The translations under genes and the position numbers were made by a program. Shown here in pieces: positions 1-64,000 of a stretch of DNA of 64,000 nt (within the stretch, counting starts at the first letter, position 1; each line of letters opens with the position of its first letter). This DNA is from Rhizophagus irregularis (lineage: Eukaryota > Glomeromycota > Glomeromycetes > Glomerales > Glomeraceae). The stretch lies in contig NC_089437.1 in NCBI RefSeq assembly GCF_026210795.1, positions 5,022,001 to 5,086,000 on the forward strand, given 5' to 3'. The notes under the pieces were generated by a model. The model saw only the letters and a program-made list of their open reading frames with translations. It had not been told where the DNA came from and made no database searches.

Positions 1-692
1 TATTTGATTGCGAGAATTGCTTCATTTAATTTGAACTGTTTATCAATATATGCACACGTAATTCCAATATATCCCATTCTACTACGGGCTGTCCATAAGT
101 TAGTAGTTAAAGAGCAATTAATAATATCTGAACCTATTTTATTAACTAAAATGTCTTTGACATTATTGTATCTATTTGTAAGTAACTCAAGTATTCTTTT
201 TTCACTTGGTAGTTGATATAAAGGATCAAGTTCATAAATAAACTCAAGGAATTCTTCATCTTCACGAATACTAAGCGGTTGATAATCTTTTACTAATATG
301 CCAATAAATTTTTGATCAAGTCGTGCTTTTCTTTGTGGATTATCAGAGATTATCTTGCGAAACATAGTGTCAATTTGTGGTTATTGTGTTACTTGTTGCT
401 CTTTCATTTTTCAGTCATGCATTTCTTTAGTAATACCATGCGCGGTATTTAAATGGGCAATATAGTTACTAGTTGAATAATCCTTTGAATTCATTATTTT
501 TCCATATGGCTGTAAACCCTTTTTACCATAAATTTCAACCTGATACTTTACTGTTCGAATATATGGTGATTTTGCAACAAGTTTTTCATAATAATTCCAA
601 ATCCAACTACGCTCTTCTGAACCTCCTTTTTTCCCTTGTTTTTGTAAAGGCTTAGTACTACTTTCACCTTCTGTTTTAAACATTTTTTTCAA
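1..692 (-). pseudogene. hAT-family transposase relic with BED-finger remnant (partial)
   Basis: Translation from 692 gives a lysine-rich start, then SWIWNYYEKL and a TSNYIAHLNTAHGI segment, the usual context of a BED zinc finger (tryptophan-aromatic start, terminal histidine pair). The cysteine pair expected before it is absent: the positions read YGKKGLQPYG. In the same frame after a TGA at 411-413 and a TAA at 381-383 the reading continues with FLEFIYELDPLYQLPS and LTTNLWTARSRMGYIG, which fit the conserved hAT transposase core (LTTDxWTS-like). So it is one gene with at least two in-frame stops, truncated at the window edge. Function when intact: DNA transposition. Inactive as seen. Confidence 0.75.
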
Positions 693-1053
693 CGCGTTAC
701 TTCCTTTTTTGTGTTAGCTTCTCACTCAATTTTTGATTAGTTATTATTGGTGTTTGTTCTTCTTGTTCACTTTCATCTATTTGGATATAGTTTGAAAATT
801 GTGGCAAAGACATTTTTGTCACGAAAAACACGAGAGAAAATGAAAAATCAGAATAAAAATGCTAAAAAAGGAGTGGGAAAAACTTTTATTACATCATTTA
901 ACATATCTGATCAGTTGATCATATCCGCCAGATAATCAGTGAATGTCTGCTGATCTGGTAAAACCTATCCGTTTAACAAATTTCCAATCTGGTTAAATGG
1001 ATATATCTGGTGGGATGGATCAACGGATTGCGGTTCACCAGTTCAGACAACTA
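1..1053 (-). mobile_element. hAT transposon, 5' part, cut by window edge
   Basis: The minus strand carries a BED-finger/hAT transposase relic (1-692) preceded by about 360 bp of subterminal sequence. The outer end at 1053 reads, on the minus strand, TAGTTGTCTGAACTGG. This resembles hAT ends, which start with TA followed by a G-rich stretch, and resembles the ends of several non-autonomous elements in this window. The 900-1050 stretch is rich in short GATC/CTGATC/CCAGAT words, as subterminal transposase-binding repeats often are. The other end lies outside the window, so the 8-bp target duplication (expected next to 1054-1061) cannot be tested. Confidence 0.65.
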
Positions 1054-2465
1054 GTTAAATTGAAATAAAAAACATTTTGCAACGTTTTTATTATTAAAAT
1101 AACTAAAATTGGTGCGAAACAGTTTTTTGGTTTAATTGAAATAAAAACGTTTTGCAACGTTTTTATTTAAAATTATTAAAAACCGTTGCGAAATGGTTTT
1201 TTATTCCTTAAATTGAAATAAAAACCATTGCGAAACAGTTTTTTATTCATTAAATTGAAATAAAAAATATTTCGCAATGTTTTTTATTTAAGATTATTAA
1301 AAAACTGTTGCAAAATGGTTTTTTTATTCATTAACTTGAAATAAAAAATATTTCATGTTTTTATTATTAAATAACTGAAAACTGTTGCGAAACGGTTTTT
1401 TATTCTTTAAATTAAAAATAAAAAATGTTTCGCAATAGTTTTTATTTAAACTATTGTGAAACAGTTTTTTTATTTATTAACTTGAAATAAAAAACGTTTC
1501 GCAATGTTTTTATTATTAAATGACTGAAAACTGTTGTGAAACAGTTTTTTATTCATTAAATAGAAATAAAAAATGTTTTGCAACGTTTTTTAGTTAATAT
1601 TATTAAAAACCGTTGCGAAATGGTTTTTTTATTCATTAACTTGAAATAAAAAACGTTTTGCACCATTTTTATTATTAAATAACTGAAAACTGTTGCGAAA
1701 TGGTTTTTTATTTATTAAATAGAAATAAAAAATGTTTTGCAACATTTTTTATTTAATATTATTAAAAACTGTTGCGAACCAGTTTTTTTATTCATTAACT
1801 TAAAATAAAATACATTTCGCAACGTTTTTTATTATTAAATGACTGAAAACTGTTGCGAAATGGTTTTTTATTCTTTAAATTAAAATAAAAAATATTTTGC
1901 AACGGTTTTTATTTAAACTGTTGTGAAATAGTTTTTATTCATTAAATAGAAATAAAAAACATTTTGCAACGTTTTTTATTTAATATTATTAAAAACTATT
2001 GCAAAACGGTTTTTTTATTTATTAACTTGAAATAAAAAACGTTTCACAACGTTTTTTATTATTAAATGACTGAAAACCGTTGCGAAATGGTTTTTTATAC
2101 TTTAAATTAAAAATAAAAAACATTTCGCAACAGAATTTATTTAAACTATTGCGAAACGGTTTTTTATTCATTAAATAGAAATAAAAAACCATTTTACAAC
2201 ATTTTTTATTATTAAATGACTAAAAACTGTTGCGAAACAGTTTTTATTCATTAAATTAAAATAAAAAAATGTTTCGCAACATTTTTTATTAAACTATTAA
2301 AACCCGTTGTGAAATGGTTTTTTATTCTTTAAATTAAAAATAAAAAACATTTCACAACATTTTTTTATTAAAACGATTAAAAACTGTTGCGAAACAGTTT
2401 TTTTATTCGTTAAATTGAAAATAAAAAATGTTGTGTAACATTTTTTATTTAATATTAATAATTAA
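1054..2465. repeat. Array of short hairpins around CGTTGCGAAACG
   Basis: About 1.4 kb made of alternating palindromic units of the form A-rich, AACGTTKCGMAACGTT, T-rich, spaced by AT-rich linkers containing ATTAAA or TGAAATAAA. Units recur roughly every 35-50 bp and alternate between the CGTTTCGCAACG and CGTTGCGAAACG readings. Many copies differ only by C/T or G/A changes at CpG positions. It is probably the interior of a non-autonomous hAT element whose right end is at 2665. The same motif forms the array at 34960-36070 and occurs once at about 4497-4520. No coding capacity. Confidence 0.8.
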
Positions 2466-2665
2466 CCAATTCGAATTTAGATCAGATCCAGATCAGATCA
2501 AATCAAATCAAATCAAATCTAATTCAGATTCAGATCAGATCAGATCAAATCAAATCTAATTTGGATTCGAATCGGATCAGATTGAATCTGATTTTATTTG
2601 ATCCGAATTTGGATTAGATCAGATTTAACTCAAATCTGGTCTGATCTGATCCGTTCAGAACACTA
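2466..2665. repeat. GATCAGATC-word subterminal region with hAT-like right end
   Basis: A degenerate run of the words GATCAGATC, AAATC and GATTCGAAT, partly self-complementary, follows the hairpin array. It ends CCGTTCAGAACACTA at 2665. Read inward on the minus strand this is TAGTGTTCTGAACGG, like the ends of the other hAT-type elements here. The matching left end was not found; the autonomous element ending at 1053 may have landed inside it, or it lies outside the window. Confidence 0.5.
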
Positions 2666-3138
2666 GTTCGGGTATTAAAACTAAAAAACTGGCGATTCAG
2701 TTCAGTTTAATCTGATTTTTTATAAAAATGCGAAAAATCAAATAGCCGCCCATCTAGTAATCATACAAAGTCAAGTCATATATCATTGGATTTGTTTTGA
2801 CAAGACGTGTTGAATGACGCTAAGATCATATCTCTAGCATCAATAGATAGCTTGATAGTTCCAATTATTAATAAATCATTTAGCGTAAGTTAACATGTGA
2901 TCTATCGATGCTAAAAATATGATCTTACCACCATTTGACGTATCTCGTCAAGATGAATCTAATGATATATGACTTGACTTTGTACGAACACTAGATGGAC
3001 GGCTATTCAATTCTTCGCATTTTATAAAAATTGAATTAAACTGAACTGAACTGCCAGTTTTTCAGTTCAGTTCTTACGGATTTTGGCTCTAATCCGACTG
3101 TCTATAATCTGGACCAAACTGACCCATTCAGAGTTTTA
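2666..3138. mobile_element. Large foldback (inverted-repeat) MITE
   Basis: Two arms of about 190 bp are inverted copies of each other: the left arm begins AACTGGCGATTCAGTTCAG (about 2686) and the right arm ends with the complement of AACTGGCAGTTCAGTTCAG near 3063. Both contain GCCGYCCATCTAGT, AAAGTCAAGTCATATATCAT and TAAGATCATAT. The axis is near 2875. The right end (CATTCAGAGTTTTA, 3138) resembles the hAT ends seen nearby. No ORF. A transcript would form a hairpin of nearly 190 bp. Confidence 0.75.
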
Positions 3139-3150
3139 GTTCCATCTAAT

Positions 3151-3474
3151 TCAGATTGACAGTAGATCACTCTTAAAGTGTCTAAGATCGAATACTACAA
3201 ATTCATGTTGTAGAGTAAAATTATCAATTACTGATACTAGTGACTCAGATTCTTCTGTATACTGGCAGATGATTCTCTTAGTATCAGTTAGACTTCTGTG
3301 ACCTCCATATAAAGAAATGTAGTTGATATTTTTCCAAATAGCCTTAGGAATAGCAAAGAATCTTTGAACAACATAAATACATGAGATGTTCTTATGTCGT
3401 CTGTATATGAAAAATCCAGTAATAAGATCCTGAGTTTTTTTGGGTGTGTCCATCAAATCCTTGAAGATTACCAC
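3151..3474 (-). pseudogene. Packaging-ATPase-like (FtsK/HerA type) relic, C-terminal part
   Basis: The 107-residue reading has RRHKNISCIYVVQRFFAIPK followed by an N-Y-I-S-L-Y segment. This recalls the sensor and strand-order region of FtsK/HerA-like DNA packaging ATPases of large DNA viruses and Maverick-like elements, where a Walker B strand is followed by G-R-H-x-N-I-S and Q-R-x-F-x-I-P-K. The 5' part of the same gene lies at 4711-4975, on the far side of an inserted hAT element. The Walker B acidic pair reads K-D instead of an acidic pair. Such ATPases pump DNA into capsids; here it is a dead, interrupted copy. The family call is from motif memory, hence moderate confidence. Confidence 0.55.
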
Positions 3475-4702
3475 TAGAACTCTGCAACCTGACTCAACAG
3501 ATCAGATAACCTGACAGATTGACCCAAAATATTCAGGTCAGGTCATCAAATTTATAACCTGACACAGGTCAGGTCAGTGCTAGTCATTACCTGACCCAAC
3601 TTGTTGACTTGACATATATTTGGATCAAATAAATTAAAAAACGCCAAAACTAATAGTTCTGGCATTTTTGTATATAAAATCAAAAGAAAAACTGCCAGAA
3701 CTAATGATTCTGACGTTTTTACATGTAAAATTGAAAAAAAATGCCAAAACTAATAGTTTCAGCATTTTTACATGTAAAATCAGAAAGAAAAATGCCAGAA
3801 CTAGAGCACCAAACGGTTTCAGTTTGAACTGAAAACCAATCTGAAACTGACCAAAAATTCGGTTCAGTTCTCAGTTCAGTTTTGAAACCGGAATCGTTCA
3901 GTTTGGTTTTCATTCAGTTTCAGTTCCAACCCGAACCGGAAAAAAACCGCACTGAACCGACCTGTTCAGAGCTTTAACCAGAACTAATGATTTTGGCATT
4001 TTACATGTAAAATTGAAAAAAATGCCAGAACTATCAGTTTCAGCAGTTTTACATGTAAAATCAAAAAGAAAATGCTGGAACTAATGATTCTGGTGTTTTT
4101 ACATGTAAAATTAAAAAAAAACACTAAAACTATCAGTTTCAGAAAAGAAAACTGCTAAAACTAATGATTCTGGCATTTTTATATGTAAAGTCAAAAAGAA
4201 AAATGCCAGAACTAATGATTCTAGCGTTTTTACATGTAAAATTGAAAAAAAATTCCAAAACTATCAGTTTCAGCATTTTTACATGTAAAATCAAAATGAA
4301 AAATGCCAGAACTAATGATTCTGGCATTTTTACATGTAAAATTGAAAAAAAATGCCAGAACTAATGGTTTCAACATTTTTATATATAAAATAAAAGTAAA
4401 ACGCCAGAATCTGATGTTTTTTTAATAAAAATTAAAAAGAAATCATTTTTTTAATTAAAAACGTTGAGCCTGACATTTTTTGTATAATTAATAAAAAAAA
4501 TGTTACAAAACGTTTTTTTTACTTGAAATATTCAGTTTAATAATAAAACTTCAGGTAACTTGAATTACCTGAAGTGACTTGAATACTTTCGGGTTAAATG
4601 GATTAGGTCAGGTCAGACTAATTTACCTGATCCGATCTGACCGTAAAAAAATTTTCAGTTCAGATTAACCAGGTGACCTGACCTGACCCGTGCAGAGCTC
4701 TA
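3475..4702. mobile_element. Non-autonomous hAT element with internal hairpin array, copy 1
   Basis: Ends are TAGAACTCTGCAACC (left) and, on the minus strand, TAGAGCTCTGCACGG (right). The exact 8-bp duplication ATTACCAC flanks it at 3467-3474 and 4703-4710, as expected for hAT. Subterminal regions consist of GGTCAGGTCA/ACCTGA words. The interior (3630-4440) is a tandem series of two-palindrome units: ATGCCAGAACTAATGATTCTG-type hairpins and TTTTACATGTAAAA, about 60 bp per unit. ORFs inside are by-products of the repeats. A second copy in opposite orientation lies at 61213-62366. Confidence 0.9.
3802..3976. mobile_element. Nested 175-bp hAT-type MITE
   Basis: Inserted in the hairpin array of the larger element. 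Left end TAGAGCACCAAACGG, right end (minus strand) TAAAGCTCTGAACAGG. Flanks are GCCAGAAC (3794-3801) and ACCAGAAC (3977-3984), an 8-bp target duplication with one mismatch. The interior is built from CAGTTTCAGTTTGAACTGAA-type self-complementary words. The insertion order is therefore ATPase gene, then the 3475-4702 element, then this one. Confidence 0.8.
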
Positions 4703-4710
4703 ATTACCAC

Positions 4711-4975
4711 AGTAGCCTGGGTAGGGTTGAAGTCCTTGATATTTGGAATCTCACTATAGGTTACTGCAATAAATGGAATTTCCTTCTCTTCAAAAAAATC
4801 ATGTACAACTATCCACTTCAGCTCATCAAGATATATCTGCCAACTAAAAGTATCACATCACATAATACATACTGATTACCATTCTTTTTCACTTTCTTGT
4901 CTCCCATTAGCAAGTTAATAATCATAGTAATTTTACCTAAGTCTGAGCTACCTGCTATAGCGAAATGGAAGGGCC
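4711..4975 (-). pseudogene. Packaging-ATPase-like relic, N-terminal part with Walker A remnant
   Basis: On the minus strand the sequence reads FAIAGSSDLGKITMIINLL, a Walker A loop (G-x4-G-K) in which the residue after G-K is isoleucine instead of threonine/serine. Further on there is Y-V-L-C-D-V, then a frameshift with a stop near 4830, and in another frame LDELKWIVVHDFF, ending just at the hAT insertion (4703). It is continuous with the 3151-3474 part when the inserted element and one target duplication are ignored. The upstream start is not found; conservation fades near 4980. Dead copy by insertion, frameshift and a degenerate P-loop. Confidence 0.55.
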
Positions 4976-6145
4976 ATGTTAGTGCAAACTTGAATTGTTT
5001 TTAAATTCGCATGAAAATTTATTGATTTTTTTTTTAAAATAAAGCCATTTTAAATATATTTGGTCATTTTGATATATAAATAAATATATATATATACAAA
5101 TTTAAACTTAAATATCTTGAAAATCTGGATGAAACATCAAGAATCCAAAGAAAAAGAGAATAGAAATTGTATTGACAGAATGACTTTATTTAATCATAGA
5201 AGTGAATCAACTGGAAAATTTATAAAGTTGATAAAAATATCATGTGATTAAAGATCATATCTTACATGAGGGTGGGGGTAAGCGTTTATATTAAATTGAT
5301 ATTACGTAATATATGTCACAGCCCTAATGGTTTTATAAATTCTTTTTAAACAATATTATACTTTAATAAAATTTATATATAATAATTTTATAAGTAATTA
5401 AATCTATAAAAAATCATAAAATATTGAATTTTGGCATTTATCTTTTATCAGTTTTGTTAAATAACTAAATATTTCAGTTTTATCCAGCATCATTAATTTC
5501 ACAGTATAATTTGGGTACTTTGGTCAAAGTAAATCAATTCTAAATGTTTAGTGAAAGTTATTCAGTAAGACCAAAACTATTTGTAACTTAATTTTCACCA
5601 ATATTTGATGAATACTTGAAGTTATTCATATTTTTGTAACAAAAATTTTAATAAAAGAAAGAAAATAATGTATATAATATATTGTTTATTTTGTTTAATA
5701 GTGTAAATAAATCATTTTTTTCAGATTTACTCGGCTAATTTCACTGATCATATTCTTATTGCAAATGCATGTAAGACACGATAGTGCCGCAGTTAAGAGA
5801 TCACGTTGTGCCAAGTAACTGTTTTATCAGGCTTACGTAATAGATATTTTTTATACAACTTAGTAACTGGCCAATTAGTAAATTACTTTCAGAACATTAT
5901 TTCATTAAAATAAAGCATTTAATAATTTGAAAAGATTATTAATTGACTACAGTTTTAAAATACCTTTATTATTATTGGTATATATATTATAAATATATTT
6001 AAAGTTTTAAAGTTTTACATGTATCTATTAACAATGTTTTTTTTAACAAAAAAATACAAATAGTTGTTAATATTTATAAATGTAATGAATAAATAATTAT
6101 AAAATAATAAATTAAGTATTTATAAAATTTAAAAGTTTAAATATA
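4976..6145. other. Intergenic, 3' side of TAO3; no gene seen
   Basis: Very AT-rich sequence with runs of A and T and a short TA repeat near 5085. A small better-composed stretch at 5725-5819 (after a TTTTTTTCAG) is open for about 30 codons but has no partner exons. I see no RNA gene or repeat copy here. Confidence 0.5.
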
Positions 6146-9100
6146 TTACATTGAAGATGTATGACCATGTGATGAACTTATGGATCCTCGAGTTCTTTGA
6201 ATTAAATTTTCTAGCTGAAAAGAACCATTATTCCCTTCAGAAAGTATCGATTCATTATCATCACATGATCCTGTATCATCATCGTCACTTGAAGAGGCTG
6301 AACTCGTCTGAAAATCTGCAAACTCATCATTTTCTCTTTGTAGCAAATAATTACTATTATATGGTGGTATATTATTATTGGAATTAGAATTTGTTGTAAA
6401 AGGTTCAACATAATTTTTAAATGAGCTATTTGATGGGGATTTTGATAAACTTCTTTGTAATATTGCATCAGCCCTAGATTCATATTCATTCGGACTTGGT
6501 TCAACAAAATCTCCCCCGAAATCTTGTTCGTTAATACTTGGTATCTGGTATGTTGAAGCTAGTGTCATTGCTCTTCCACTTACACTACCGACGCTTCCAC
6601 TGCTACTAACTACATCGTCACCAGGAAGAAAGTATTCATTCAAATCTTGCAATTTGGATGCAATCTCGCGGAATCTATATTCTCTTGTAGGAACTTCTTC
6701 AACATAACTTTGTGTTGTATCTTCGGTAAAGAATTGGTAATCCTGATCTTGTGGTGCTACCTTACACGTATAACATACTGCATGTACATTCTCTCTTGTG
6801 GCTTCCATATCCGTAGTTCTATCAGGTATCGCCCATCCTGAATCATCGGGTTCACCAAAAAGTGTTGCCGTTCCTTCTACATTATTTCTTTTTCGTGTTG
6901 CAATACTCATTCTGAGTATTTGTTTATCTTTTGGTCCTCCAGATATTGATATGGTTTCATCAAGTACTTCCAAAGCGTCTTGAGAATATTGAGTTTGTAA
7001 GAGTCGAAGTAATGGTAATATTAATTCTGATCCAATATTAACAAATTCCTCCCTTTTCGTATTAATATGAGGCAATAACATCTTAATAATGATCATAGTC
7101 TTTAATTTGTAATAAGGTAATCTATTTGATAATAAGCTCATAAGGAATAATAATGTTTCCACTTCATAATCTGGAAAATAGTTATCTTTAATACACAATA
7201 TTATTTGCTTTAAAAAATCATCTTTAGTGCGAAACTTTCCTTTAATGAAAGATATTAATACTCTATTAAGATTTTGCCGATCTTGATGTTCTGCAAATTC
7301 TGACAAATAAGTTGCCCATTGTTTACATTCTTCTCGTATCGATTCGTCCTCTAACGAATGAACAAATCTCGGAAGATTTGCAAGAATAAGGTACAAAAGT
7401 CTTCCGTTACTTGGATCGATTAATTGGTCATCTCTTATAAATAGTAATTTCTTTAGCATTTCAAATGTTTGATGACATGCTGTAGCAGAACGAACTCCTT
7501 TCATTAATAATGGTTGTATTCCATAAAATTGGCCGCGCCATTTATGTTTTGGGAAGAAATTCCATACCAAAGCCTGATTTTCCTCATCTGATAAATCGAA
7601 TTTATCTATAATTTTATCTAATATAGATAAAGTTTCCAAATATTCAGGCTCATTAATTGTTTGAAGACATGCAATAATGGCCCATAGTAACTGAGGAAAT
7701 ATTTCTTTTGTACCAAGTTCAAGCCAATCAACGACATAACTTAATGTGATTAATATTTCCAGTGCGAATCCTTGAAAATCATCTGAATTATCCGATATAG
7801 TGTTTGATAAACGAGCAAGTACATCTGCAAGCATACGTTCGTTAAATACTGGATTCAGAGAGCGGAATATTTGAAATGAACGACAGGCTATATGACGGAC
7901 TGGACAAGAAGTTGCCCATTGTAACGCCATTTCACCCCACATTTGTTTAAGGTCTTCTTTGTTACTTTCACCATAAACAACGATACCGAATATGTTAACA
8001 ACATCTTTAGACAACTTTTCCAAATCTGCAAGACTACTAATTGTTCGATTATGATAAGTTATATCTTCATATTCCCACAATCGTGAACCTTCTTTAGCTT
8101 TTAATTCTGCTATTAAAGAGCGTGCAACTTTAACTACTTCAGGATAAACACATTTACTAAGTATAACGGAATGAATCAGATTCACTAATAACGATCGAGT
8201 TTCCTCACTAATGAGTGGATTAACTGCATCCAATTGTACAAATAAAACGTGGAGTAATCTTGGAAGATGCAACTCGAAATCTGGTTTAGCCTCAATTGCC
8301 ATATCAACCATATATAACATCGCTAACTGTCCTGATGAAAAAATGGGTCGCTTATTATGTTGAGGCATTGCATCCTCAATCTTGGAAAGATACATGCCGC
8401 CTGTCTTTAATTCTTCAATATCAATATCCTTTTTTGGTTCTTTAGGTTGAGGAGTCATGGATTTTGGTGTTATTTCGTTGATTAGAGCATCAATTACAGC
8501 AGAGCATGTAGCAGTACGTCCCAAATAAATGAACACTCTTTTTGCATGCAAAACAAAGATAGGATTTCTTTTTTCCAATCCAACGTCAATTAAATATTTG
8601 ACAATTGCACGAACATTCCGACCATATTCTCCAATGACTAACTGTTGCCAAAGTTTTTCAATTTCCTTGATGAACAAATCTCCGTATTTGACAGTAATGA
8701 AAAATAGATTTGATATCATTACAAAGGTGGTGGTTTGCAATTCACAATCATCGAATAGAAGCAATTCAACATTACGAACCCAAGGTACTAAATAACAAAG
8801 TACATCTTTTTTTATTTTGTCCGGAACAAATTCAAAACGGTTTGTAATCTCTGAAAGCATATAATGAGTTTCCTCATATAAATCTTTAAAACTTTTCGGT
8901 TTTTGATCATTAATTAAATGGTTCCGCTTTTCTTCATCTCTTTTACGGACTTTTTCTGCAAGACGTGCCGATAATTGAATTTGAGTTTGTTTGTAAATTG
9001 AGGATACTTGACTTGATATACCAACTTCAAATTCATCAGAGCAAGTCTCGCCAAAAAATCTTTTCTCTATAATCTTTAATAATCTAAGAGCAGTCTGACG

Positions 9101-12100
9101 AACTTCTAATTCAGCATCCCCAATTTTAAAAAGAGCCAAAGCCATTATTTTGCATGCTCTTTCACAAGGATATTCATTTTCTCTGAAAAAAATTTCCGCC
9201 ACAGCAAAAAAATAACCCTGCGTACTTTTAAGTGTTGGTTTTCCAGAGTAACAATGACGGATTGCAATTTCAAGGAATTGTGGCACGTGAGAATTTGATA
9301 TCAACAAGCCTTCAAGAGCTTTTCTATCCGTTGGAAAGAAAAAAAAACATCATCTTAATTATCTTAATTAAAAAATTAATCTATTTTAACAAATTAAAAT
9401 AAATTACTAACCTTGCAATGGGGTGAAGTTTATCTTGAAGGTTCTCAAAAACTGATTGAATCCATGCAAATACACTATTAGCATCAAGTAAAGGTGATTG
9501 TGACTTCTTTGGTAAATTCTTGTCATTCATAACTAAAGGTCCTTTCTAAACCATAAAGTTAAGTGTTAATAAATTCTACTTAAATAACAAATACTTCAAA
9601 TGTTCCATAAAGGTTACATACACATAATGAGGCCATAGCATTCAAAGCTGCGAACTCTAAAGATTTTCGTTCACCTTCCATTGCGGTAGTCATTGGGCGT
9701 CTATCTTCAGAGTCCTTATATTGATCCATAAACATATTAATCATTTTAGATTCACTCGCTTTATGTTGCGATCCTTTCTTACCATGACCGCACCATTCTT
9801 CAATCATTAAGTAAAGCGAAGCTCTCATTGCAGGAGACATTATTTCGCTATCAACATTCGCCGATGACATCCCATCATATAATTTTTCAACGACTCCGCA
9901 AAAGTACATACGAAGTTTATTCCATTCCCACCAATCCGAAGTAACATCAGGATCTCCAAGGAATGTATAAGTTTCATTAATAAAGTTCATTATCCAATCA
10001 ACAATTGTCCTATCACGTACATATTCTTCTTTAACGAGGAAATGAGCAGTGAGTTGATACACATGAGCTAATTCAGGTCGCAGCTTATCACTTTTTCGAG
10101 CTTTTTTGTGAACGTTTGAGTATTGCTTACTTGTTCTAAGCTTGTAATCATCACATACTTGTCTAAAATATGGTTGCATGTCTTCTAATAACACTTTATA
10201 TACATTTTCGTTAATATTGCCTAGAGAGGTTACCACAGCATTACTAATCTTACTCTCAGAAGCTAAGAAAGGTAAAACCATCTTAAACAAAGTCCTAGCA
10301 GACATTGTACGTTCTGATGATTGTTCAGAACGACTACGTACATAATTATCTGTCATAACTGAACCTGTCATAGTTGAACAGGCTACGAGCAAATAAAATT
10401 TCCACTGTTCAATAATATCATCCGTTGCAGCAACCGGCATTTTTTGATAATGAAACTTTGGCATAGATAAAGTCGTAGTAGGAGTACGTGTTGTCGCATC
10501 TGAAGCATTAGCGATAGAACTCTGCATTTGCAATAATCGAGTACATACATTATTTCGACATAAAGCTACAGTAACAGGAAAATATTTAAAACATATTTTC
10601 ATGAAATTTGGAAAACATCTTGACCATATTCTATATTCATTGGCATCATCACTTTCAATTAATCGTAATAAAATGTCTCTTTTTCCTTCTTGTTGATATT
10701 TTTGAAGCAGAACACTTTCAACAATCGATAAGGAATTTTGTAAATCGGTATTGAAAATAATCAAATCGCCTCCTCCACGTGTAAGAACATGAATTACTCG
10801 ATCGTACGATTGATCATTGTCTTTGGTAGCGGAATAGAATAGTTTTATCGAATCACTGTTAAATAATCCATGTTCATCAAGATTCTTATCGCATATTGTT
10901 CTACCGTCATCATCTACTCCTGAGATACCAGATACTTTACTTTCACCACTCGCAGAAGTATTTCGACGTACACGTTTAGATTGCTTTTTTTCATTTCGTT
11001 CATCAAACTCTCGTTCAAGATCAGCAACGAGATGAAGAATATTGATTGCATACTTTCGTATAAGACACGAAGTGCTGCAAAGGAAAAATAACCCGTTTGC
11101 TTCAGCTTCTTCAATAATAGTCCATATGCTAGGATCTTCTACATCATTAGACACTTTCGGTGACATAGTTGTACGATTTGATACTTCATTTGGATTGTTC
11201 CGTTGTAATTGCATTAGCCAAATGCGAAGCAAATCTAAATATAACCGCAATACACCACTATATTTGGTCCCATTCACTGGATGTTCTCCAGTTAAAATAT
11301 CGGTATATTTATCGTCAATTTTATATACAATGCGGGAGAAAGCCATAACAACTATTGCAGCCCCACACTGATACGCAATTCTTCGCAACGCTAAAGCAGA
11401 TGAGATAGCAAGATCTGGATCGAGATGAACTGTATATTTACATAACATTTCGACCAATTTGTAATTTGCTGTCCTATTTGGCAACAATCGAGGAAGTGAA
11501 TCAACGTAATCCTTTAATAAATTCAAATACGGCTTGTCCTTTAAAGGAACAATTGAGTTATAAGAAGTTATGCTTGCACTTTCACTAACTGAACTAACAG
11601 CACTTACTACAGTGGCTAAAGAAGAAGGAGACCGACTAGCCTGAGGTTTATCATCCAACACAGGAGTAAACCCAAAATACATGTCTAATATTACAGCAAT
11701 TTTATGAGCTATCTCACAAAATTTGTCAAAATGTTCTTTTAAACCAGCACGATTATAAATTTCATCTGGAAGAACTTCGGATGTAAATTTCACTCCAATA
11801 CAATTCTTTGGTGATAATAAATCAGTATTTCCAGGAAAGGTTGGTTTTGATTCAGAAGATTGTATGTTCGACAATAACAACATAAAAGACCGAATTCCAA
11901 TTCGCATCCTATCAGACATTATGTAATCGATTGAAATTTTTGATGATGTTAAAATGTCAGAGTTCATTAACACAAAAATAAGATGCTTCATGCAAAATTC
12001 ATAATGTTTCATTCCAATGAATTGAACAAATTGTACAAATAAATCTAAATTAGTTTCAGAAGGAACAATGCTTCTTCGACCTGGTGGAAAAATAACTTTG

Positions 12101-14230
12101 ATTATCTCTTCTAGCCTCTTATATGTAGATGATGTCCCTTCATAGCATCGATATAAATATGTCCACAAAAGTCTAATCACACAACTCATGGCCACTTGTC
12201 GCAAAGATTTGTCCTATGAAATATTAAAAATATCCATTAAAATTTGATGCATTAGCATTTATACTTAATATTTATGTATAAATAAATAACCTTAAATCTT
12301 GCATAACAACTACTTAAACATTCGTTTAAACGGGCAAGAAAATAATCTCTCTGACTGACGCATAATAACGTAGTAAATAGTGGATAAGCAACCTAATTAA
12401 AAAAAACAAAAAAAAAATATCGAATGTATAAATTTAAATTTATATCAATATTAAATACGCTCTTATTTACTCACTCGCAAATGTCGTGGTTTGACAGTCA
12501 TTTTCCATGCTTTAGGGTATATCATCTCTACGGCTTTAACCCAGGCCGGGACATTTACTTCTGATTCTGCAATCTAAGAAAATAATAGTAGTTTATTAAC
12601 AATGTACGAAATTAACATCACGTCTAATAACAAATTCCGCCTTACCCCAGCAATTGGCATTAATAATCTAACAAATAGGTCGGCATATGCATGCTTTATT
12701 CTTACTCCATGTGCTGATTTTAAAAATCCAGCCAAACTCTGCAAAAATTCTGCTGTTTCTTCTAACTCCTCGCTTGGATATATCTATTCAAATATTAAGA
12801 ATTTTTTTTTTTTAAAAAAAAAAGAGTAAAAAAAAAAATATTAAGAAAAAAAATCTACCCTCAATTGCAAATAGTGCATTCCCTTAATCAACAGTTCAAT
12901 TTTTGTTTCATGTTCTTTTATTGCATGTGGAGGTAATTTCATATAACTTTCCAACTTTGCTATAAATCTATCAGATACAGACACGAAACGTATCTTTGAT
13001 AATCCACCTATAAGTTCTGCAAATAATTCGTAAACAGCATATGTATGTCTCGAACGTTGTATCTCCTCTCTAATAATGAATATAAATAAGGATTGATAAA
13101 TAAAATCACAATTAATTAATCAAAATTATATATACTAAAACTTACGGTTTAGTTTCTAAGATAAGCTTAAATACAAGATCCTCCATTTGTTTACCTACGT
13201 CATCTCGAAGAGTCTCTGGTTGTATTTGTTTTACTATTTCGATAAGAGTGCGAGACACTATATATAATGTGGCTTGCTATCATTATTAAAAGGAAGTTGG
13301 TCAAAAAAACATATTTTTTTTGTCAAGAACGTAAATTCTTATTAATCAAGCTGTACCCTTTTTCGTTCAAGAAGAATATTTTCAATCTCTTTATTTCGAC
13401 TTATTAATGCAGTATCACTCCTAACATGTTAAAAATTAATTGACTAAGTATACCTTAATTTCAACAAACAAATTAATTGATCGAATCACTTACAAGTTGC
13501 GCTTATGCGATGGCGCATCCGGAATATCTTGCTTTGAATCTTGTCTTTCTCTTCTCCAATATAAAACAGCATCAATTACTGGTTTCGGCTTATGTCTCGC
13601 GATATAACCCAAAGAATTTAATAACTTATCAAAAGATTGATCAACACCGGATCCTAAATGGACAGCGAAATCTGGCTCGTGGTCCTGAATAAAAATCATG
13701 ATAAAAGAATATTAGCTTTAGCAAAATTGAAAATGTTTAACGAAATTTATTATTCAAATTCATACCACGCTCTGATTCATTATAATAGATAACTTCTTTT
13801 CAGCAACTTTGGCAAATTGCCTGAACAAAATATTCAAGGCATATTCAGCTGGTGTTTTCGGTTCCAGCGGCAACGACGTACGGTTATCTGCAGCCATATT
13901 ATCAACAGTTGGGCGTGAGGACATAACTATAGTTGTAGTATGATTAGAGGTACCATGATCCAGGCTTGCGGCGACATTAGCAGTACCATTATAATAATAC
14001 CCCGGACCGTTACTGTTGTTAATTGGTGAAGAATGAGATAAACCAGGAACCAATTCACTTTCCGAAGCTGACGGAGATAATCGATCTGTCGCTGGTGTAT
14101 TATTTAAATTGCCAGCGCTTTCTTCCGGTGAAAGGACAACCGGGTAACTAAGTCCTGTCGAAGTTTCTGTAGCACTTGTATCATTTGCCACTAACGATTG
14201 AGACGAATTTAACAATGGATGTACACCCAT
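6146..14230 (-). CDS. TAO3: Cell morphogenesis protein, TAO3/Mor2/Furry family
   Basis: Eleven exons on the minus strand: 13766-14230, 13494-13684, 13357-13420, 13146-13276, 12859-13069, 12646-12783, 12475-12573, 12291-12392, 9595-12213, 9412-9545 and 6146-9323. All introns are GT..AG and the frame closes (7332 nt, 2443 residues), close to yeast Tao3 (about 2.4k). Landmarks: FDKLLNSLGYIARHKPKPVI near residue 170-190, AYPLFTTLLCVSQRDYFLAR near 435-455, and VNVPAWVKAVEMIYPKAWKM near 400-420, all typical of the MOR2-PAG1 N-terminal region. A helical-repeat body follows, with a Ser/Asp/Asn-rich tail. Family role: a large scaffold of the RAM/MOR network that acts with NDR kinase and Mob to set polarised growth and septation. 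The start follows a poly-T leader; the N-terminal 155 residues are Ser/Thr/Asn-rich and probably disordered. No break seen: an intact single-copy-type host gene. Confidence 0.93.
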
Positions 14231-14427
14231 TTTTTTAATATTTATTATTAATGTTTAATATCTGTACAAGACGGGTTTGTTAGTTCTTCCGTTAAAGTTG
14301 TTCACTGGAAGCCGAAAAAACAGCTTTTACCAGCCAAAGAATATTGCTTTAAAAAACGAAGTATAGTTTTTGTTTACGATTTTTTGTGTTCGCAATAAAT
14401 TTTAGCTACTGCGCGGTAGGCATTTCT

Positions 14428-14500
14428 AGATCACGTGAATTTCACATTTACAACCAATCAGAAAACAGACATTTCGACGCGTAGCAGTTATTTGACGCGT
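14428..14500 (-). promoter_or_regulatory. TAO3 upstream region: E-box, CCAAT box and two MluI boxes
   Basis: Within 200-270 bp upstream of the TAO3 start codon lie CACGTG (14432-14437), CCAAT (14454-14458) and two copies of GACGCGT (14476-14482 and 14494-14500) 18 bp apart. In yeasts ACGCGT is the MBF cell-cycle box. Two CpG-dense sites in such AT-rich DNA are unlikely to be chance, but control by MBF here is inference. Confidence 0.45.
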
Positions 14501-17132
14501 GTTCTTTTTTAGCCTTATTCAATTTGACTTTTAAGTTTACTTAAATTAATAATATTAAGCAATACAAAAATATCTAGTTGAATTGCACTGCCATTCATCT
14601 TTATTGATTGCTTGGTATTAGTTTTAATTAAACATAACTAATTAATTTTAACTAAAAAGGAAAATATGAAAAAGGGAAGTGTGACTTTATTACTTTTTTT
14701 CCTTTCTTGTTCTTTTCTTACTCTTTCCATTCTTTATATCTAATTTCTTTGATTAGAAATTCTTTTTTTTGATATACATTAAGTGATTTATGAGTCTAAA
14801 ATAATTGAAAATTAATATTACAAAATATATTAAATATACTGAATTTAAATGCTAATTTTAGTCAAATTGCTGTTGAAGTTTAATTTTGAATATTTTCTGA
14901 ATGGCATCGAATGGCAGTTGCTTCACGGCTGATTTTATACTGCAAATCATCCTAAATTCAGAAAACTGAATTTAGCCAAAATGGATGAAATAATTTATTT
15001 CAGAAATTTAGTATAATAAAAGAGTGTGAAGATGAGAATCATGTAAGCAAAACAAATTAGTTATAGATATTTTTTGTAAATGTGAGAGAGCAAAAAAAAA
15101 ATTACTTGATGCTGAGATTTGCATTAAATGGACATTATATATTTCACTTACCTACTTCTGAATCAGAAGACTCCTAATTTTTTAATGTACAATTGCATGT
15201 GATTTTTATTTAATAAAAAGCATTAAGTATATATATGTTATTTCATAAAGTTAATTCTACACTAATTTTTTTCTAACTTAGTGATGAATATACTGGAGTT
15301 TTCTTGAATATAAGCTTTTACTGATTTGACTGAAAAGTTATGGTATCTCTTGATAGATGATATGCAAACACATTAGCTTTTTGTAAAACTTTACTATTCC
15401 TCAGCATTCTTGAAAAATTTTCTAAATATATCAATATTGATCTTTTTAGATTTTAACAAAGCATTAATTACACATTTTCCTGCTTTATGATGTATTTGAT
15501 TTTGAAGAAGTTTTGCTAATTCAAATTTTATCTTAACTTTAGCTAAAATTTGACCTTTGATATTTATAGAAAAATAAGAATCAAGCATTTAGCTTTAAAC
15601 AGAATTGCATAAATTTGATTGATGAAATGAAGAAGCTAATTTCTACCTTTAAAGGGTTTTTTGGCCAAAAAATCATCTGCTATGTTCTTTGCGTTTATCA
15701 ACAAATTCATATATCTTTTTTGCATCTATTTTATTGATTTTACACTTTTCAGTTAAAATATTTCATTGATTCTTCCACTAGTTGAAATAAGGCAAATCGG
15801 ACATGTGATAAATCAGCTGAAAATCAAACTAAATTCAGCTAAAATTCAGAAAATTTACACAATTCGGCATTTCTGATTTATAACAATCAGAAAATTTACA
15901 AAATTCAGCATTTTCAATTTAAAACAATTAGACAATTTACACAATTTAGCATTTCTGATTTATGGCAAAAAAATTTAACATTTAATTTAAAATTAGCATA
16001 TGATAAAATCATTAAACAACATAAATTACGAACTTTAATTAAAGTTAATTCTTATCCTTCCAAACCTAATAAATCCAGATAAATCATAATAAATCATAAT
16101 AAATTTGACATTTAATTTAAAATTAGTATATGATAAAATTGTTAAAGTTAATTCTTATCCTCCCAAACTTAATCAAATACCAATAAATCCAGATAAATTA
16201 TAATAAATCCAGTTTTAATAATAAATTGATAAATAAGAATCTATTAGTAAATATAGTATTTTCTATTTATTTGATTTACGGCTAAATACTCTCTTGCATT
16301 TCTTTGTGTCTGAAATTCAGTAATTTACTGGAATAAATTGACTAAGAATATGATGAACCCGAATAATACAATCACGTAACTCTTGATAAAATTTGGCATA
16401 CCATAGCTCAATATTACAAATATTAATGTCATTATCACTACTGAAATAATATCAAATATTTCTAAAGCCTGCATAGACATAAGCCAAAAAATGCTTGGCA
16501 AAACCATTCGAAGGTCAACTGTATGAGTAAAATAATATTGAAGCTTGATCGAAGTAAATGTCGAACATCTAAAATCGATTATATAAATTTTGCTGTAACA
16601 AATGAACTTTTCATATGTAAGGTTGCTTGCCGAAATCAAGTAGTTTAGGCAATAGTCAAAACTTTTTTAAAGCCGAAAGTTTAGGCAATTAAAAGTAAAT
16701 TTGCCAAAATTATATAATGCCAAAACTTTTACCGAAAGGCCAAAATTTGGCCAAAATTATTGGCCAACACTAATACTATAATTCTGGCCGGAATAATGAT
16801 CAATATAAAAATTTCCTTTTTTGGAAGTTTGTGTAACTATTGTGTGATAGATTTCTCCAATTTTACTGGAAAATAAAATTTCCTTTTTTTGAATTTTGTG
16901 TAATGTCACATGATATAATATAACATTTAATTGTAATTTCGGCCAAATTTTGATTTTGACTAAAATTAAAGCTGAGTTTCAACCTTAGTTTTGGTACTGA
17001 ATTTGATTGGCACCAAATAATCATAGTTAATTTGGTGGAGATTCACTTTGATTGAGCCAAACAACAAACTAAGAACCAACATATTTTTACGTTTAAACTG
17101 CATATCCTATAGTAGATTACAAATTGCAGTAT
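14501..17132. other. Intergenic repeat-derived DNA without a recognisable gene
   Basis: AT-rich sequence with several degraded repeats. A 41-bp tandem repeat (about three copies, CAGAAAATTTACACAATTCG-type) spans 15847-15968. An imperfect direct duplication pairs 15969-16075 with 16106-16200 (both with ATTTAATTTAAAATTAG and GTTAATTCTTATCC). Scattered GGCCAAAATT/TTGGCC words and an ATTTCCTTTTTTGGAA segment at 16816-16835 recur at 24098-24113. Short ORFs on the minus strand (15394-15588, 16325-16639) look accidental. Confidence 0.5.
15847..15968 (+). repeat. 41-bp tandem repeat, about 3 copies
   Basis: Copies start at 15847, 15888 and 15929 and share the frame CAGAAAATTTACA, AATTCAGCATTT and GATTTATAACAAT with a few substitutions. 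No coding potential. Confidence 0.75.
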
Positions 17133-17748
17133 ATATGGGGTGAGTGCTGGGAAAAGGGACCAAATTGACATTTCAGTGAAAATTTATTTTTTATTACAAA
17201 TGGATAAAGATTTATCTAAGAAACATTTTTTACTTAATATCGAAGGGTCATTAGCATAATAAAATGTTGTTGCACGGCTACATTTCGTAACACTTACTAT
17301 ATCTGCTTAAGTATTGTTTTTAAATAAGGAGATGCAAATGTCAATTAATTTTGCAGATCACTTCCAAAACAGTACTACAACATTTATGAGTGCTGAGAAA
17401 AGGGACCAAATTTTACAACCAATTAAAAGTTTTTGTGCACTGACTCAGTGTACGATTTTTTTTTTTATTAATAAGGAATTCGCGCCGCAATACAACCTTT
17501 ACACGTCAAGACCGGACTCGATATACGTTAAATAAAGTATCTATCTAAAATACATGATAAAACAATAAACACAGCAAAAAAATAAAGAGCACGCTATATG
17601 AAATATTAACGTATTCACGTCTATATCGCACGATACTATTTGACGTAAAGTAAGCCCAACTAAACTAACGAACGCGCCTGCATAAAGCCAATGCCGTTTC
17701 GCTCCCCTCCCAGTGCGCTTAACGCCACCGATGTCTTTTACTAATTCC

Positions 17749-17756
17749 TATAAATA
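17749..17756 (+). promoter_or_regulatory. Candidate TATA box of the transposon gene
   Basis: TATAAATA lies about 180 bp before the first donor-like site of the array (CAAG/GTATAT at 17931/17932), in a stretch clearly less AT-rich than its surroundings (17690-17930). This places a plausible leader exon at about 17780-17931. Confidence 0.4.
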
Positions 17757-17931
17757 ATTTTAAACATCACTAAAACTCCCTCCCAATAAAGACCTCTGAC
17801 AAGCCCAAATAGTAGAGTTTTTCCATAACTACTTTATTGGGATTTTTAATTATAAATGCTCCTTCGATAATTGCTCCTTAGTAGATAATTGAAACCAACT
17901 GGAAACTAAACTAAGCGGTCAACGGGTCAAG

Positions 17932-18810
17932 GTATATTCATTTGCTTGTTTCCCATTTCGTTTTATTTATTCTAATGCTTCTTTTCTTTTATTTTAGGTT
18001 CTTCGGCTCTCCCGGGTTTGCGATCAGGTATTTTCCTTTTTTTTCGTTTGTTTATTTCTTTGTTGTTCCATTTCGTTTTAATAATGCTTTCTTTTCTTTC
18101 TTTTTAGGTTCTTCGGCTCTCTCGAGTTTGTGATCAAGGTATTTTCCTTTTTTTTTCATTTGTTTGTTTCTTCGTTGCTCCATTTCGTTTTAATAATGCT
18201 TTCTTTTCTTTCTTTTTAGGTTCTTCGGCTCTCTCGGATTTGTGATCAAAGTATTTTCTTTTTTTCATTTGTTTGTTTCTTCGTTGCTCTATTTTGTTTT
18301 ACTTTGTTCCTAAACTAATGCTTTAACTTTTTTTTCTTTTTAGGTTCTTCGGCTCTTTTCGGTTCTGCAGTCAAGGTATTTTCATTTTTTTCGTTTGTTT
18401 GTTTCTTCGTTTCTCCATTTCATTTTAATTTTGTTTCTAATGCTTTCTTTTCTTTTTTAGGTTCTTCGGCTCTCTCGGGTTTGCGATCAAAGTATTTTCT
18501 TTTTTTTTATTTGTTTGTTTCTTCGTTGCTCTATTTTGTTTACTTTTGTTCCTAAACTAATGCTTTCTTTTTTTTCTTTTTAGGTTCTTCGGCTCTTTTC
18601 GATTCTGCAGTCAAAGTATTTATTTCATTTTTTTGTTTCTTCGTTCCTCCATTTCGGTTTAATTTTGTTTCTAATGCTTTCTTTTCTTTCTTTTTAGGTT
18701 CTTCGGCTCTTTTGATTCTGCAGTCAAGGTATTTTCATTTTTTTTTCGTTTATTTGTTCCATTTTATTTATTTTGTCTCTGCTTTATATTTTAGGTTCTT
18801 CATATCTAAT
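17932..18810 (+). repeat. Tandem array of 30-32-nt exon-like units, + strand
   Basis: Eight units with a period of about 90-120 bp. Each has TTTCTTTCTTTTTAG, then a block such as GTTCTTCGGCTCTCTCGG ending GATCAAG or GTCAAG, then GTATTTTC. Blocks: 17998-18027, 18108-18138, 18220-18250, 18344-18375, 18461-18491, 18584-18615, 18698-18728 and an incomplete one from 18795. A preceding donor-like end is at 17931. Every unit thus shows an acceptor-like and a donor-like site, and most carry CTAATG or AATAATG about 20-25 bp before the AG, a possible branch site. Confidence 0.8.
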
Positions 18811-19294
18811 TATTTTTCATTTCATTTCATTTACAGTTCGTTTTATTTTGCCAACATTGGTTTTTGTTATTATTATTCATAATTCGGTTTATTATCATTA
18901 TTAGCCTTATTATCATCGGTGTAGTGTATTATTTTAACAAAAATGATAATTTTTTTGGTATTTTGCACTACGGGAAATTTGTAATGTGAATTTTCAACGA
19001 AAATAATGAAATTTCTGTATTAGTCTAAAATCTTTTTTTGGTATTATGTTGCAAATTTTGGGAAATTTATTTGTTATATATCGTTATCTATCGTTATCAT
19101 CGTTATCTTATCATTTTCATAAGACTATATATGGCTAATGGCGTTGACATCTCATCAATTTAAGTGTTGTATTATGTTACCAATCCTGTATATTTAATGT
19201 TTTTATACAATAAATCTTTTTTTTTGGAGGTATTTTATTTAAATAAATAGAATTTGCATTAATTTTTTTTTCATTCTTCTTATCCTTCTTACTA

Positions 19295-21621
19295 ATGGAG
19301 TCCACTCACGAAATATTTTATCCTACAATTATAGAAGCCCATTCAATAAATTCATTATCTAAAGAATTTGAACAACTTAAAGCATTATATCAAAATGATG
19401 GTGAATTAGAAATTAATGACAAACCGGAATCCACTCCAATTCCTGATGAAAGTGATGCATATTCCGTAGATGAATTATCAGAAGATGAAGGAAATGAAAT
19501 TTTAACTTCAGCTCAAAAAGAAAAATTTCAAAAATTATATGATATAATGGATGTTGATGATGATGATGAACAAAAAGAGCAAAGTAAAATGGAAAAGCTT
19601 TTAAATGAACAAGGATGAAAAGGCATTTAAGCTTATTCTTCATTCTGACTGTTGTAATAAAAAATGTTATACAACCAAAATCAATCATGATAATGCTCTT
19701 CTTTCTTTTCAAACAATAAAATCACTTCCAAAATCTGAGTTAAATATGTTTTTATTAGGATTACTCCACGCTATGAAACGTTCAGATCAAACCCATCATA
19801 GTAAAACTGAAAAAAAATATTTAACTATTAAATATATTTTTGATGAAATTGAAATTTGTGAAACAGCTTTTCTTCGTATTTATTCACTAAGTATAAAAAA
19901 ATGGAAGATGATTCGAAGTCATTATCAAATAAATGGGTTTAAACCTATATTACATGGAAATAAAAGAAGAAAAAGTAGTCATGCTTTAACATTTGAAACA
20001 ATTTTACATATACATACTTTTATTATTAATTATGCCAATATTCATGGATTACCTTCTCCAGGTATAATTTATTGATTTTTAATCAAATAACTTATTTTAC
20101 TTAATAAATATATTAATAAGTTATTTAATTTTATAGGACGTAGTTTTCGTGATGATACAATGGCTATAATTTTTCTTCCAGTTAGTGATAGTTATATAGG
20201 ATTATATCGACTGTATGAATCAAGTTTAGAAATTGATTCTGAACATTATATAAGTCGTTGGACCTTTTTAAGAGTTTGGAAAAAATATATTCCAGAAATT
20301 AAATTTTTATCTCCTAGAAGTGATTTGTGTTTTCATTGTAAAAATATGAGGTTCAATACACAATTTTGGAATCAAGATGAAAAGGATGATAAAGTAAAAG
20401 AATGGCATGAACATATTACATGGGCTAATCAAGAAAGAGATTATTATAGGTTAGTAACTTATTAATAATAAATTCTTTACAATTTTGTATATTAATTTAT
20501 ATTTTATATTTATTTAAGAAACTGTATAAAAATTCTAAAGATCAATTAACAAAAATTGATAAAGAATTAATAATACGTCCTGGAGTTTCAAATTCTTTAG
20601 AATTTGAAAATCATATTTCATGGGATTTTGCTGAAGGTGTTCACCTTCCCTACTCCTCACAACAAGAGGTAAAAGTTTAAATATTAAATAATTAAAAACT
20701 TAGCATTTTTATTATATATTAATATTATTAATATTTTTAGGGATCAATTTACTTTAAATCACCATGGAAAGTTTCTATTTTTGGAATTTGTGAAGAAGCC
20801 TTTCCCCAACAGGTATAGTTTAATTATATAAACTAAAAAAAAATATATAAAATTAAATTAATTAATAATAAAATTAATAATATATTTTATAGAAAAATTA
20901 TTTAATACAAGAAAATGAAAATGTGGGAAAAGGTGCAGATGCTGTAATTTCTTTGGTCCATCATTATTTTAAAACCCATGGTCTTGGAGAAAAATACCTA
21001 ATCGTTTATGCTGATAATTGTTCAGGTCAAAACAAAAATAATGCCATGATTCAATATTTAACATGGAGAGTAATGAATGGTTTACATGATCGGATTAAAT
21101 ACTGCTTTATGGTAGCTGGTCATACAAAGTTTTCTCCAGATGGATTTTTTGGATTAATTAAATTAAAAATGCGAGTTTCAGAAGTTCAAGATCTTTCTGA
21201 TATGGTAGAAGTAGTTCATAATTCTACTACTGGAGGATTTAATACAGCACAAACAATTTATGGTTTAGGTGGAAATCAAAAAGTTCTTTTTTATAAATGA
21301 ACTGAATTTTTAAATAAAGAATTTACTAAAATACCACAAATCCTTCAGCAGCATCATTTTGAAATTTCAAATGAAAAAAATGGAATAGTAAATGTTCAAA
21401 CAAAAGTTGATGGAGAAAAAATAGAAATTTCAATTCTTAAAAAAAATATAACCCCTTTAATTAGTTTTCCAAATATATTGTTACCAAAGAAATTATCTGC
21501 AGAATGACAATGGTACTTATATGAGCAAATCCGTGAACATGTTACTCATCCAGATAAAAAAGATCAATATTGTTCAAAACCACTTATACCAAAACCTAGT
21601 AAAGACAAATCTGAAAATTAG
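19295..21621 (+). pseudogene. Decayed DDE-like transposase gene (DUF7869-type domain)
   Basis: An acidic N-terminus (19295-19618) is followed by a basic, cysteine-containing domain (19619-20060) with DCCNKKCYTTK. Introns at about 20062-20136, 20450-20518, 20669-20740 and 20813-20891 have GT..AG ends. The core (20892-21300) has YADNCSGQNKNNAMIQYLTW and VAGHTKFSPDGFFG, strongly recalling the DUF7869-type domain found in transposon-derived eukaryotic proteins; the first Asp is probably catalytic. Breaks: one extra G at 19613-19614 shifts the frame, a further one-base shift lies near the exon start at 20519, and in-frame TGA codons are at 21298 and 21505. It is otherwise nearly complete, so the decay looks recent. 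Role: transposition of the surrounding 17137-23664 element. Confidence 0.75.
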
Positions 21622-21657
21622 ATAGATATTTAAGACTGTTGCTAATTTGCATTCAGG

Positions 21658-21683
21658 GTGAAATCACCTAAGGGTGATTTCAC
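21658..21683 (+). terminator. Perfect 11-bp stem hairpin after the transposon gene
   Basis: GTGAAATCACC and its exact complement GGTGATTTCAC are separated by TAAG, 37 bp after the last stop codon of the transposon gene. It could be an RNA 3'-end or processing hairpin or a simple palindrome scar; function is inference. Confidence 0.35.
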
Positions 21684-21779
21684 TCATGATTAATTTATTA
21701 AATAAAATTCAATATTTCTCACTTCGTAATTTGCATATAAATCCCCTGTAAATTTTTTAAATTTTTTGATAGGAATTAT

Positions 21780-22330
21780 AAAAAAAATGAGTCGCAACGA
21801 TAAATAAAAGAGAATAAGTGAATGAAAAAGGAAAAAAGAATGAGGGTGAATGAAAAAAATAGGGAGAGTGAAAGGGAATGAAAGAAACGAAGGGGGAGCT
21901 AAGGAGGAACGAAATGGAGCAAAGGGAGTGAAAGAAACGAAAGGAACGAAAAAGAACAAGTGGGAATGAAAAAAAAAATGAAAAGAATGAAGGGGGACGA
22001 AATGTAGTAAAGGGGGAATAAAAAAATGAAAGGAACAAGGGTAGTGTAAAGAAATGAAAAAGATGAAGTGGGAATGGAAAAAAAAAATGAAAATAACGAA
22101 AGGTAGTGTAAAGGAACGAAAAAGATGAAGTGGGAATGGAATAAAAATGGAAGGAACGAAGAGTAGTGTAAAGGAATGAAAAAGACGAAATGGGAACGAA
22201 AAAAAAGAAAGGAACGGAAAAAACAAAGTGGAAACAAAAAAAATACGAAAGTAACAGGTGACCAAGTGAAAACCAAACCCATAAAATAAAAGAAGAAATA
22301 AAGTTAGTAGGGAACGGAAATTACATGTAA
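21780..22330 (+). repeat. Purine-rich minisatellite (GAAAGGAACGAAAAA type)
   Basis: About 500 bp almost without pyrimidines on the + strand, built from degenerate 10-20-bp units such as GGAACGAAAAAGATGAAGTG. Long minus-strand ORFs here (Phe/Ser/Leu-rich) are by-products of the polypyrimidine strand. Such mirror purine tracts can form triplex DNA. A comparable tract occurs in the second element at 30395-30590. Confidence 0.75.
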
Positions 22331-22679
22331 TAAATAAACGAAAACAAAAAAAATAAAAAACATACCTTAGTAGTTGCAGAGAAGAACCGAAAGACCTAAA
22401 AAGAACGAAATACAAAATGTAAGAAACGAAATATAAGAATGAAATAAAAAAATAAGAAGAAACGGCCATGTAGTGCTGGACATACCCTAATTGCAAAACC
22501 GAAAGAGCCAAAGGACCTAAAAAAACGAAATAAAGTTAGTAGGAAACAAAATGCAAGAAGCAAAATGAAAAAAAAGACATACGATAAATTTTGTGGCCGA
22601 AAGTCGAAATGAGATTATATTAGTAGGAAAACAACATATAATCGATTTTTGATTAATATCTCATTGCAACCATCGTGTG

Positions 22680-23425
22680 TACTTGATAATACCCATCAGA
22701 GCCGAAGAACCTAAAAAGAAAAAAAAAGAAAGCATTAGAAACAAAATGGAGCAACGAAGAAACAAACAAACGAAAAATAATAAAAATACCTTCGACCGCA
22801 GAACTGAGAGAGAAGAACCTAAAAAGAAAGAAAATAAAGCATTAGAGACATAATTAAAACGAAATAGAGAAACAAACGAAAAAATGAAAATACCTTGACT
22901 GAACCAAAAAAGAGTCGAAGAACCTTAAAAGAAAAAAAAAGAAAGCATTAGAAATAAAATTAAAACGAAATAGAGAAATGAAGAACGAAAAAAAATGAAA
23001 ATACCTTAACTGCAGAACCGAAAAGAGCCGAAGAACCCTAAAACGAAAAAAAGAAAGCATTAGTTTAGGAACAAAAGTAAACAAATAGAGCAACAAAGAA
23101 ACAAACAAATAAAAAAAAGAAAATACTTTGATCGCAAACCCGAGAAATCAAGAACCTAAAAAGAAAGAAAAGAAAGCATTATTAGAAACAAAATTAAAAC
23201 GAAAGGGAGAAACGAAGAAATAAAACAACCGAAAAAAAAATGAAAATACCTTGACCAATGACCACAGAACCGAAAAGAGCCGGAGAACCTGAAAAGAAAA
23301 AAAAGAAAGCATTAGAAACGAAATGGAGCAACAAAGAAACAAATAAACGAAAAATAATGAAAATACCTTGACCGCAGAACCAAGAAAGCCGAAGAACCTA
23401 AAAAGAAAGAAAAGAAAGCATTAGA
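22680..23425 (-). repeat. Tandem array of exon-like units, - strand
   Basis: About seven units, the inverted counterpart of the left array. On the minus strand each reads TTTCTTTTTAG, GTTCTTCGGCT..., GTCAAG, GTATTTTC. The clearest block is 23367-23397 (31 nt). Others lie near 23245-23290, 23122-23157, 23000-23036, 22887-22925, 22783-22819 and 22682-22709; some have lost the AG or GT. Thus both ends of the element read inward through the same units. Confidence 0.75.
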
Positions 23426-23943
23426 ATATATTTTTTTTATTCAGATTTTAAAATAAAGATGCGGTTACCAGTATTTATTCTAAAACTGTGTATAAATAAA
23501 TAACTCATCAAATGATCAGATATAAAAACTGGATTTCGTCTTGTAATAAACTGGTTTTTGTCTTGTGATCCGAATATTTGGAATTTACGTCAGAAATCAC
23601 AAAATCGCATTTATCTCAAAATGTATAAAATGTCGATTTGGTCCCTTTTCCCAGCACTCACCCCATATTACTCTGGTACTATGGATAACACTATCATATG
23701 GTTAAAACCAATCAAGATTCAACATTAAACCAAGATTAGAATCAGCCACTTCAGATCAAAAAAATTTTGATGAATTTTTATTGCTTGTTTCTTTAAATTT
23801 TTTCAGACCTGACCATCATAAATAGGGATGTCAAAAGTTCAGTTATAACCTAAACCGATCATAACAGGACCCCAAACAATACTAATACAACTCACATTTG
23901 AGGATATAATTTATTCTCTGGAAGGAATGGTCATCCTAAGAAG

Positions 23944-24344
23944 TAGTGCTCCAAAATGAGTCGAGTTGACTCACGAGTTGGTCAAGTCGAGTTGAAAATT
24001 ACAATCAAATCGAATCGATTTGTGTTGAGTTAATAATTTAATAAAATCAAGTCAAGTCGAGTTAAGCCGAATTAAACATAATTCCGGCCAAATTTATGAA
24101 ATTTCCTTTTTTGGAAATTATGTTACACAAAATCCGAGACGAAATTTTTTTGAAAATTACAAAAATGGAATTTTGTGGAACGGCTATCACCAAAAAAGGA
24201 AATGATCGGCATAGCAGAATGAAATCACGTGATTTAATTCGACTCGACTCGATTCGGTTTGATAGGCCAACTCGACTCAAATAAAGTCGAGTTTATATTT
24301 TTTATAATTTTAACTCGACTTGACTTGACTCGTTCAAAGCTCTA
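23944..24344. mobile_element. Non-autonomous hAT foldback element (CGAGTCAAGTCGAG words)
   Basis: Left end TAGTGCTCCAAAATGAGTCG; right end (minus strand) TAGAGCTTTGAACGAGTC. The exact 8-bp target duplication CTAAGAAG is at 23936-23943 and 24345-24352. Both halves consist of self-complementary GAGTCGAGTTGA/CAACTCGACTT words. The middle (about 24066-24215) contains a second short palindromic sequence starting CCGGCCAAATTTATG and may be a further insertion. No gene. Confidence 0.9.
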
Positions 24345-24352
24345 CTAAGAAG

Positions 24353-26149
24353 AACCCTATCGCACATGTCACAACCCCTAAGGAGACAACACCATATAGG
24401 ATACTGACATCAAACGGGATTGTATAGCACATCCTAAAACCATCTTGGACTAAGACCCAACTCCATATGGCCTTCCCTACTAACCATTCACCTACTGTAA
24501 GGTAGTCTCTAGCCAGTATATTTTTGTTAGAGTTCCTTAACTAATGGTATAGTAGTGGCTTTCGTGATATCAGGTAACTATCTAGAACATACCACCATCT
24601 TAGATACTAAAAGGCCACTACAGCCCGTGATTACTTACTACCGATGGTACAGTTGTGAACTCCTAGTAGTAGTTGTGAAGGTTCTCCAACACAGACCGTG
24701 ACTACCAGGACAGGAAACCTCAAGGAATCTCTAGAATCACCTTTTACAGTAGTTACCATACTACCAAGGATCACCAACCAGGAGCTAAATATGGTGGGGA
24801 ATCGAACCCCATACCTTATCCCAATACCATCTGTTCAGGAATATACAGGTTGGTCTAAACAGCATAGTGGACATGCTCATATCACCTTGCCGATCATTTG
24901 CTGATCACTAATTCCGGATTTTAAAAACTTATTGCAAAATCACAAATATTTTTCAAATTTTGTGGCAAAAAAATAATGGAAATCTAAGTAAAAACACTAA
25001 ATTATCATATGACTTTAATTATGTAATTATTAGACAATTTTTAATAATATCATAAAAATATTATTTGTATATGGTAATTCACTAATTATTGCCGATCATC
25101 AGACAAAAATTAAAGTGCGAAGATAAATATGTGAGTGCGAAACTTAAGAATTTGCACAAATATTCTTTATATTATGTAGAATCTATAAAAAAAATAATGC
25201 AGTGATCTGATTCATAATGCAGGTTTTTTATTAGTAACATAATTAGTGAATAATTTCGTAAAATGAATAAATATATGCCAAATACTAATAAAATCTAATG
25301 AAATTTAATACACAATAAATTAAAACTAAATTTAAGTTATTTGTGAAATTTGAACATATTAATTATTATGTAAATTTTTTTAGCAACGGTATTTATATTA
25401 TGTGATAATTGAAAAATGATCGGCAAATGATTGACAAATGATCAGTCAGTATTGTGATAAAATAGGGATGTCCGCTATGCTGGTCTAAACCTATTAGAAG
25501 TTAAACTACTATGAAGACATTGCAACCTGACTTTACCATCTAAGGTACCCATCTAGCATAACAAACCCCATGCAGTAAAGCATGCCACACCTTTAGTGGT
25601 ATAATTCTTCTAAAGGCCGATGAAGATAATACACTTCCCTGATGGTATGCAAGCGATGCCAACCGACAGGACTCTGAACATACCAATGACCTCTTAGAAA
25701 ATGTGGAAAGGATATCAAGACTCTTTATTAAAATATGTGGCCATTACCGTACATACTAATACACCAGGATGCAATCCAATCCAACTAATCCCTGTATCTT
25801 CATGCTATTAGTGGTAGCGTCCGCAGTAAAATTTGTTTATTTTTGTGATCGGCAGAATTGAACCTGTGACCTCACCATATTCTGGCTTAATGAGTATCTC
25901 AGTCATATACCACTGAGATAGAGTGATCAACTCTTACAACTCACATTTGATATGCTAACAGTGATTTTATTATAGTATTATTCGCACATTTACAAAGATA
26001 AGTAAAAATAAAATAAATAACCAACTAAAAACAAATAGTCACACAAATTTGTATAAATAGATAAGAAACTAATCTATAAAACCCAAATTTGTATATCCCA
26101 ACTTTAAATCTACAAAAGCAAAGTTTCAGATCAACTACCTAAGTCCAAT
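24353..26149. other. Repeat debris with an inner foldback element and tRNA-like sequences
   Basis: Less AT-rich flanks (24353-24870 and 25470-25980) enclose an AT-rich insert. Inverted words GGTCTAAACAGCATAGTGGACAT (24849-24871) and its counterpart GATGTCCGCTATGCTGGTCT (25468-25487) mark the arms, and GCCGATCATTTGCTGATCA recurs in inverted form near 25400-25445. A near-perfect T-arm (GGGGTTCGATTCCCC on the minus strand, 24794-24808) and the sequence at 25845-25935 suggest a SINE or retro-derived origin. No ORF of interest. Confidence 0.5.
25845..25935 (-). tRNA. tRNA-like sequence (pseudo-tRNA or SINE head)
   Basis: On the minus strand there is an A-box-like TATCTCAGTGGTATATGA with a closing CTGAGATA, then about 35 bp later a B-box-like AGGTTCAATTCTG and a GATCAC that could pair with the TGATCAC upstream. 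The D-stem is too long and the T-stem mispairs, so a functional tRNA is unlikely; a SINE or decayed tRNA is the better reading. Confidence 0.3.
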
Positions 26150-29100
26150 CCATCCTACCTACAATCCAGTAAGCCAAAACACTAAATCGGACGAAGCCTG
26201 TTTGACTTTTCAGAAAATCTGAAAGGTTGTTAAGCTAATCCATTCTTCAGAAATTAGCAAAATGTGTCCAAAAAAATACCAAGAAAGGACCATTTAGAAG
26301 CCTGAAGTGAGGAATGAGACTTGTTGGCTAGGAAGAAAGTCACCGAAGAAGTATCATAATGGAAATTCGTAAAATTGGAACTTTTGGTTATACGGAAAAG
26401 AGCGGGCATAATATCTAAAGCCTTATCTTTAAAAGATTTCATCTTACATCTAGGACGCCATAGTTGATGGTAAATTTCACGATGAAGCTTAAGAAAATTT
26501 TTTGAGATAATGTTACAGGCGGCACGTCAGAACAGGCCGAAGCTGGAAATAAGTAGAGATGTAAGGTCATATGGAATGAAGTCTCAGAGAAACTAAAGAC
26601 CAGTAAAAGATGAACATTCAGAGTAATGTTGTAAGAACGAAAACCCAATAGAAGGAAGAGCTTTTAATTGTGCTAGAAGTGAATTCAAGTCCAAACGACT
26701 TTAGGAAAGGAGGAAGCTTTTTGAGCCAGACGGGTTAAAAACTGATCCATGAGTTCAAGCAGAATATTGCGGGAAAATATTGGAGAAGGAGTATTATTTT
26801 CTGAAAGCGGAAAGACTTCTGGAAAATAAGTAAAAAAATGTTCAAGAGTTTCCATGAAGATACCACAATTCGGGCATAGTGAATCATCCGCATATAAGTT
26901 CGGGTAGTGATGTCACAATCGGAATATCAAAGGAAGTTCATCAAACCACAATTTTAATTAAAAGCAGAATGATGTGGAGATACGTGAAATATCTAAAAAA
27001 TGATGCAGCGTGTCTTGGAGAACGGCAAAGGTAAGATTCCAATCAATCGCAAAATACAAGGATCGTAAAGGAGCGAATCTAGAAAGACTTAGTAATTCAA
27101 AGAAGGCTTTCATGACCGAAATAGTTTACCAATAGGCAACTGGATCGATAGTAAGAGGAACATTATTACACAAAGAGGCGACAAGTACTCGACAAGTAAA
27201 GGTAATAGAATCTAATAAATTCCTAAAAGAAATAAAGAAATATCGGAAGATAAGGAATCAGCAAACGTCAGGCAACAAGAGAGATATGTATCAGTAAAGA
27301 CATCCACTATTATTTGAAAGGAGCAATTAATATTCGACTCTAGTTTGCAACAATATATAGCCATCCAGAGAACATATAGAGGAAGACGAACATATCGTTC
27401 AGGGGAGGACTGGCAAAAAGTTGACAGGAAAGAGTCAAATGGGTGAATGGTATAAAATACAACAGAACTGTTACAGGGCAAAAGACGAAGAATGCGAAGT
27501 ACAAGGCCTAATTCAGAGGCTTATGTAGAAAGAGGTCCATTGGTCCATGAAAGGACATCAGAGGCGAGAATGAGGTTGTCTCTCTTTGTAACCATTCACA
27601 AATGATTTTATCATCAGGCGCGGAATTAAAATGCCTTTTAGCATAGATGTAAATATGGTGATTCATTCTGATACATATATCCAGATCAGTATCAGGGAGA
27701 ACATTGGGTAGTTGAGAAGAAACGTTAACTTTTGCAGGAAAATTATTGGAGAAAGTATTTACCAAGAATAATTCAGGAATGCACACACGGGAATAGCCTA
27801 ATAAAATTTTAAAAAATGAACATATCAAAAAAGGAGAAAGAAATAAATTAATATTATTACAAGTAGAATCAATTCGTGAAGACTTGTGAAATAATTGTAA
27901 ACATCTATAAGAAGGAAGAAAAGTTAAACAAGTTCGATGGAATAATTTAAATCTAACAGATCGCATTTGAAAAGGATCATCTACAATTAATGCATCATGC
28001 AAAGGACAACCATGACAAGGAGACAGGACGGATCGATTAGAGGAAGAAGTAACCTAATGTGAAAAGTATATTATACGAATGCCATGTACATTAACAGTAT
28101 AAAAAGCACGTCCAAAAATTAGGGAATCTGAAGCATCTAATCCAACTATTCAATAATAACGATTATGGGCTTTCAAGTGAGAATATTCATCAATAACAGC
28201 TAAGGTGAAATCTTGCAATTTTAGCAATTGAGGAGGATAAATTAAAGGAATGTTCACAGCTGGTAAATAAGAAATTAAATTAGGTATACTAATAAAACGA
28301 GTGAACCAAGAAGAAGTTTTCCCAGTTTTAGGGACAAGGTTTATTCTTTTTAGATCCATCCAAGTAAAAACAAACTGATGAAACGGATCAATAAGTTGTA
28401 AAAGACACCAAAGTGGAGAAAACAGCCAAGTAGATTTTTTAGAATTCACAAGTTCAGACGATAAAGTGACCAAAGGAACGGAAGAGGTTGGTATTAAATC
28501 CAAACAGAAAGCAGGAGGAAGTTTGATATTCAGACCACTTTTAAAAAGAAGTCGTAAAGATTGGAAGATCCAATTATGAGAAAGAGACTTTCAGCTAGAA
28601 TTCCATTGAAATATTATCCAGGGAGGAGGGCCATTTCAGGGCTGCTTAAAGAGTATGAAAGGTAATGGCTACCCAATTTGAATAATATGATCCAATGGTA
28701 TACAAAGAAACCCAAGCTATAAGGCGAGAAGCAAGTCTCTGACAGAGATAGATATAGGGATTGGTGTTCTTAGTGAGCAGGTTCGATGAAAAAGCTAAAA
28801 AGGGAAAGGCAATGATTTGAATTAAAGTAGCTTCCAGTATATAGGTAACTTGTGATCTAAAATAGATCTTTGAAAAAATGACAGCAGAATGAAGGTAGGC
28901 AAGCTAGGAGGAAGTCAGTATCTTAAAACGGACTGTTTGAACGAAAGTGCGGTATATATCTTTAATTTGAGAAACTACAAAAGAAGGGGAACCTTGAAGA
29001 TTGAACTAAACTCTAAGAAATCGGAACAAAAAGGAAAGCTTTAAAGGAATTAATTGAAGATTCACATTAGCCACCAAGGCTGGAAGTTCTGAAGAAAGCA

Positions 29101-29860
29101 AAAATGTAATCGGGAAAGGATTGGACAAAAAGCAAACTAGTTCATATTTTGAAAAATTTGCAGTAATATTATTGAGAAAATAAAAACCCTAGCAATGGAT
29201 AAAAGGTATTAAAGTCCATCCAACGAGGCAGAGAGAAGTGTAGAATCATTCATGTAGGTAAGTTGTATAATCGGAACTATAGGGTCCATTTGTTTATTAT
29301 TATTAAGGGCAAGTATATCCTTAGATATATTAGAGGATCAAAGGTAAGGAGAAATGGTAGAATCTGATAATTCTGTAAGCAATAGATCAAAATATATGGT
29401 CCATAAAAGTGGAGAAATAACTTCTCTTTGATCAATTTTTATGAGAACATTATATGGCGAGGTTAAGCCATATGGCGTAAAAATGCGATTTTTCCTATTG
29501 GTAAATAAACTAATGATAAAATTAGATAAATTTTCAGAAAACCGTAAATGGTTAAAAGCTAATCGCAGCATTCGTAAATCAATAGAATCGAATGCCTTGG
29601 AAATATCTTGACTTAAAATCCATAATTCTTGCATGAAATGAGAAAGTTTATGACTTTTAATAATACCATCTAAGACATTAATTGGAGTGTTAACTGAGGA
29701 ACCAGGTAATCCAGCAAAATTATTGCCTTAAAGTACATGATACGAGAATAAAATATTGGAAAGTCTATTATTCACGACTTTGACCAGTAATTTCTGAGCA
29801 GTTTTCAAAAGAATAACACTAGTTGAAAAAGGAATATTTGGTCTTAGTAAAATTCGGCCT
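26150..29860 (-). pseudogene. 5'-truncated, decayed LINE retrotransposon
   Basis: The minus strand reads through reverse-transcriptase blocks. At 29640-29860 is a segment ending NNRLSNILFSYHVL and a G-L-P-G. At 29338-29634 is the motif A block SQDISKAFDSIDLRM and a motif B block with ISPLLWTIYFD. At 29240-29270 motif C reads QLTYMNDSTLLSAS, where the usual first Asp of Y-x-D-D is Asn. Further down, 27212-27481 has a V-F-T-D context reminiscent of a C-terminal RNase H domain. Many frameshifts and stops interrupt it. LINEs copy themselves by target-primed reverse transcription; this one is dead. Its 5' end stops near 29860 next to the second DDE element. Confidence 0.7.
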
Positions 29861-30130
29861 ATATTCGACTAAAATTAAAAATTTGACCTTAATTAGCAAT
29901 GATTTACGATTAAACATTAGTTGAATAACCAACCATGCTGGTTGAATAGCCACATCACACGTTACACATATTAAAAGTTTAAAAAAGAATCTTATGCATT
30001 CTTTTTTAAACTTTTATTATTTCTTTTCCTCATCCTTTGGCTCTATAGGCGTGGAAAAAAACAAAAAAAAATTATTTTATTTTTTTTTTTAAAATTTTAA
30101 TGTGGCTCTTTCCCTTTTCGTAGTAATTCT
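29861..30130. other. Spacer or leader before the mini-exon array
   Basis: Contains a GGTTGAATAACCAACC-like palindrome (29929-29955) and an imperfect inverted repeat AGTTTAAAAAAGAATC/GATTCTTTTTTAAACT-type at 29969-30016. It could be the left end of the second element, but I found no matching inverted repeat on the far side. Confidence 0.35.
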
Positions 30131-32405
30131 ATGGGAATGCCAGTCAAAACCACGTACCGGACTTTGGATAATAAGGTAAATGGGAAGGGGAAGTCTTTTT
30201 TTTTACTTTAGAACCATTTTTTTTTACTTTAGAAACATTTTAACATTTCTTTTTTTTCTTTTTCTTGCAGGTATTGCCAGATGAAATTAATGAATTTCAT
30301 GATAATAAAAAAACTAAGATTCGTAAGTAGAATCTTAGTAGTTTTTTTAATATTATGGAACGGTTACTAACCATTTTTGTTTTTTTTATAGGTTTCAGGA
30401 AAACGAAGGGAAAGGGTAAGATGAAGGGAAAAAGGTAAAATGAAAGGGAAAAGGTAAAATGAAGGGGAAAGAGAAAATGAAAGGAAAGGGTAAAATAAAA
30501 GGAAAAGGGAAAACGAAGGGAAAGAGAAAATGAAAGGAAAGGGTAAAACAAAAGAGAAAAATGAAAGTGAATGGGAACGGAAAAAGAAGTACTTTTTTAA
30601 GATTCGTATTATATTACGAATCTTAAATTTTTTTTTTCTTTTTTATTATTATAGAACGGTTTACTAACCGTTTCTTTCTTTTTCTTATAGGTTCGGGTGG
30701 ATTTCCGACGAATAGAAAACCAAGATTCGTAAGTAAGTACAAATCTTAGTTTGATTTTTTTTCTTTTTTTTTAAAATATTATGAACGGTTACTAATAACC
30801 GTTCTTTTCTATTTTTTAAGTTTCGGGTGGGCTTTTGAAGAAGGAAAACCAAGAAATTAAGATTCATAAGTAAATACGAATCTTGGTTTAATTTTTTTTT
30901 TTAAAAAAAAATATTACGAACGGTTACTAATAACCATTTTTTTCTATTTTTTAGGTTTCAGATGGGCTTCCGATCTTTGGAAAAGTGGAACCAAGATTCA
31001 TAAGTAAATACGAATCTTGGTTTAATTTTTTTTTTAAAAAAAAAAAATATTACGAACAGTTACTAATAACCATTCTTTTCTATTTTTTAGGTTCTGGATA
31101 GGCTTCTGAAGTATAGAAAAATCAAGTTTCATATGCACGAAACTTGGTTTATTTTTTTTATTTTTTAATTTAATATGAATAGTTACTAACCGTTCTTTTT
31201 TTACTTTTTTTTTAGATTCAGCTGTTCGGGTGGGCTTCCGAAGTATAGAAACTTCAAAGATTCGTAAGTATGAATTCTTTGGAGTTTTTTTTTTATATTT
31301 TTAACATAAACGGTTAATACTAACTGTTCTTTTTTATTTTTTTTTAGGCTTGACTCTCAGGTGACTTCTGAAGAATGGAAAAAACCAAGTTTCATAAGTT
31401 CAAAATTTGGTTATTTTTTTTTGTTTATTTTTTTTATTTTTAATATTATGAACGGTTATTAATAACCGTTCTTTTTCTTTTTTTGGGATCAGATGTTCTA
31501 AAGCTGAAGAATGGGAAAATTCCAAGATTCGTAAAAATCTTGGATTTTTTTTTATTTTTTTTTAAAAAAATATTACGAATAGTTACTAATAACTGTTCTT
31601 TTCTATTTTTAGAATCTGGTGGATTTCCGAAGAAAGGAAAATCAAGAAACCAAGATTCGTAAGTAAATACGAATCTTGGTTTAATTTTTTTTGTTTTTTA
31701 TTTAATATATGAACGGTTCTAACTGTTCTTTTCTTTTTTTTAGGATCTGGCAGGCTTCTGAAGAACAGAAAACCAAAAAACCAAGATTCGTAAGTAAGTA
31801 CGAATCTTGGTTTTTTTTTTGTTTTTTTTAATATATGAATGGTTTACTAATAACCGTTCTTTTCTTTTTTTTAGTATCGGGTAGACTTCTGAAAAATGAA
31901 AACCCAAAGATTCGTAAGTATGAATCTTTGATTTTTTTTTATTTATTATTATTACGAATGGTTTACTAACCATTCTTTCTTTTTTTTATAGGATCAGGTG
32001 GGTTTCTGAAGAATGAAAACCCAAAAATAAAGATTCGTAAGTACAGATCTTTAATTTTTATTTATTTATTATTATTACAAATGGTTTACTAACCATTCTT
32101 TCTTTTTTTTATAGTTTAGGTGGGCTTCTGAAGAATGAAAACCCAAAGATTCGTAAGTACGAATCTTTATATATTTTTTTTTATTTTTTTTTATCATTTT
32201 GGAATGGTTTACTAACCGTTCCTTTCTTTTTTTATAGGTTCAGCAGGCTTCTGTGTGGAAAAACCAAGATTCGTAAGTACAAATCTTGGTTTAATTTTTT
32301 TAATTTTTTTTTAATATTAATAAATGGTTACTAATAACCGTTCTTTCTTTTTTTTAGGTTCGGTGGGCTTCTGACCTTTGGGAAAAAGGAACCAAGATTC
32401 ATAAG
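30131..32405 (+). repeat. Tandem array of about 16 mini-exon/intron units
   Basis: A short ORF starting at 30131 ends at a donor (AATAAG/GTAAAT, 30175). Then come units with poly-T and AG, an exon-like block, and GTAAGTA. Blocks: 30271-30322, 30392-30605, 30691-30728, 30821-30865, 30955-30999, 31091-31130, 31216-31263, 31348-31393, about 31487-31530, 31613-31658, 31744-31789, 31875-31913, 31992-32036, 32115-32152, 32238-32272 and 32358-32400. The donor lies in a palindrome (CCAAGATTCGTAAGTACGAA...) and the intron carries TACTAAC or TACTAAT inside AACGGTTTACTAACCGTT, 20-30 bp before the AG. Consensus block: GTTCAGGTGGGCTTCTGAAG... ending AAGATTC. Four blocks have ATAAGT instead of GTAAGT. Confidence 0.85.
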
Positions 32406-32562
32406 TATGACAATTAAATAAAATATATAAATATTTTTAAGTGACTGATCGACACTTAACAGGATAAAATGACCGGCAACCTATAATTAATTTTATGGGC
32501 TTTGTTATTAATAAAAAAACTTTTTTTGGAATCTTGCGTTCTTTATTATACAAACTTTCTCA

Positions 32563-34666
32563 ATGAGCAAAAAAAGACAGTATACAATAACCCTTTTGGC
32601 CAAGGGAATTATTTCAGAAGATTTGCATTACGGTATATATGCACGAAATTGGTGGGAATTATGTAAATTTGATAAAACTAACGCTAATTTGATACCTTAT
32701 CGATTATTTATGTCTGTTAATTGTTATCTTAACAATAAGAACTTTGCAATAACAGTTCTTAATAATGAACAAACACAAAATCCATGTTTCCGCTGTGTTT
32801 GTGATGATAAAGATTCTGGAGCTCAGCCATCAGCTTCTGTAGCAATTAATGAAACGTATAACCAAATTTTTGGTAATAAAACAAAATATTCAGGATTAGC
32901 TGTTATGGGGTTTGATAATGAATCAATTATTCATGAGTTAATAGCAGATGTTCAATTTATTCCAATATTTATTCATTTAGATAAAATATTAATTGTGGTC
33001 AGTAAAATTGGTATTTCATCTTGTGAAGAATATTATGGTGCTGGTCCAGGATATCTTTCTACACTTATAACGAAATATAATGGTAAACAATCACTTTTTA
33101 TACAATCTATACTAGAAGATGAATGTAGTTTGGACGTTTATTATGAAGGTATTAAATTATACCATAATAAGGATACTACGCCTAATAAAATTTGGGAGAC
33201 TATTGGCATTCTCAGAAAATATGATGGAGTGACTTTATTTGGAATCACTAATTCATACGTTCAACAAAAATTGGAAGAATTGAAAAAGAATAATAATATA
33301 ATTACTTGTATGAGTGATAATTGGGAAAATATTGATTTACTGAATCTTATATTTGAACAAAATATAAAAAAACGTTAAATTGCTAATACATTTTCAGATT
33401 GATCAAACTTATTTACAAACTGGTACAAACAAACTAATACAATAATTCAATTTCCTGCAATTTTATTTCAAATTTATCTGGAAAATTATCAATTTCAAGA
33501 AAAAGAATTAGGTGCATGGCGAGCAATGCTTCGTGCCTCTGGTTGTATTAATATCACCTCATTTTCAAAAAAATGGCATATAATTGAATTTTGGATAAAG
33601 GCACCAGATTCTTCACCTGATAGGGAAAATCTAGCGAAACTTTTTAAATCAGGAATGCTAGTAGTGATAGAAAAGAAATCTAACCCTGATAATGAAAATA
33701 AAACACTTTGGAAAAGTTTACAAAAAGCTTTAGAAAAAAATAAAAGAGGAGATGATGGAAAAGTTAGAATTCTTTCAATAATTGCCGAAAATTTTACATA
33801 TAAAAAACTCAAAGAAAAGTTTGGGGTAAAGCCAAAATCTATATTTATTGAATTTACTATAAAATAAATCTTAAAAAAACTGTTATTATTACATACAGGT
33901 AGGAAATGATACAATTAATTCCACACGAAAACATGCAAAACTTAATGGACCAGGAGCACCAAGCCTAATAAAACCAAGAAGAATTGTTAAACAAATGTCT
34001 GAAATTAAAGAAAAACAATTTCTAATATTTTTTCAGGATCGAAGTATAGTTGTACAAAGTTCTTACAAAGTGGATAAAAATGGATTGCCAATATTATATA
34101 TGCGTGATCAAAAAACTAAACTGTGGAAAAAATTTGAAGAAACTTTTCCTAATGGTATGAAAAAGACATCATTTATGGGCCGATTAGCAAACTGTAGTAA
34201 TATCAAATATCGAGATGATATGGGTGAACTTTGTCTCACCTGTAATGAGTATGGCTATACTTCATTTGAATCTTTAATAGCTATTGCACGCAATACATTT
34301 TCACAAAAAGATCAATTAGTAAGTAAATTCTATTTTGATAAATGAATTATTTTAGGTTGAAAAATATTATTTACCTTTTAATATATCCTCAGGATAATAT
34401 ATTGCGAAAAATTGATGCTTTAAAGCGCCATATGCGTTATGGTTATGAAAGAGAATTAGTGGTTGATGCTGATGGTACAACAAAACATAATCCCATTGTT
34501 TGCCATATGCCTTTGGAAAATGTTCTGAAAAACATAATTCATGGTGCTTAGAATGTGATAAGTTTTTTGAATTTTTTGAATTTATGCAATTACATGTAAT
34601 GGAAGATCAAGCCACTTCTTTAGAATAAATAAAAAAACAATTGCAGTATTTTTTAGCCCATACAAC
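32563..34666 (+). pseudogene. DDE-type transposon gene, N-terminal and middle part
   Basis: The first reading frame (32563-33375) gives 271 residues, start MSKKRQYTITLL, family of the N-domain unknown; it has FRCVCDD and a SCEEYYGAGPGYLS segment. The same frame continues past TAA (33376) and TGA (33400) into WYKQTNTIIQFPAIL and a lysine-rich domain to 33866. After an intron-like gap, 33901-34320 reads on with RKHAKLNGPGAPSL and MGRLANCSNIKYRDDMGEL; a GTAAGT donor at 34320 and a further exon (34396-34551) follow. The last stretch (CAATTGCAGTATTTTTTAGCC) is cut at 34666 by the hAT insertion and resumes at 36222. A transposase of the second large element; dead by stops and insertion. Confidence 0.65.
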
Positions 34667-36213
34667 TAAGGCTCCGATCAGTTTCAGTAATTACCGAACC
34701 GAACCGATCAGTTTCGGTATCGGAACAGTTTCGGTATTCTGATTTACTGAACCGAACCTTTCGGTAAATTTACTGATCGGTTTCGGTAACTTCGGTTTCG
34801 GTATCGGTTTTGCGATTTACCGAACCGATTTACTGAACTGATATTTTCGGTATCAGTTTCAGTAAATTTTACCGATCACTTTGGTAAATTTTACTGATCA
34901 CTTTGGTAAATTTTACTGATCATTTCGGTAAATTTACCGAACTGATTTGCCGAACGTTTTGTGACGTTGATAAAAAACGTCGCAAAACGTTTTTTTTGAC
35001 AATTTAATAAAAATGTTGCGAAACATTTTTATTAGTTAATTTATTTAAAAAAAAATGTTTCGCAACGTTTTTTTTGATAATTTAATAAAAACGTTGCGAA
35101 ACATTTTTATTAATTAATTTATTTTAAAAAAATGTTTCGCAACGTTTTTTTTGACAATTTAATAAAAACGTTGCGAAACGTTTTTATTTGTTAATTAATT
35201 TTAAAAAAATGTTTCGCAACGTTTTTCATAACTTTAATAGAAAACGTTGCGAAACGTTTTTTATTAGTTATTAATTTAAAAAAATGTTTCGCAATGTTTT
35301 TTTGATAATTTAATAAAAACGTTGCGAAACATTTTTATTAGTTAATTTATTTAAAAAAAAACGTTTGCAACATTTTTTTCAGTAAGCTTAATAGAAAATG
35401 TTGCGAAACATTTTTTATTAGTTAATTAATTAAAAAAAACGTTTCGCAACGTTTTTTTCAATAATTTAATAAAAGCGTTGTGAAAGCGTTTTATTTGTTA
35501 ATTTATTTTAAAAAAAATGTTTCTTTCAACGTTTTTTTCAACAACTTAATAGAAACGCGTTGAAACGTTTTTTATTAGTTAATTAATTTAAAAAAAAGCG
35601 TTTCGCTAACGTTTTTTTTGATAATTTAATAAAAATGTTGCAAAAGCGGTTTTATTTAAAAAAAAGCGTTTTGCAAGCGTTTTTTTCAATAACTTAATAA
35701 GCGTTGAAACGTTTTTTATTAGTTAATTAAAAAAATTAAAAAAAATGTTTCGCAACGTTTTTTTTCAATAATTTAATAAAAACGTTGCGAAACGGTTTTA
35801 TTAATTAATTTATTTTAAAAAAAAACATTTCGCAACATTTTTTTTTGATAATTTAATAAAAACGTTGCGAAACGTTTTTATTTGTTAATTTATTTTAAAA
35901 AAAAACATTTCGCAACGTTTTTTTCAATAAGCTTAATAGAAAATGTTGCGAAACGTTTTTTATTAAGAATTATTAATTTAATAAAAACGTTGCGAAACGT
36001 TTTTATTAGTTAATTTAATTAAAAAAAAACGTTTTCGCACATTTTTTTTAATAAAAAACGTTGCGAAAACGTTAAAAACTGAACCGATAATGAATCAGTA
36101 AATCGGTTCAGTTTTCAGTATTTACTGGTCGGTTTCGGTATTGATGATTACCGAAACCGATTGGTTTTGGTAATTAACAATGCCGATACCGATCAATTTG
36201 GTTCGGAGCCCTA
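34667..36213. mobile_element. Non-autonomous hAT element with CGTTGCGAAACG hairpin array
   Basis: Ends: left TAAGGCTCCGATCAG, right (minus strand) TAGGGCTCCGAACCAA. The exact 8-bp target duplication CATACAAC is at 34659-34666 and 36214-36221. Subterminal regions are ACCGAACCGATCAGTTTCGG-type self-complementary words; the interior (34960-36070) is an array of about 25 hairpins A5-ACGTTGCGAAACGT-T5 in both readings with TTAGTTAATTTATTT-type linkers. It lies inside an exon of the DDE gene. The interior hairpins here are better preserved (fewer CpG losses) than in the 1054-2465 array, suggesting a younger element. Confidence 0.92.
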
Positions 36214-37689
36214 CATACAACGCATAAAGTATACTTGAATGCTCAATTTAAAGCTACATTAACCACCCTTGATGAGCATGGTACGTTACTTGTTGCTGAT
36301 TATAAGATGAGATTTTGCCAAAATCTGCTCGGGAAACTAAAGCAGAATTTCTTGGCAAACGTAGATGGACTCTTCACACAATTCTAGTTTTTATAAAAAA
36401 AAATAATTGCAAAGAATTAGACGTAAAAGCTTATGATCACTGGTCAACTGATACCAAGCAAGATGCTTGGTTTACTGCCTCCTCTTTTGAAGCTGTTTTT
36501 GAAACAATAAAACATAAACCAAAATGGATTAGAATAATATCAGATAATGGGGTACATTACCATTCATCAGAACTTATGGCTATAGTTGCGCGTTGGAATG
36601 AATGGTATCAAATTGAAGTTCGTGATTGGCAATTCTCGAATAGGTGAAGTTAAAACAACAATTGATTCCCATCATGCTGCAGTAAGTATTATAATATATA
36701 TAGATATAGCAATAGATTTTATATTAAAATTACCATTTTCTTTTAGATTTTCCATTCAATCAAACGATATATTCAGATTGGATATGATATTCGTGATGGA
36801 GAGGATATAGTAGAAGCGGCTAAACATTTATCTGGTACATCACTAGCACATTTGAAACCAAATTGAAGTCAATTTGAATCTGAAAATGAAAATCCAAATA
36901 ATGTTAGCAAAAAGAACTAAATTCAAAACCAAGTGTCAAAACTATAAAAGGGATTTCAAATTTATTTTACTGGAAATGGCCAATTTCTGGCGAAATGATA
37001 GGACTACATGTAATGTGCCCGATCACTTTCACATTTTCTTTACCTAGCGGAATAATTTTGCCATCCCACTTGCAATTGCAAAACTTTGTACCAAACCAAT
37101 TGTTCGTCCCCATCCAAAGATTTCTGAACAAGGCTGAGCTTCGATCAACTTGGACAATTCCCCTGCCAGGTAATCAATTGAAATAGATGTATTTTTTTAT
37201 AAACATGTTTGACTAACATGTTCTATAGACATAAATTCAGTTAGAATACCAGAATTCACGGATAATAACAATCGCAATGATGAATTAGAAGATGCAAAGT
37301 AAAGAAACATGTAAGCTTAAACAGACATAATTCAAAAATTGAAAACTTACATTTTTTTGCATTGAATCAGTTCTGTTGATGTGAATTTTTAATTACCTAT
37401 GGGATGGACGTTGAAAAGCAAGTAAAAATTAGGAGGGAAAGGAAGGGGGAAAAGAATGAAAAAGAAGGTGAAGGAGTTGCTAAAGGGTTTTTTTTTGAAT
37501 GGAAATCTCAACCAAAAGGATAAAATGTCGGCAAAGGATATGTATAATGAGCTGATGACATTTGTTGAATCTGGTGAATTGGAAGCTGAAGATGTCCCTA
37601 AGATAGCAATGATACAAAACTGGATTTCAGCTTATGCACGAACATTCAAAGAGCAAGCTACAGAAAATATGGTAAACAACATACTATAG
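36214..37689 (+). pseudogene. DDE-type transposon gene, catalytic core and C-terminal part
   Basis: Resumes at the insertion point with a segment containing LTTLDEHGTLLVADYKM (candidate first catalytic Asp), then AYDHWSTDTKQDAWFTA, IRIISDNGVHYHSSELM (candidate second Asp) and, in another frame at 36647, GEVKTTIDSHHAA (candidate Glu), followed after an intron by RYIQIGYDI and HLSGTSLAHLKPN. This spacing fits an RNase H-like DDE fold. In-frame TGA at 36864. Further pieces: 36950-37190 (degenerate) and 37456-37689, where MSAKDMYNELM and PKIAMIQNWISAYARTFKEQ look like a C-terminal DNA-binding or adaptor domain. Dead copy with frameshifts. Confidence 0.6.
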
Positions 37690-40124
37690 CATAGTATAAT
37701 AAGCAGATCTAGTAAATATTGGTAATACTCAATATATTAAGATAAAAAAATAAAAAAAAAACGGCTAAATTAAAACTAAAAAAGGTTTAAAAACTAAATG
37801 AAGCTAACAAATTAACTCATTTTTTGGTCAAAATTGTTGAAAAATAAATTGTCTAAAATTCAAATTACTGGAAATTTATGGCCAGAATCTCACGTTCTTA
37901 CATAGTAAAGTTGAAGCTGTGGAACTTTGGCGACTTCAAATTTTGCAAGTGGCTTAGCTAGGATTGTCACTATCGACTACCATCTTTAAAATTTGTACGT
38001 CATATCACGTGATGAGTCGACGATCTGGTAAAAAAGGAGTATTAGCCATTTTTGGCAATAATCTGCGTAAATCGGTATTATTAAATTTCTCCGGTTGAGT
38101 GGCGATCTGTCCCTTAAACTTATATAAATTTATATGAAAATTTTATATAAAATATATAATGGCATATAAAATATCCATATAATATTTATTTAACTGTAAT
38201 TACGTATAAATTTATATTTAGATAATTATGAAATATTTATATAAAATTTATTTAACTATAAATTATACATAAATTTATATCTAAATAATTCTATATTTAT
38301 GCTAATTTTATACAAAATATTTATAATATTTCTACAATTATATAAAAAATAAATAAATAATTTATATGTATTACAGATTTATAAAAATTTATATAATAAA
38401 TTTACATTGAATATATATAAGATTATAGATACTACATAGGCTCTACAAAAAATACAACTCTCGATGATAGGAATTTTTATATAATAAATTGATTTTCTTT
38501 ACCATAATATTCTGCTTCATTACAAAGCATTTTAATATATTTTTTTATTTTTATTATGATAAAATTTAACTTTATGCATTTTTTACAAGCTTACAAAAAT
38601 AATTCTTTTTTTAGGGTTCTATGTAAAGTCAAAATGCCACTTCTAAACATTAAAAATCATCATAATAAAAGTTGTTCATCATAGAAAATTCTACATATTC
38701 TATTAAGCTTTAATATAGTTGCAATCAAATCCCAATGAGATCGTCAAAGTTAAATGCAAAATTTCTTGAAATTTTTTGTCATTTAAAAAATACAACTTTT
38801 GACCAATGGTCAATCTTCAATCTTATAATATGTAATTAATAAATAATGATTATTGTCACATAAATTATGATTTAAGCTCTTTGTGAAAAAAAATTTTATT
38901 AGAATAACTTCATTTTTCATAAAATTAGATGAGAACTGAATTTTCGGTAAAATTGCAGGCAAATTTGCCTGCAATGTTTTACCGTTTAAGGGATAGTATA
39001 AAAAATATTGATTTCTTGCTCTTAAAATTTATGATTTTAAATTTAATAAAAAAATTATTTACTAAAAGTTAATAAAACAATAAAAACAATAAAATATGCT
39101 TTACTGATAAAAAATGATAAGTTCGTTTGATTTTTACTTGGAAATTTATGTCTGCTTATTTATTAATAAAATAAAACGCGTAACCCATAAAATGAATATA
39201 ATAAATAACACCTAAATAAATATAAAAACGCGCGTCTCCTATGTCTCCTGATAGATATAATAAAGCAAATACAATAAATAACACCTAAATAATATAAAAA
39301 CGCGTATCTACTAATAAAATAAATATAATAAATAACACCTAAAAACGCGTCTCTCGGACTCTCTCCTAACTCTCCTAATAAATATAATAAAACAAGTATA
39401 ATAAATAACCTAATAAATATATAAACGCGCGTTGCCTAAAGAGATTTAAAAATGTATAATGCACTTAATATTGTTACAAAGTATAATTATAACTCCACAA
39501 ATATGTAAAATAATTCAATAAAATAATTATTTGAGTAATGCTTTACTTGTTAAGACTTTATTTAGCCTTCAAAGAATGACCAAAGTACCAAAATTACGCT
39601 CTAATCTTTGTATAAAGAAGATAAACAAAAAAAATAAAAAACAGTTAATATAGTAGTTAAAAATAAACCAACAATAAATTTTATACTAAATAATTATTTA
39701 AACTCGATATTTACAGCTTTTCATAAACTTTTTGTCTGACATTAAAAAAAGAAAGAGAAAAAAGAAGAAAGAGTTAAAATTACTGTTGTTAAACGTACGG
39801 TAAATAAATAAATAAATCAATGAGGCTGATGTGGCACAGGGGTAGAAAAGTGACGGTGATACTGGGGAAGATCAAATTTAATGGGCGATGCATCGCACAC
39901 ATCGCACAGCGGCACAGGTGATGAATAAATTTACTCATAAAAAAATATATTATAATTACCAACTCAAATTTATTATTAGTTAACTATTAGATATTTTATT
40001 CCAGAAAATTTATAAGTTATATATCTAAGATATCTGATAACTTTTACAGTATTCAATTTATATTATTATTTTTATGTTAAATCCTAAGTGTAAAGGAAAA
40101 AAAATAATAAAGAAAGTCATTATA
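37690..40124. other. Intergenic AT-rich DNA between transposon and SET1
   Basis: No ORF or RNA gene recognised. A weak inverted pair TGTCCCTTAAAC (38107-38118) and GTTTAAGGGATA (38984-38995) may bound a 0.9-kb MITE made of ATATAAATTTATA words, but no target duplication is clear. At 39170-39440 is an ACGCG(C)GT-containing tandem repeat (listed separately). A GC-richer patch at 39826-39930 contains GGGCGATGCATCGCAC and a GTAGAAAAGTGACGGTGATAC segment that recurs in inverse orientation near 56760-56785. Confidence 0.45.
39170..39440 (+). repeat. Tandem repeat carrying ACGCGT/ACGCGCGT sites
   Basis: Four to five copies, 60-100 bp apart, of AAAACGCGT or ACGCGCGT followed by CTCC and an ATATAATAAATAACACCTAA stretch. 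The CpG-rich sites stand out against the AT-rich surroundings. They lie about 0.7-0.95 kb beyond the 3' end of SET1, so a promoter role for SET1 is unlikely. Confidence 0.6.
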
Positions 40125-43100
40125 TTAATTCAAAGATCCTCTGCAATTAGAAGCACCACAATGACAAGGAATTTTGTCATGCTTGTCTATAGGAAACTTT
40201 AATTAAAAAAATAAGTTAACATACTAGCAATAATAGAATAGTAAATCTTTCTTATTGACTTATGTAAATATGTACCTTATAATCATAAGTAATCTCTTCT
40301 CCAAATTCAATATCTCGTTTGGCATATATAGCGATCTTCTTTTTCCCCTTAATGGTAAGAATTTTAGCATTGCAATTTGGCTATATATATCATAATTGTA
40401 CAATAATTATTTGAAAGTTAGTAATATTAAAAAACCATATCATATATTTATTCTATTAACATACATCGCATGAATGATTTATCAATCTTGCATTATTTCC
40501 CATCTTGGTGGCATCAATAATGGTATCATCTCCAACACGAAACATATAGCTCCCGTCAATGCCTTCAGCTTTATACTTTCTTTCCCGCAGATCTGCAACT
40601 GCTTGACGTATAAGTTCTCCAGTATATTGAATAACGAATTCATTTGCTTTAATGCGCTCCAAGGCAAAGAGTCCATAATGATGAATCTTAGATTTTGCAA
40701 TTGTAAGTTCTTTCTCACGTGCTTTAAGTGGATTGTATAGTAGAATATCGGCATCAGTTGCTACATCCTGATACTCTGCCATTCGAGACTGAAGTTCACG
40801 GCGTTTGGCACGTGACGCACGTGAACTCGGAGCCGGCGCTTTATCTGTTGCATAGGAAGTACCAGGTATGCCATATGCAACATATTTGCGCTTTTCCTCT
40901 GGAGGTATTTTATAATAGCCTTCAGTTCTGGCGCAACCAGTCTTATGAGGTCCATCATCTGGTGCATAATCCTTAAAAGATTCAACGTGATCTAGAATGA
41001 ATTTAAGATTAGTAATGTATAAATCACGTTTTTATTCACGTTATCATACTACTTACCACCCACTCGTATAGTAAACTCTACTTCGTTTTCAGACCATTCT
41101 ATAGGCTCACCATCGCTACCAATTAGGCCCTTTTCATTCAACTCGAGATAAAGTCGAATCATATCCAAATCATATGCATCAGTAATTTCATCACCTGATG
41201 TAAGATAATCTCTATCAATATATTCATCATCATCGTTTGCAGATTCATCGTAAAGGTGTGGTTTATAGGGTGATTGACCATCGCTGTCACTAGTCTCGGA
41301 ACTAATAATCACATCATTTGAAGATCGATTAATAATTCGTCTAATATTATCATTACTTTGTTGACTTTTTACATTAGTCGTGACACCTTCTTTCAATTTG
41401 CGATTCTGTCTTTGTTTTGTTACGTCAGAAGAACCACCCGCTTCTAAATTTGTCTTTATATTAGAAACAGGCATAATCTTTTGTTTTCGTACTGTTTTTA
41501 TGGATTCAAGTAGAGAAATATCAGCTTCTTTATTAATATTAGAAATTGTTGCATCAACATTCTTTGATTTGCGTAAAATTTTAGATTTTGTGGTGCTCTC
41601 AGTAACATTCTGAGTATTTGGTTTGGATATTTGTTTTTGAGAAAGTTTCTTTTGCTGCAACGCTTGGTTACGCTTCTTTTCATCACTATCAACCTTTTTA
41701 TTATCTTCAACCTTCGTTGATGCTGAAACGATATTCTTTGGAAGTGGTTTTCTTTTAGCATCTTGTGCCTTCATCCTCTTCCGATCTTTATCAGTCTCAT
41801 TTGAAGAATCAGAAGATGAATAATCCCAGTCACTTATATTTGGTTTTCTGTAACCTTCAAAAATTTTTGAACTTGGTTGCGGTTTACTTTGATAACTCTT
41901 AAGTTTTGTTTGCCGATTAACATTTACATGCTTACCAATAGATTCAACCCTTGATGAATTAATTCTCTGTAGCGGTTTTTTTAAATTTGAATTACTTTTG
42001 TCTTCAGATAACCCAATTTCATATCTCGAAACATGAGAAGATTCTTGTCGTTTAATCGACAAGGAATTGATCTGGCCAATTGTCTCATTATCTTTATTAT
42101 CAAACTTCATAGGTATGTCATTTTGGATACGATTCTTTGGTTCGTTAACAGGATGTGATTTTGATAAACTATCCTTATTAAGTTGAGACTTTTTCCTGTA
42201 TTTCGCGTGATCTCTTGACGGAATCTCAACTGAAGAATTCTTTGTACCATCAAATTTTTCTGTTGTCCAGTAATCACGTGTATCACTAACTTCCGATTTT
42301 TTGTCATCAGAATAAGCTTCTTTAAAAATGTCACGACCACTACGAATCACTTCACGATCATTGTTACGAAAAACGAATCGGTCGTTATCACGAATGGTAG
42401 AACGATCATGAATTCGAGAAATATCACGATCATGACTACGAGAACTATCACGATTGTAAATTTGAACTGAATCCCGATCTCGATTTCGAACAGAATCATA
42501 GTTACGACTGCGCCCATAATCACGATCACGACTTCTTTGTTGATTACTATTTCCAATAGGACTTCTGCCTCGACTTCGACTACGACTTCTCTCTATAGTA
42601 AGATTGTTTCTAATAAACCTCTCCCTGGAAGAATTACGCCTTCGTCTTTCTTGATTTCTATTACGATCATTACTATAATCAGGTATATATTGATCATATG
42701 AACGCTTAGAAGGGACAACTGTCAGTATACTATAATCCAAATGTTGCGAATTTGAATCAACAGGATACCTTTCGAACCATTTTCCTTTGTCTCTAGATGA
42801 TGAATGTCCACTAATAGGTCCAAATAATGATTCGTCTTCATAATTTGAGTCAATTTCGCCTTCCTCTTTATCATCATCGATTGGTTTTTTAGGAGCCGAT
42901 TCTACCTTTTGATCATGTTTTTCTGGCGAAGCATGTGATCTATTATCAGAGTCTCTAGAGTGAGAAATCGAAAGAACAGACTTCTTTTTGGTCTTGTCTG
43001 ATTCTGAATATTGTGATGCGCTTGAAGTTTTCGCTAGTGGAACCGAACCAATTACAGCAGGTGGAGATGGCGCGTCGCCTATTTCCATATCATCGTCATT

Positions 43101-44121
43101 AGGTAACGGTGACGGTTCACGCATTTTATTATTAATGAAGGGTTCTAATGAACGCTGGTTTTCAGCAATTATTGCATCAGCGGCCGCTTTTAATTTCGAA
43201 CCTACAACAAAAAGAATTAAATAAATCATTTTTTCAATTCAATGTGATTTCAGGAAATAACAAACCATCATTATCAAGTTCTAGTTTTATGGGTGGACCA
43301 TTGAATAATTGTTTTCCATTAAATTTAAATATTGAGTCTCTAGCAGCATTCAATGCATCGCCATCATTTTCTTCGTAAAAAGTTAATCTAGCAAGTCCAA
43401 GACTATTATTGTGAATTTGATTTTTTTCAATTTTGCAATAAAGTACATTTCCACATTCCTCAAATGGTATTTGAAGTTGACGCTCAGTTACGAATTTATC
43501 AAGTTGAGATATAAACACTGAAGCTTCCTTTGGTTTGTTTGCGTTGTTATCGCTCTTTTAAGTTGAAATGAAAGAATATATGTGTATAAAAACATCTATA
43601 TAAAAATTAATTAAATACATTACATATCAACAATAGATAATTACCTCATACTTTAAGATTTGTAATGACTTTAAATACCGTTGTCTTTTTCCATTGACGC
43701 GTTTACCATAACTTCGTAGAGGGCCACGCGGATCTGACATGGAACACTTTCGTAACTAACGTATAAAACTGTCAAAATCAACATAAATTGGAAAATTAAA
43801 CATTACAAGAAAATTAACGTTGTGGTTATTAGAACTGAGACCGACTTGATCACCATTTCGGGTAAGACTTATACTTCTTTGTAATGTTTCAGGTGTAAGT
43901 TTGGGATCGTGAAGTATAATAAAATCTTCTTGATCGTCTTTCCGAACGTCTTCACGATCGTCTTGTTGAACATGTGAAGTAGCTGGTGCAGAAAAAGATC
44001 TAAGACGTGGTTTATAATGCTTTAAAATGAGTCTGGATTTGTTATCTACTTCAAGAATTGGAAAATATTCTGGAAAAGTCTCTTTGATGTTGGGTTGTGA
44101 CTCGAGATTTGAGGGTTCCAT
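40125..44121 (-). CDS. SET1: Histone H3-lysine-4 methyltransferase SET1 (COMPASS catalytic subunit)
   Basis: Seven exons: 43819-44121, 43645-43755, 43266-43554, 41057-43201, 40465-40991, 40276-40380 and 40125-40196; GT..AG introns; 3552 nt close in frame, 1183 residues (yeast Set1 is 1080). Order: a short N-tail; [20 protein letters not shown] and an RRM-like domain (about 120-235, [20 protein letters not shown]); a long disordered middle with an R-S-R-S/R-D-rich stretch (about 420-540); n-SET with [12 protein letters not shown] (about 965-980); SET (about 1050-1160, [31 protein letters not shown]); post-[16 protein letters not shown]. Catalytic and cofactor motifs (NHSC, Y in EITYDY) are present. 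Transfers methyl groups from AdoMet to H3K4 at active genes. Divergent with the WD40 gene, 158 bp between start codons. Intact. Confidence 0.95.
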
Positions 44122-44279
44122 TTTACGAGAACGATTAATACCAAAAGTTGGTTAAAAAAACCATAAATTACTATATATAGAATAACGGTATGTACGATGA
44201 GAGTCCGTGCACCATGCAATCAATCGACATTTTTATAAACTAAAATAATACTATGAAAATATTAGGTTAAAACAACTTC
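44122..44279. promoter_or_regulatory. Shared divergent promoter, SET1 / WD40 gene
   Basis: Only 158 bp separate the two start codons, so both promoters must overlap here. TATATATAG at about 44172-44180 is the only TATA-like word. No known operator recognised. Confidence 0.5.
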
Positions 44280-46519
44280 ATGATGAATAATAATTTGCCT
44301 ATCGAGGTAAACTTTGCTAAAATTCCCATAAAAATTTGAAAAGGTCATTGACATATTCGTTATTGCATAGAAAATCAGAGAATATACGTGTTTATATAAG
44401 TCTTCAACGTGGGAATCAAGAATTGTACTTCGATATGATGTCGTCTATTCTCAGTTTACTGAATGGAATAATAAACCATGCTCATTTTATACAATTGAAT
44501 GGGGAGATATACCAAGAAAAAGAATAAGGCAGGAAGAAAATGGGTCAAAATACATGCTTTACAGTGGTGGGTGCTTTTATTCGTAATGATTTGGATAAAA
44601 TTTTATTCCCTCAAATACAAATTATTTAGCATTCTAATTTAGCAACCAATATGGCTCTAACGATGACTAATGAAGCATATTTAAGCATATTAGAATGTCA
44701 GTTGTATCCAGAAGGTAGCCCATTGAATTATGGTTTAGTAAATTCAATTCAGTCAGCTAAAAGGACAAGCGTAAAACATTGTGATGTAAGTTAAGTTTGC
44801 GAAATGTGACTTCGAATAAATTTTATTGAATATATATTTTTTTTATCAAATCTTCTCTTCACAATATAGAATATAAACTTCTATCAACGAATTTTACATC
44901 ATGAAATTGATTCACTTCAACAAGCAAGGTATATTTGAATTTAGAAATATCTCATTATTATTAAATCAAAGATGAATTCACTGATGTTTTTGAGCCATTT
45001 TTAAAAATTTTATAAGACTTTTAACTTCGCAGAAGGTTGTTACAAGCGGAAAGCAATTTATTTATGTATGGGATCTGAAAAACACGTTAGTTCGTTCTGA
45101 AAACGAAAGGTAAATTTATTCTGTATCGTTTAAAATCACATGAATTTGATTAATTTTTTACTTTATTTAGACCTGCTGCACAAATTAAATTGGCTCTCGA
45201 CGATAGTAGCTCATCAATAATCGGGCCAGCATTATGTGTGGCCAAAAACAAACAAATAGTAGTTAATGGTGGTAAGTGAAGTAGAATAACTAATTACACA
45301 GTGTTTTTTAATATACTTTTATATAAGCATATAATATTTCATAATTTTTTATAGCTGAAAATGGATATTTAGCCCTATGGAATTTGGCCGATTATCAAAC
45401 AGGATCAAATCAAAGAGGTATATAAATTTATTCGGAGCAAAATATACTTTGTCTGCAATTTTTTTTTCTGCATACTGGTAACAAGTAAATCGTTCAATGT
45501 AATTTTTAGCACTTATGCCCAGAAATAAAAATAAGATTACTGAAGACCCTACAAATAAAATCCTATCATGTGATTGTAAGGAAGATAGTACAAATATATC
45601 TTGTACTTCAAGTCGAGGAAATGTGATTATTTGGGATTATCGTACGAACAAAATCGCCCAAAATGTAAGTCGATCGAATAATATATTTTAAATCAAAAAA
45701 AAAATTTCAGTGAAAATAAATGTATAATTTTCAGGTGGAAAAAGCACATAAGGCAGCGGCTATGAGTTGTCATATGAATCCACACAAAGAACATTATCTA
45801 TTAACATCTAGTGCAGATGGTATTATTGAATGGTGGGACACTCGAAAGATGAAGAACGTGTTCAAAAATTCTGAAGTAAATATTCATATTAGTTAGATTA
45901 TGATCAATATAATTGATAATAGAATTAATCTTTTTTTTTTTGCAAAGCCATCTCCGTTATCCACTTTTAAGCAACACCAAAGTTCCGTAAATAAAGTATC
46001 TTGGTCGCCTCATAACAATGAATTATTTGCCAGTTGTTCGGATGATTGCAGTGTTATCATTTGGAATACAGAAGTAAATCGCGATCTTTTTCTTCCATTT
46101 ATCCAATAATATTCTATTATTAATTTACATTTTTCTTTTGTTTTGTTTCGAGGGTATAAATAAAAATAATAACGATAAGCAGGAAGGCGCGAAATTTAAG
46201 CATACGGGTCACAGGTTAATTGAAGTTATCTATCAACTATTTTTTATGAAATAAATTATTAATTCACTGGCCTTATATATTCATCTAGGCAAAAAGTATT
46301 AGATATTGCATGGCATCCTGATCCAGAGTTCAGCAAAACAATAGCTTCCGTTTCCCCCTTTGTTTCTCATCATGGTGTTTCCGGATTATTACAAGGTTCA
46401 ATAAATCGCAGCATTCGTGTTGTTTTAATTAATAAAAAAGCACGATTTTAATTTTTTAATATTTTTTAGTTTGGAGACCAAATATTAATATTGACTTGAT
46501 GAATAAAAATTGTAGATAA
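44280..46519 (+). CDS. WD40 histone-binding-type protein, RBBP4/MSI1-like
   Basis: Thirteen exons: 44280-44306, 44371-44566, 44643-44785, 44870-44928, 45017-45109, 45171-45271, 45355-45417, 45510-45664, 45735-45875, 45948-46073, 46183-46214, 46289-46395 and 46470-46519. They close in frame to 430 residues, the usual RBBP4/MSI1 size. The N-terminal part follows the RBBP4 plan (helix, then an L-Y-D-x-V-like RYDVVYSQFTEWNNKPCSFY and TIEWGD), followed by WD blades: KQFIYVWDLKN, GYLALWNL, GNVIIWDYRT, GIIEWWDTRKM, DDCSVIIWNTE and a last LLQVWRP. RBBP4-type proteins hold histone H3/H4 in several chromatin complexes. The sequence is divergent, so which complex it joins is unknown. Exon 3 acceptor (44642) was chosen because the nearer AG at 44629 breaks the frame. 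Confidence 0.8.
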
Positions 46520-47034
46520 TTTAGATATATTTAAGGGTATGTCAAGAATTGCGGATAATATTATTTCAATTTTTAACTAATATTTATTCTAACATCTAAT
46601 TAAATTATTTAAAGTATCAACAAATTACGATAGACTTTAGTACGCATTTTTTTTTAAAAAATAAAAAACATCATTGTACATTTTATCAATAAAAAGCAAT
46701 TACTAGTTCCTTAATAATGTAAATGCTAAGATTATTAGCATTACAATTTCCTTTAATAATTCACACTTTCTGATAGTAGCTGACGAATTCTCATTATCAT
46801 CAACTTTATATTAAAATTTTAATCCAACTCGATGAAAGATTTTTAATCCCATCCAAGGTATCGAGTGGTAAGTCGTTTATTTCTGCATCATTTTTAGGTT
46901 GTGAAGTCTAAATAAACAAGGAAAGGATGAAGAATAACTAGTATAAAAATTATTAAATATTTATTTTTAAATCTTGAATTATGCAAAATTTCTCTTTATA
47001 AAAATTTAAATAAATAACAGATTAAAAACTTAAA
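46520..47034. other. Convergent 3' spacer between WD40 and cyclophilin genes
   Basis: AT-rich, presumably both 3' UTRs. It contains one open, coding-like block on the minus strand (46806-46907), listed separately; otherwise nothing recognised. Confidence 0.5.
46806..46907 (-). other. Candidate extra 3' exon of the cyclophilin gene
   Basis: After CTTGTTTATTTAG on the minus strand the block is open for 33 codons (begins TSQPKNDAEINDLPLDTLDG, ends WIKILI) to a TAA at 46806. It has balanced composition unlike the flanks. It could join the cyclophilin message by alternative splicing just before its stop, adding a C-terminal tail, but the only phase-compatible donor there (AGA/GTCGAA) is poor. Speculative. 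Confidence 0.25.
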
Positions 47035-47924
<890 letters not shown>

Positions 47925-48261
47925 TTTAACTTGGGAAGTTGAAAGAACTAGTACTAAATTAACGTTAAATGATGAATTTTAATAAAAATTGATTACACAA
48001 AACTCTATCGCAGGTTACACTTGACCGCAGCATAACTATAACTAATAACGTCTGAACATAATATTTCATTTTTTGCAGGTGATTGACATAAAACTTCTGA
48101 ATTTTACTGAAACTTTTTGATTTTGCCTAATAAATATTTCGATATTCAGAAAAATTTCATTCTCTAATAATTCTTTTCAGACTGTTGGCAACGAAAACAG
48201 CAGTCAAAAGATAACCTTTTTCAAAACTTTGAATAACAACATATGTTCTTTCGCTACAATA
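47925..48261. promoter_or_regulatory. Divergent promoter, cyclophilin / SNF2-STH1
   Basis: 337 bp between start codons. No clear TATA or known box except AT-rich stretches and a TTTCGCTACAATA near the SNF2 start. Regulation cannot be read from it. Confidence 0.4.
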
Positions 48262-51200
48262 ATGACCCAACTACAAGAAAAAATCTCTAATCTTTCGCAA
48301 ACTCTCGTCCAACTTTGTGTTGGTGAGTTGTCAAAAGAAACACTAGATAAAATACTTGAGGTAAGTTTTATTTGCCGGTAGCTATAATACGCGTTTGTTT
48401 GTGTTCAAAGATATCCAACCAGAGCTATTTTGGTCTCATTTTTGTATATCATTTCGAACGTATTTTTTTTATGGTCTATTGACTATAAAAATTCGCGAAA
48501 TTTAAAATAAAAAGAATTATTTTTTTTTTTCAAAATATAATAGTAAATAAATAAATATATTATGTAAATATGAATAAAAAAATTTTTTACGTTTCGTATA
48601 CTATTTATTATAGACCCTAAAAACTATGAAAGTTCTTGGGGCCACTGAAGAAACAAACTCATCCTATGCTAACGCAAAGAGTTACTTGCGTGAATGTGAA
48701 CTAAAGGCTAAGGCACAATCAAAGTTGAATGAAGAACAATTGTCAAGAATTAGCAACCAAAAAGCCGCTTACGCTCGGCTAGTCAGTGAACAACAAATAC
48801 CACTTAATATGCAATTAGGAATGCTATCTAAAGAACAGGCTGAGAAGGAAAAAGAAGACCTACTTTCATATAAACTAGCTAGAACAGTAATCTTTGACGA
48901 CTTTACAGGAGAAATCCCTATACCTAACATACCAACACCTGAAAATGTTGAGAAGATGCAATACGAAGCTGAAGAAAGTGAACATTCTTTACGTGCCAGA
49001 ATACAAAATCGTATTAGGCAACTTGAAAGCTTACCATCCAATTTATCAAATGATCCACCTGCACTCAGAAGTCAAGTAAATGTAGAATTAAGAAATAAGC
49101 CTGGCCCAAAAATTAAAGCATTAATAGAACTTAAAAGTTTAAAATTATATAAGATACAGCAGAAGGTATATTAACCTTTTTTATATTTATTTAATGCATA
49201 TTTGTCTAAATTAATCGTTTCACTCATTTTGAAAATTTACGTCAGATTCGACATGATGTATTACAATATTCACAATTTAGGAAACCAGAACCTATCGTGT
49301 CTATGGTTAACCGTAGGCGACCAGTAAAGCAAAAGATACGAACTTGGACCGCCACTCAGGCAGCGGAAAAAGAGAGAGTTGAGAGATCGACACGCAGCCA
49401 AAGGCTAATGCGACAGGATTTTCTAGATAATATTATAGCTCACGGTGATGATATGATAAGCCGCAATAAGAAGAAACAGAACATGAGAATGAAATTAGGT
49501 CGTGCCATTTTGAATTATCATGTGATCCTTCAAAAAGAGTATCAAAGAAAGACAGATCGATACTCTAAGGAACGATTAGCAGCGTTAAAGAATAATGACG
49601 AGGAGGCCTACTTAAAACTTATTGATGAGGCAAAAGACACTCGTATTACTCATCTATTAAGGCAAACGGACGTTTATCTCGAGTCATTAGCAAAGGCAGT
49701 AATTGCTCAACAAAACGAATTTCAACAATTTTCACCTATGGATTCATCTCTGAAACCTGGTAGTAGTATCATACGACCAAATGATACATTTATTACATCG
49801 GCCAATAATAATCATAACTTCTTGAATAATGTTGCGATATCAAATGATAGTCATATTCAGGCAGTGAGTGGGACTATCGAAACAGCAATTAATGGTGATT
49901 CTACTCGTTCTACTGATAATTCTATGAAAATATCAAATCTTCTTATTAACGATGCCGTTCCAGATACTAGTAAAAGTGAGAATAAAAATGAGGAAAACAC
50001 CTATATAACAAATGAAGTTGATATTAACGATCGTTCCAATGACGATCTCACGGGTGTAGTTGATCTCAGTAAGCCCTCGACTCCAGTTGAAGATGAAGAT
50101 AATATTATTCAAACTACGGTATGAATAAATTTTATGATGAAACAATATTCATTCATGAACTTCCCGAATTTAAATGGTTAATTTTCAATTATAGGATGGA
50201 AAGAAGATTGATTATTATGCTGTCGCGCATCGTATACAAGAAGAAGTACATCAGCCTATCATGTTAGATGGTGGTACATTGAAGGAATATCAACTCAAAG
50301 GTCTTCAATGGATGGTTTCATTGTATAATAATCGTCTTAACGGAATCCTTGCTGATGAAATGGGTCTTGGTAAAACTATTCAGACGATATCTTTGATAAC
50401 TTATCTCATCGAAAAGAAACAACAACACGGTCCATTCTTGATTATTGTTCCATTATCGTAAGTAAGATTGATAAATAATCTTTTTTTATGAATAGAGCAG
50501 TCATTATTAGCCTAATTTTATGATAATTATAGAACTTTAACCAATTGGAATTTGGAGTTTGATAAATGGGCACCTTCTGTTAAAAAATGTATTTATAAAG
50601 GCCCACCTCCTGAGCGTAAAGAGATTCAGAAGCGATATTTAAGACACGGCAACTACCATGTCTGCCTAACAACTTACGACTTCATCATTAAAGACAAGAC
50701 GGTCTTGAGCAAGCCAAAATGGCTTTATGTTATTATCGACGAAGGTCACCGTATGAAGAACACAAATTCAAAGCTATCCATGGTTTTGTGTAATGATTAT
50801 GTCTTTCGATATCGATTAATATTAACTGGAACACCATTGCAGGTAATATTATCTTACTTGGTTCATTTGATGCGATTTTCATTTAATTGTCTTGTATATG
50901 CATAACATTAGCTAACATATATTCCTTATCATATACAGAATAATCTGCCAGAATTGTGGTCTTTATTGAACTTTGTTTTACCAAAAATATTTGATTCTGT
51001 GAAGAGCTTTGATGAATGGTTTAACACTCCGTTCGCGAATACAGGTGGTCAAGATAAGATCGCATTGAACGAAGAAGAATCTTTATTGATTATCCGTCGG
51101 TTGCACAAGGTAATATAATATTCGAAATTAATATACAGAATAATCGTCACTAAAAAGCATGTTTAATTCTAACGTATTCTTTTTTACATACTTAGGTTTT

Positions 51201-53762
51201 GAGACCTTTCCTGCTTCGAAGATTAAAAAAAGATGTGGAATCAGAACTTCCTGATAAAATCGAGACTGTTATAAAAGTCAAGATGTCAGCTTTACAAGTG
51301 AAACTTTTCAATCAAATGAAAAAACATGGAGCCTTATTTGTTAATAAAGGCGAGAAAGGGTAAGTAAATTACTTGCAACGTAACTATGGTTTTCTTTAAT
51401 CACAGATATTTTGTTAAATTGACTTCATTTAGAAAAACTGGTATTAAAGGACTCAATAATACCATTATGCAACTCCGTAAGATTTGCAATCATCCATTCG
51501 TATTTGAGGAGGTTGAAAAGGACACGAATCTTCATAATGATAATAATCTCCTTTATCGTGTTTCCGGTAAATTCGAGTTTTTGGACCGGGTTTTACCCAA
51601 ATTTTATCAGAGCAAGCATAGAGTATGTAATTATTCAATAAAGTGTCCTTTTTATACAATCTAAGTAGCTTTTTTATGTTAATCTAATTTAAATAAAACA
51701 GGTCTTAATTTTCTTCCAAATGACAACTATTATGACTATAATGGAAGATTATCTTGCTTGGCGTGGATATCATTTTCTCCGACTGGACGGCAGTACAAAA
51801 GCAGATGATCGGTCAGCTAAACTTAAAGAATTCAACGACCCAAATTCACCTCATTTTATCTTTCTACTCAGTACAAGAGCTGGTGGATTAGGTTTGAATT
51901 TACAGACCGCAGATACAGTTATTATATTTGACTCTGACTGGAATCCTCATCAGGATCTCCAAGCTCAAGATCGTGCCCACAGAATCGGACAAACCAACGA
52001 AGTCAGAATTTTACGATTAATTTGTCAAAAATCGATCGAAGAGACTATTCTCGCAAGAGCTCAGTATAAACTTGATATCGATGGTAAAGTCATCCAAGCT
52101 GGTAAATTCGATCAGAAAAGTACCGCTGAAGAGCGTGAAGCTTTTCTACGTTCTCTTTTGGAAACCGGTGACGCAGAAATTAATGATCCTGAAGACGAGG
52201 AACGAGAGGTTTTAGAAGATGATGAGATCAATTTACTAATTTCTCGGAACGAAGAGGAGCTCGAGCTATTTAAAAAAATTGATATTGCCAGGCAGAAAAG
52301 AGAAGAAGAGCTTTGGAAAGAATCTGGTGGAGATGGTCCTCTACCTGCAAGATTAATTCAAGAAAATGAGTTGCCTGAGGTATATAAGAAAGAATATGAG
52401 ACACGTCCTGGTGATTCTACTGAATATGGTCGAGGACAAAGACAAAGGAAAGAAGTATATTATACTGACGGTTTAACAGATGAGCAATTTATTAATGTAA
52501 GTATTATTATTAAAGATTCTTTAATTGATTTGCATATTGATTGTAATTATTTTTGGGTTATTAATTTATAATAGATTATAGATATGGATGAAGAAGAGTT
52601 TAACAGAGTTATTGCTGAAAAGCAAAAACTACTCCTTAAGAATCGAGAAAATTCAAGGAAACGTATGTTTCAACAGAAAGGCGAAGATTCCCAAGCAACA
52701 GCAGAATCTGTTGCGGAGACTTCCTCAATTTCATCATCCGTACGTACTTCCAAGAGGGTTGCAAAACTTAAGGCAGAAAATGATGCTGATATTGACACAG
52801 ACCCTATGGCAACACCTTCAATGTCTATTAAACTTTCTCGCAGGAAAGGAAAAGGTAAAATGATTGAACAACTAAGCCCTGAAGAAAATGATCAATCCCA
52901 AGATACATTTTCTTCTTCCAGACCTAAAAGAAAGATTAAAAGGTTTAAAATATTCGAGGATGATGACGACATGTTTAATAAAAGCCTATTTGAGGAGTCA
53001 TCAACACTTATATCTATCAAAGGAAAAAAACGAAAGCATAATACGGATGACAATGTAATATTTTAATATTGATGTGATTAAATTATTTTGTCGATCGAAG
53101 TTCTTTTAACTTAGTAGAGTCTTTATTTCAGAAACGTCGATTAAAGTTAACTGATTTTAATGATGGCAAGGAGAAAGTTATGAGAATGAAGCCTATTTTT
53201 CAGGAATGTATTTCTCACATTGAAAATGTGAAGGATGAGTACGTATAAGAAAGTATTTCTACAGTTTTTAATGTGAATTTAAATATTTTTATTATGTAAT
53301 TTATACTTTTTTTTCTTTTTTTTTATTTTTTTAAAAAAAAGAAACTCAAGAGTACGGGCGGAAATCTTTTTTGATCTTCCAAGTAAAAAGGAATACCCAG
53401 AATATTATAGAATAATTAAGAGGCCAATTGCTATTAACACCATCAGATCTCGGATTGAGAAAGAAAAATATAAAACGCTTGGCCAGTTCCGAGATGATGT
53501 AATCTTGATGTTCCGAAATGCACAAATCTTCAACGAAGACGATTCTGAGGTTTTTAAAGACTCCCAAGCGTTAGAAGTTAATATTATTTCACATGTTATG
53601 ATATTTTAATTTGTAATGCTTTATGTAATATTAAATAATTTTTTTTATCAATCATTACAGAAGGAGTTTGACAATAGATTCCGAGAGCTTACAAGAGAAA
53701 CCGAAGAATTATTAAATTTCGACAATGTCGAGCCGATGGAAGTTGACGATTTCCTTGTATAA
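48262..53762 (+). CDS. STH1: SWI/SNF-RSC type chromatin-remodelling ATPase (SNF2/STH1, BRM class)
   Basis: Thirteen exons: 48262-48360, 48614-49165, 49246-50118, 50195-50457, 50533-50842, 50939-51109, 51196-51359, 51433-51622, 51702-52496, 52575-53054, 53132-53238, 53342-53576 and 53661-53762; all GT..AG, 4341 nt, 1446 residues. Domains: HSA helix (about 248-320, [16 protein letters not shown]), DEXH ATPase with [12 protein letters not shown] (about 557) and DEGHRMKN (about 664), helicase C with [15 protein letters not shown] and [11 protein letters not shown] (about 940-985), SnAC (about 1010-1080), bromodomain at about 1325-1410 with [19 protein letters not shown]. It slides or ejects nucleosomes using ATP; the bromodomain binds acetyl-lysine. 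The short N-terminus without long Gln tracts and the size fit STH1 as well as SNF2; BRM subclass is certain, exact paralogue is not. Confidence 0.94.
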
Positions 53763-54138
53763 TGTGATTATATTTTTTCAAGCTAAACTTATGAATAGTA
53801 GTAATTAGTTTAACATTGACTGTAAAAGTTAATTACATAAAATCCTGTAAATAAAAAAAAATAATAATAGTTGAATTAGATTACATTGTTATGAATTAAT
53901 AATAATTAACTATTAAGGCTTATAATATTTAAAATATGTAAAATTATATTTGGCAAATAAAAATTAATTTATAAAAGTTTAAATTTTAAGACAAAATGCA
54001 ACATAAACATATTGCTGATTTAAAAGTAGATATTCAATTAAATTTAAGAATACCCTTGAAACAACCTGCTACTCTATTATTCTTTACTTTCATTTTTTCC
54101 TAGCCGGCCCTTTCTCATTTATTAATTTATGAAAAAAA
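53763..54138. other. 3' flank of SNF2/STH1; nothing recognised
   Basis: AT-rich 3' UTR and spacer; no repeat copy or RNA gene seen. Confidence 0.5.
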
Positions 54139-54140
54139 TA

Positions 54141-54773
54141 TGGTGCGCACAGTCTAAAGCCACCACTTTTTTTATTTTTTGGCCAAATTTTTATAAAATC
54201 ATGTGAGCAAATTTCATTGGTCAATATTTACTTATCATATATATATATAGATGGGTTTGTAGAATAGAATACCAATTGTTTAGCCAGAATTAATATTAAT
54301 TCTGGCTAAAATGATTTATAAATTCATATTATCAAAAAGAATCTGTTGTTTTATTATATATAAAATTGTAATACCCATTAAATTTTTTCTATATTCATTA
54401 TGAATAATAAACATACTATATTTAATTTGTTTCAAAAAAAATAAAGTTTATAGATAAATAATTCTCATTCAGTTATTTTAAACAAAATATTTTTATATTA
54501 ATTCTTAATTTAGGCCAGTTTATAAATTTTGGCCTGCATTATATTAGTATTAAACTGGCCAAATTCCTTCAAATTTATTCAAAACATAGTAAAATAACTA
54601 AAATTAAAACTTATATATCTTATGCTACAGTAATTAAATTTGAAAAAACTCTCTGTTATATAAAAGTATACTGTTTAAACTACAATATTACAGAAAGTTT
54701 TTTTATTAAAATTTTTTTTCTATTTATTTGAAATCACATAATAAAAAGTGGTGGCTTTAGATTGTATGTACCA
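54141..54773. mobile_element. 633-bp Tc1/mariner-like MITE (TA flanks)
   Basis: Terminal inverted repeats: left TGGTGCGCACAGTCTAAAGC with CACCACTTTTT, right (minus strand) TGGTACATACAATCTAAAGC with CACCACTTTTT; all differences are transitions. TA dinucleotides flank both ends (54139-54140, 54774-54775). The interior is AT-rich and non-coding, with TTAGCCAGAATTAATATTAA-type palindromes near 54282-54310. The TA target and the AAAGCCACCACTTTTT core suggest Tc1/mariner. Confidence 0.75.
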
Positions 54774-55171
54774 TATAATAAAAGATTTTACTTCAAATTT
54801 TTTAAACATGCATATGATTTACGAAATTAACTTAGCATTAATTTATAATTGCATTTTTAAATTTGGAAACAAAATCAGTTTACCAAGTCAACTCTTAAAG
54901 CTAACTTTGGAGCTAATTCCTCTGGAACCGTTTGTTTCACTTGCTCTACTCGGTTCAGCTCAAGTGCATATTTTATGTATATATACATTCTCAAATATAA
55001 ATTTTATCAATAAAAAATAATTTGCATATATCTGGTTTGTAATAAAAAAAATTTAATGCATTAAATTAGCCTAGAATCAAAAACTTCCTTTTTCTTATAC
55101 ATTTTATTTATTTCATTCACTATTTTCTTTGTTAATGATGCGTGTGATTATTAAAAAAGCTCAGGCTAGTA

Positions 55172-55972
55172 CACAAGACTACAATAAATTACCAGATTTC
55201 TTTAAAAATGCTTGGTAATTTTCATATTGCATGAAAGTTTATAAATTTCTGATGAAATCGTTCAAATTTTTTTTTATTTGAAAGCTAGTCCATTGTAGAT
55301 TTTAAATTTTAAATAAAAAAAGGATATTTTATAGTATGGAAAAAAATTGTCTAATTGTTAATTATGACAGCCTTTTTTAGAATTATTTTGTATATTTATT
55401 TACATAGATAGGTTTTAGAATGTCATTTATATAACATTTTTAATTACATTTTTAAAAACTACAACTGATTAGCTTTCAAATAAAAAAAAATTTATTAAAA
55501 TCTATTGAAAATTGACAGACTTTTGTATATCTAGAAAAATGCCAATTTTACTGAAAATTACTAATAAACTTGAAAAATAATAGTAAAATATAGTAAAATA
55601 GGCATTTTTTAAGATATATACAAGTCTGTCAAATTTTAACAGATTATAATTATTATTTTTTTATTTGAAAGATAATCAATTGTAGTTGTTAAAAATGCAA
55701 ATAAAAATGGTTGACATATTTGAAATTTTAAAAGTTATCTATGTGCAAATAAATATATAAAATAACCTCAAAAAGTTATCATATTTTATAATCAGATAAT
55801 TTTTTTTATATCTTATAAACATTTTTTTTTTATTTAAGATATAAAATCTACGAAGGATTATCTTTCAAATAAAAAAAAAATTGAGTGATTTCATCAAAAC
55901 TTATGTATTTTTATGCAATTGAAAATTACCAAGCATTTTTAAAGAAATCCGGTAATTTATTGTAGGCTTGTG
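55172..55972. mobile_element. 801-bp foldback MITE with TA flanks
   Basis: Left end CACAAGACTACAATAAATTACC, right end (minus strand) CACAAGCCTACAATAAATTACC, then about 110 bp more of matching arms (AAAAATGCTTGGTAATTTTC, TGATGAAATC, TTTATTTGAAAG). TA flanks at 55170-55171 and 55973-55974. The arms contain inner inverted copies of TTTTATTTGAAAGCTAATC, so it is palindrome within palindrome. Non-coding. Confidence 0.75.
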
Positions 55973-55974
55973 TA

Positions 55975-56807
55975 TTGTTAACGGTCCAGTTTAGTCTGAC
56001 TTTAAGCTGAGCCGATTAGAAGTTAAGCTGATTCAGACTGAACCATATTGACTTGAAAGTTCAAGTCAAACTAAACTGGACTGACGATGATGTTCGAAGG
56101 TTAACTGATAGGACTAATAGAACCAATGGAACTGAAAGAAATCTATGATGCTGATGGCCGTAATTCTGGCCAAATTAACAAATTTTAGTCAGGACTATAC
56201 ATAATATCAGCCAAATAAGCATAATTTCAGCTAACACTATACTGTAATACTGGTCAAATAAGCATAATTTCAGCTAGTACTAATTATATGCATTCTTTAC
56301 ATTATCGTTGTAATCAGACAAGATGATCTGATCATTTATAGTCCTATCAGCCCATCAGCCCATCACCATCAGCCCACTACTATCGGCCTCATCAGTTCTA
56401 TCAGTCCCACCTGGACTGCCATTAATTATCAGGCCATTAGTCCCCATTCGGTCCCTATTAAGGTTTTCCATAAGTCATTTCAACTAAATTGGACTAAACT
56501 GAATCAACTTCAAGTTGAAGTCAAACTGAGCTGAATCAGCTTTAAGTTAAAGTTGAACTGAATTAATCCCATTGGCGTAGTTTGGCGTACTTCAGCATAA
56601 CTTGAATTTAACAATACTAGCTTAAACATATAATTTTTAACCAAAATGATGTCTAACTTCTAATCTAATCACCTCTAATTCTAAGACGTGATAAACAGAG
56701 TGAAAATAATCAGTTAATTTTATTTCAACACGTGACAATTAACTCATAAATAATTTTCTCTAGTATCACCGTTACTTTTCTACTTCACATGATTTTGTAT
56801 TACATCA
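55975..56807. repeat. Degenerate foldback region with AACTGAACTGGA and CATCAGCCC words
   Basis: Self-complementary words (AAGTTCAAGTCAAACTAAAC, TTCAAGTTGAAGTCAAACTG) at both sides (55985-56090, 56480-56570) surround a CATCAGCCCATCAGCCCATC low-complexity stretch (56345-56440) and TAATTCTGGCCAAATT palindromes. It resembles the word-built hAT foldback elements, but I could not fix its ends or a target duplication. Confidence 0.45.
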
Positions 56808-58828
56808 GCCTTATTTAATATTGCTGCCCAAAATTTACTAGTTTCCGAAACTGCCAAAACTAAAACTAGTAGAAATTATTTCAGAAAAATTTCACTTTTC
56901 AAAATTGCAAAAACTTTTGAAACTATACTAAATTCTGAAATCATGACCAAATTGTCATATGCATGCATTATGATAATCAAATTTTTTTTATATAAAAATT
57001 TTACTCTGAATAAAGAGCTTTTTACTGAATATAAAAAATAATTTATTAAAAATCATTTTTAATATAACCAAAATTGTAAACTCATTAAAAAATTTTAATA
57101 TTAATTACTAAATTTGCAAATTTATCAAGATTTTTGCCCAAATTTGCAAATTTATTGAAATATTTTGTTACTAATAAGTAATAATTACAATATTTCTTGA
57201 GATTTTCAACATCATGCTTAAACATTTCCCATATTTTTGTTTGCTGTCCCCTTATTTAAAAATCAATAAAATATAATAAAAGACTTTCTTTTGGTTTTTT
57301 TTAATAAAGAGCAACTGTTAAAAAAATGGCTCGTCATAAGTTTACTACACTACCTATATCAACTGCACCCGTTACTCCTACTACACCCGTTACTCTTACT
57401 ACTACTTCAGAAAATAATGATACAATACATCCTAAACACGCTGGAGGACGTCCACCAAATCCTGTTTGGGAGTATTTTGAAAAAGAACCACTCCCTTCTG
57501 CAGGATACTTTTCGGTAAAGTGTAAATATTGTATGGTTTTTATACCACAAGGATGACCTTATGAACTTCAAATTCACTTGGCTAAAAATGGTCAATCATA
57601 CTCTGATGATGTTTGACTAAAGTATTTAACAATCATAGTTAAAAATAATAAAGATAGTGATGATGAACCATGTGAAAGTAATAAGTGAACTCATCAGACT
57701 ACTTTGAATGATCATTAGGATGATAAAAGTAAGATAACTAAGTCTAGAAAAAAAAGAATAAATCAAGCGTGGGTTAAAGCCTTTGTAGGCTGTGGTATTC
57801 CATTCTCAGCAATTGAAAATCCATTCTTTATAGATGCCATTAAGTCCTTTTGGCCTGCATATAATCCTCCATCATGTAATCATTTATCCAGAATATTACT
57901 GAATTATAAAGTAATAAAAATAAATTCCAAAGTAGAAAATATTTTAAAAAATGCTGAGAATCTTACATTAGGTAATTAATAAAATAAAAAGCAAAATTTT
58001 TTATACAATATTTAATGTATCTAATATTATTTTATTATTTATATTAGGTTTTAATGGATAGTCAAGTCCTAAAGGTTTATCTGTATATAACTTCATTATT
58101 ATAACTCCAGATAGACAGGAATTTTTACACTCACTTAAGAACTTATCAGCAGTGAGTCATATGGCAGATCTTATAAAAAGTGAAATTTTGGAGATTATTG
58201 AAAAAATTGGATCAGAAAAATTTGTGGCTATTGTTTTAGATAATGCTTCTGCAGTTGCTGCTACCCGTCAAAGAATTTCTGATACTTATCCTCATATTAT
58301 GAATATTCATTGTATAGCTCACTTCGTTAATTTAATAAGCAAAGATATTTTAGGTAAATGTCTATTTTCTTAATTTATAATATATAATTACACATTAAAT
58401 GTTTAATTACTAATAATTTATTTTTTTTCAGAACATATATTTCCAAAGCACATTTTAAAGTGGTGTAATATTCTAAGCCGCTTTTTCAAAACTTCTCATC
58501 AGGGAAGATATTTTTTGAACAAATATATAACTGAATTGGGTGGATTAAAGAATTATTGTAAACCCCAATGGACTTCAAGTTATAAAACTGTTAGTTCAAT
58601 TGCATGACTTCAAGAACCTTTAGAAAAAGTAATAAGTATTTAATGAAATTAGTAATTATTTTTAATTTATTACATAATACTTATTTTAATTTATTCTTAT
58701 TTTAATAGATAAAATGTGAAAACTATGACATTATAATAAATCAATCTATTAGAAAAATTCTTAATTCTCGTGGATTCTTTTATGATTGTAATCAAGTTGC
58801 AACAATTTTGGAACCATTACGAAGTATA

Positions 58829-58997
58829 CATGCTGCCCAAATTATTTTGGAATGCCATAATTATAATTTGGGATGCCATAATTTATTCGGTTTATATATA
58901 ATTTACTATGTAAAGTGCCAAAATAATTTGGGATGCCATAATTGAATTTGGGATTTTACTTATAATTACGGCAGTCCAAAATAATTTGGGTGGCATA
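58829..58997. mobile_element. 169-bp MITE inside the hAT transposase, TA flanks
   Basis: Left CATGCTGCCCAAATTATTTT, right (minus strand) TATGCCACCCAAATTATTTT; inverted copies of GGGATGCCATAATT inside. TA on both sides (58827-58828, 58998-58999). It interrupts the transposase reading just after LEPLRS. Confidence 0.7.
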
Positions 58998-59089
58998 TAT
59001 ATTACGAAGCACAGTATTATCTTTAAAATGGAGTGACATAACGCTTGCTGATTGTTTTATTATGTTAATTTGACTAGCAGTTAAGATTA

Positions 59090-59241
59090 TACTTTTCGTC
59101 AAAATGACAAAATACTAATTAAATTTATTTTGACAGACGTAATGTATTTTGACAAACGTAATTAATTCATAGTAATTTTATAATAAATAGTGAATTGGTC
59201 CATTCGCCGAAATATGACGTAATTAATTAGCGGAGAAGTAT
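59090..59241. mobile_element. 152-bp MITE with 11-bp target duplication
   Basis: The direct repeat AGTTAAGATTA flanks it at 59079-59089 and 59242-59252. Ends: left TACTTTTCGTC, right (minus strand) ATACTTCTCCG. A 9-11-bp duplication suggests a Mutator-like origin. Inside are two copies of TTTTGACARACGTAAT. Confidence 0.7.
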
Positions 59242-60676
59242 AGTTAAGATTAATAAAATACCATATGAAAAGAGAATAATTGCGTTTAAAAACTACTGTA
59301 TTAAAGCAATAAATAAACAATGATAATCAATTGATCTTAATCCATTTATTTTAGCTTATTCATTACATCCAGGTTTTAATAATTTAATAACAGATAATAT
59401 TTTTATTTATAAGGTATCGGTCTATCTAATGATTTATGGCATAAAATTGGAAAGTATGCTGGAGAGTTATTGAAGAATTTTGGATATAATGATACTAAAA
59501 AGATAATTGCTAATATGGCAAATTTTAAGTGTAAAGAAGGAATTTATAAGTTGGAATATTGTGATAAATACCATTCTCCACGAACTTGGTAGCAAATTGT
59601 TGATAAAGATACTAACCTTCTTCAGAAAATAGCTCTTAAATTATTTTGCGATTGTGCTGTACAGTACTTCATGTGAGCGTGTTTTCTCAGGATTAGGATG
59701 GTTTTGTGCAAATTATTGGCAAAATTTAAGTGTTAATACTATAGAATCAATGTCTAAAATTCGGCATTTTTACTTTACACATACAAATGATGAATTAAAA
59801 TAGAATAGAAAAAATTATATGAAAGAAAAATTGAACAAAATGTTAAAAGAATTTAATTTGTTTAATAATGATGAATCAGAAAAGAAGGACAAAAATAGTG
59901 ATCTAGAAATAGATGAAGGGAAGAAATTCAAATTCCACAACATGAAGTGTACGTATTAATCATGGAAAAAGATATTGATTTAAAAATATTTGATGATGAA
60001 TCAGAAGATTTGGGTAATAATGAATCAGAGGATTTTAAGAAGTAAGACTAACGAAAATTTGCCAGTATAGAGTTAGCCAAAGTCATTTTCCATTTATTCT
60101 GGCCGGCAACTATCACAATATTTTCCCTCATCCATTTTTACCAGAAGGAGGCATTCCCTGCAAAGAGTAATATTAAGAATTGCAGAAGAATTTAATGATT
60201 GATAAAAATTTTTTTTAGTACATGTAATATGTACTAATAATTTCTCAATTTCCATAATTTGGATCTTAATAAATACAATTTATAAAATGTATATAGTTTG
60301 AATAAAAAATTATTACACTTATAAAATTTATTTTCATGTAATATTATTGTAATTGTGTATATATTAATGCATCTGTTGTCTGTAAAGTTATTTCTGACTT
60401 AACTTTTTAGTTTTATTTAAATAATATAAAAAGAAAACTAAATTTGTTTAATATTGTTGTGAAATTTAAATTATTTTTAGCGTTATAAACAACTTTTGTT
60501 ATAAAAAAAAAGTTTTTTATATGTAATTGATAGTTACGTCAAGTTTAGGGAGTTACATTACATTTCAGAAATTATGTTGGATTTCAGAAGTTACGGCAGG
60601 TTTTAGATTTAGTTTCGGATTTAGTTTCAGTTTTAAAAATTTGAAAATAATTTCGAGCAGCAACATTAGCCTTATT

Positions 60677-61204
60677 ATTTATTTACATTTAACAACAGAT
60701 ATTTAAATTTTTATAATGTTTGGCTTTAAATTGATGTTAATACATGAGATTAAAATTAGATATTAAAGATGATACATTACTTATGTAAGCTACTGTATTT
60801 ATGTATTAAATATGTACCTGATATACAGTATATAATAAAAATGCAGAAAATTGAATACCTGATATATGCAAGATATGTATATTGTCTACATATCATTTAC
60901 ATATCATATACATATCAGTACCTGATATATACAGTGTGTAACAAAAAAAATCAGAATTATAAAATTGTCTGTAATACCATGATGATCACACTAAATTATA
61001 TGTAAAATAGCTTATTTGAAAGCTGAAAACCTGTAGATTTTATCAATGGTAAATTAAAATGGTATTTAATGTAGTAATGTTTTTATAATTAAGCTTATAA
61101 TAATAATTTTTTTAGAATAATTAATTTAGAATTAACATATATTTCTTTGCATAAAGTGCAGTAAATAGTCAAAAATTTTTTTTTTAATTTATACTTTTCT
61201 ATTG
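60677..61204. other. AT-rich spacer with ATATCAGGTACCTGATAT-type words
   Basis: Repeats of CATATCA/ACCTGATATA (60815-60935) occur here and, in inverted form together with AAAATGCAGAAAAT, at 63615-63720. No gene seen. Confidence 0.4.
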
Positions 61205-61212
61205 GTTTTAAT

Positions 61213-62366
61213 TAGAGTTCTGCATAGGTCAGGTCAGATTAGGTTACCTGGTTAACTTGAACCGAAATTTTTTTCAGGTCAGGTCGAGTCAAGTAAACTG
61301 CTCTAACCTGATCTGATCCATTTGACTCAAAAGTATTCGGGTCACTTCAGGTAACTCAAGTTACCTGAAGTTTTATTATTAAATATTATAAAAAAACATT
61401 TTGTAATGTTTTTTACTTTTTGTTTTTATATATAAAATGCCTAAACTATTTGTTTCAGCGTTTTTCTTTTGATTTTACATGTAAAAATGCCAAAACTGAT
61501 AGTTTCAGCATTTTTTTTTGATTTTACATGTAAAAGCGCTGGAATAATTAGTTCTGGCAGTTTTCTTTTTGATTTTATATGTAAAAACGCTAAAACTGAT
61601 AGTTTTAGCATTTTTTTCAATTTTATATGTAAAAGCACCAGAATAATTAGTTCTGGCAGTTTTTTTTTTGATTTTACATTAAAAACACTGGAATAATTAA
61701 TTCCAGCAGTTTTCTTTTTAATTTTACATATAAAAATGCTGAAACTGATAGTTTCGGCATTTTTTTTGATTATACATATAAAAGCACTAGAATAATTAGT
61801 TCTGGCAGTTTTTTTTGATTTTACATGTAAAAATGCTGAAACTGATAGTTTCGGCATTTTTTTTGATTCACATGTCAAAATAATTAGTTCTGGCATTTTT
61901 CTTTTTAATTTTACATGTAAAAATACTGAAACTGATAGTTTCAGCATTTTTTTTTCAATTGTACATGTAAAATGCCAGAATCATTAATTCTGGCATTTTT
62001 CTTTTTGATTTTACATATAAAAAATGCTGAAACTATCAGTTTTAGCATTTTTTTTTGACTTTACATGAAAAAATGCCAGAATCATTAGTTCTAGCATTTT
62101 TCTTTTTGATTTTACATGTAAAAAATGCTGAAACTATCAGTTTCAGCATTTTTTTTTGACTTTACATGTAAAAATGCCAGAATCATTATTAGTTTTAGCG
62201 TTTTTAATTTATTTGACCCAAATATATGTTGGATCAACAGGTTAGATCAGATACCGACCAACATTGATCTGACCCATATCAGGTCATGAATTTGATGACC
62301 TGACCTGAATATTTTAGATCAACCTGTCAGGTCACCCAATCTGTCAAGTCAGTTTGCGGAGCTCTA
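61213..62366. mobile_element. Non-autonomous hAT element with hairpin array, copy 2 (inverted)
   Basis: Same family as 3475-4702 but in reverse orientation: left TAGAGTTCTGCATAGG, then GGTTACCTGGTTAAC and TTCAGGTAACTCAAGTTACC; right (minus strand) TAGAGCTCCGCAAACTG. Flanks GTTTTAAT (61205-61212) and GTCTTGAT (62367-62374) match at 6 of 8, an aged target duplication. The interior (61435-62200) is a series of ATGCTGAAACTGATAGTTTC hairpins and TTTTACATGTAAAA palindromes. The long minus-strand ORF here is a repeat artefact. Confidence 0.85.
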
Positions 62367-62374
62367 GTCTTGAT

Positions 62375-62960
62375 AACATTTGAGAAATTTTCAATGACTT
62401 TGTGTTCATTCTAAATTCACAAATTTTACATTATATTTTTTCTTCAAAAATTAACACTTGTAGTTAATTTTCTCAAGAAATAAAAAAGTATTATGATCAT
62501 AAAAGATGTCAAAATGCAGTCCTGATATTCAAGTTTATTTTGCATTTTAAATGATAAAAATTGGACTTATTTTGAGCAAACTATACATATTTGTAATTTG
62601 AATAATTTTTTAGCTTTTTTACTATATACCAAAATTGGAAAATTTTGAAAAGTAAATTTCTTATAATTCTACCATAAATGTTTCTATATTGCTGATTTTT
62701 TGGTATCAACTTTTTTACATTATTCTTAACAATATTTGAATGTTTTTAATAAATTCAATATACAAATGCTTTGTAATTTTAATTTATTTTTTTGTTATAT
62801 TTTTCTATTCAAAGTAAATATTTACAGCAAAATTTTTCAAAAAATAATAAAGCAACTATAACTTTAAATGATATTATAATATAGATCTTGGTCATGGGCT
62901 TATTATCCAATTTACACAAAGAAAATTAGATTTATTTTAAGCTATATATGAAACTGAAAT
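62375..62960. other. AT-rich spacer; nothing recognised
   Basis: Unstructured AT-rich sequence, no ORF, no repeat copy recognised. Confidence 0.5.
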
Positions 62961-62964
62961 TGGT

Positions 62965-63535
62965 TAATTTTGACCTCTGAAATGGTCAAAATGGTCAAAA
63001 TGATTTTGACTTGAGCCCCTCCCAAAAGTCGAAATGGTCAAAATTACGTCATAGTCATATGATTTTATAGTAAACAATAATTTTAAAATTTAAAGTTAAC
63101 GAACTCCGCATCCAGTAATTCGATTTTTATGATCTTTATACGGTTGGATTCAGCTCATCAAGAGGATTCCAATGATATGTATTTCATATTTGTAGCATCA
63201 ATATTGACGGAGTTATTCATGTTTAAAATTTGGTATTAAATAGTCTTATAATTTTTATAGTAAACAATAATTTTAAAATTTAAAGTTAACGATCTCCGCA
63301 TCCAGTGATTCGATTTTTATGATCTTTACGCGGTTAGATTCAGCTCATAGAGAGGATTCCAATGATATGTATTTCATATCTGTAGCATCAATATTGACGA
63401 AGTTATTCACGTTTAAAATTTTATATTAAATTATAATTATAAAAATCATATGACTATGATGTAATTTTGACCATTTCGACTTTAATTTCAACTTTTGACC
63501 TTTCCATGTCTACTTTTGGACTTTAATTTTGACTT
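62965..63535. mobile_element. Foldback element with a 190-bp internal tandem duplication
   Basis: Outer arms: GTCGAAATGGTCAAAATTACG and CATAGTCATATGATTTTAT (63028-63068) mirrored by ATAAAAATCATATGACTATG with TAATTTTGACCATTTCGAC (63441-63480), plus TTGACTTTTGA-type words outside. Between them TAGTAAACAATAATTTTAAA starts at 63068 and again at 63258: two copies of a 190-bp unit with few differences (GAACTCCGCATCCAG/GATCTCCGCATCCAG). No ORF. Confidence 0.75.
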
Positions 63536-64000
63536 CATATATATTTTAAGCATATAATATGCATTTTTATTAAATGAATGATATTCCAGTTTTTTTTATT
63601 ACATATATTTACACATACAGTATCTTATACATATCAGGTACCTGATTTTCTGCATTTTTACTACATATATTGAATACATATCTGATATATATATATGCTA
63701 CCCGATATATTAGTTTTTGATCAGTGAATATTTGGGATTCCGTGTTCATGTTATCATAATATACCAATCAAATGTATCAGATAAAACTATATAAATAACA
63801 CTAGAAAAATGGGAACCGTTGTAAGTTCAGAGCAATAAGTCATTTTGCCACCCAAAAGCTGCCTAAAATCTGCAACTAAAGAAACAAACAAAATATTAGC
63901 AGACGTTACATTTTGTTAAAAATAAAAAAAAAAGACAAAGAAAAAATATTTAAACACATACTGTAATGTATTTAGGGAAAACCAGATTTTCAACCTTACC
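63536..64000. other. Window end; AT-rich, no firm gene
   Basis: ATATCAGGTACCTGAT words (63630-63720), then an unassigned stretch. On the minus strand a donor-like GGTAAG at the very edge (63995-64000) and TTTGTTTCTTTAG near 63881 could bound an intron of a gene lying mostly outside the window; the open part after it is too short to judge. Confidence 0.3.

Follow-up and report, generated by a model that had tools for sequence, protein, structure and literature searches.

Organization of the locus

The window, a 64,000-nucleotide stretch of the Rhizophagus irregularis genome (C9:5022001-5086000), contains on its forward strand the left end of a transposon, two leader exons and a tandem array of mini-exon and intron units, followed by a separate transposable element, here called element X (Table 1). 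Throughout 30131-32405, the units have the same orientation and the same internal order, in which a branch-site palindrome is followed by a T-rich tract, an AG, a block of about 35-50 nt, a donor palindrome and the intron. Sixteen acceptor positions were found in the array. The AG is kept at 15 of these, with exon starts at 30271, 30392, 30691, 30821, 30955, 31091, 31216, 31348, 31613, 31744, 31875, 31992, 32115, 32238 and 32358, and the remaining acceptor, near 31481, is mutated to GGG. Five more strings matched the acceptor pattern and were left out as they are not unit acceptors. These counts, together with that of the branch palindromes, bear out the original prediction of about 16 units. 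Nine GTAAG donors follow TTC or TTT (30323, 30729, 31264, 31659, 31790, 31914, 32037, 32153 and 32273), and three donors read ATAAG (30866, 31000 and 32401). The window copy of the array is decayed.

A complete unit was defined as CTAAY, 8-34 nt, YAG, 28-62 nt and GTAAG. This pattern occurs eight times in the sense direction of the window array and not once in the antisense direction, and 500 dinucleotide shuffles of the array gave a mean of 0.05 and a maximum of 2. The remaining approximately 61 kb of the window contains one match on the forward strand and three on the reverse strand.

Both leader exons recur in public gene models, which begin with MGMPVETTHRTLDNK or similar; leader exon 1 is also used in the model mapped on another array locus (L010), as is the counterpart of leader exon 2. 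An 18-bp purine-rich short tandem repeat (AAAATGAAGGGAAAGGGT) lies at 30400-30548 within a leader exon, and other copies have similar stretches. Rfam microRNA matches at 31649-31811 (-) and 31760-31829 (+) are probably due to the palindromes. A known RNA family was rejected as the identity of the array, the Rfam matches being weak and all far below gathering scores. Elsewhere in the window, a further tandem array, with palindromic GTTGCGAAACGG units similar to those of the insertion in element X described below, is present at 1054-2461. Tandem units of about 50 bp, with CCAGAACTAATAGTTCTGG and TTTTACATGTAAAA palindromes, occupy 3637-4409 and 61411-62205 and seem too short to hold an exon and an intron.

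Table 1. Features of the window discussed in the text
Feature	Position	Strand	Remarks
Truncated non-autonomous CACTA copy	29817..32432	+	Left end and array; right end missing
Left terminal inverted repeat (CACTAGTTGAAAAAGGA) and subterminal region	29817..30030	+	1 mismatch to family repeat
Leader exon 1	30131..30175	+	Begins ATG (MGMPVKTTYRTLDNK), then GTAAATG
Leader exon 2	30271..30322	+	Ends AAGATTC, then donor GTAAGTA
Mini-exon/intron unit array	30323..32405	+	15 branch palindromes, T-rich tracts, acceptors, donor palindromes
Element X	32437..38117	+	TTAA at both ends; downstream ORFs 32515-34345; not part of array element
Second mini-exon/intron array, inward-facing pair	17973-18758	+	Unrelated to the CACTA array; no palindromes
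Second mini-exon/intron array, inward-facing pair	22698-23426	-	Unrelated to the CACTA array; no palindromes

The following transposon gene had been thought to have the array as its 5' part, and the array does directly precede the gene at 32515, both in the window and at locus L026, where element X interrupts an array and has array sequence on both sides. However, this gene lies in a TTAA-flanked element of its own, with the ends TTAAGTGACWGATCG.../...CGATCTGTCCCTTAA. Element X is matched through both ends at three other loci (L029, L030 and L031) and in its left part at L032; the flanks fetched for these four copies contained no array exon. It is therefore extremely improbable that the array is the 5' part of this gene, and the proposed link is abandoned here. 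A chimeric transcript of the array and the element X gene could be formed. The genome contains 136 matches to the first ORF of element X (32515-33375). Three element X ORFs were without a Pfam match, and phage records contained no DNA similar to the gene downstream of the array. Element X itself carries an insertion at 34667-36213, with an 8-bp duplication (CATACAAC) and palindromic tandem repeats of about 80 bp (AAAAACGTTTCGCAACGTTTTT type).

A CACTA family that carries the array

The array forms the body of a family of non-autonomous CACTA transposons, as indicated by terminal repeats, 3-bp duplications and the presence of the array in every complete copy examined; the window copy of this family is truncated. 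The genome searched comprises 146.7 Mb in 32 contigs. Twenty array loci were fetched, nine of which had both ends inside the fetched stretch. Nine further copies were picked by their ends alone, from 20 end pairs, to avoid selecting on the array. The resulting 18 complete copies correspond to 17 of the 20 end pairs plus locus L021; a 14.3-kb pair on C12 (differing flanks), a 27.5-kb pair on C14 and the pair at C5:4366494 (partly covered, L025) were left out.

All 18 complete copies, whether chosen by array or by ends, have the ends CACTAGT...ACTAGTG and identical 3-bp target duplications (for L043, which has two candidate pairs, the inner one was taken, the outer one being mismatched). The array is present in each of the nine copies chosen by ends alone, which span 1.4 to 4.1 kb, and its direction relative to the ends is constant across all 18. 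That the array belongs integrally to a mobile CACTA family of R. irregularis is thus practically certain. The number of branch palindromes per complete copy ranges from 4 to 19. The expectation that other genome copies would vary in unit number therefore holds, but the expectation that they would lie upstream of the same gene does not.

The window copy is similar to nine other copies from 29817 onward. Its left terminal repeat, searched at three or fewer mismatches, was also matched in 13 of 100 shuffles, but the match to other copies extends over about 200 bp. No right terminal repeat was found in the window at the same threshold.

Elements of the En/Spm type have CACTA ends, 3-bp duplications and short subterminal repeats, and the array family shares all three. 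In each of the eight copies checked, of the 18, TTCGRC repeats are clustered at both ends outside the array, with 3-6 in the left 260 bp, 2-8 in the right 420 bp and 0-2 between. Repeats of this kind are typical of transposase-binding sites, and a binding role for the array itself, which had been left as a possibility, is unlikely. Unlike En/Spm-type elements, the array family has no transposase gene, and its body is a long unidirectional array. None of the listed matches to Transposase_21 (PF02992), of 155 in total, falls inside the copies examined, and two lie just outside copies, in genes hit by the elements. The family is accordingly regarded as non-autonomous, with an assumed helper. At L013 4590-7288 and L018 1969-4578, array elements have inserted within, or next to, the Transposase_21 gene of another CACTA element.

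The 14.3-kb terminal-repeat pair on C12 encloses a partial array and hAT-like reading frames, with no recognised Transposase_21 ORF, and is flanked by TTA and CTA. From this pair, the notion that the array is the coding region of an autonomous transposon was rejected.

Splice signals and palindromes

The palindromes and splice motifs of the window array recur throughout the genome. The donor palindrome, at two or fewer mismatches, has 542 forward and 476 reverse matches, compared with two and one for the control, and the branch palindrome has 669 and 622, compared with none on either strand. The acceptor with exon start, at three or fewer mismatches, has 688 (359 and 329), compared with one on each strand. 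The complete-unit pattern was also counted in 29 further copies or array loci (20 in L009-L028 and nine in L035-L043); each has 3-17 sense occurrences and no antisense one. The array introns have GT-AG, branch site and pyrimidine tract in order and at host-like length, the branch motif lying mostly 25-32 nt upstream of the AG. About five candidate host introns found by script in window genes (65-79 nt, GTAAGT or GTATGT, CTAAT) have signals that those of the array resemble. The original prediction of complete introns of fungal type in tandem, separated by mini-exons, with the donor in one palindrome and the branch site in another and all within a transposon, is supported.

The stems are strong: in the CACTA arrays, 262 of 301 donors have stems of at least 7 bp, as do 270 of 380 branch sites. 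An array of DNA-level palindromes, bound by transposase or a regulator or extruded as cruciforms, would account for such stems, the splice-like motifs then being due to coincidence or descent. It would also fit the lack of an RNA wobble preference, as no excess of wobble-preserving changes was found in the hairpins (31 compared with 47 mismatching at branch sites, 22 compared with 29 at donors); selection on RNA hairpins via wobble pairs was rejected on this ground. However, when palindromes were searched by their arms alone in 21 arrays, 187 of 224 donor palindromes had GTAAG at the centre and 236 of 254 branch palindromes had CTAA, with centres that vary from 2 to 14 nt and yet keep the splice core. 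The same search in nine later copies gave 89 of 108 and 113 of 118, respectively. Loss of splice motifs from conserved palindromes, which would have spoken against introns, is therefore not what the copies display. The acceptor AG lies outside both palindromes and is nevertheless kept in all 26 unit-type consensuses, with a T tract of variable length. The terminal TTCGRC repeats are, moreover, the likelier binding sites. A role of the palindromes in DNA alone is improbable on this evidence and on that of the second array described below.

Unit types were obtained by clustering, for which 213 units were kept, those without a paired neighbour or of odd length being dropped, and 10 singleton clusters were left out. 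Donor arms paired better within their own unit type than when exchanged between types (0.85 compared with 0.75; 0 of 20,000 permutations; 23 of the 26 types, the other three having arms outside the arm pattern), a covariation that is suggestive rather than a clean test because unit types share ancestry. A double TG/CA change was seen in 45 of 372 branch palindromes, compared with 12.7 expected under independence, much of it inherited within unit types. The first intron of the L024 copy (6841-6913) differs in its palindromes (GAAGGTATATATATACCTTC; AACGTTTTACTAACGTT), which surround splice motifs of the same kind. The palindromes may tune splice-site use or promote the duplication of units.

The second, inward-facing pair of arrays in the window is found at four places in the genome. 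Its exons are mostly 29-32 nt (12 of 14), with the donor GTATTTTC or similar, and CTAAY is located 24-30 nt before the AG in 11 of 14 units. None of its 13 donors and none of its 13 branch sites has a stem of 7 bp or more. Thus, the splice grammar also occurs without palindromes, which was counted against a DNA-level palindrome array, and the existence of a second, unrelated array makes a broader class of intron-array elements possible.

Public annotations and the case for splicing

The peptide predicted from the spliced L013 array matched 215 predicted proteins at E<=1 (best 2.1e-90), and the best 120 of these 215 all carry R. irregularis names, from several annotation projects. Public RNA-seq-guided annotations contain orphan 'proteins' made of array mini-exons, several of them with multiple isoforms; the blocks proposed as exons are thus treated as such in public gene models. 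Each of four OCT59 models, tried on as many array loci, gave a match. The matches were clean at L018 (13 introns) and L010 (10 introns); at L019 and L014 the models match across the array, but a permissive search added spurious tiny exons. A mismatched pairing of model and locus failed at 6 of 164 residues. Of the 13 donors in the L018 model, nine coincide with the GTAAG that follows the block and four with a site 4 nt downstream, a choice that looks frame-driven and was counted against splicing. Two GT donors 4 nt apart are seen in donor palindromes, for example at L018 3014 and 3934, and public models alternate between them, apparently keeping the frame.

The 2018 annotation, according to the available part of its description, was made by AUGUSTUS with RNA-seq intron hints and comprises 41,572 models and 43,675 isoforms, so that extra isoforms amount to about 5% genome-wide. 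Nine of the ten RIR_jg rows seen, from five of six loci, are isoform t2 or higher. For the 2023 annotation, the part of its description available names BRAKER run on Illumina reads and PASA run on Nanopore cDNA. Short reads mis-map among similar exons, and the lists of isoforms may be too long for that reason. In addition, gene predictors can join such sites without RNA by choosing those that keep a frame open, and this too was counted against. Judged from the annotations, spliced reads at array loci are likely. Together with the splice signals, the annotations make it probable that the array is transcribed and spliced. A search of the genome for spliced array copies found none (0 exon-exon sites), a further point on the opposing side.

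One 272-nt stretch of two units folds with far greater stability than its shuffles (z -7.8), and neighbouring donor palindromes pair together in this fold. Such pairing would probably mask the donors, which was likewise counted against splicing.

Coding potential

A coding gene for a repeat protein of variable length, such as a basic secreted or nuclear protein, would be in keeping with the ATG leader exons, the many public models and A/G-rich exons with few stops. The lengths of 244 automatically cut blocks (a few of them mis-cut), however, are 98, 66 and 80 in classes 0, 1 and 2 modulo 3, so that no fixed frame is kept and successive exons change frame. Peptides from all three frames occur in public models. 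Stop triplets in any frame amount to 1.9%, compared with 2.6% under a first-order Markov model and 6.0% under base composition, and 86 of 194 exons have no stop in any frame (blocks outside 28-60 nt were excluded from the count). The rarity of stops is mostly explained by composition. The exons encode no fixed protein, and a coding gene of this kind is unlikely. The earlier remark that most blocks are open when entered in one particular frame is correct insofar as stops are few, but it carries little weight with block lengths spread over the three classes and stops rare in every frame; conserved coding in an S-G-G-x-L-K-N frame finds no support in these lengths. With so few stops in any frame, and with alternative donors spaced 4 nt apart, many splice combinations stay open.

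SP7-like effectors of R. irregularis combine a signal peptide with a repeat domain, and a conserved intron precedes the first repeat, as set out in the available text of PMC11333574. Like the peptides of the array, they are hydrophilic repeat proteins of the same species. Unlike the array family, they are not described with transposon ends in that text.

Decay of present copies and the origin of the array

CpG decay at donors gave 17 CA (GT lost) and 11 TG, with 178 intact. The GT is not spared, which was counted against a splicing function, and selection on donors in present copies was rejected, as none was seen in this decay. The pattern in present copies fits neutral decay of dead copies and lends no support to selection.

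The preferred explanation, which as a whole is somewhat more probable than not, makes the array the main component of a non-autonomous CACTA family, with transcripts that are predicted to be spliced. Transcription would start from the left end and run through the array. The host spliceosome would remove the introns of about 75-95 nt and join the mini-exons in variable combinations. Left-end transcription followed by host splicing of this kind is considered likely, from the same annotations and signals. The number of units in a copy would rise by tandem duplication and fall by loss.

The array family belongs to a known kind of element, CACTA elements with spliced cargo, in a new form. Tgm-Express1 is a soybean CACTA element with captured gene fragments, and its internal exons are spliced in many combinations, according to the part of the report available (PMC1947982), as is predicted here for the array. 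Unlike the five unrelated host gene fragments described there for Tgm-Express1, the array consists of near-identical complete mini-exon and intron units with palindromes. In the open-licence PMC literature, no described transposon built of tandem introns was found.

CACTA elements with captured, alternatively spliced gene fragments, such as Tgm-Express1, speak for an alternative, in which the array is passive cargo of the Pack-CACTA type: a CACTA element would have captured a gene and multiplied one of its exon-intron units, which may be spliced, and neither the splicing nor the palindromes would be of use to the element. Such cargo would explain the decay of splice sites in present copies, in which no constraint is visible, and tandem units readily expand and contract, as the range of 4-19 illustrates. 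However, all nine end-chosen copies retain the array, donor-arm pairing covaries by unit type (among types related by descent) and the same grammar recurs in the array of an unrelated element in the window. Passive cargo is a reasonable possibility, though rather less than an even one.

Introners are pieces of mobile DNA with splice sites, each insertion of which becomes one intron. The array family differs from them in having 4-19 units per element and duplications that flank the whole element. In humans, the HUSH pathway silences intronless mobile elements. The likeness to HUSH, a human pathway, is one of principle only, namely that introns mark transcripts as tolerated or silenced. Stalled spliceosomes trigger RNAi in Cryptococcus; this was not used as evidence.

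If the predicted splicing serves the element, which is put forward tentatively, a putative reason for the array, offered with similar reserve, is that an intron-dense transcript is handled like host mRNA and is tolerated by silencing or is less harmful. Somewhat more doubtful is the reading that splicing itself has been selected, giving a putative transposon class built from tandem introns whose transcripts mimic host mRNA and escape recognition. Under this reading, which is as speculative in its further steps, the class would have arisen at least twice, in the palindromic CACTA family and in the inverted-array family, and the palindromes would set the number of units joined.

Implications

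The orphan 'proteins' of R. irregularis annotations that consist of array mini-exons are accounted for as transposon exons, a point of consequence for gene counts and effector searches in this species. If the arrays are spliced, they constitute a natural series of multi-intron minigenes, the copies of which differ in unit number, splice-site strength and hairpin stability within one genome, and public short and long reads exist for this genome. Such a series would show the effects of hairpins at the donor and the branch site, as well as how tandem introns multiply. It would also allow one to ask whether intron density protects fungal transposon transcripts from silencing.
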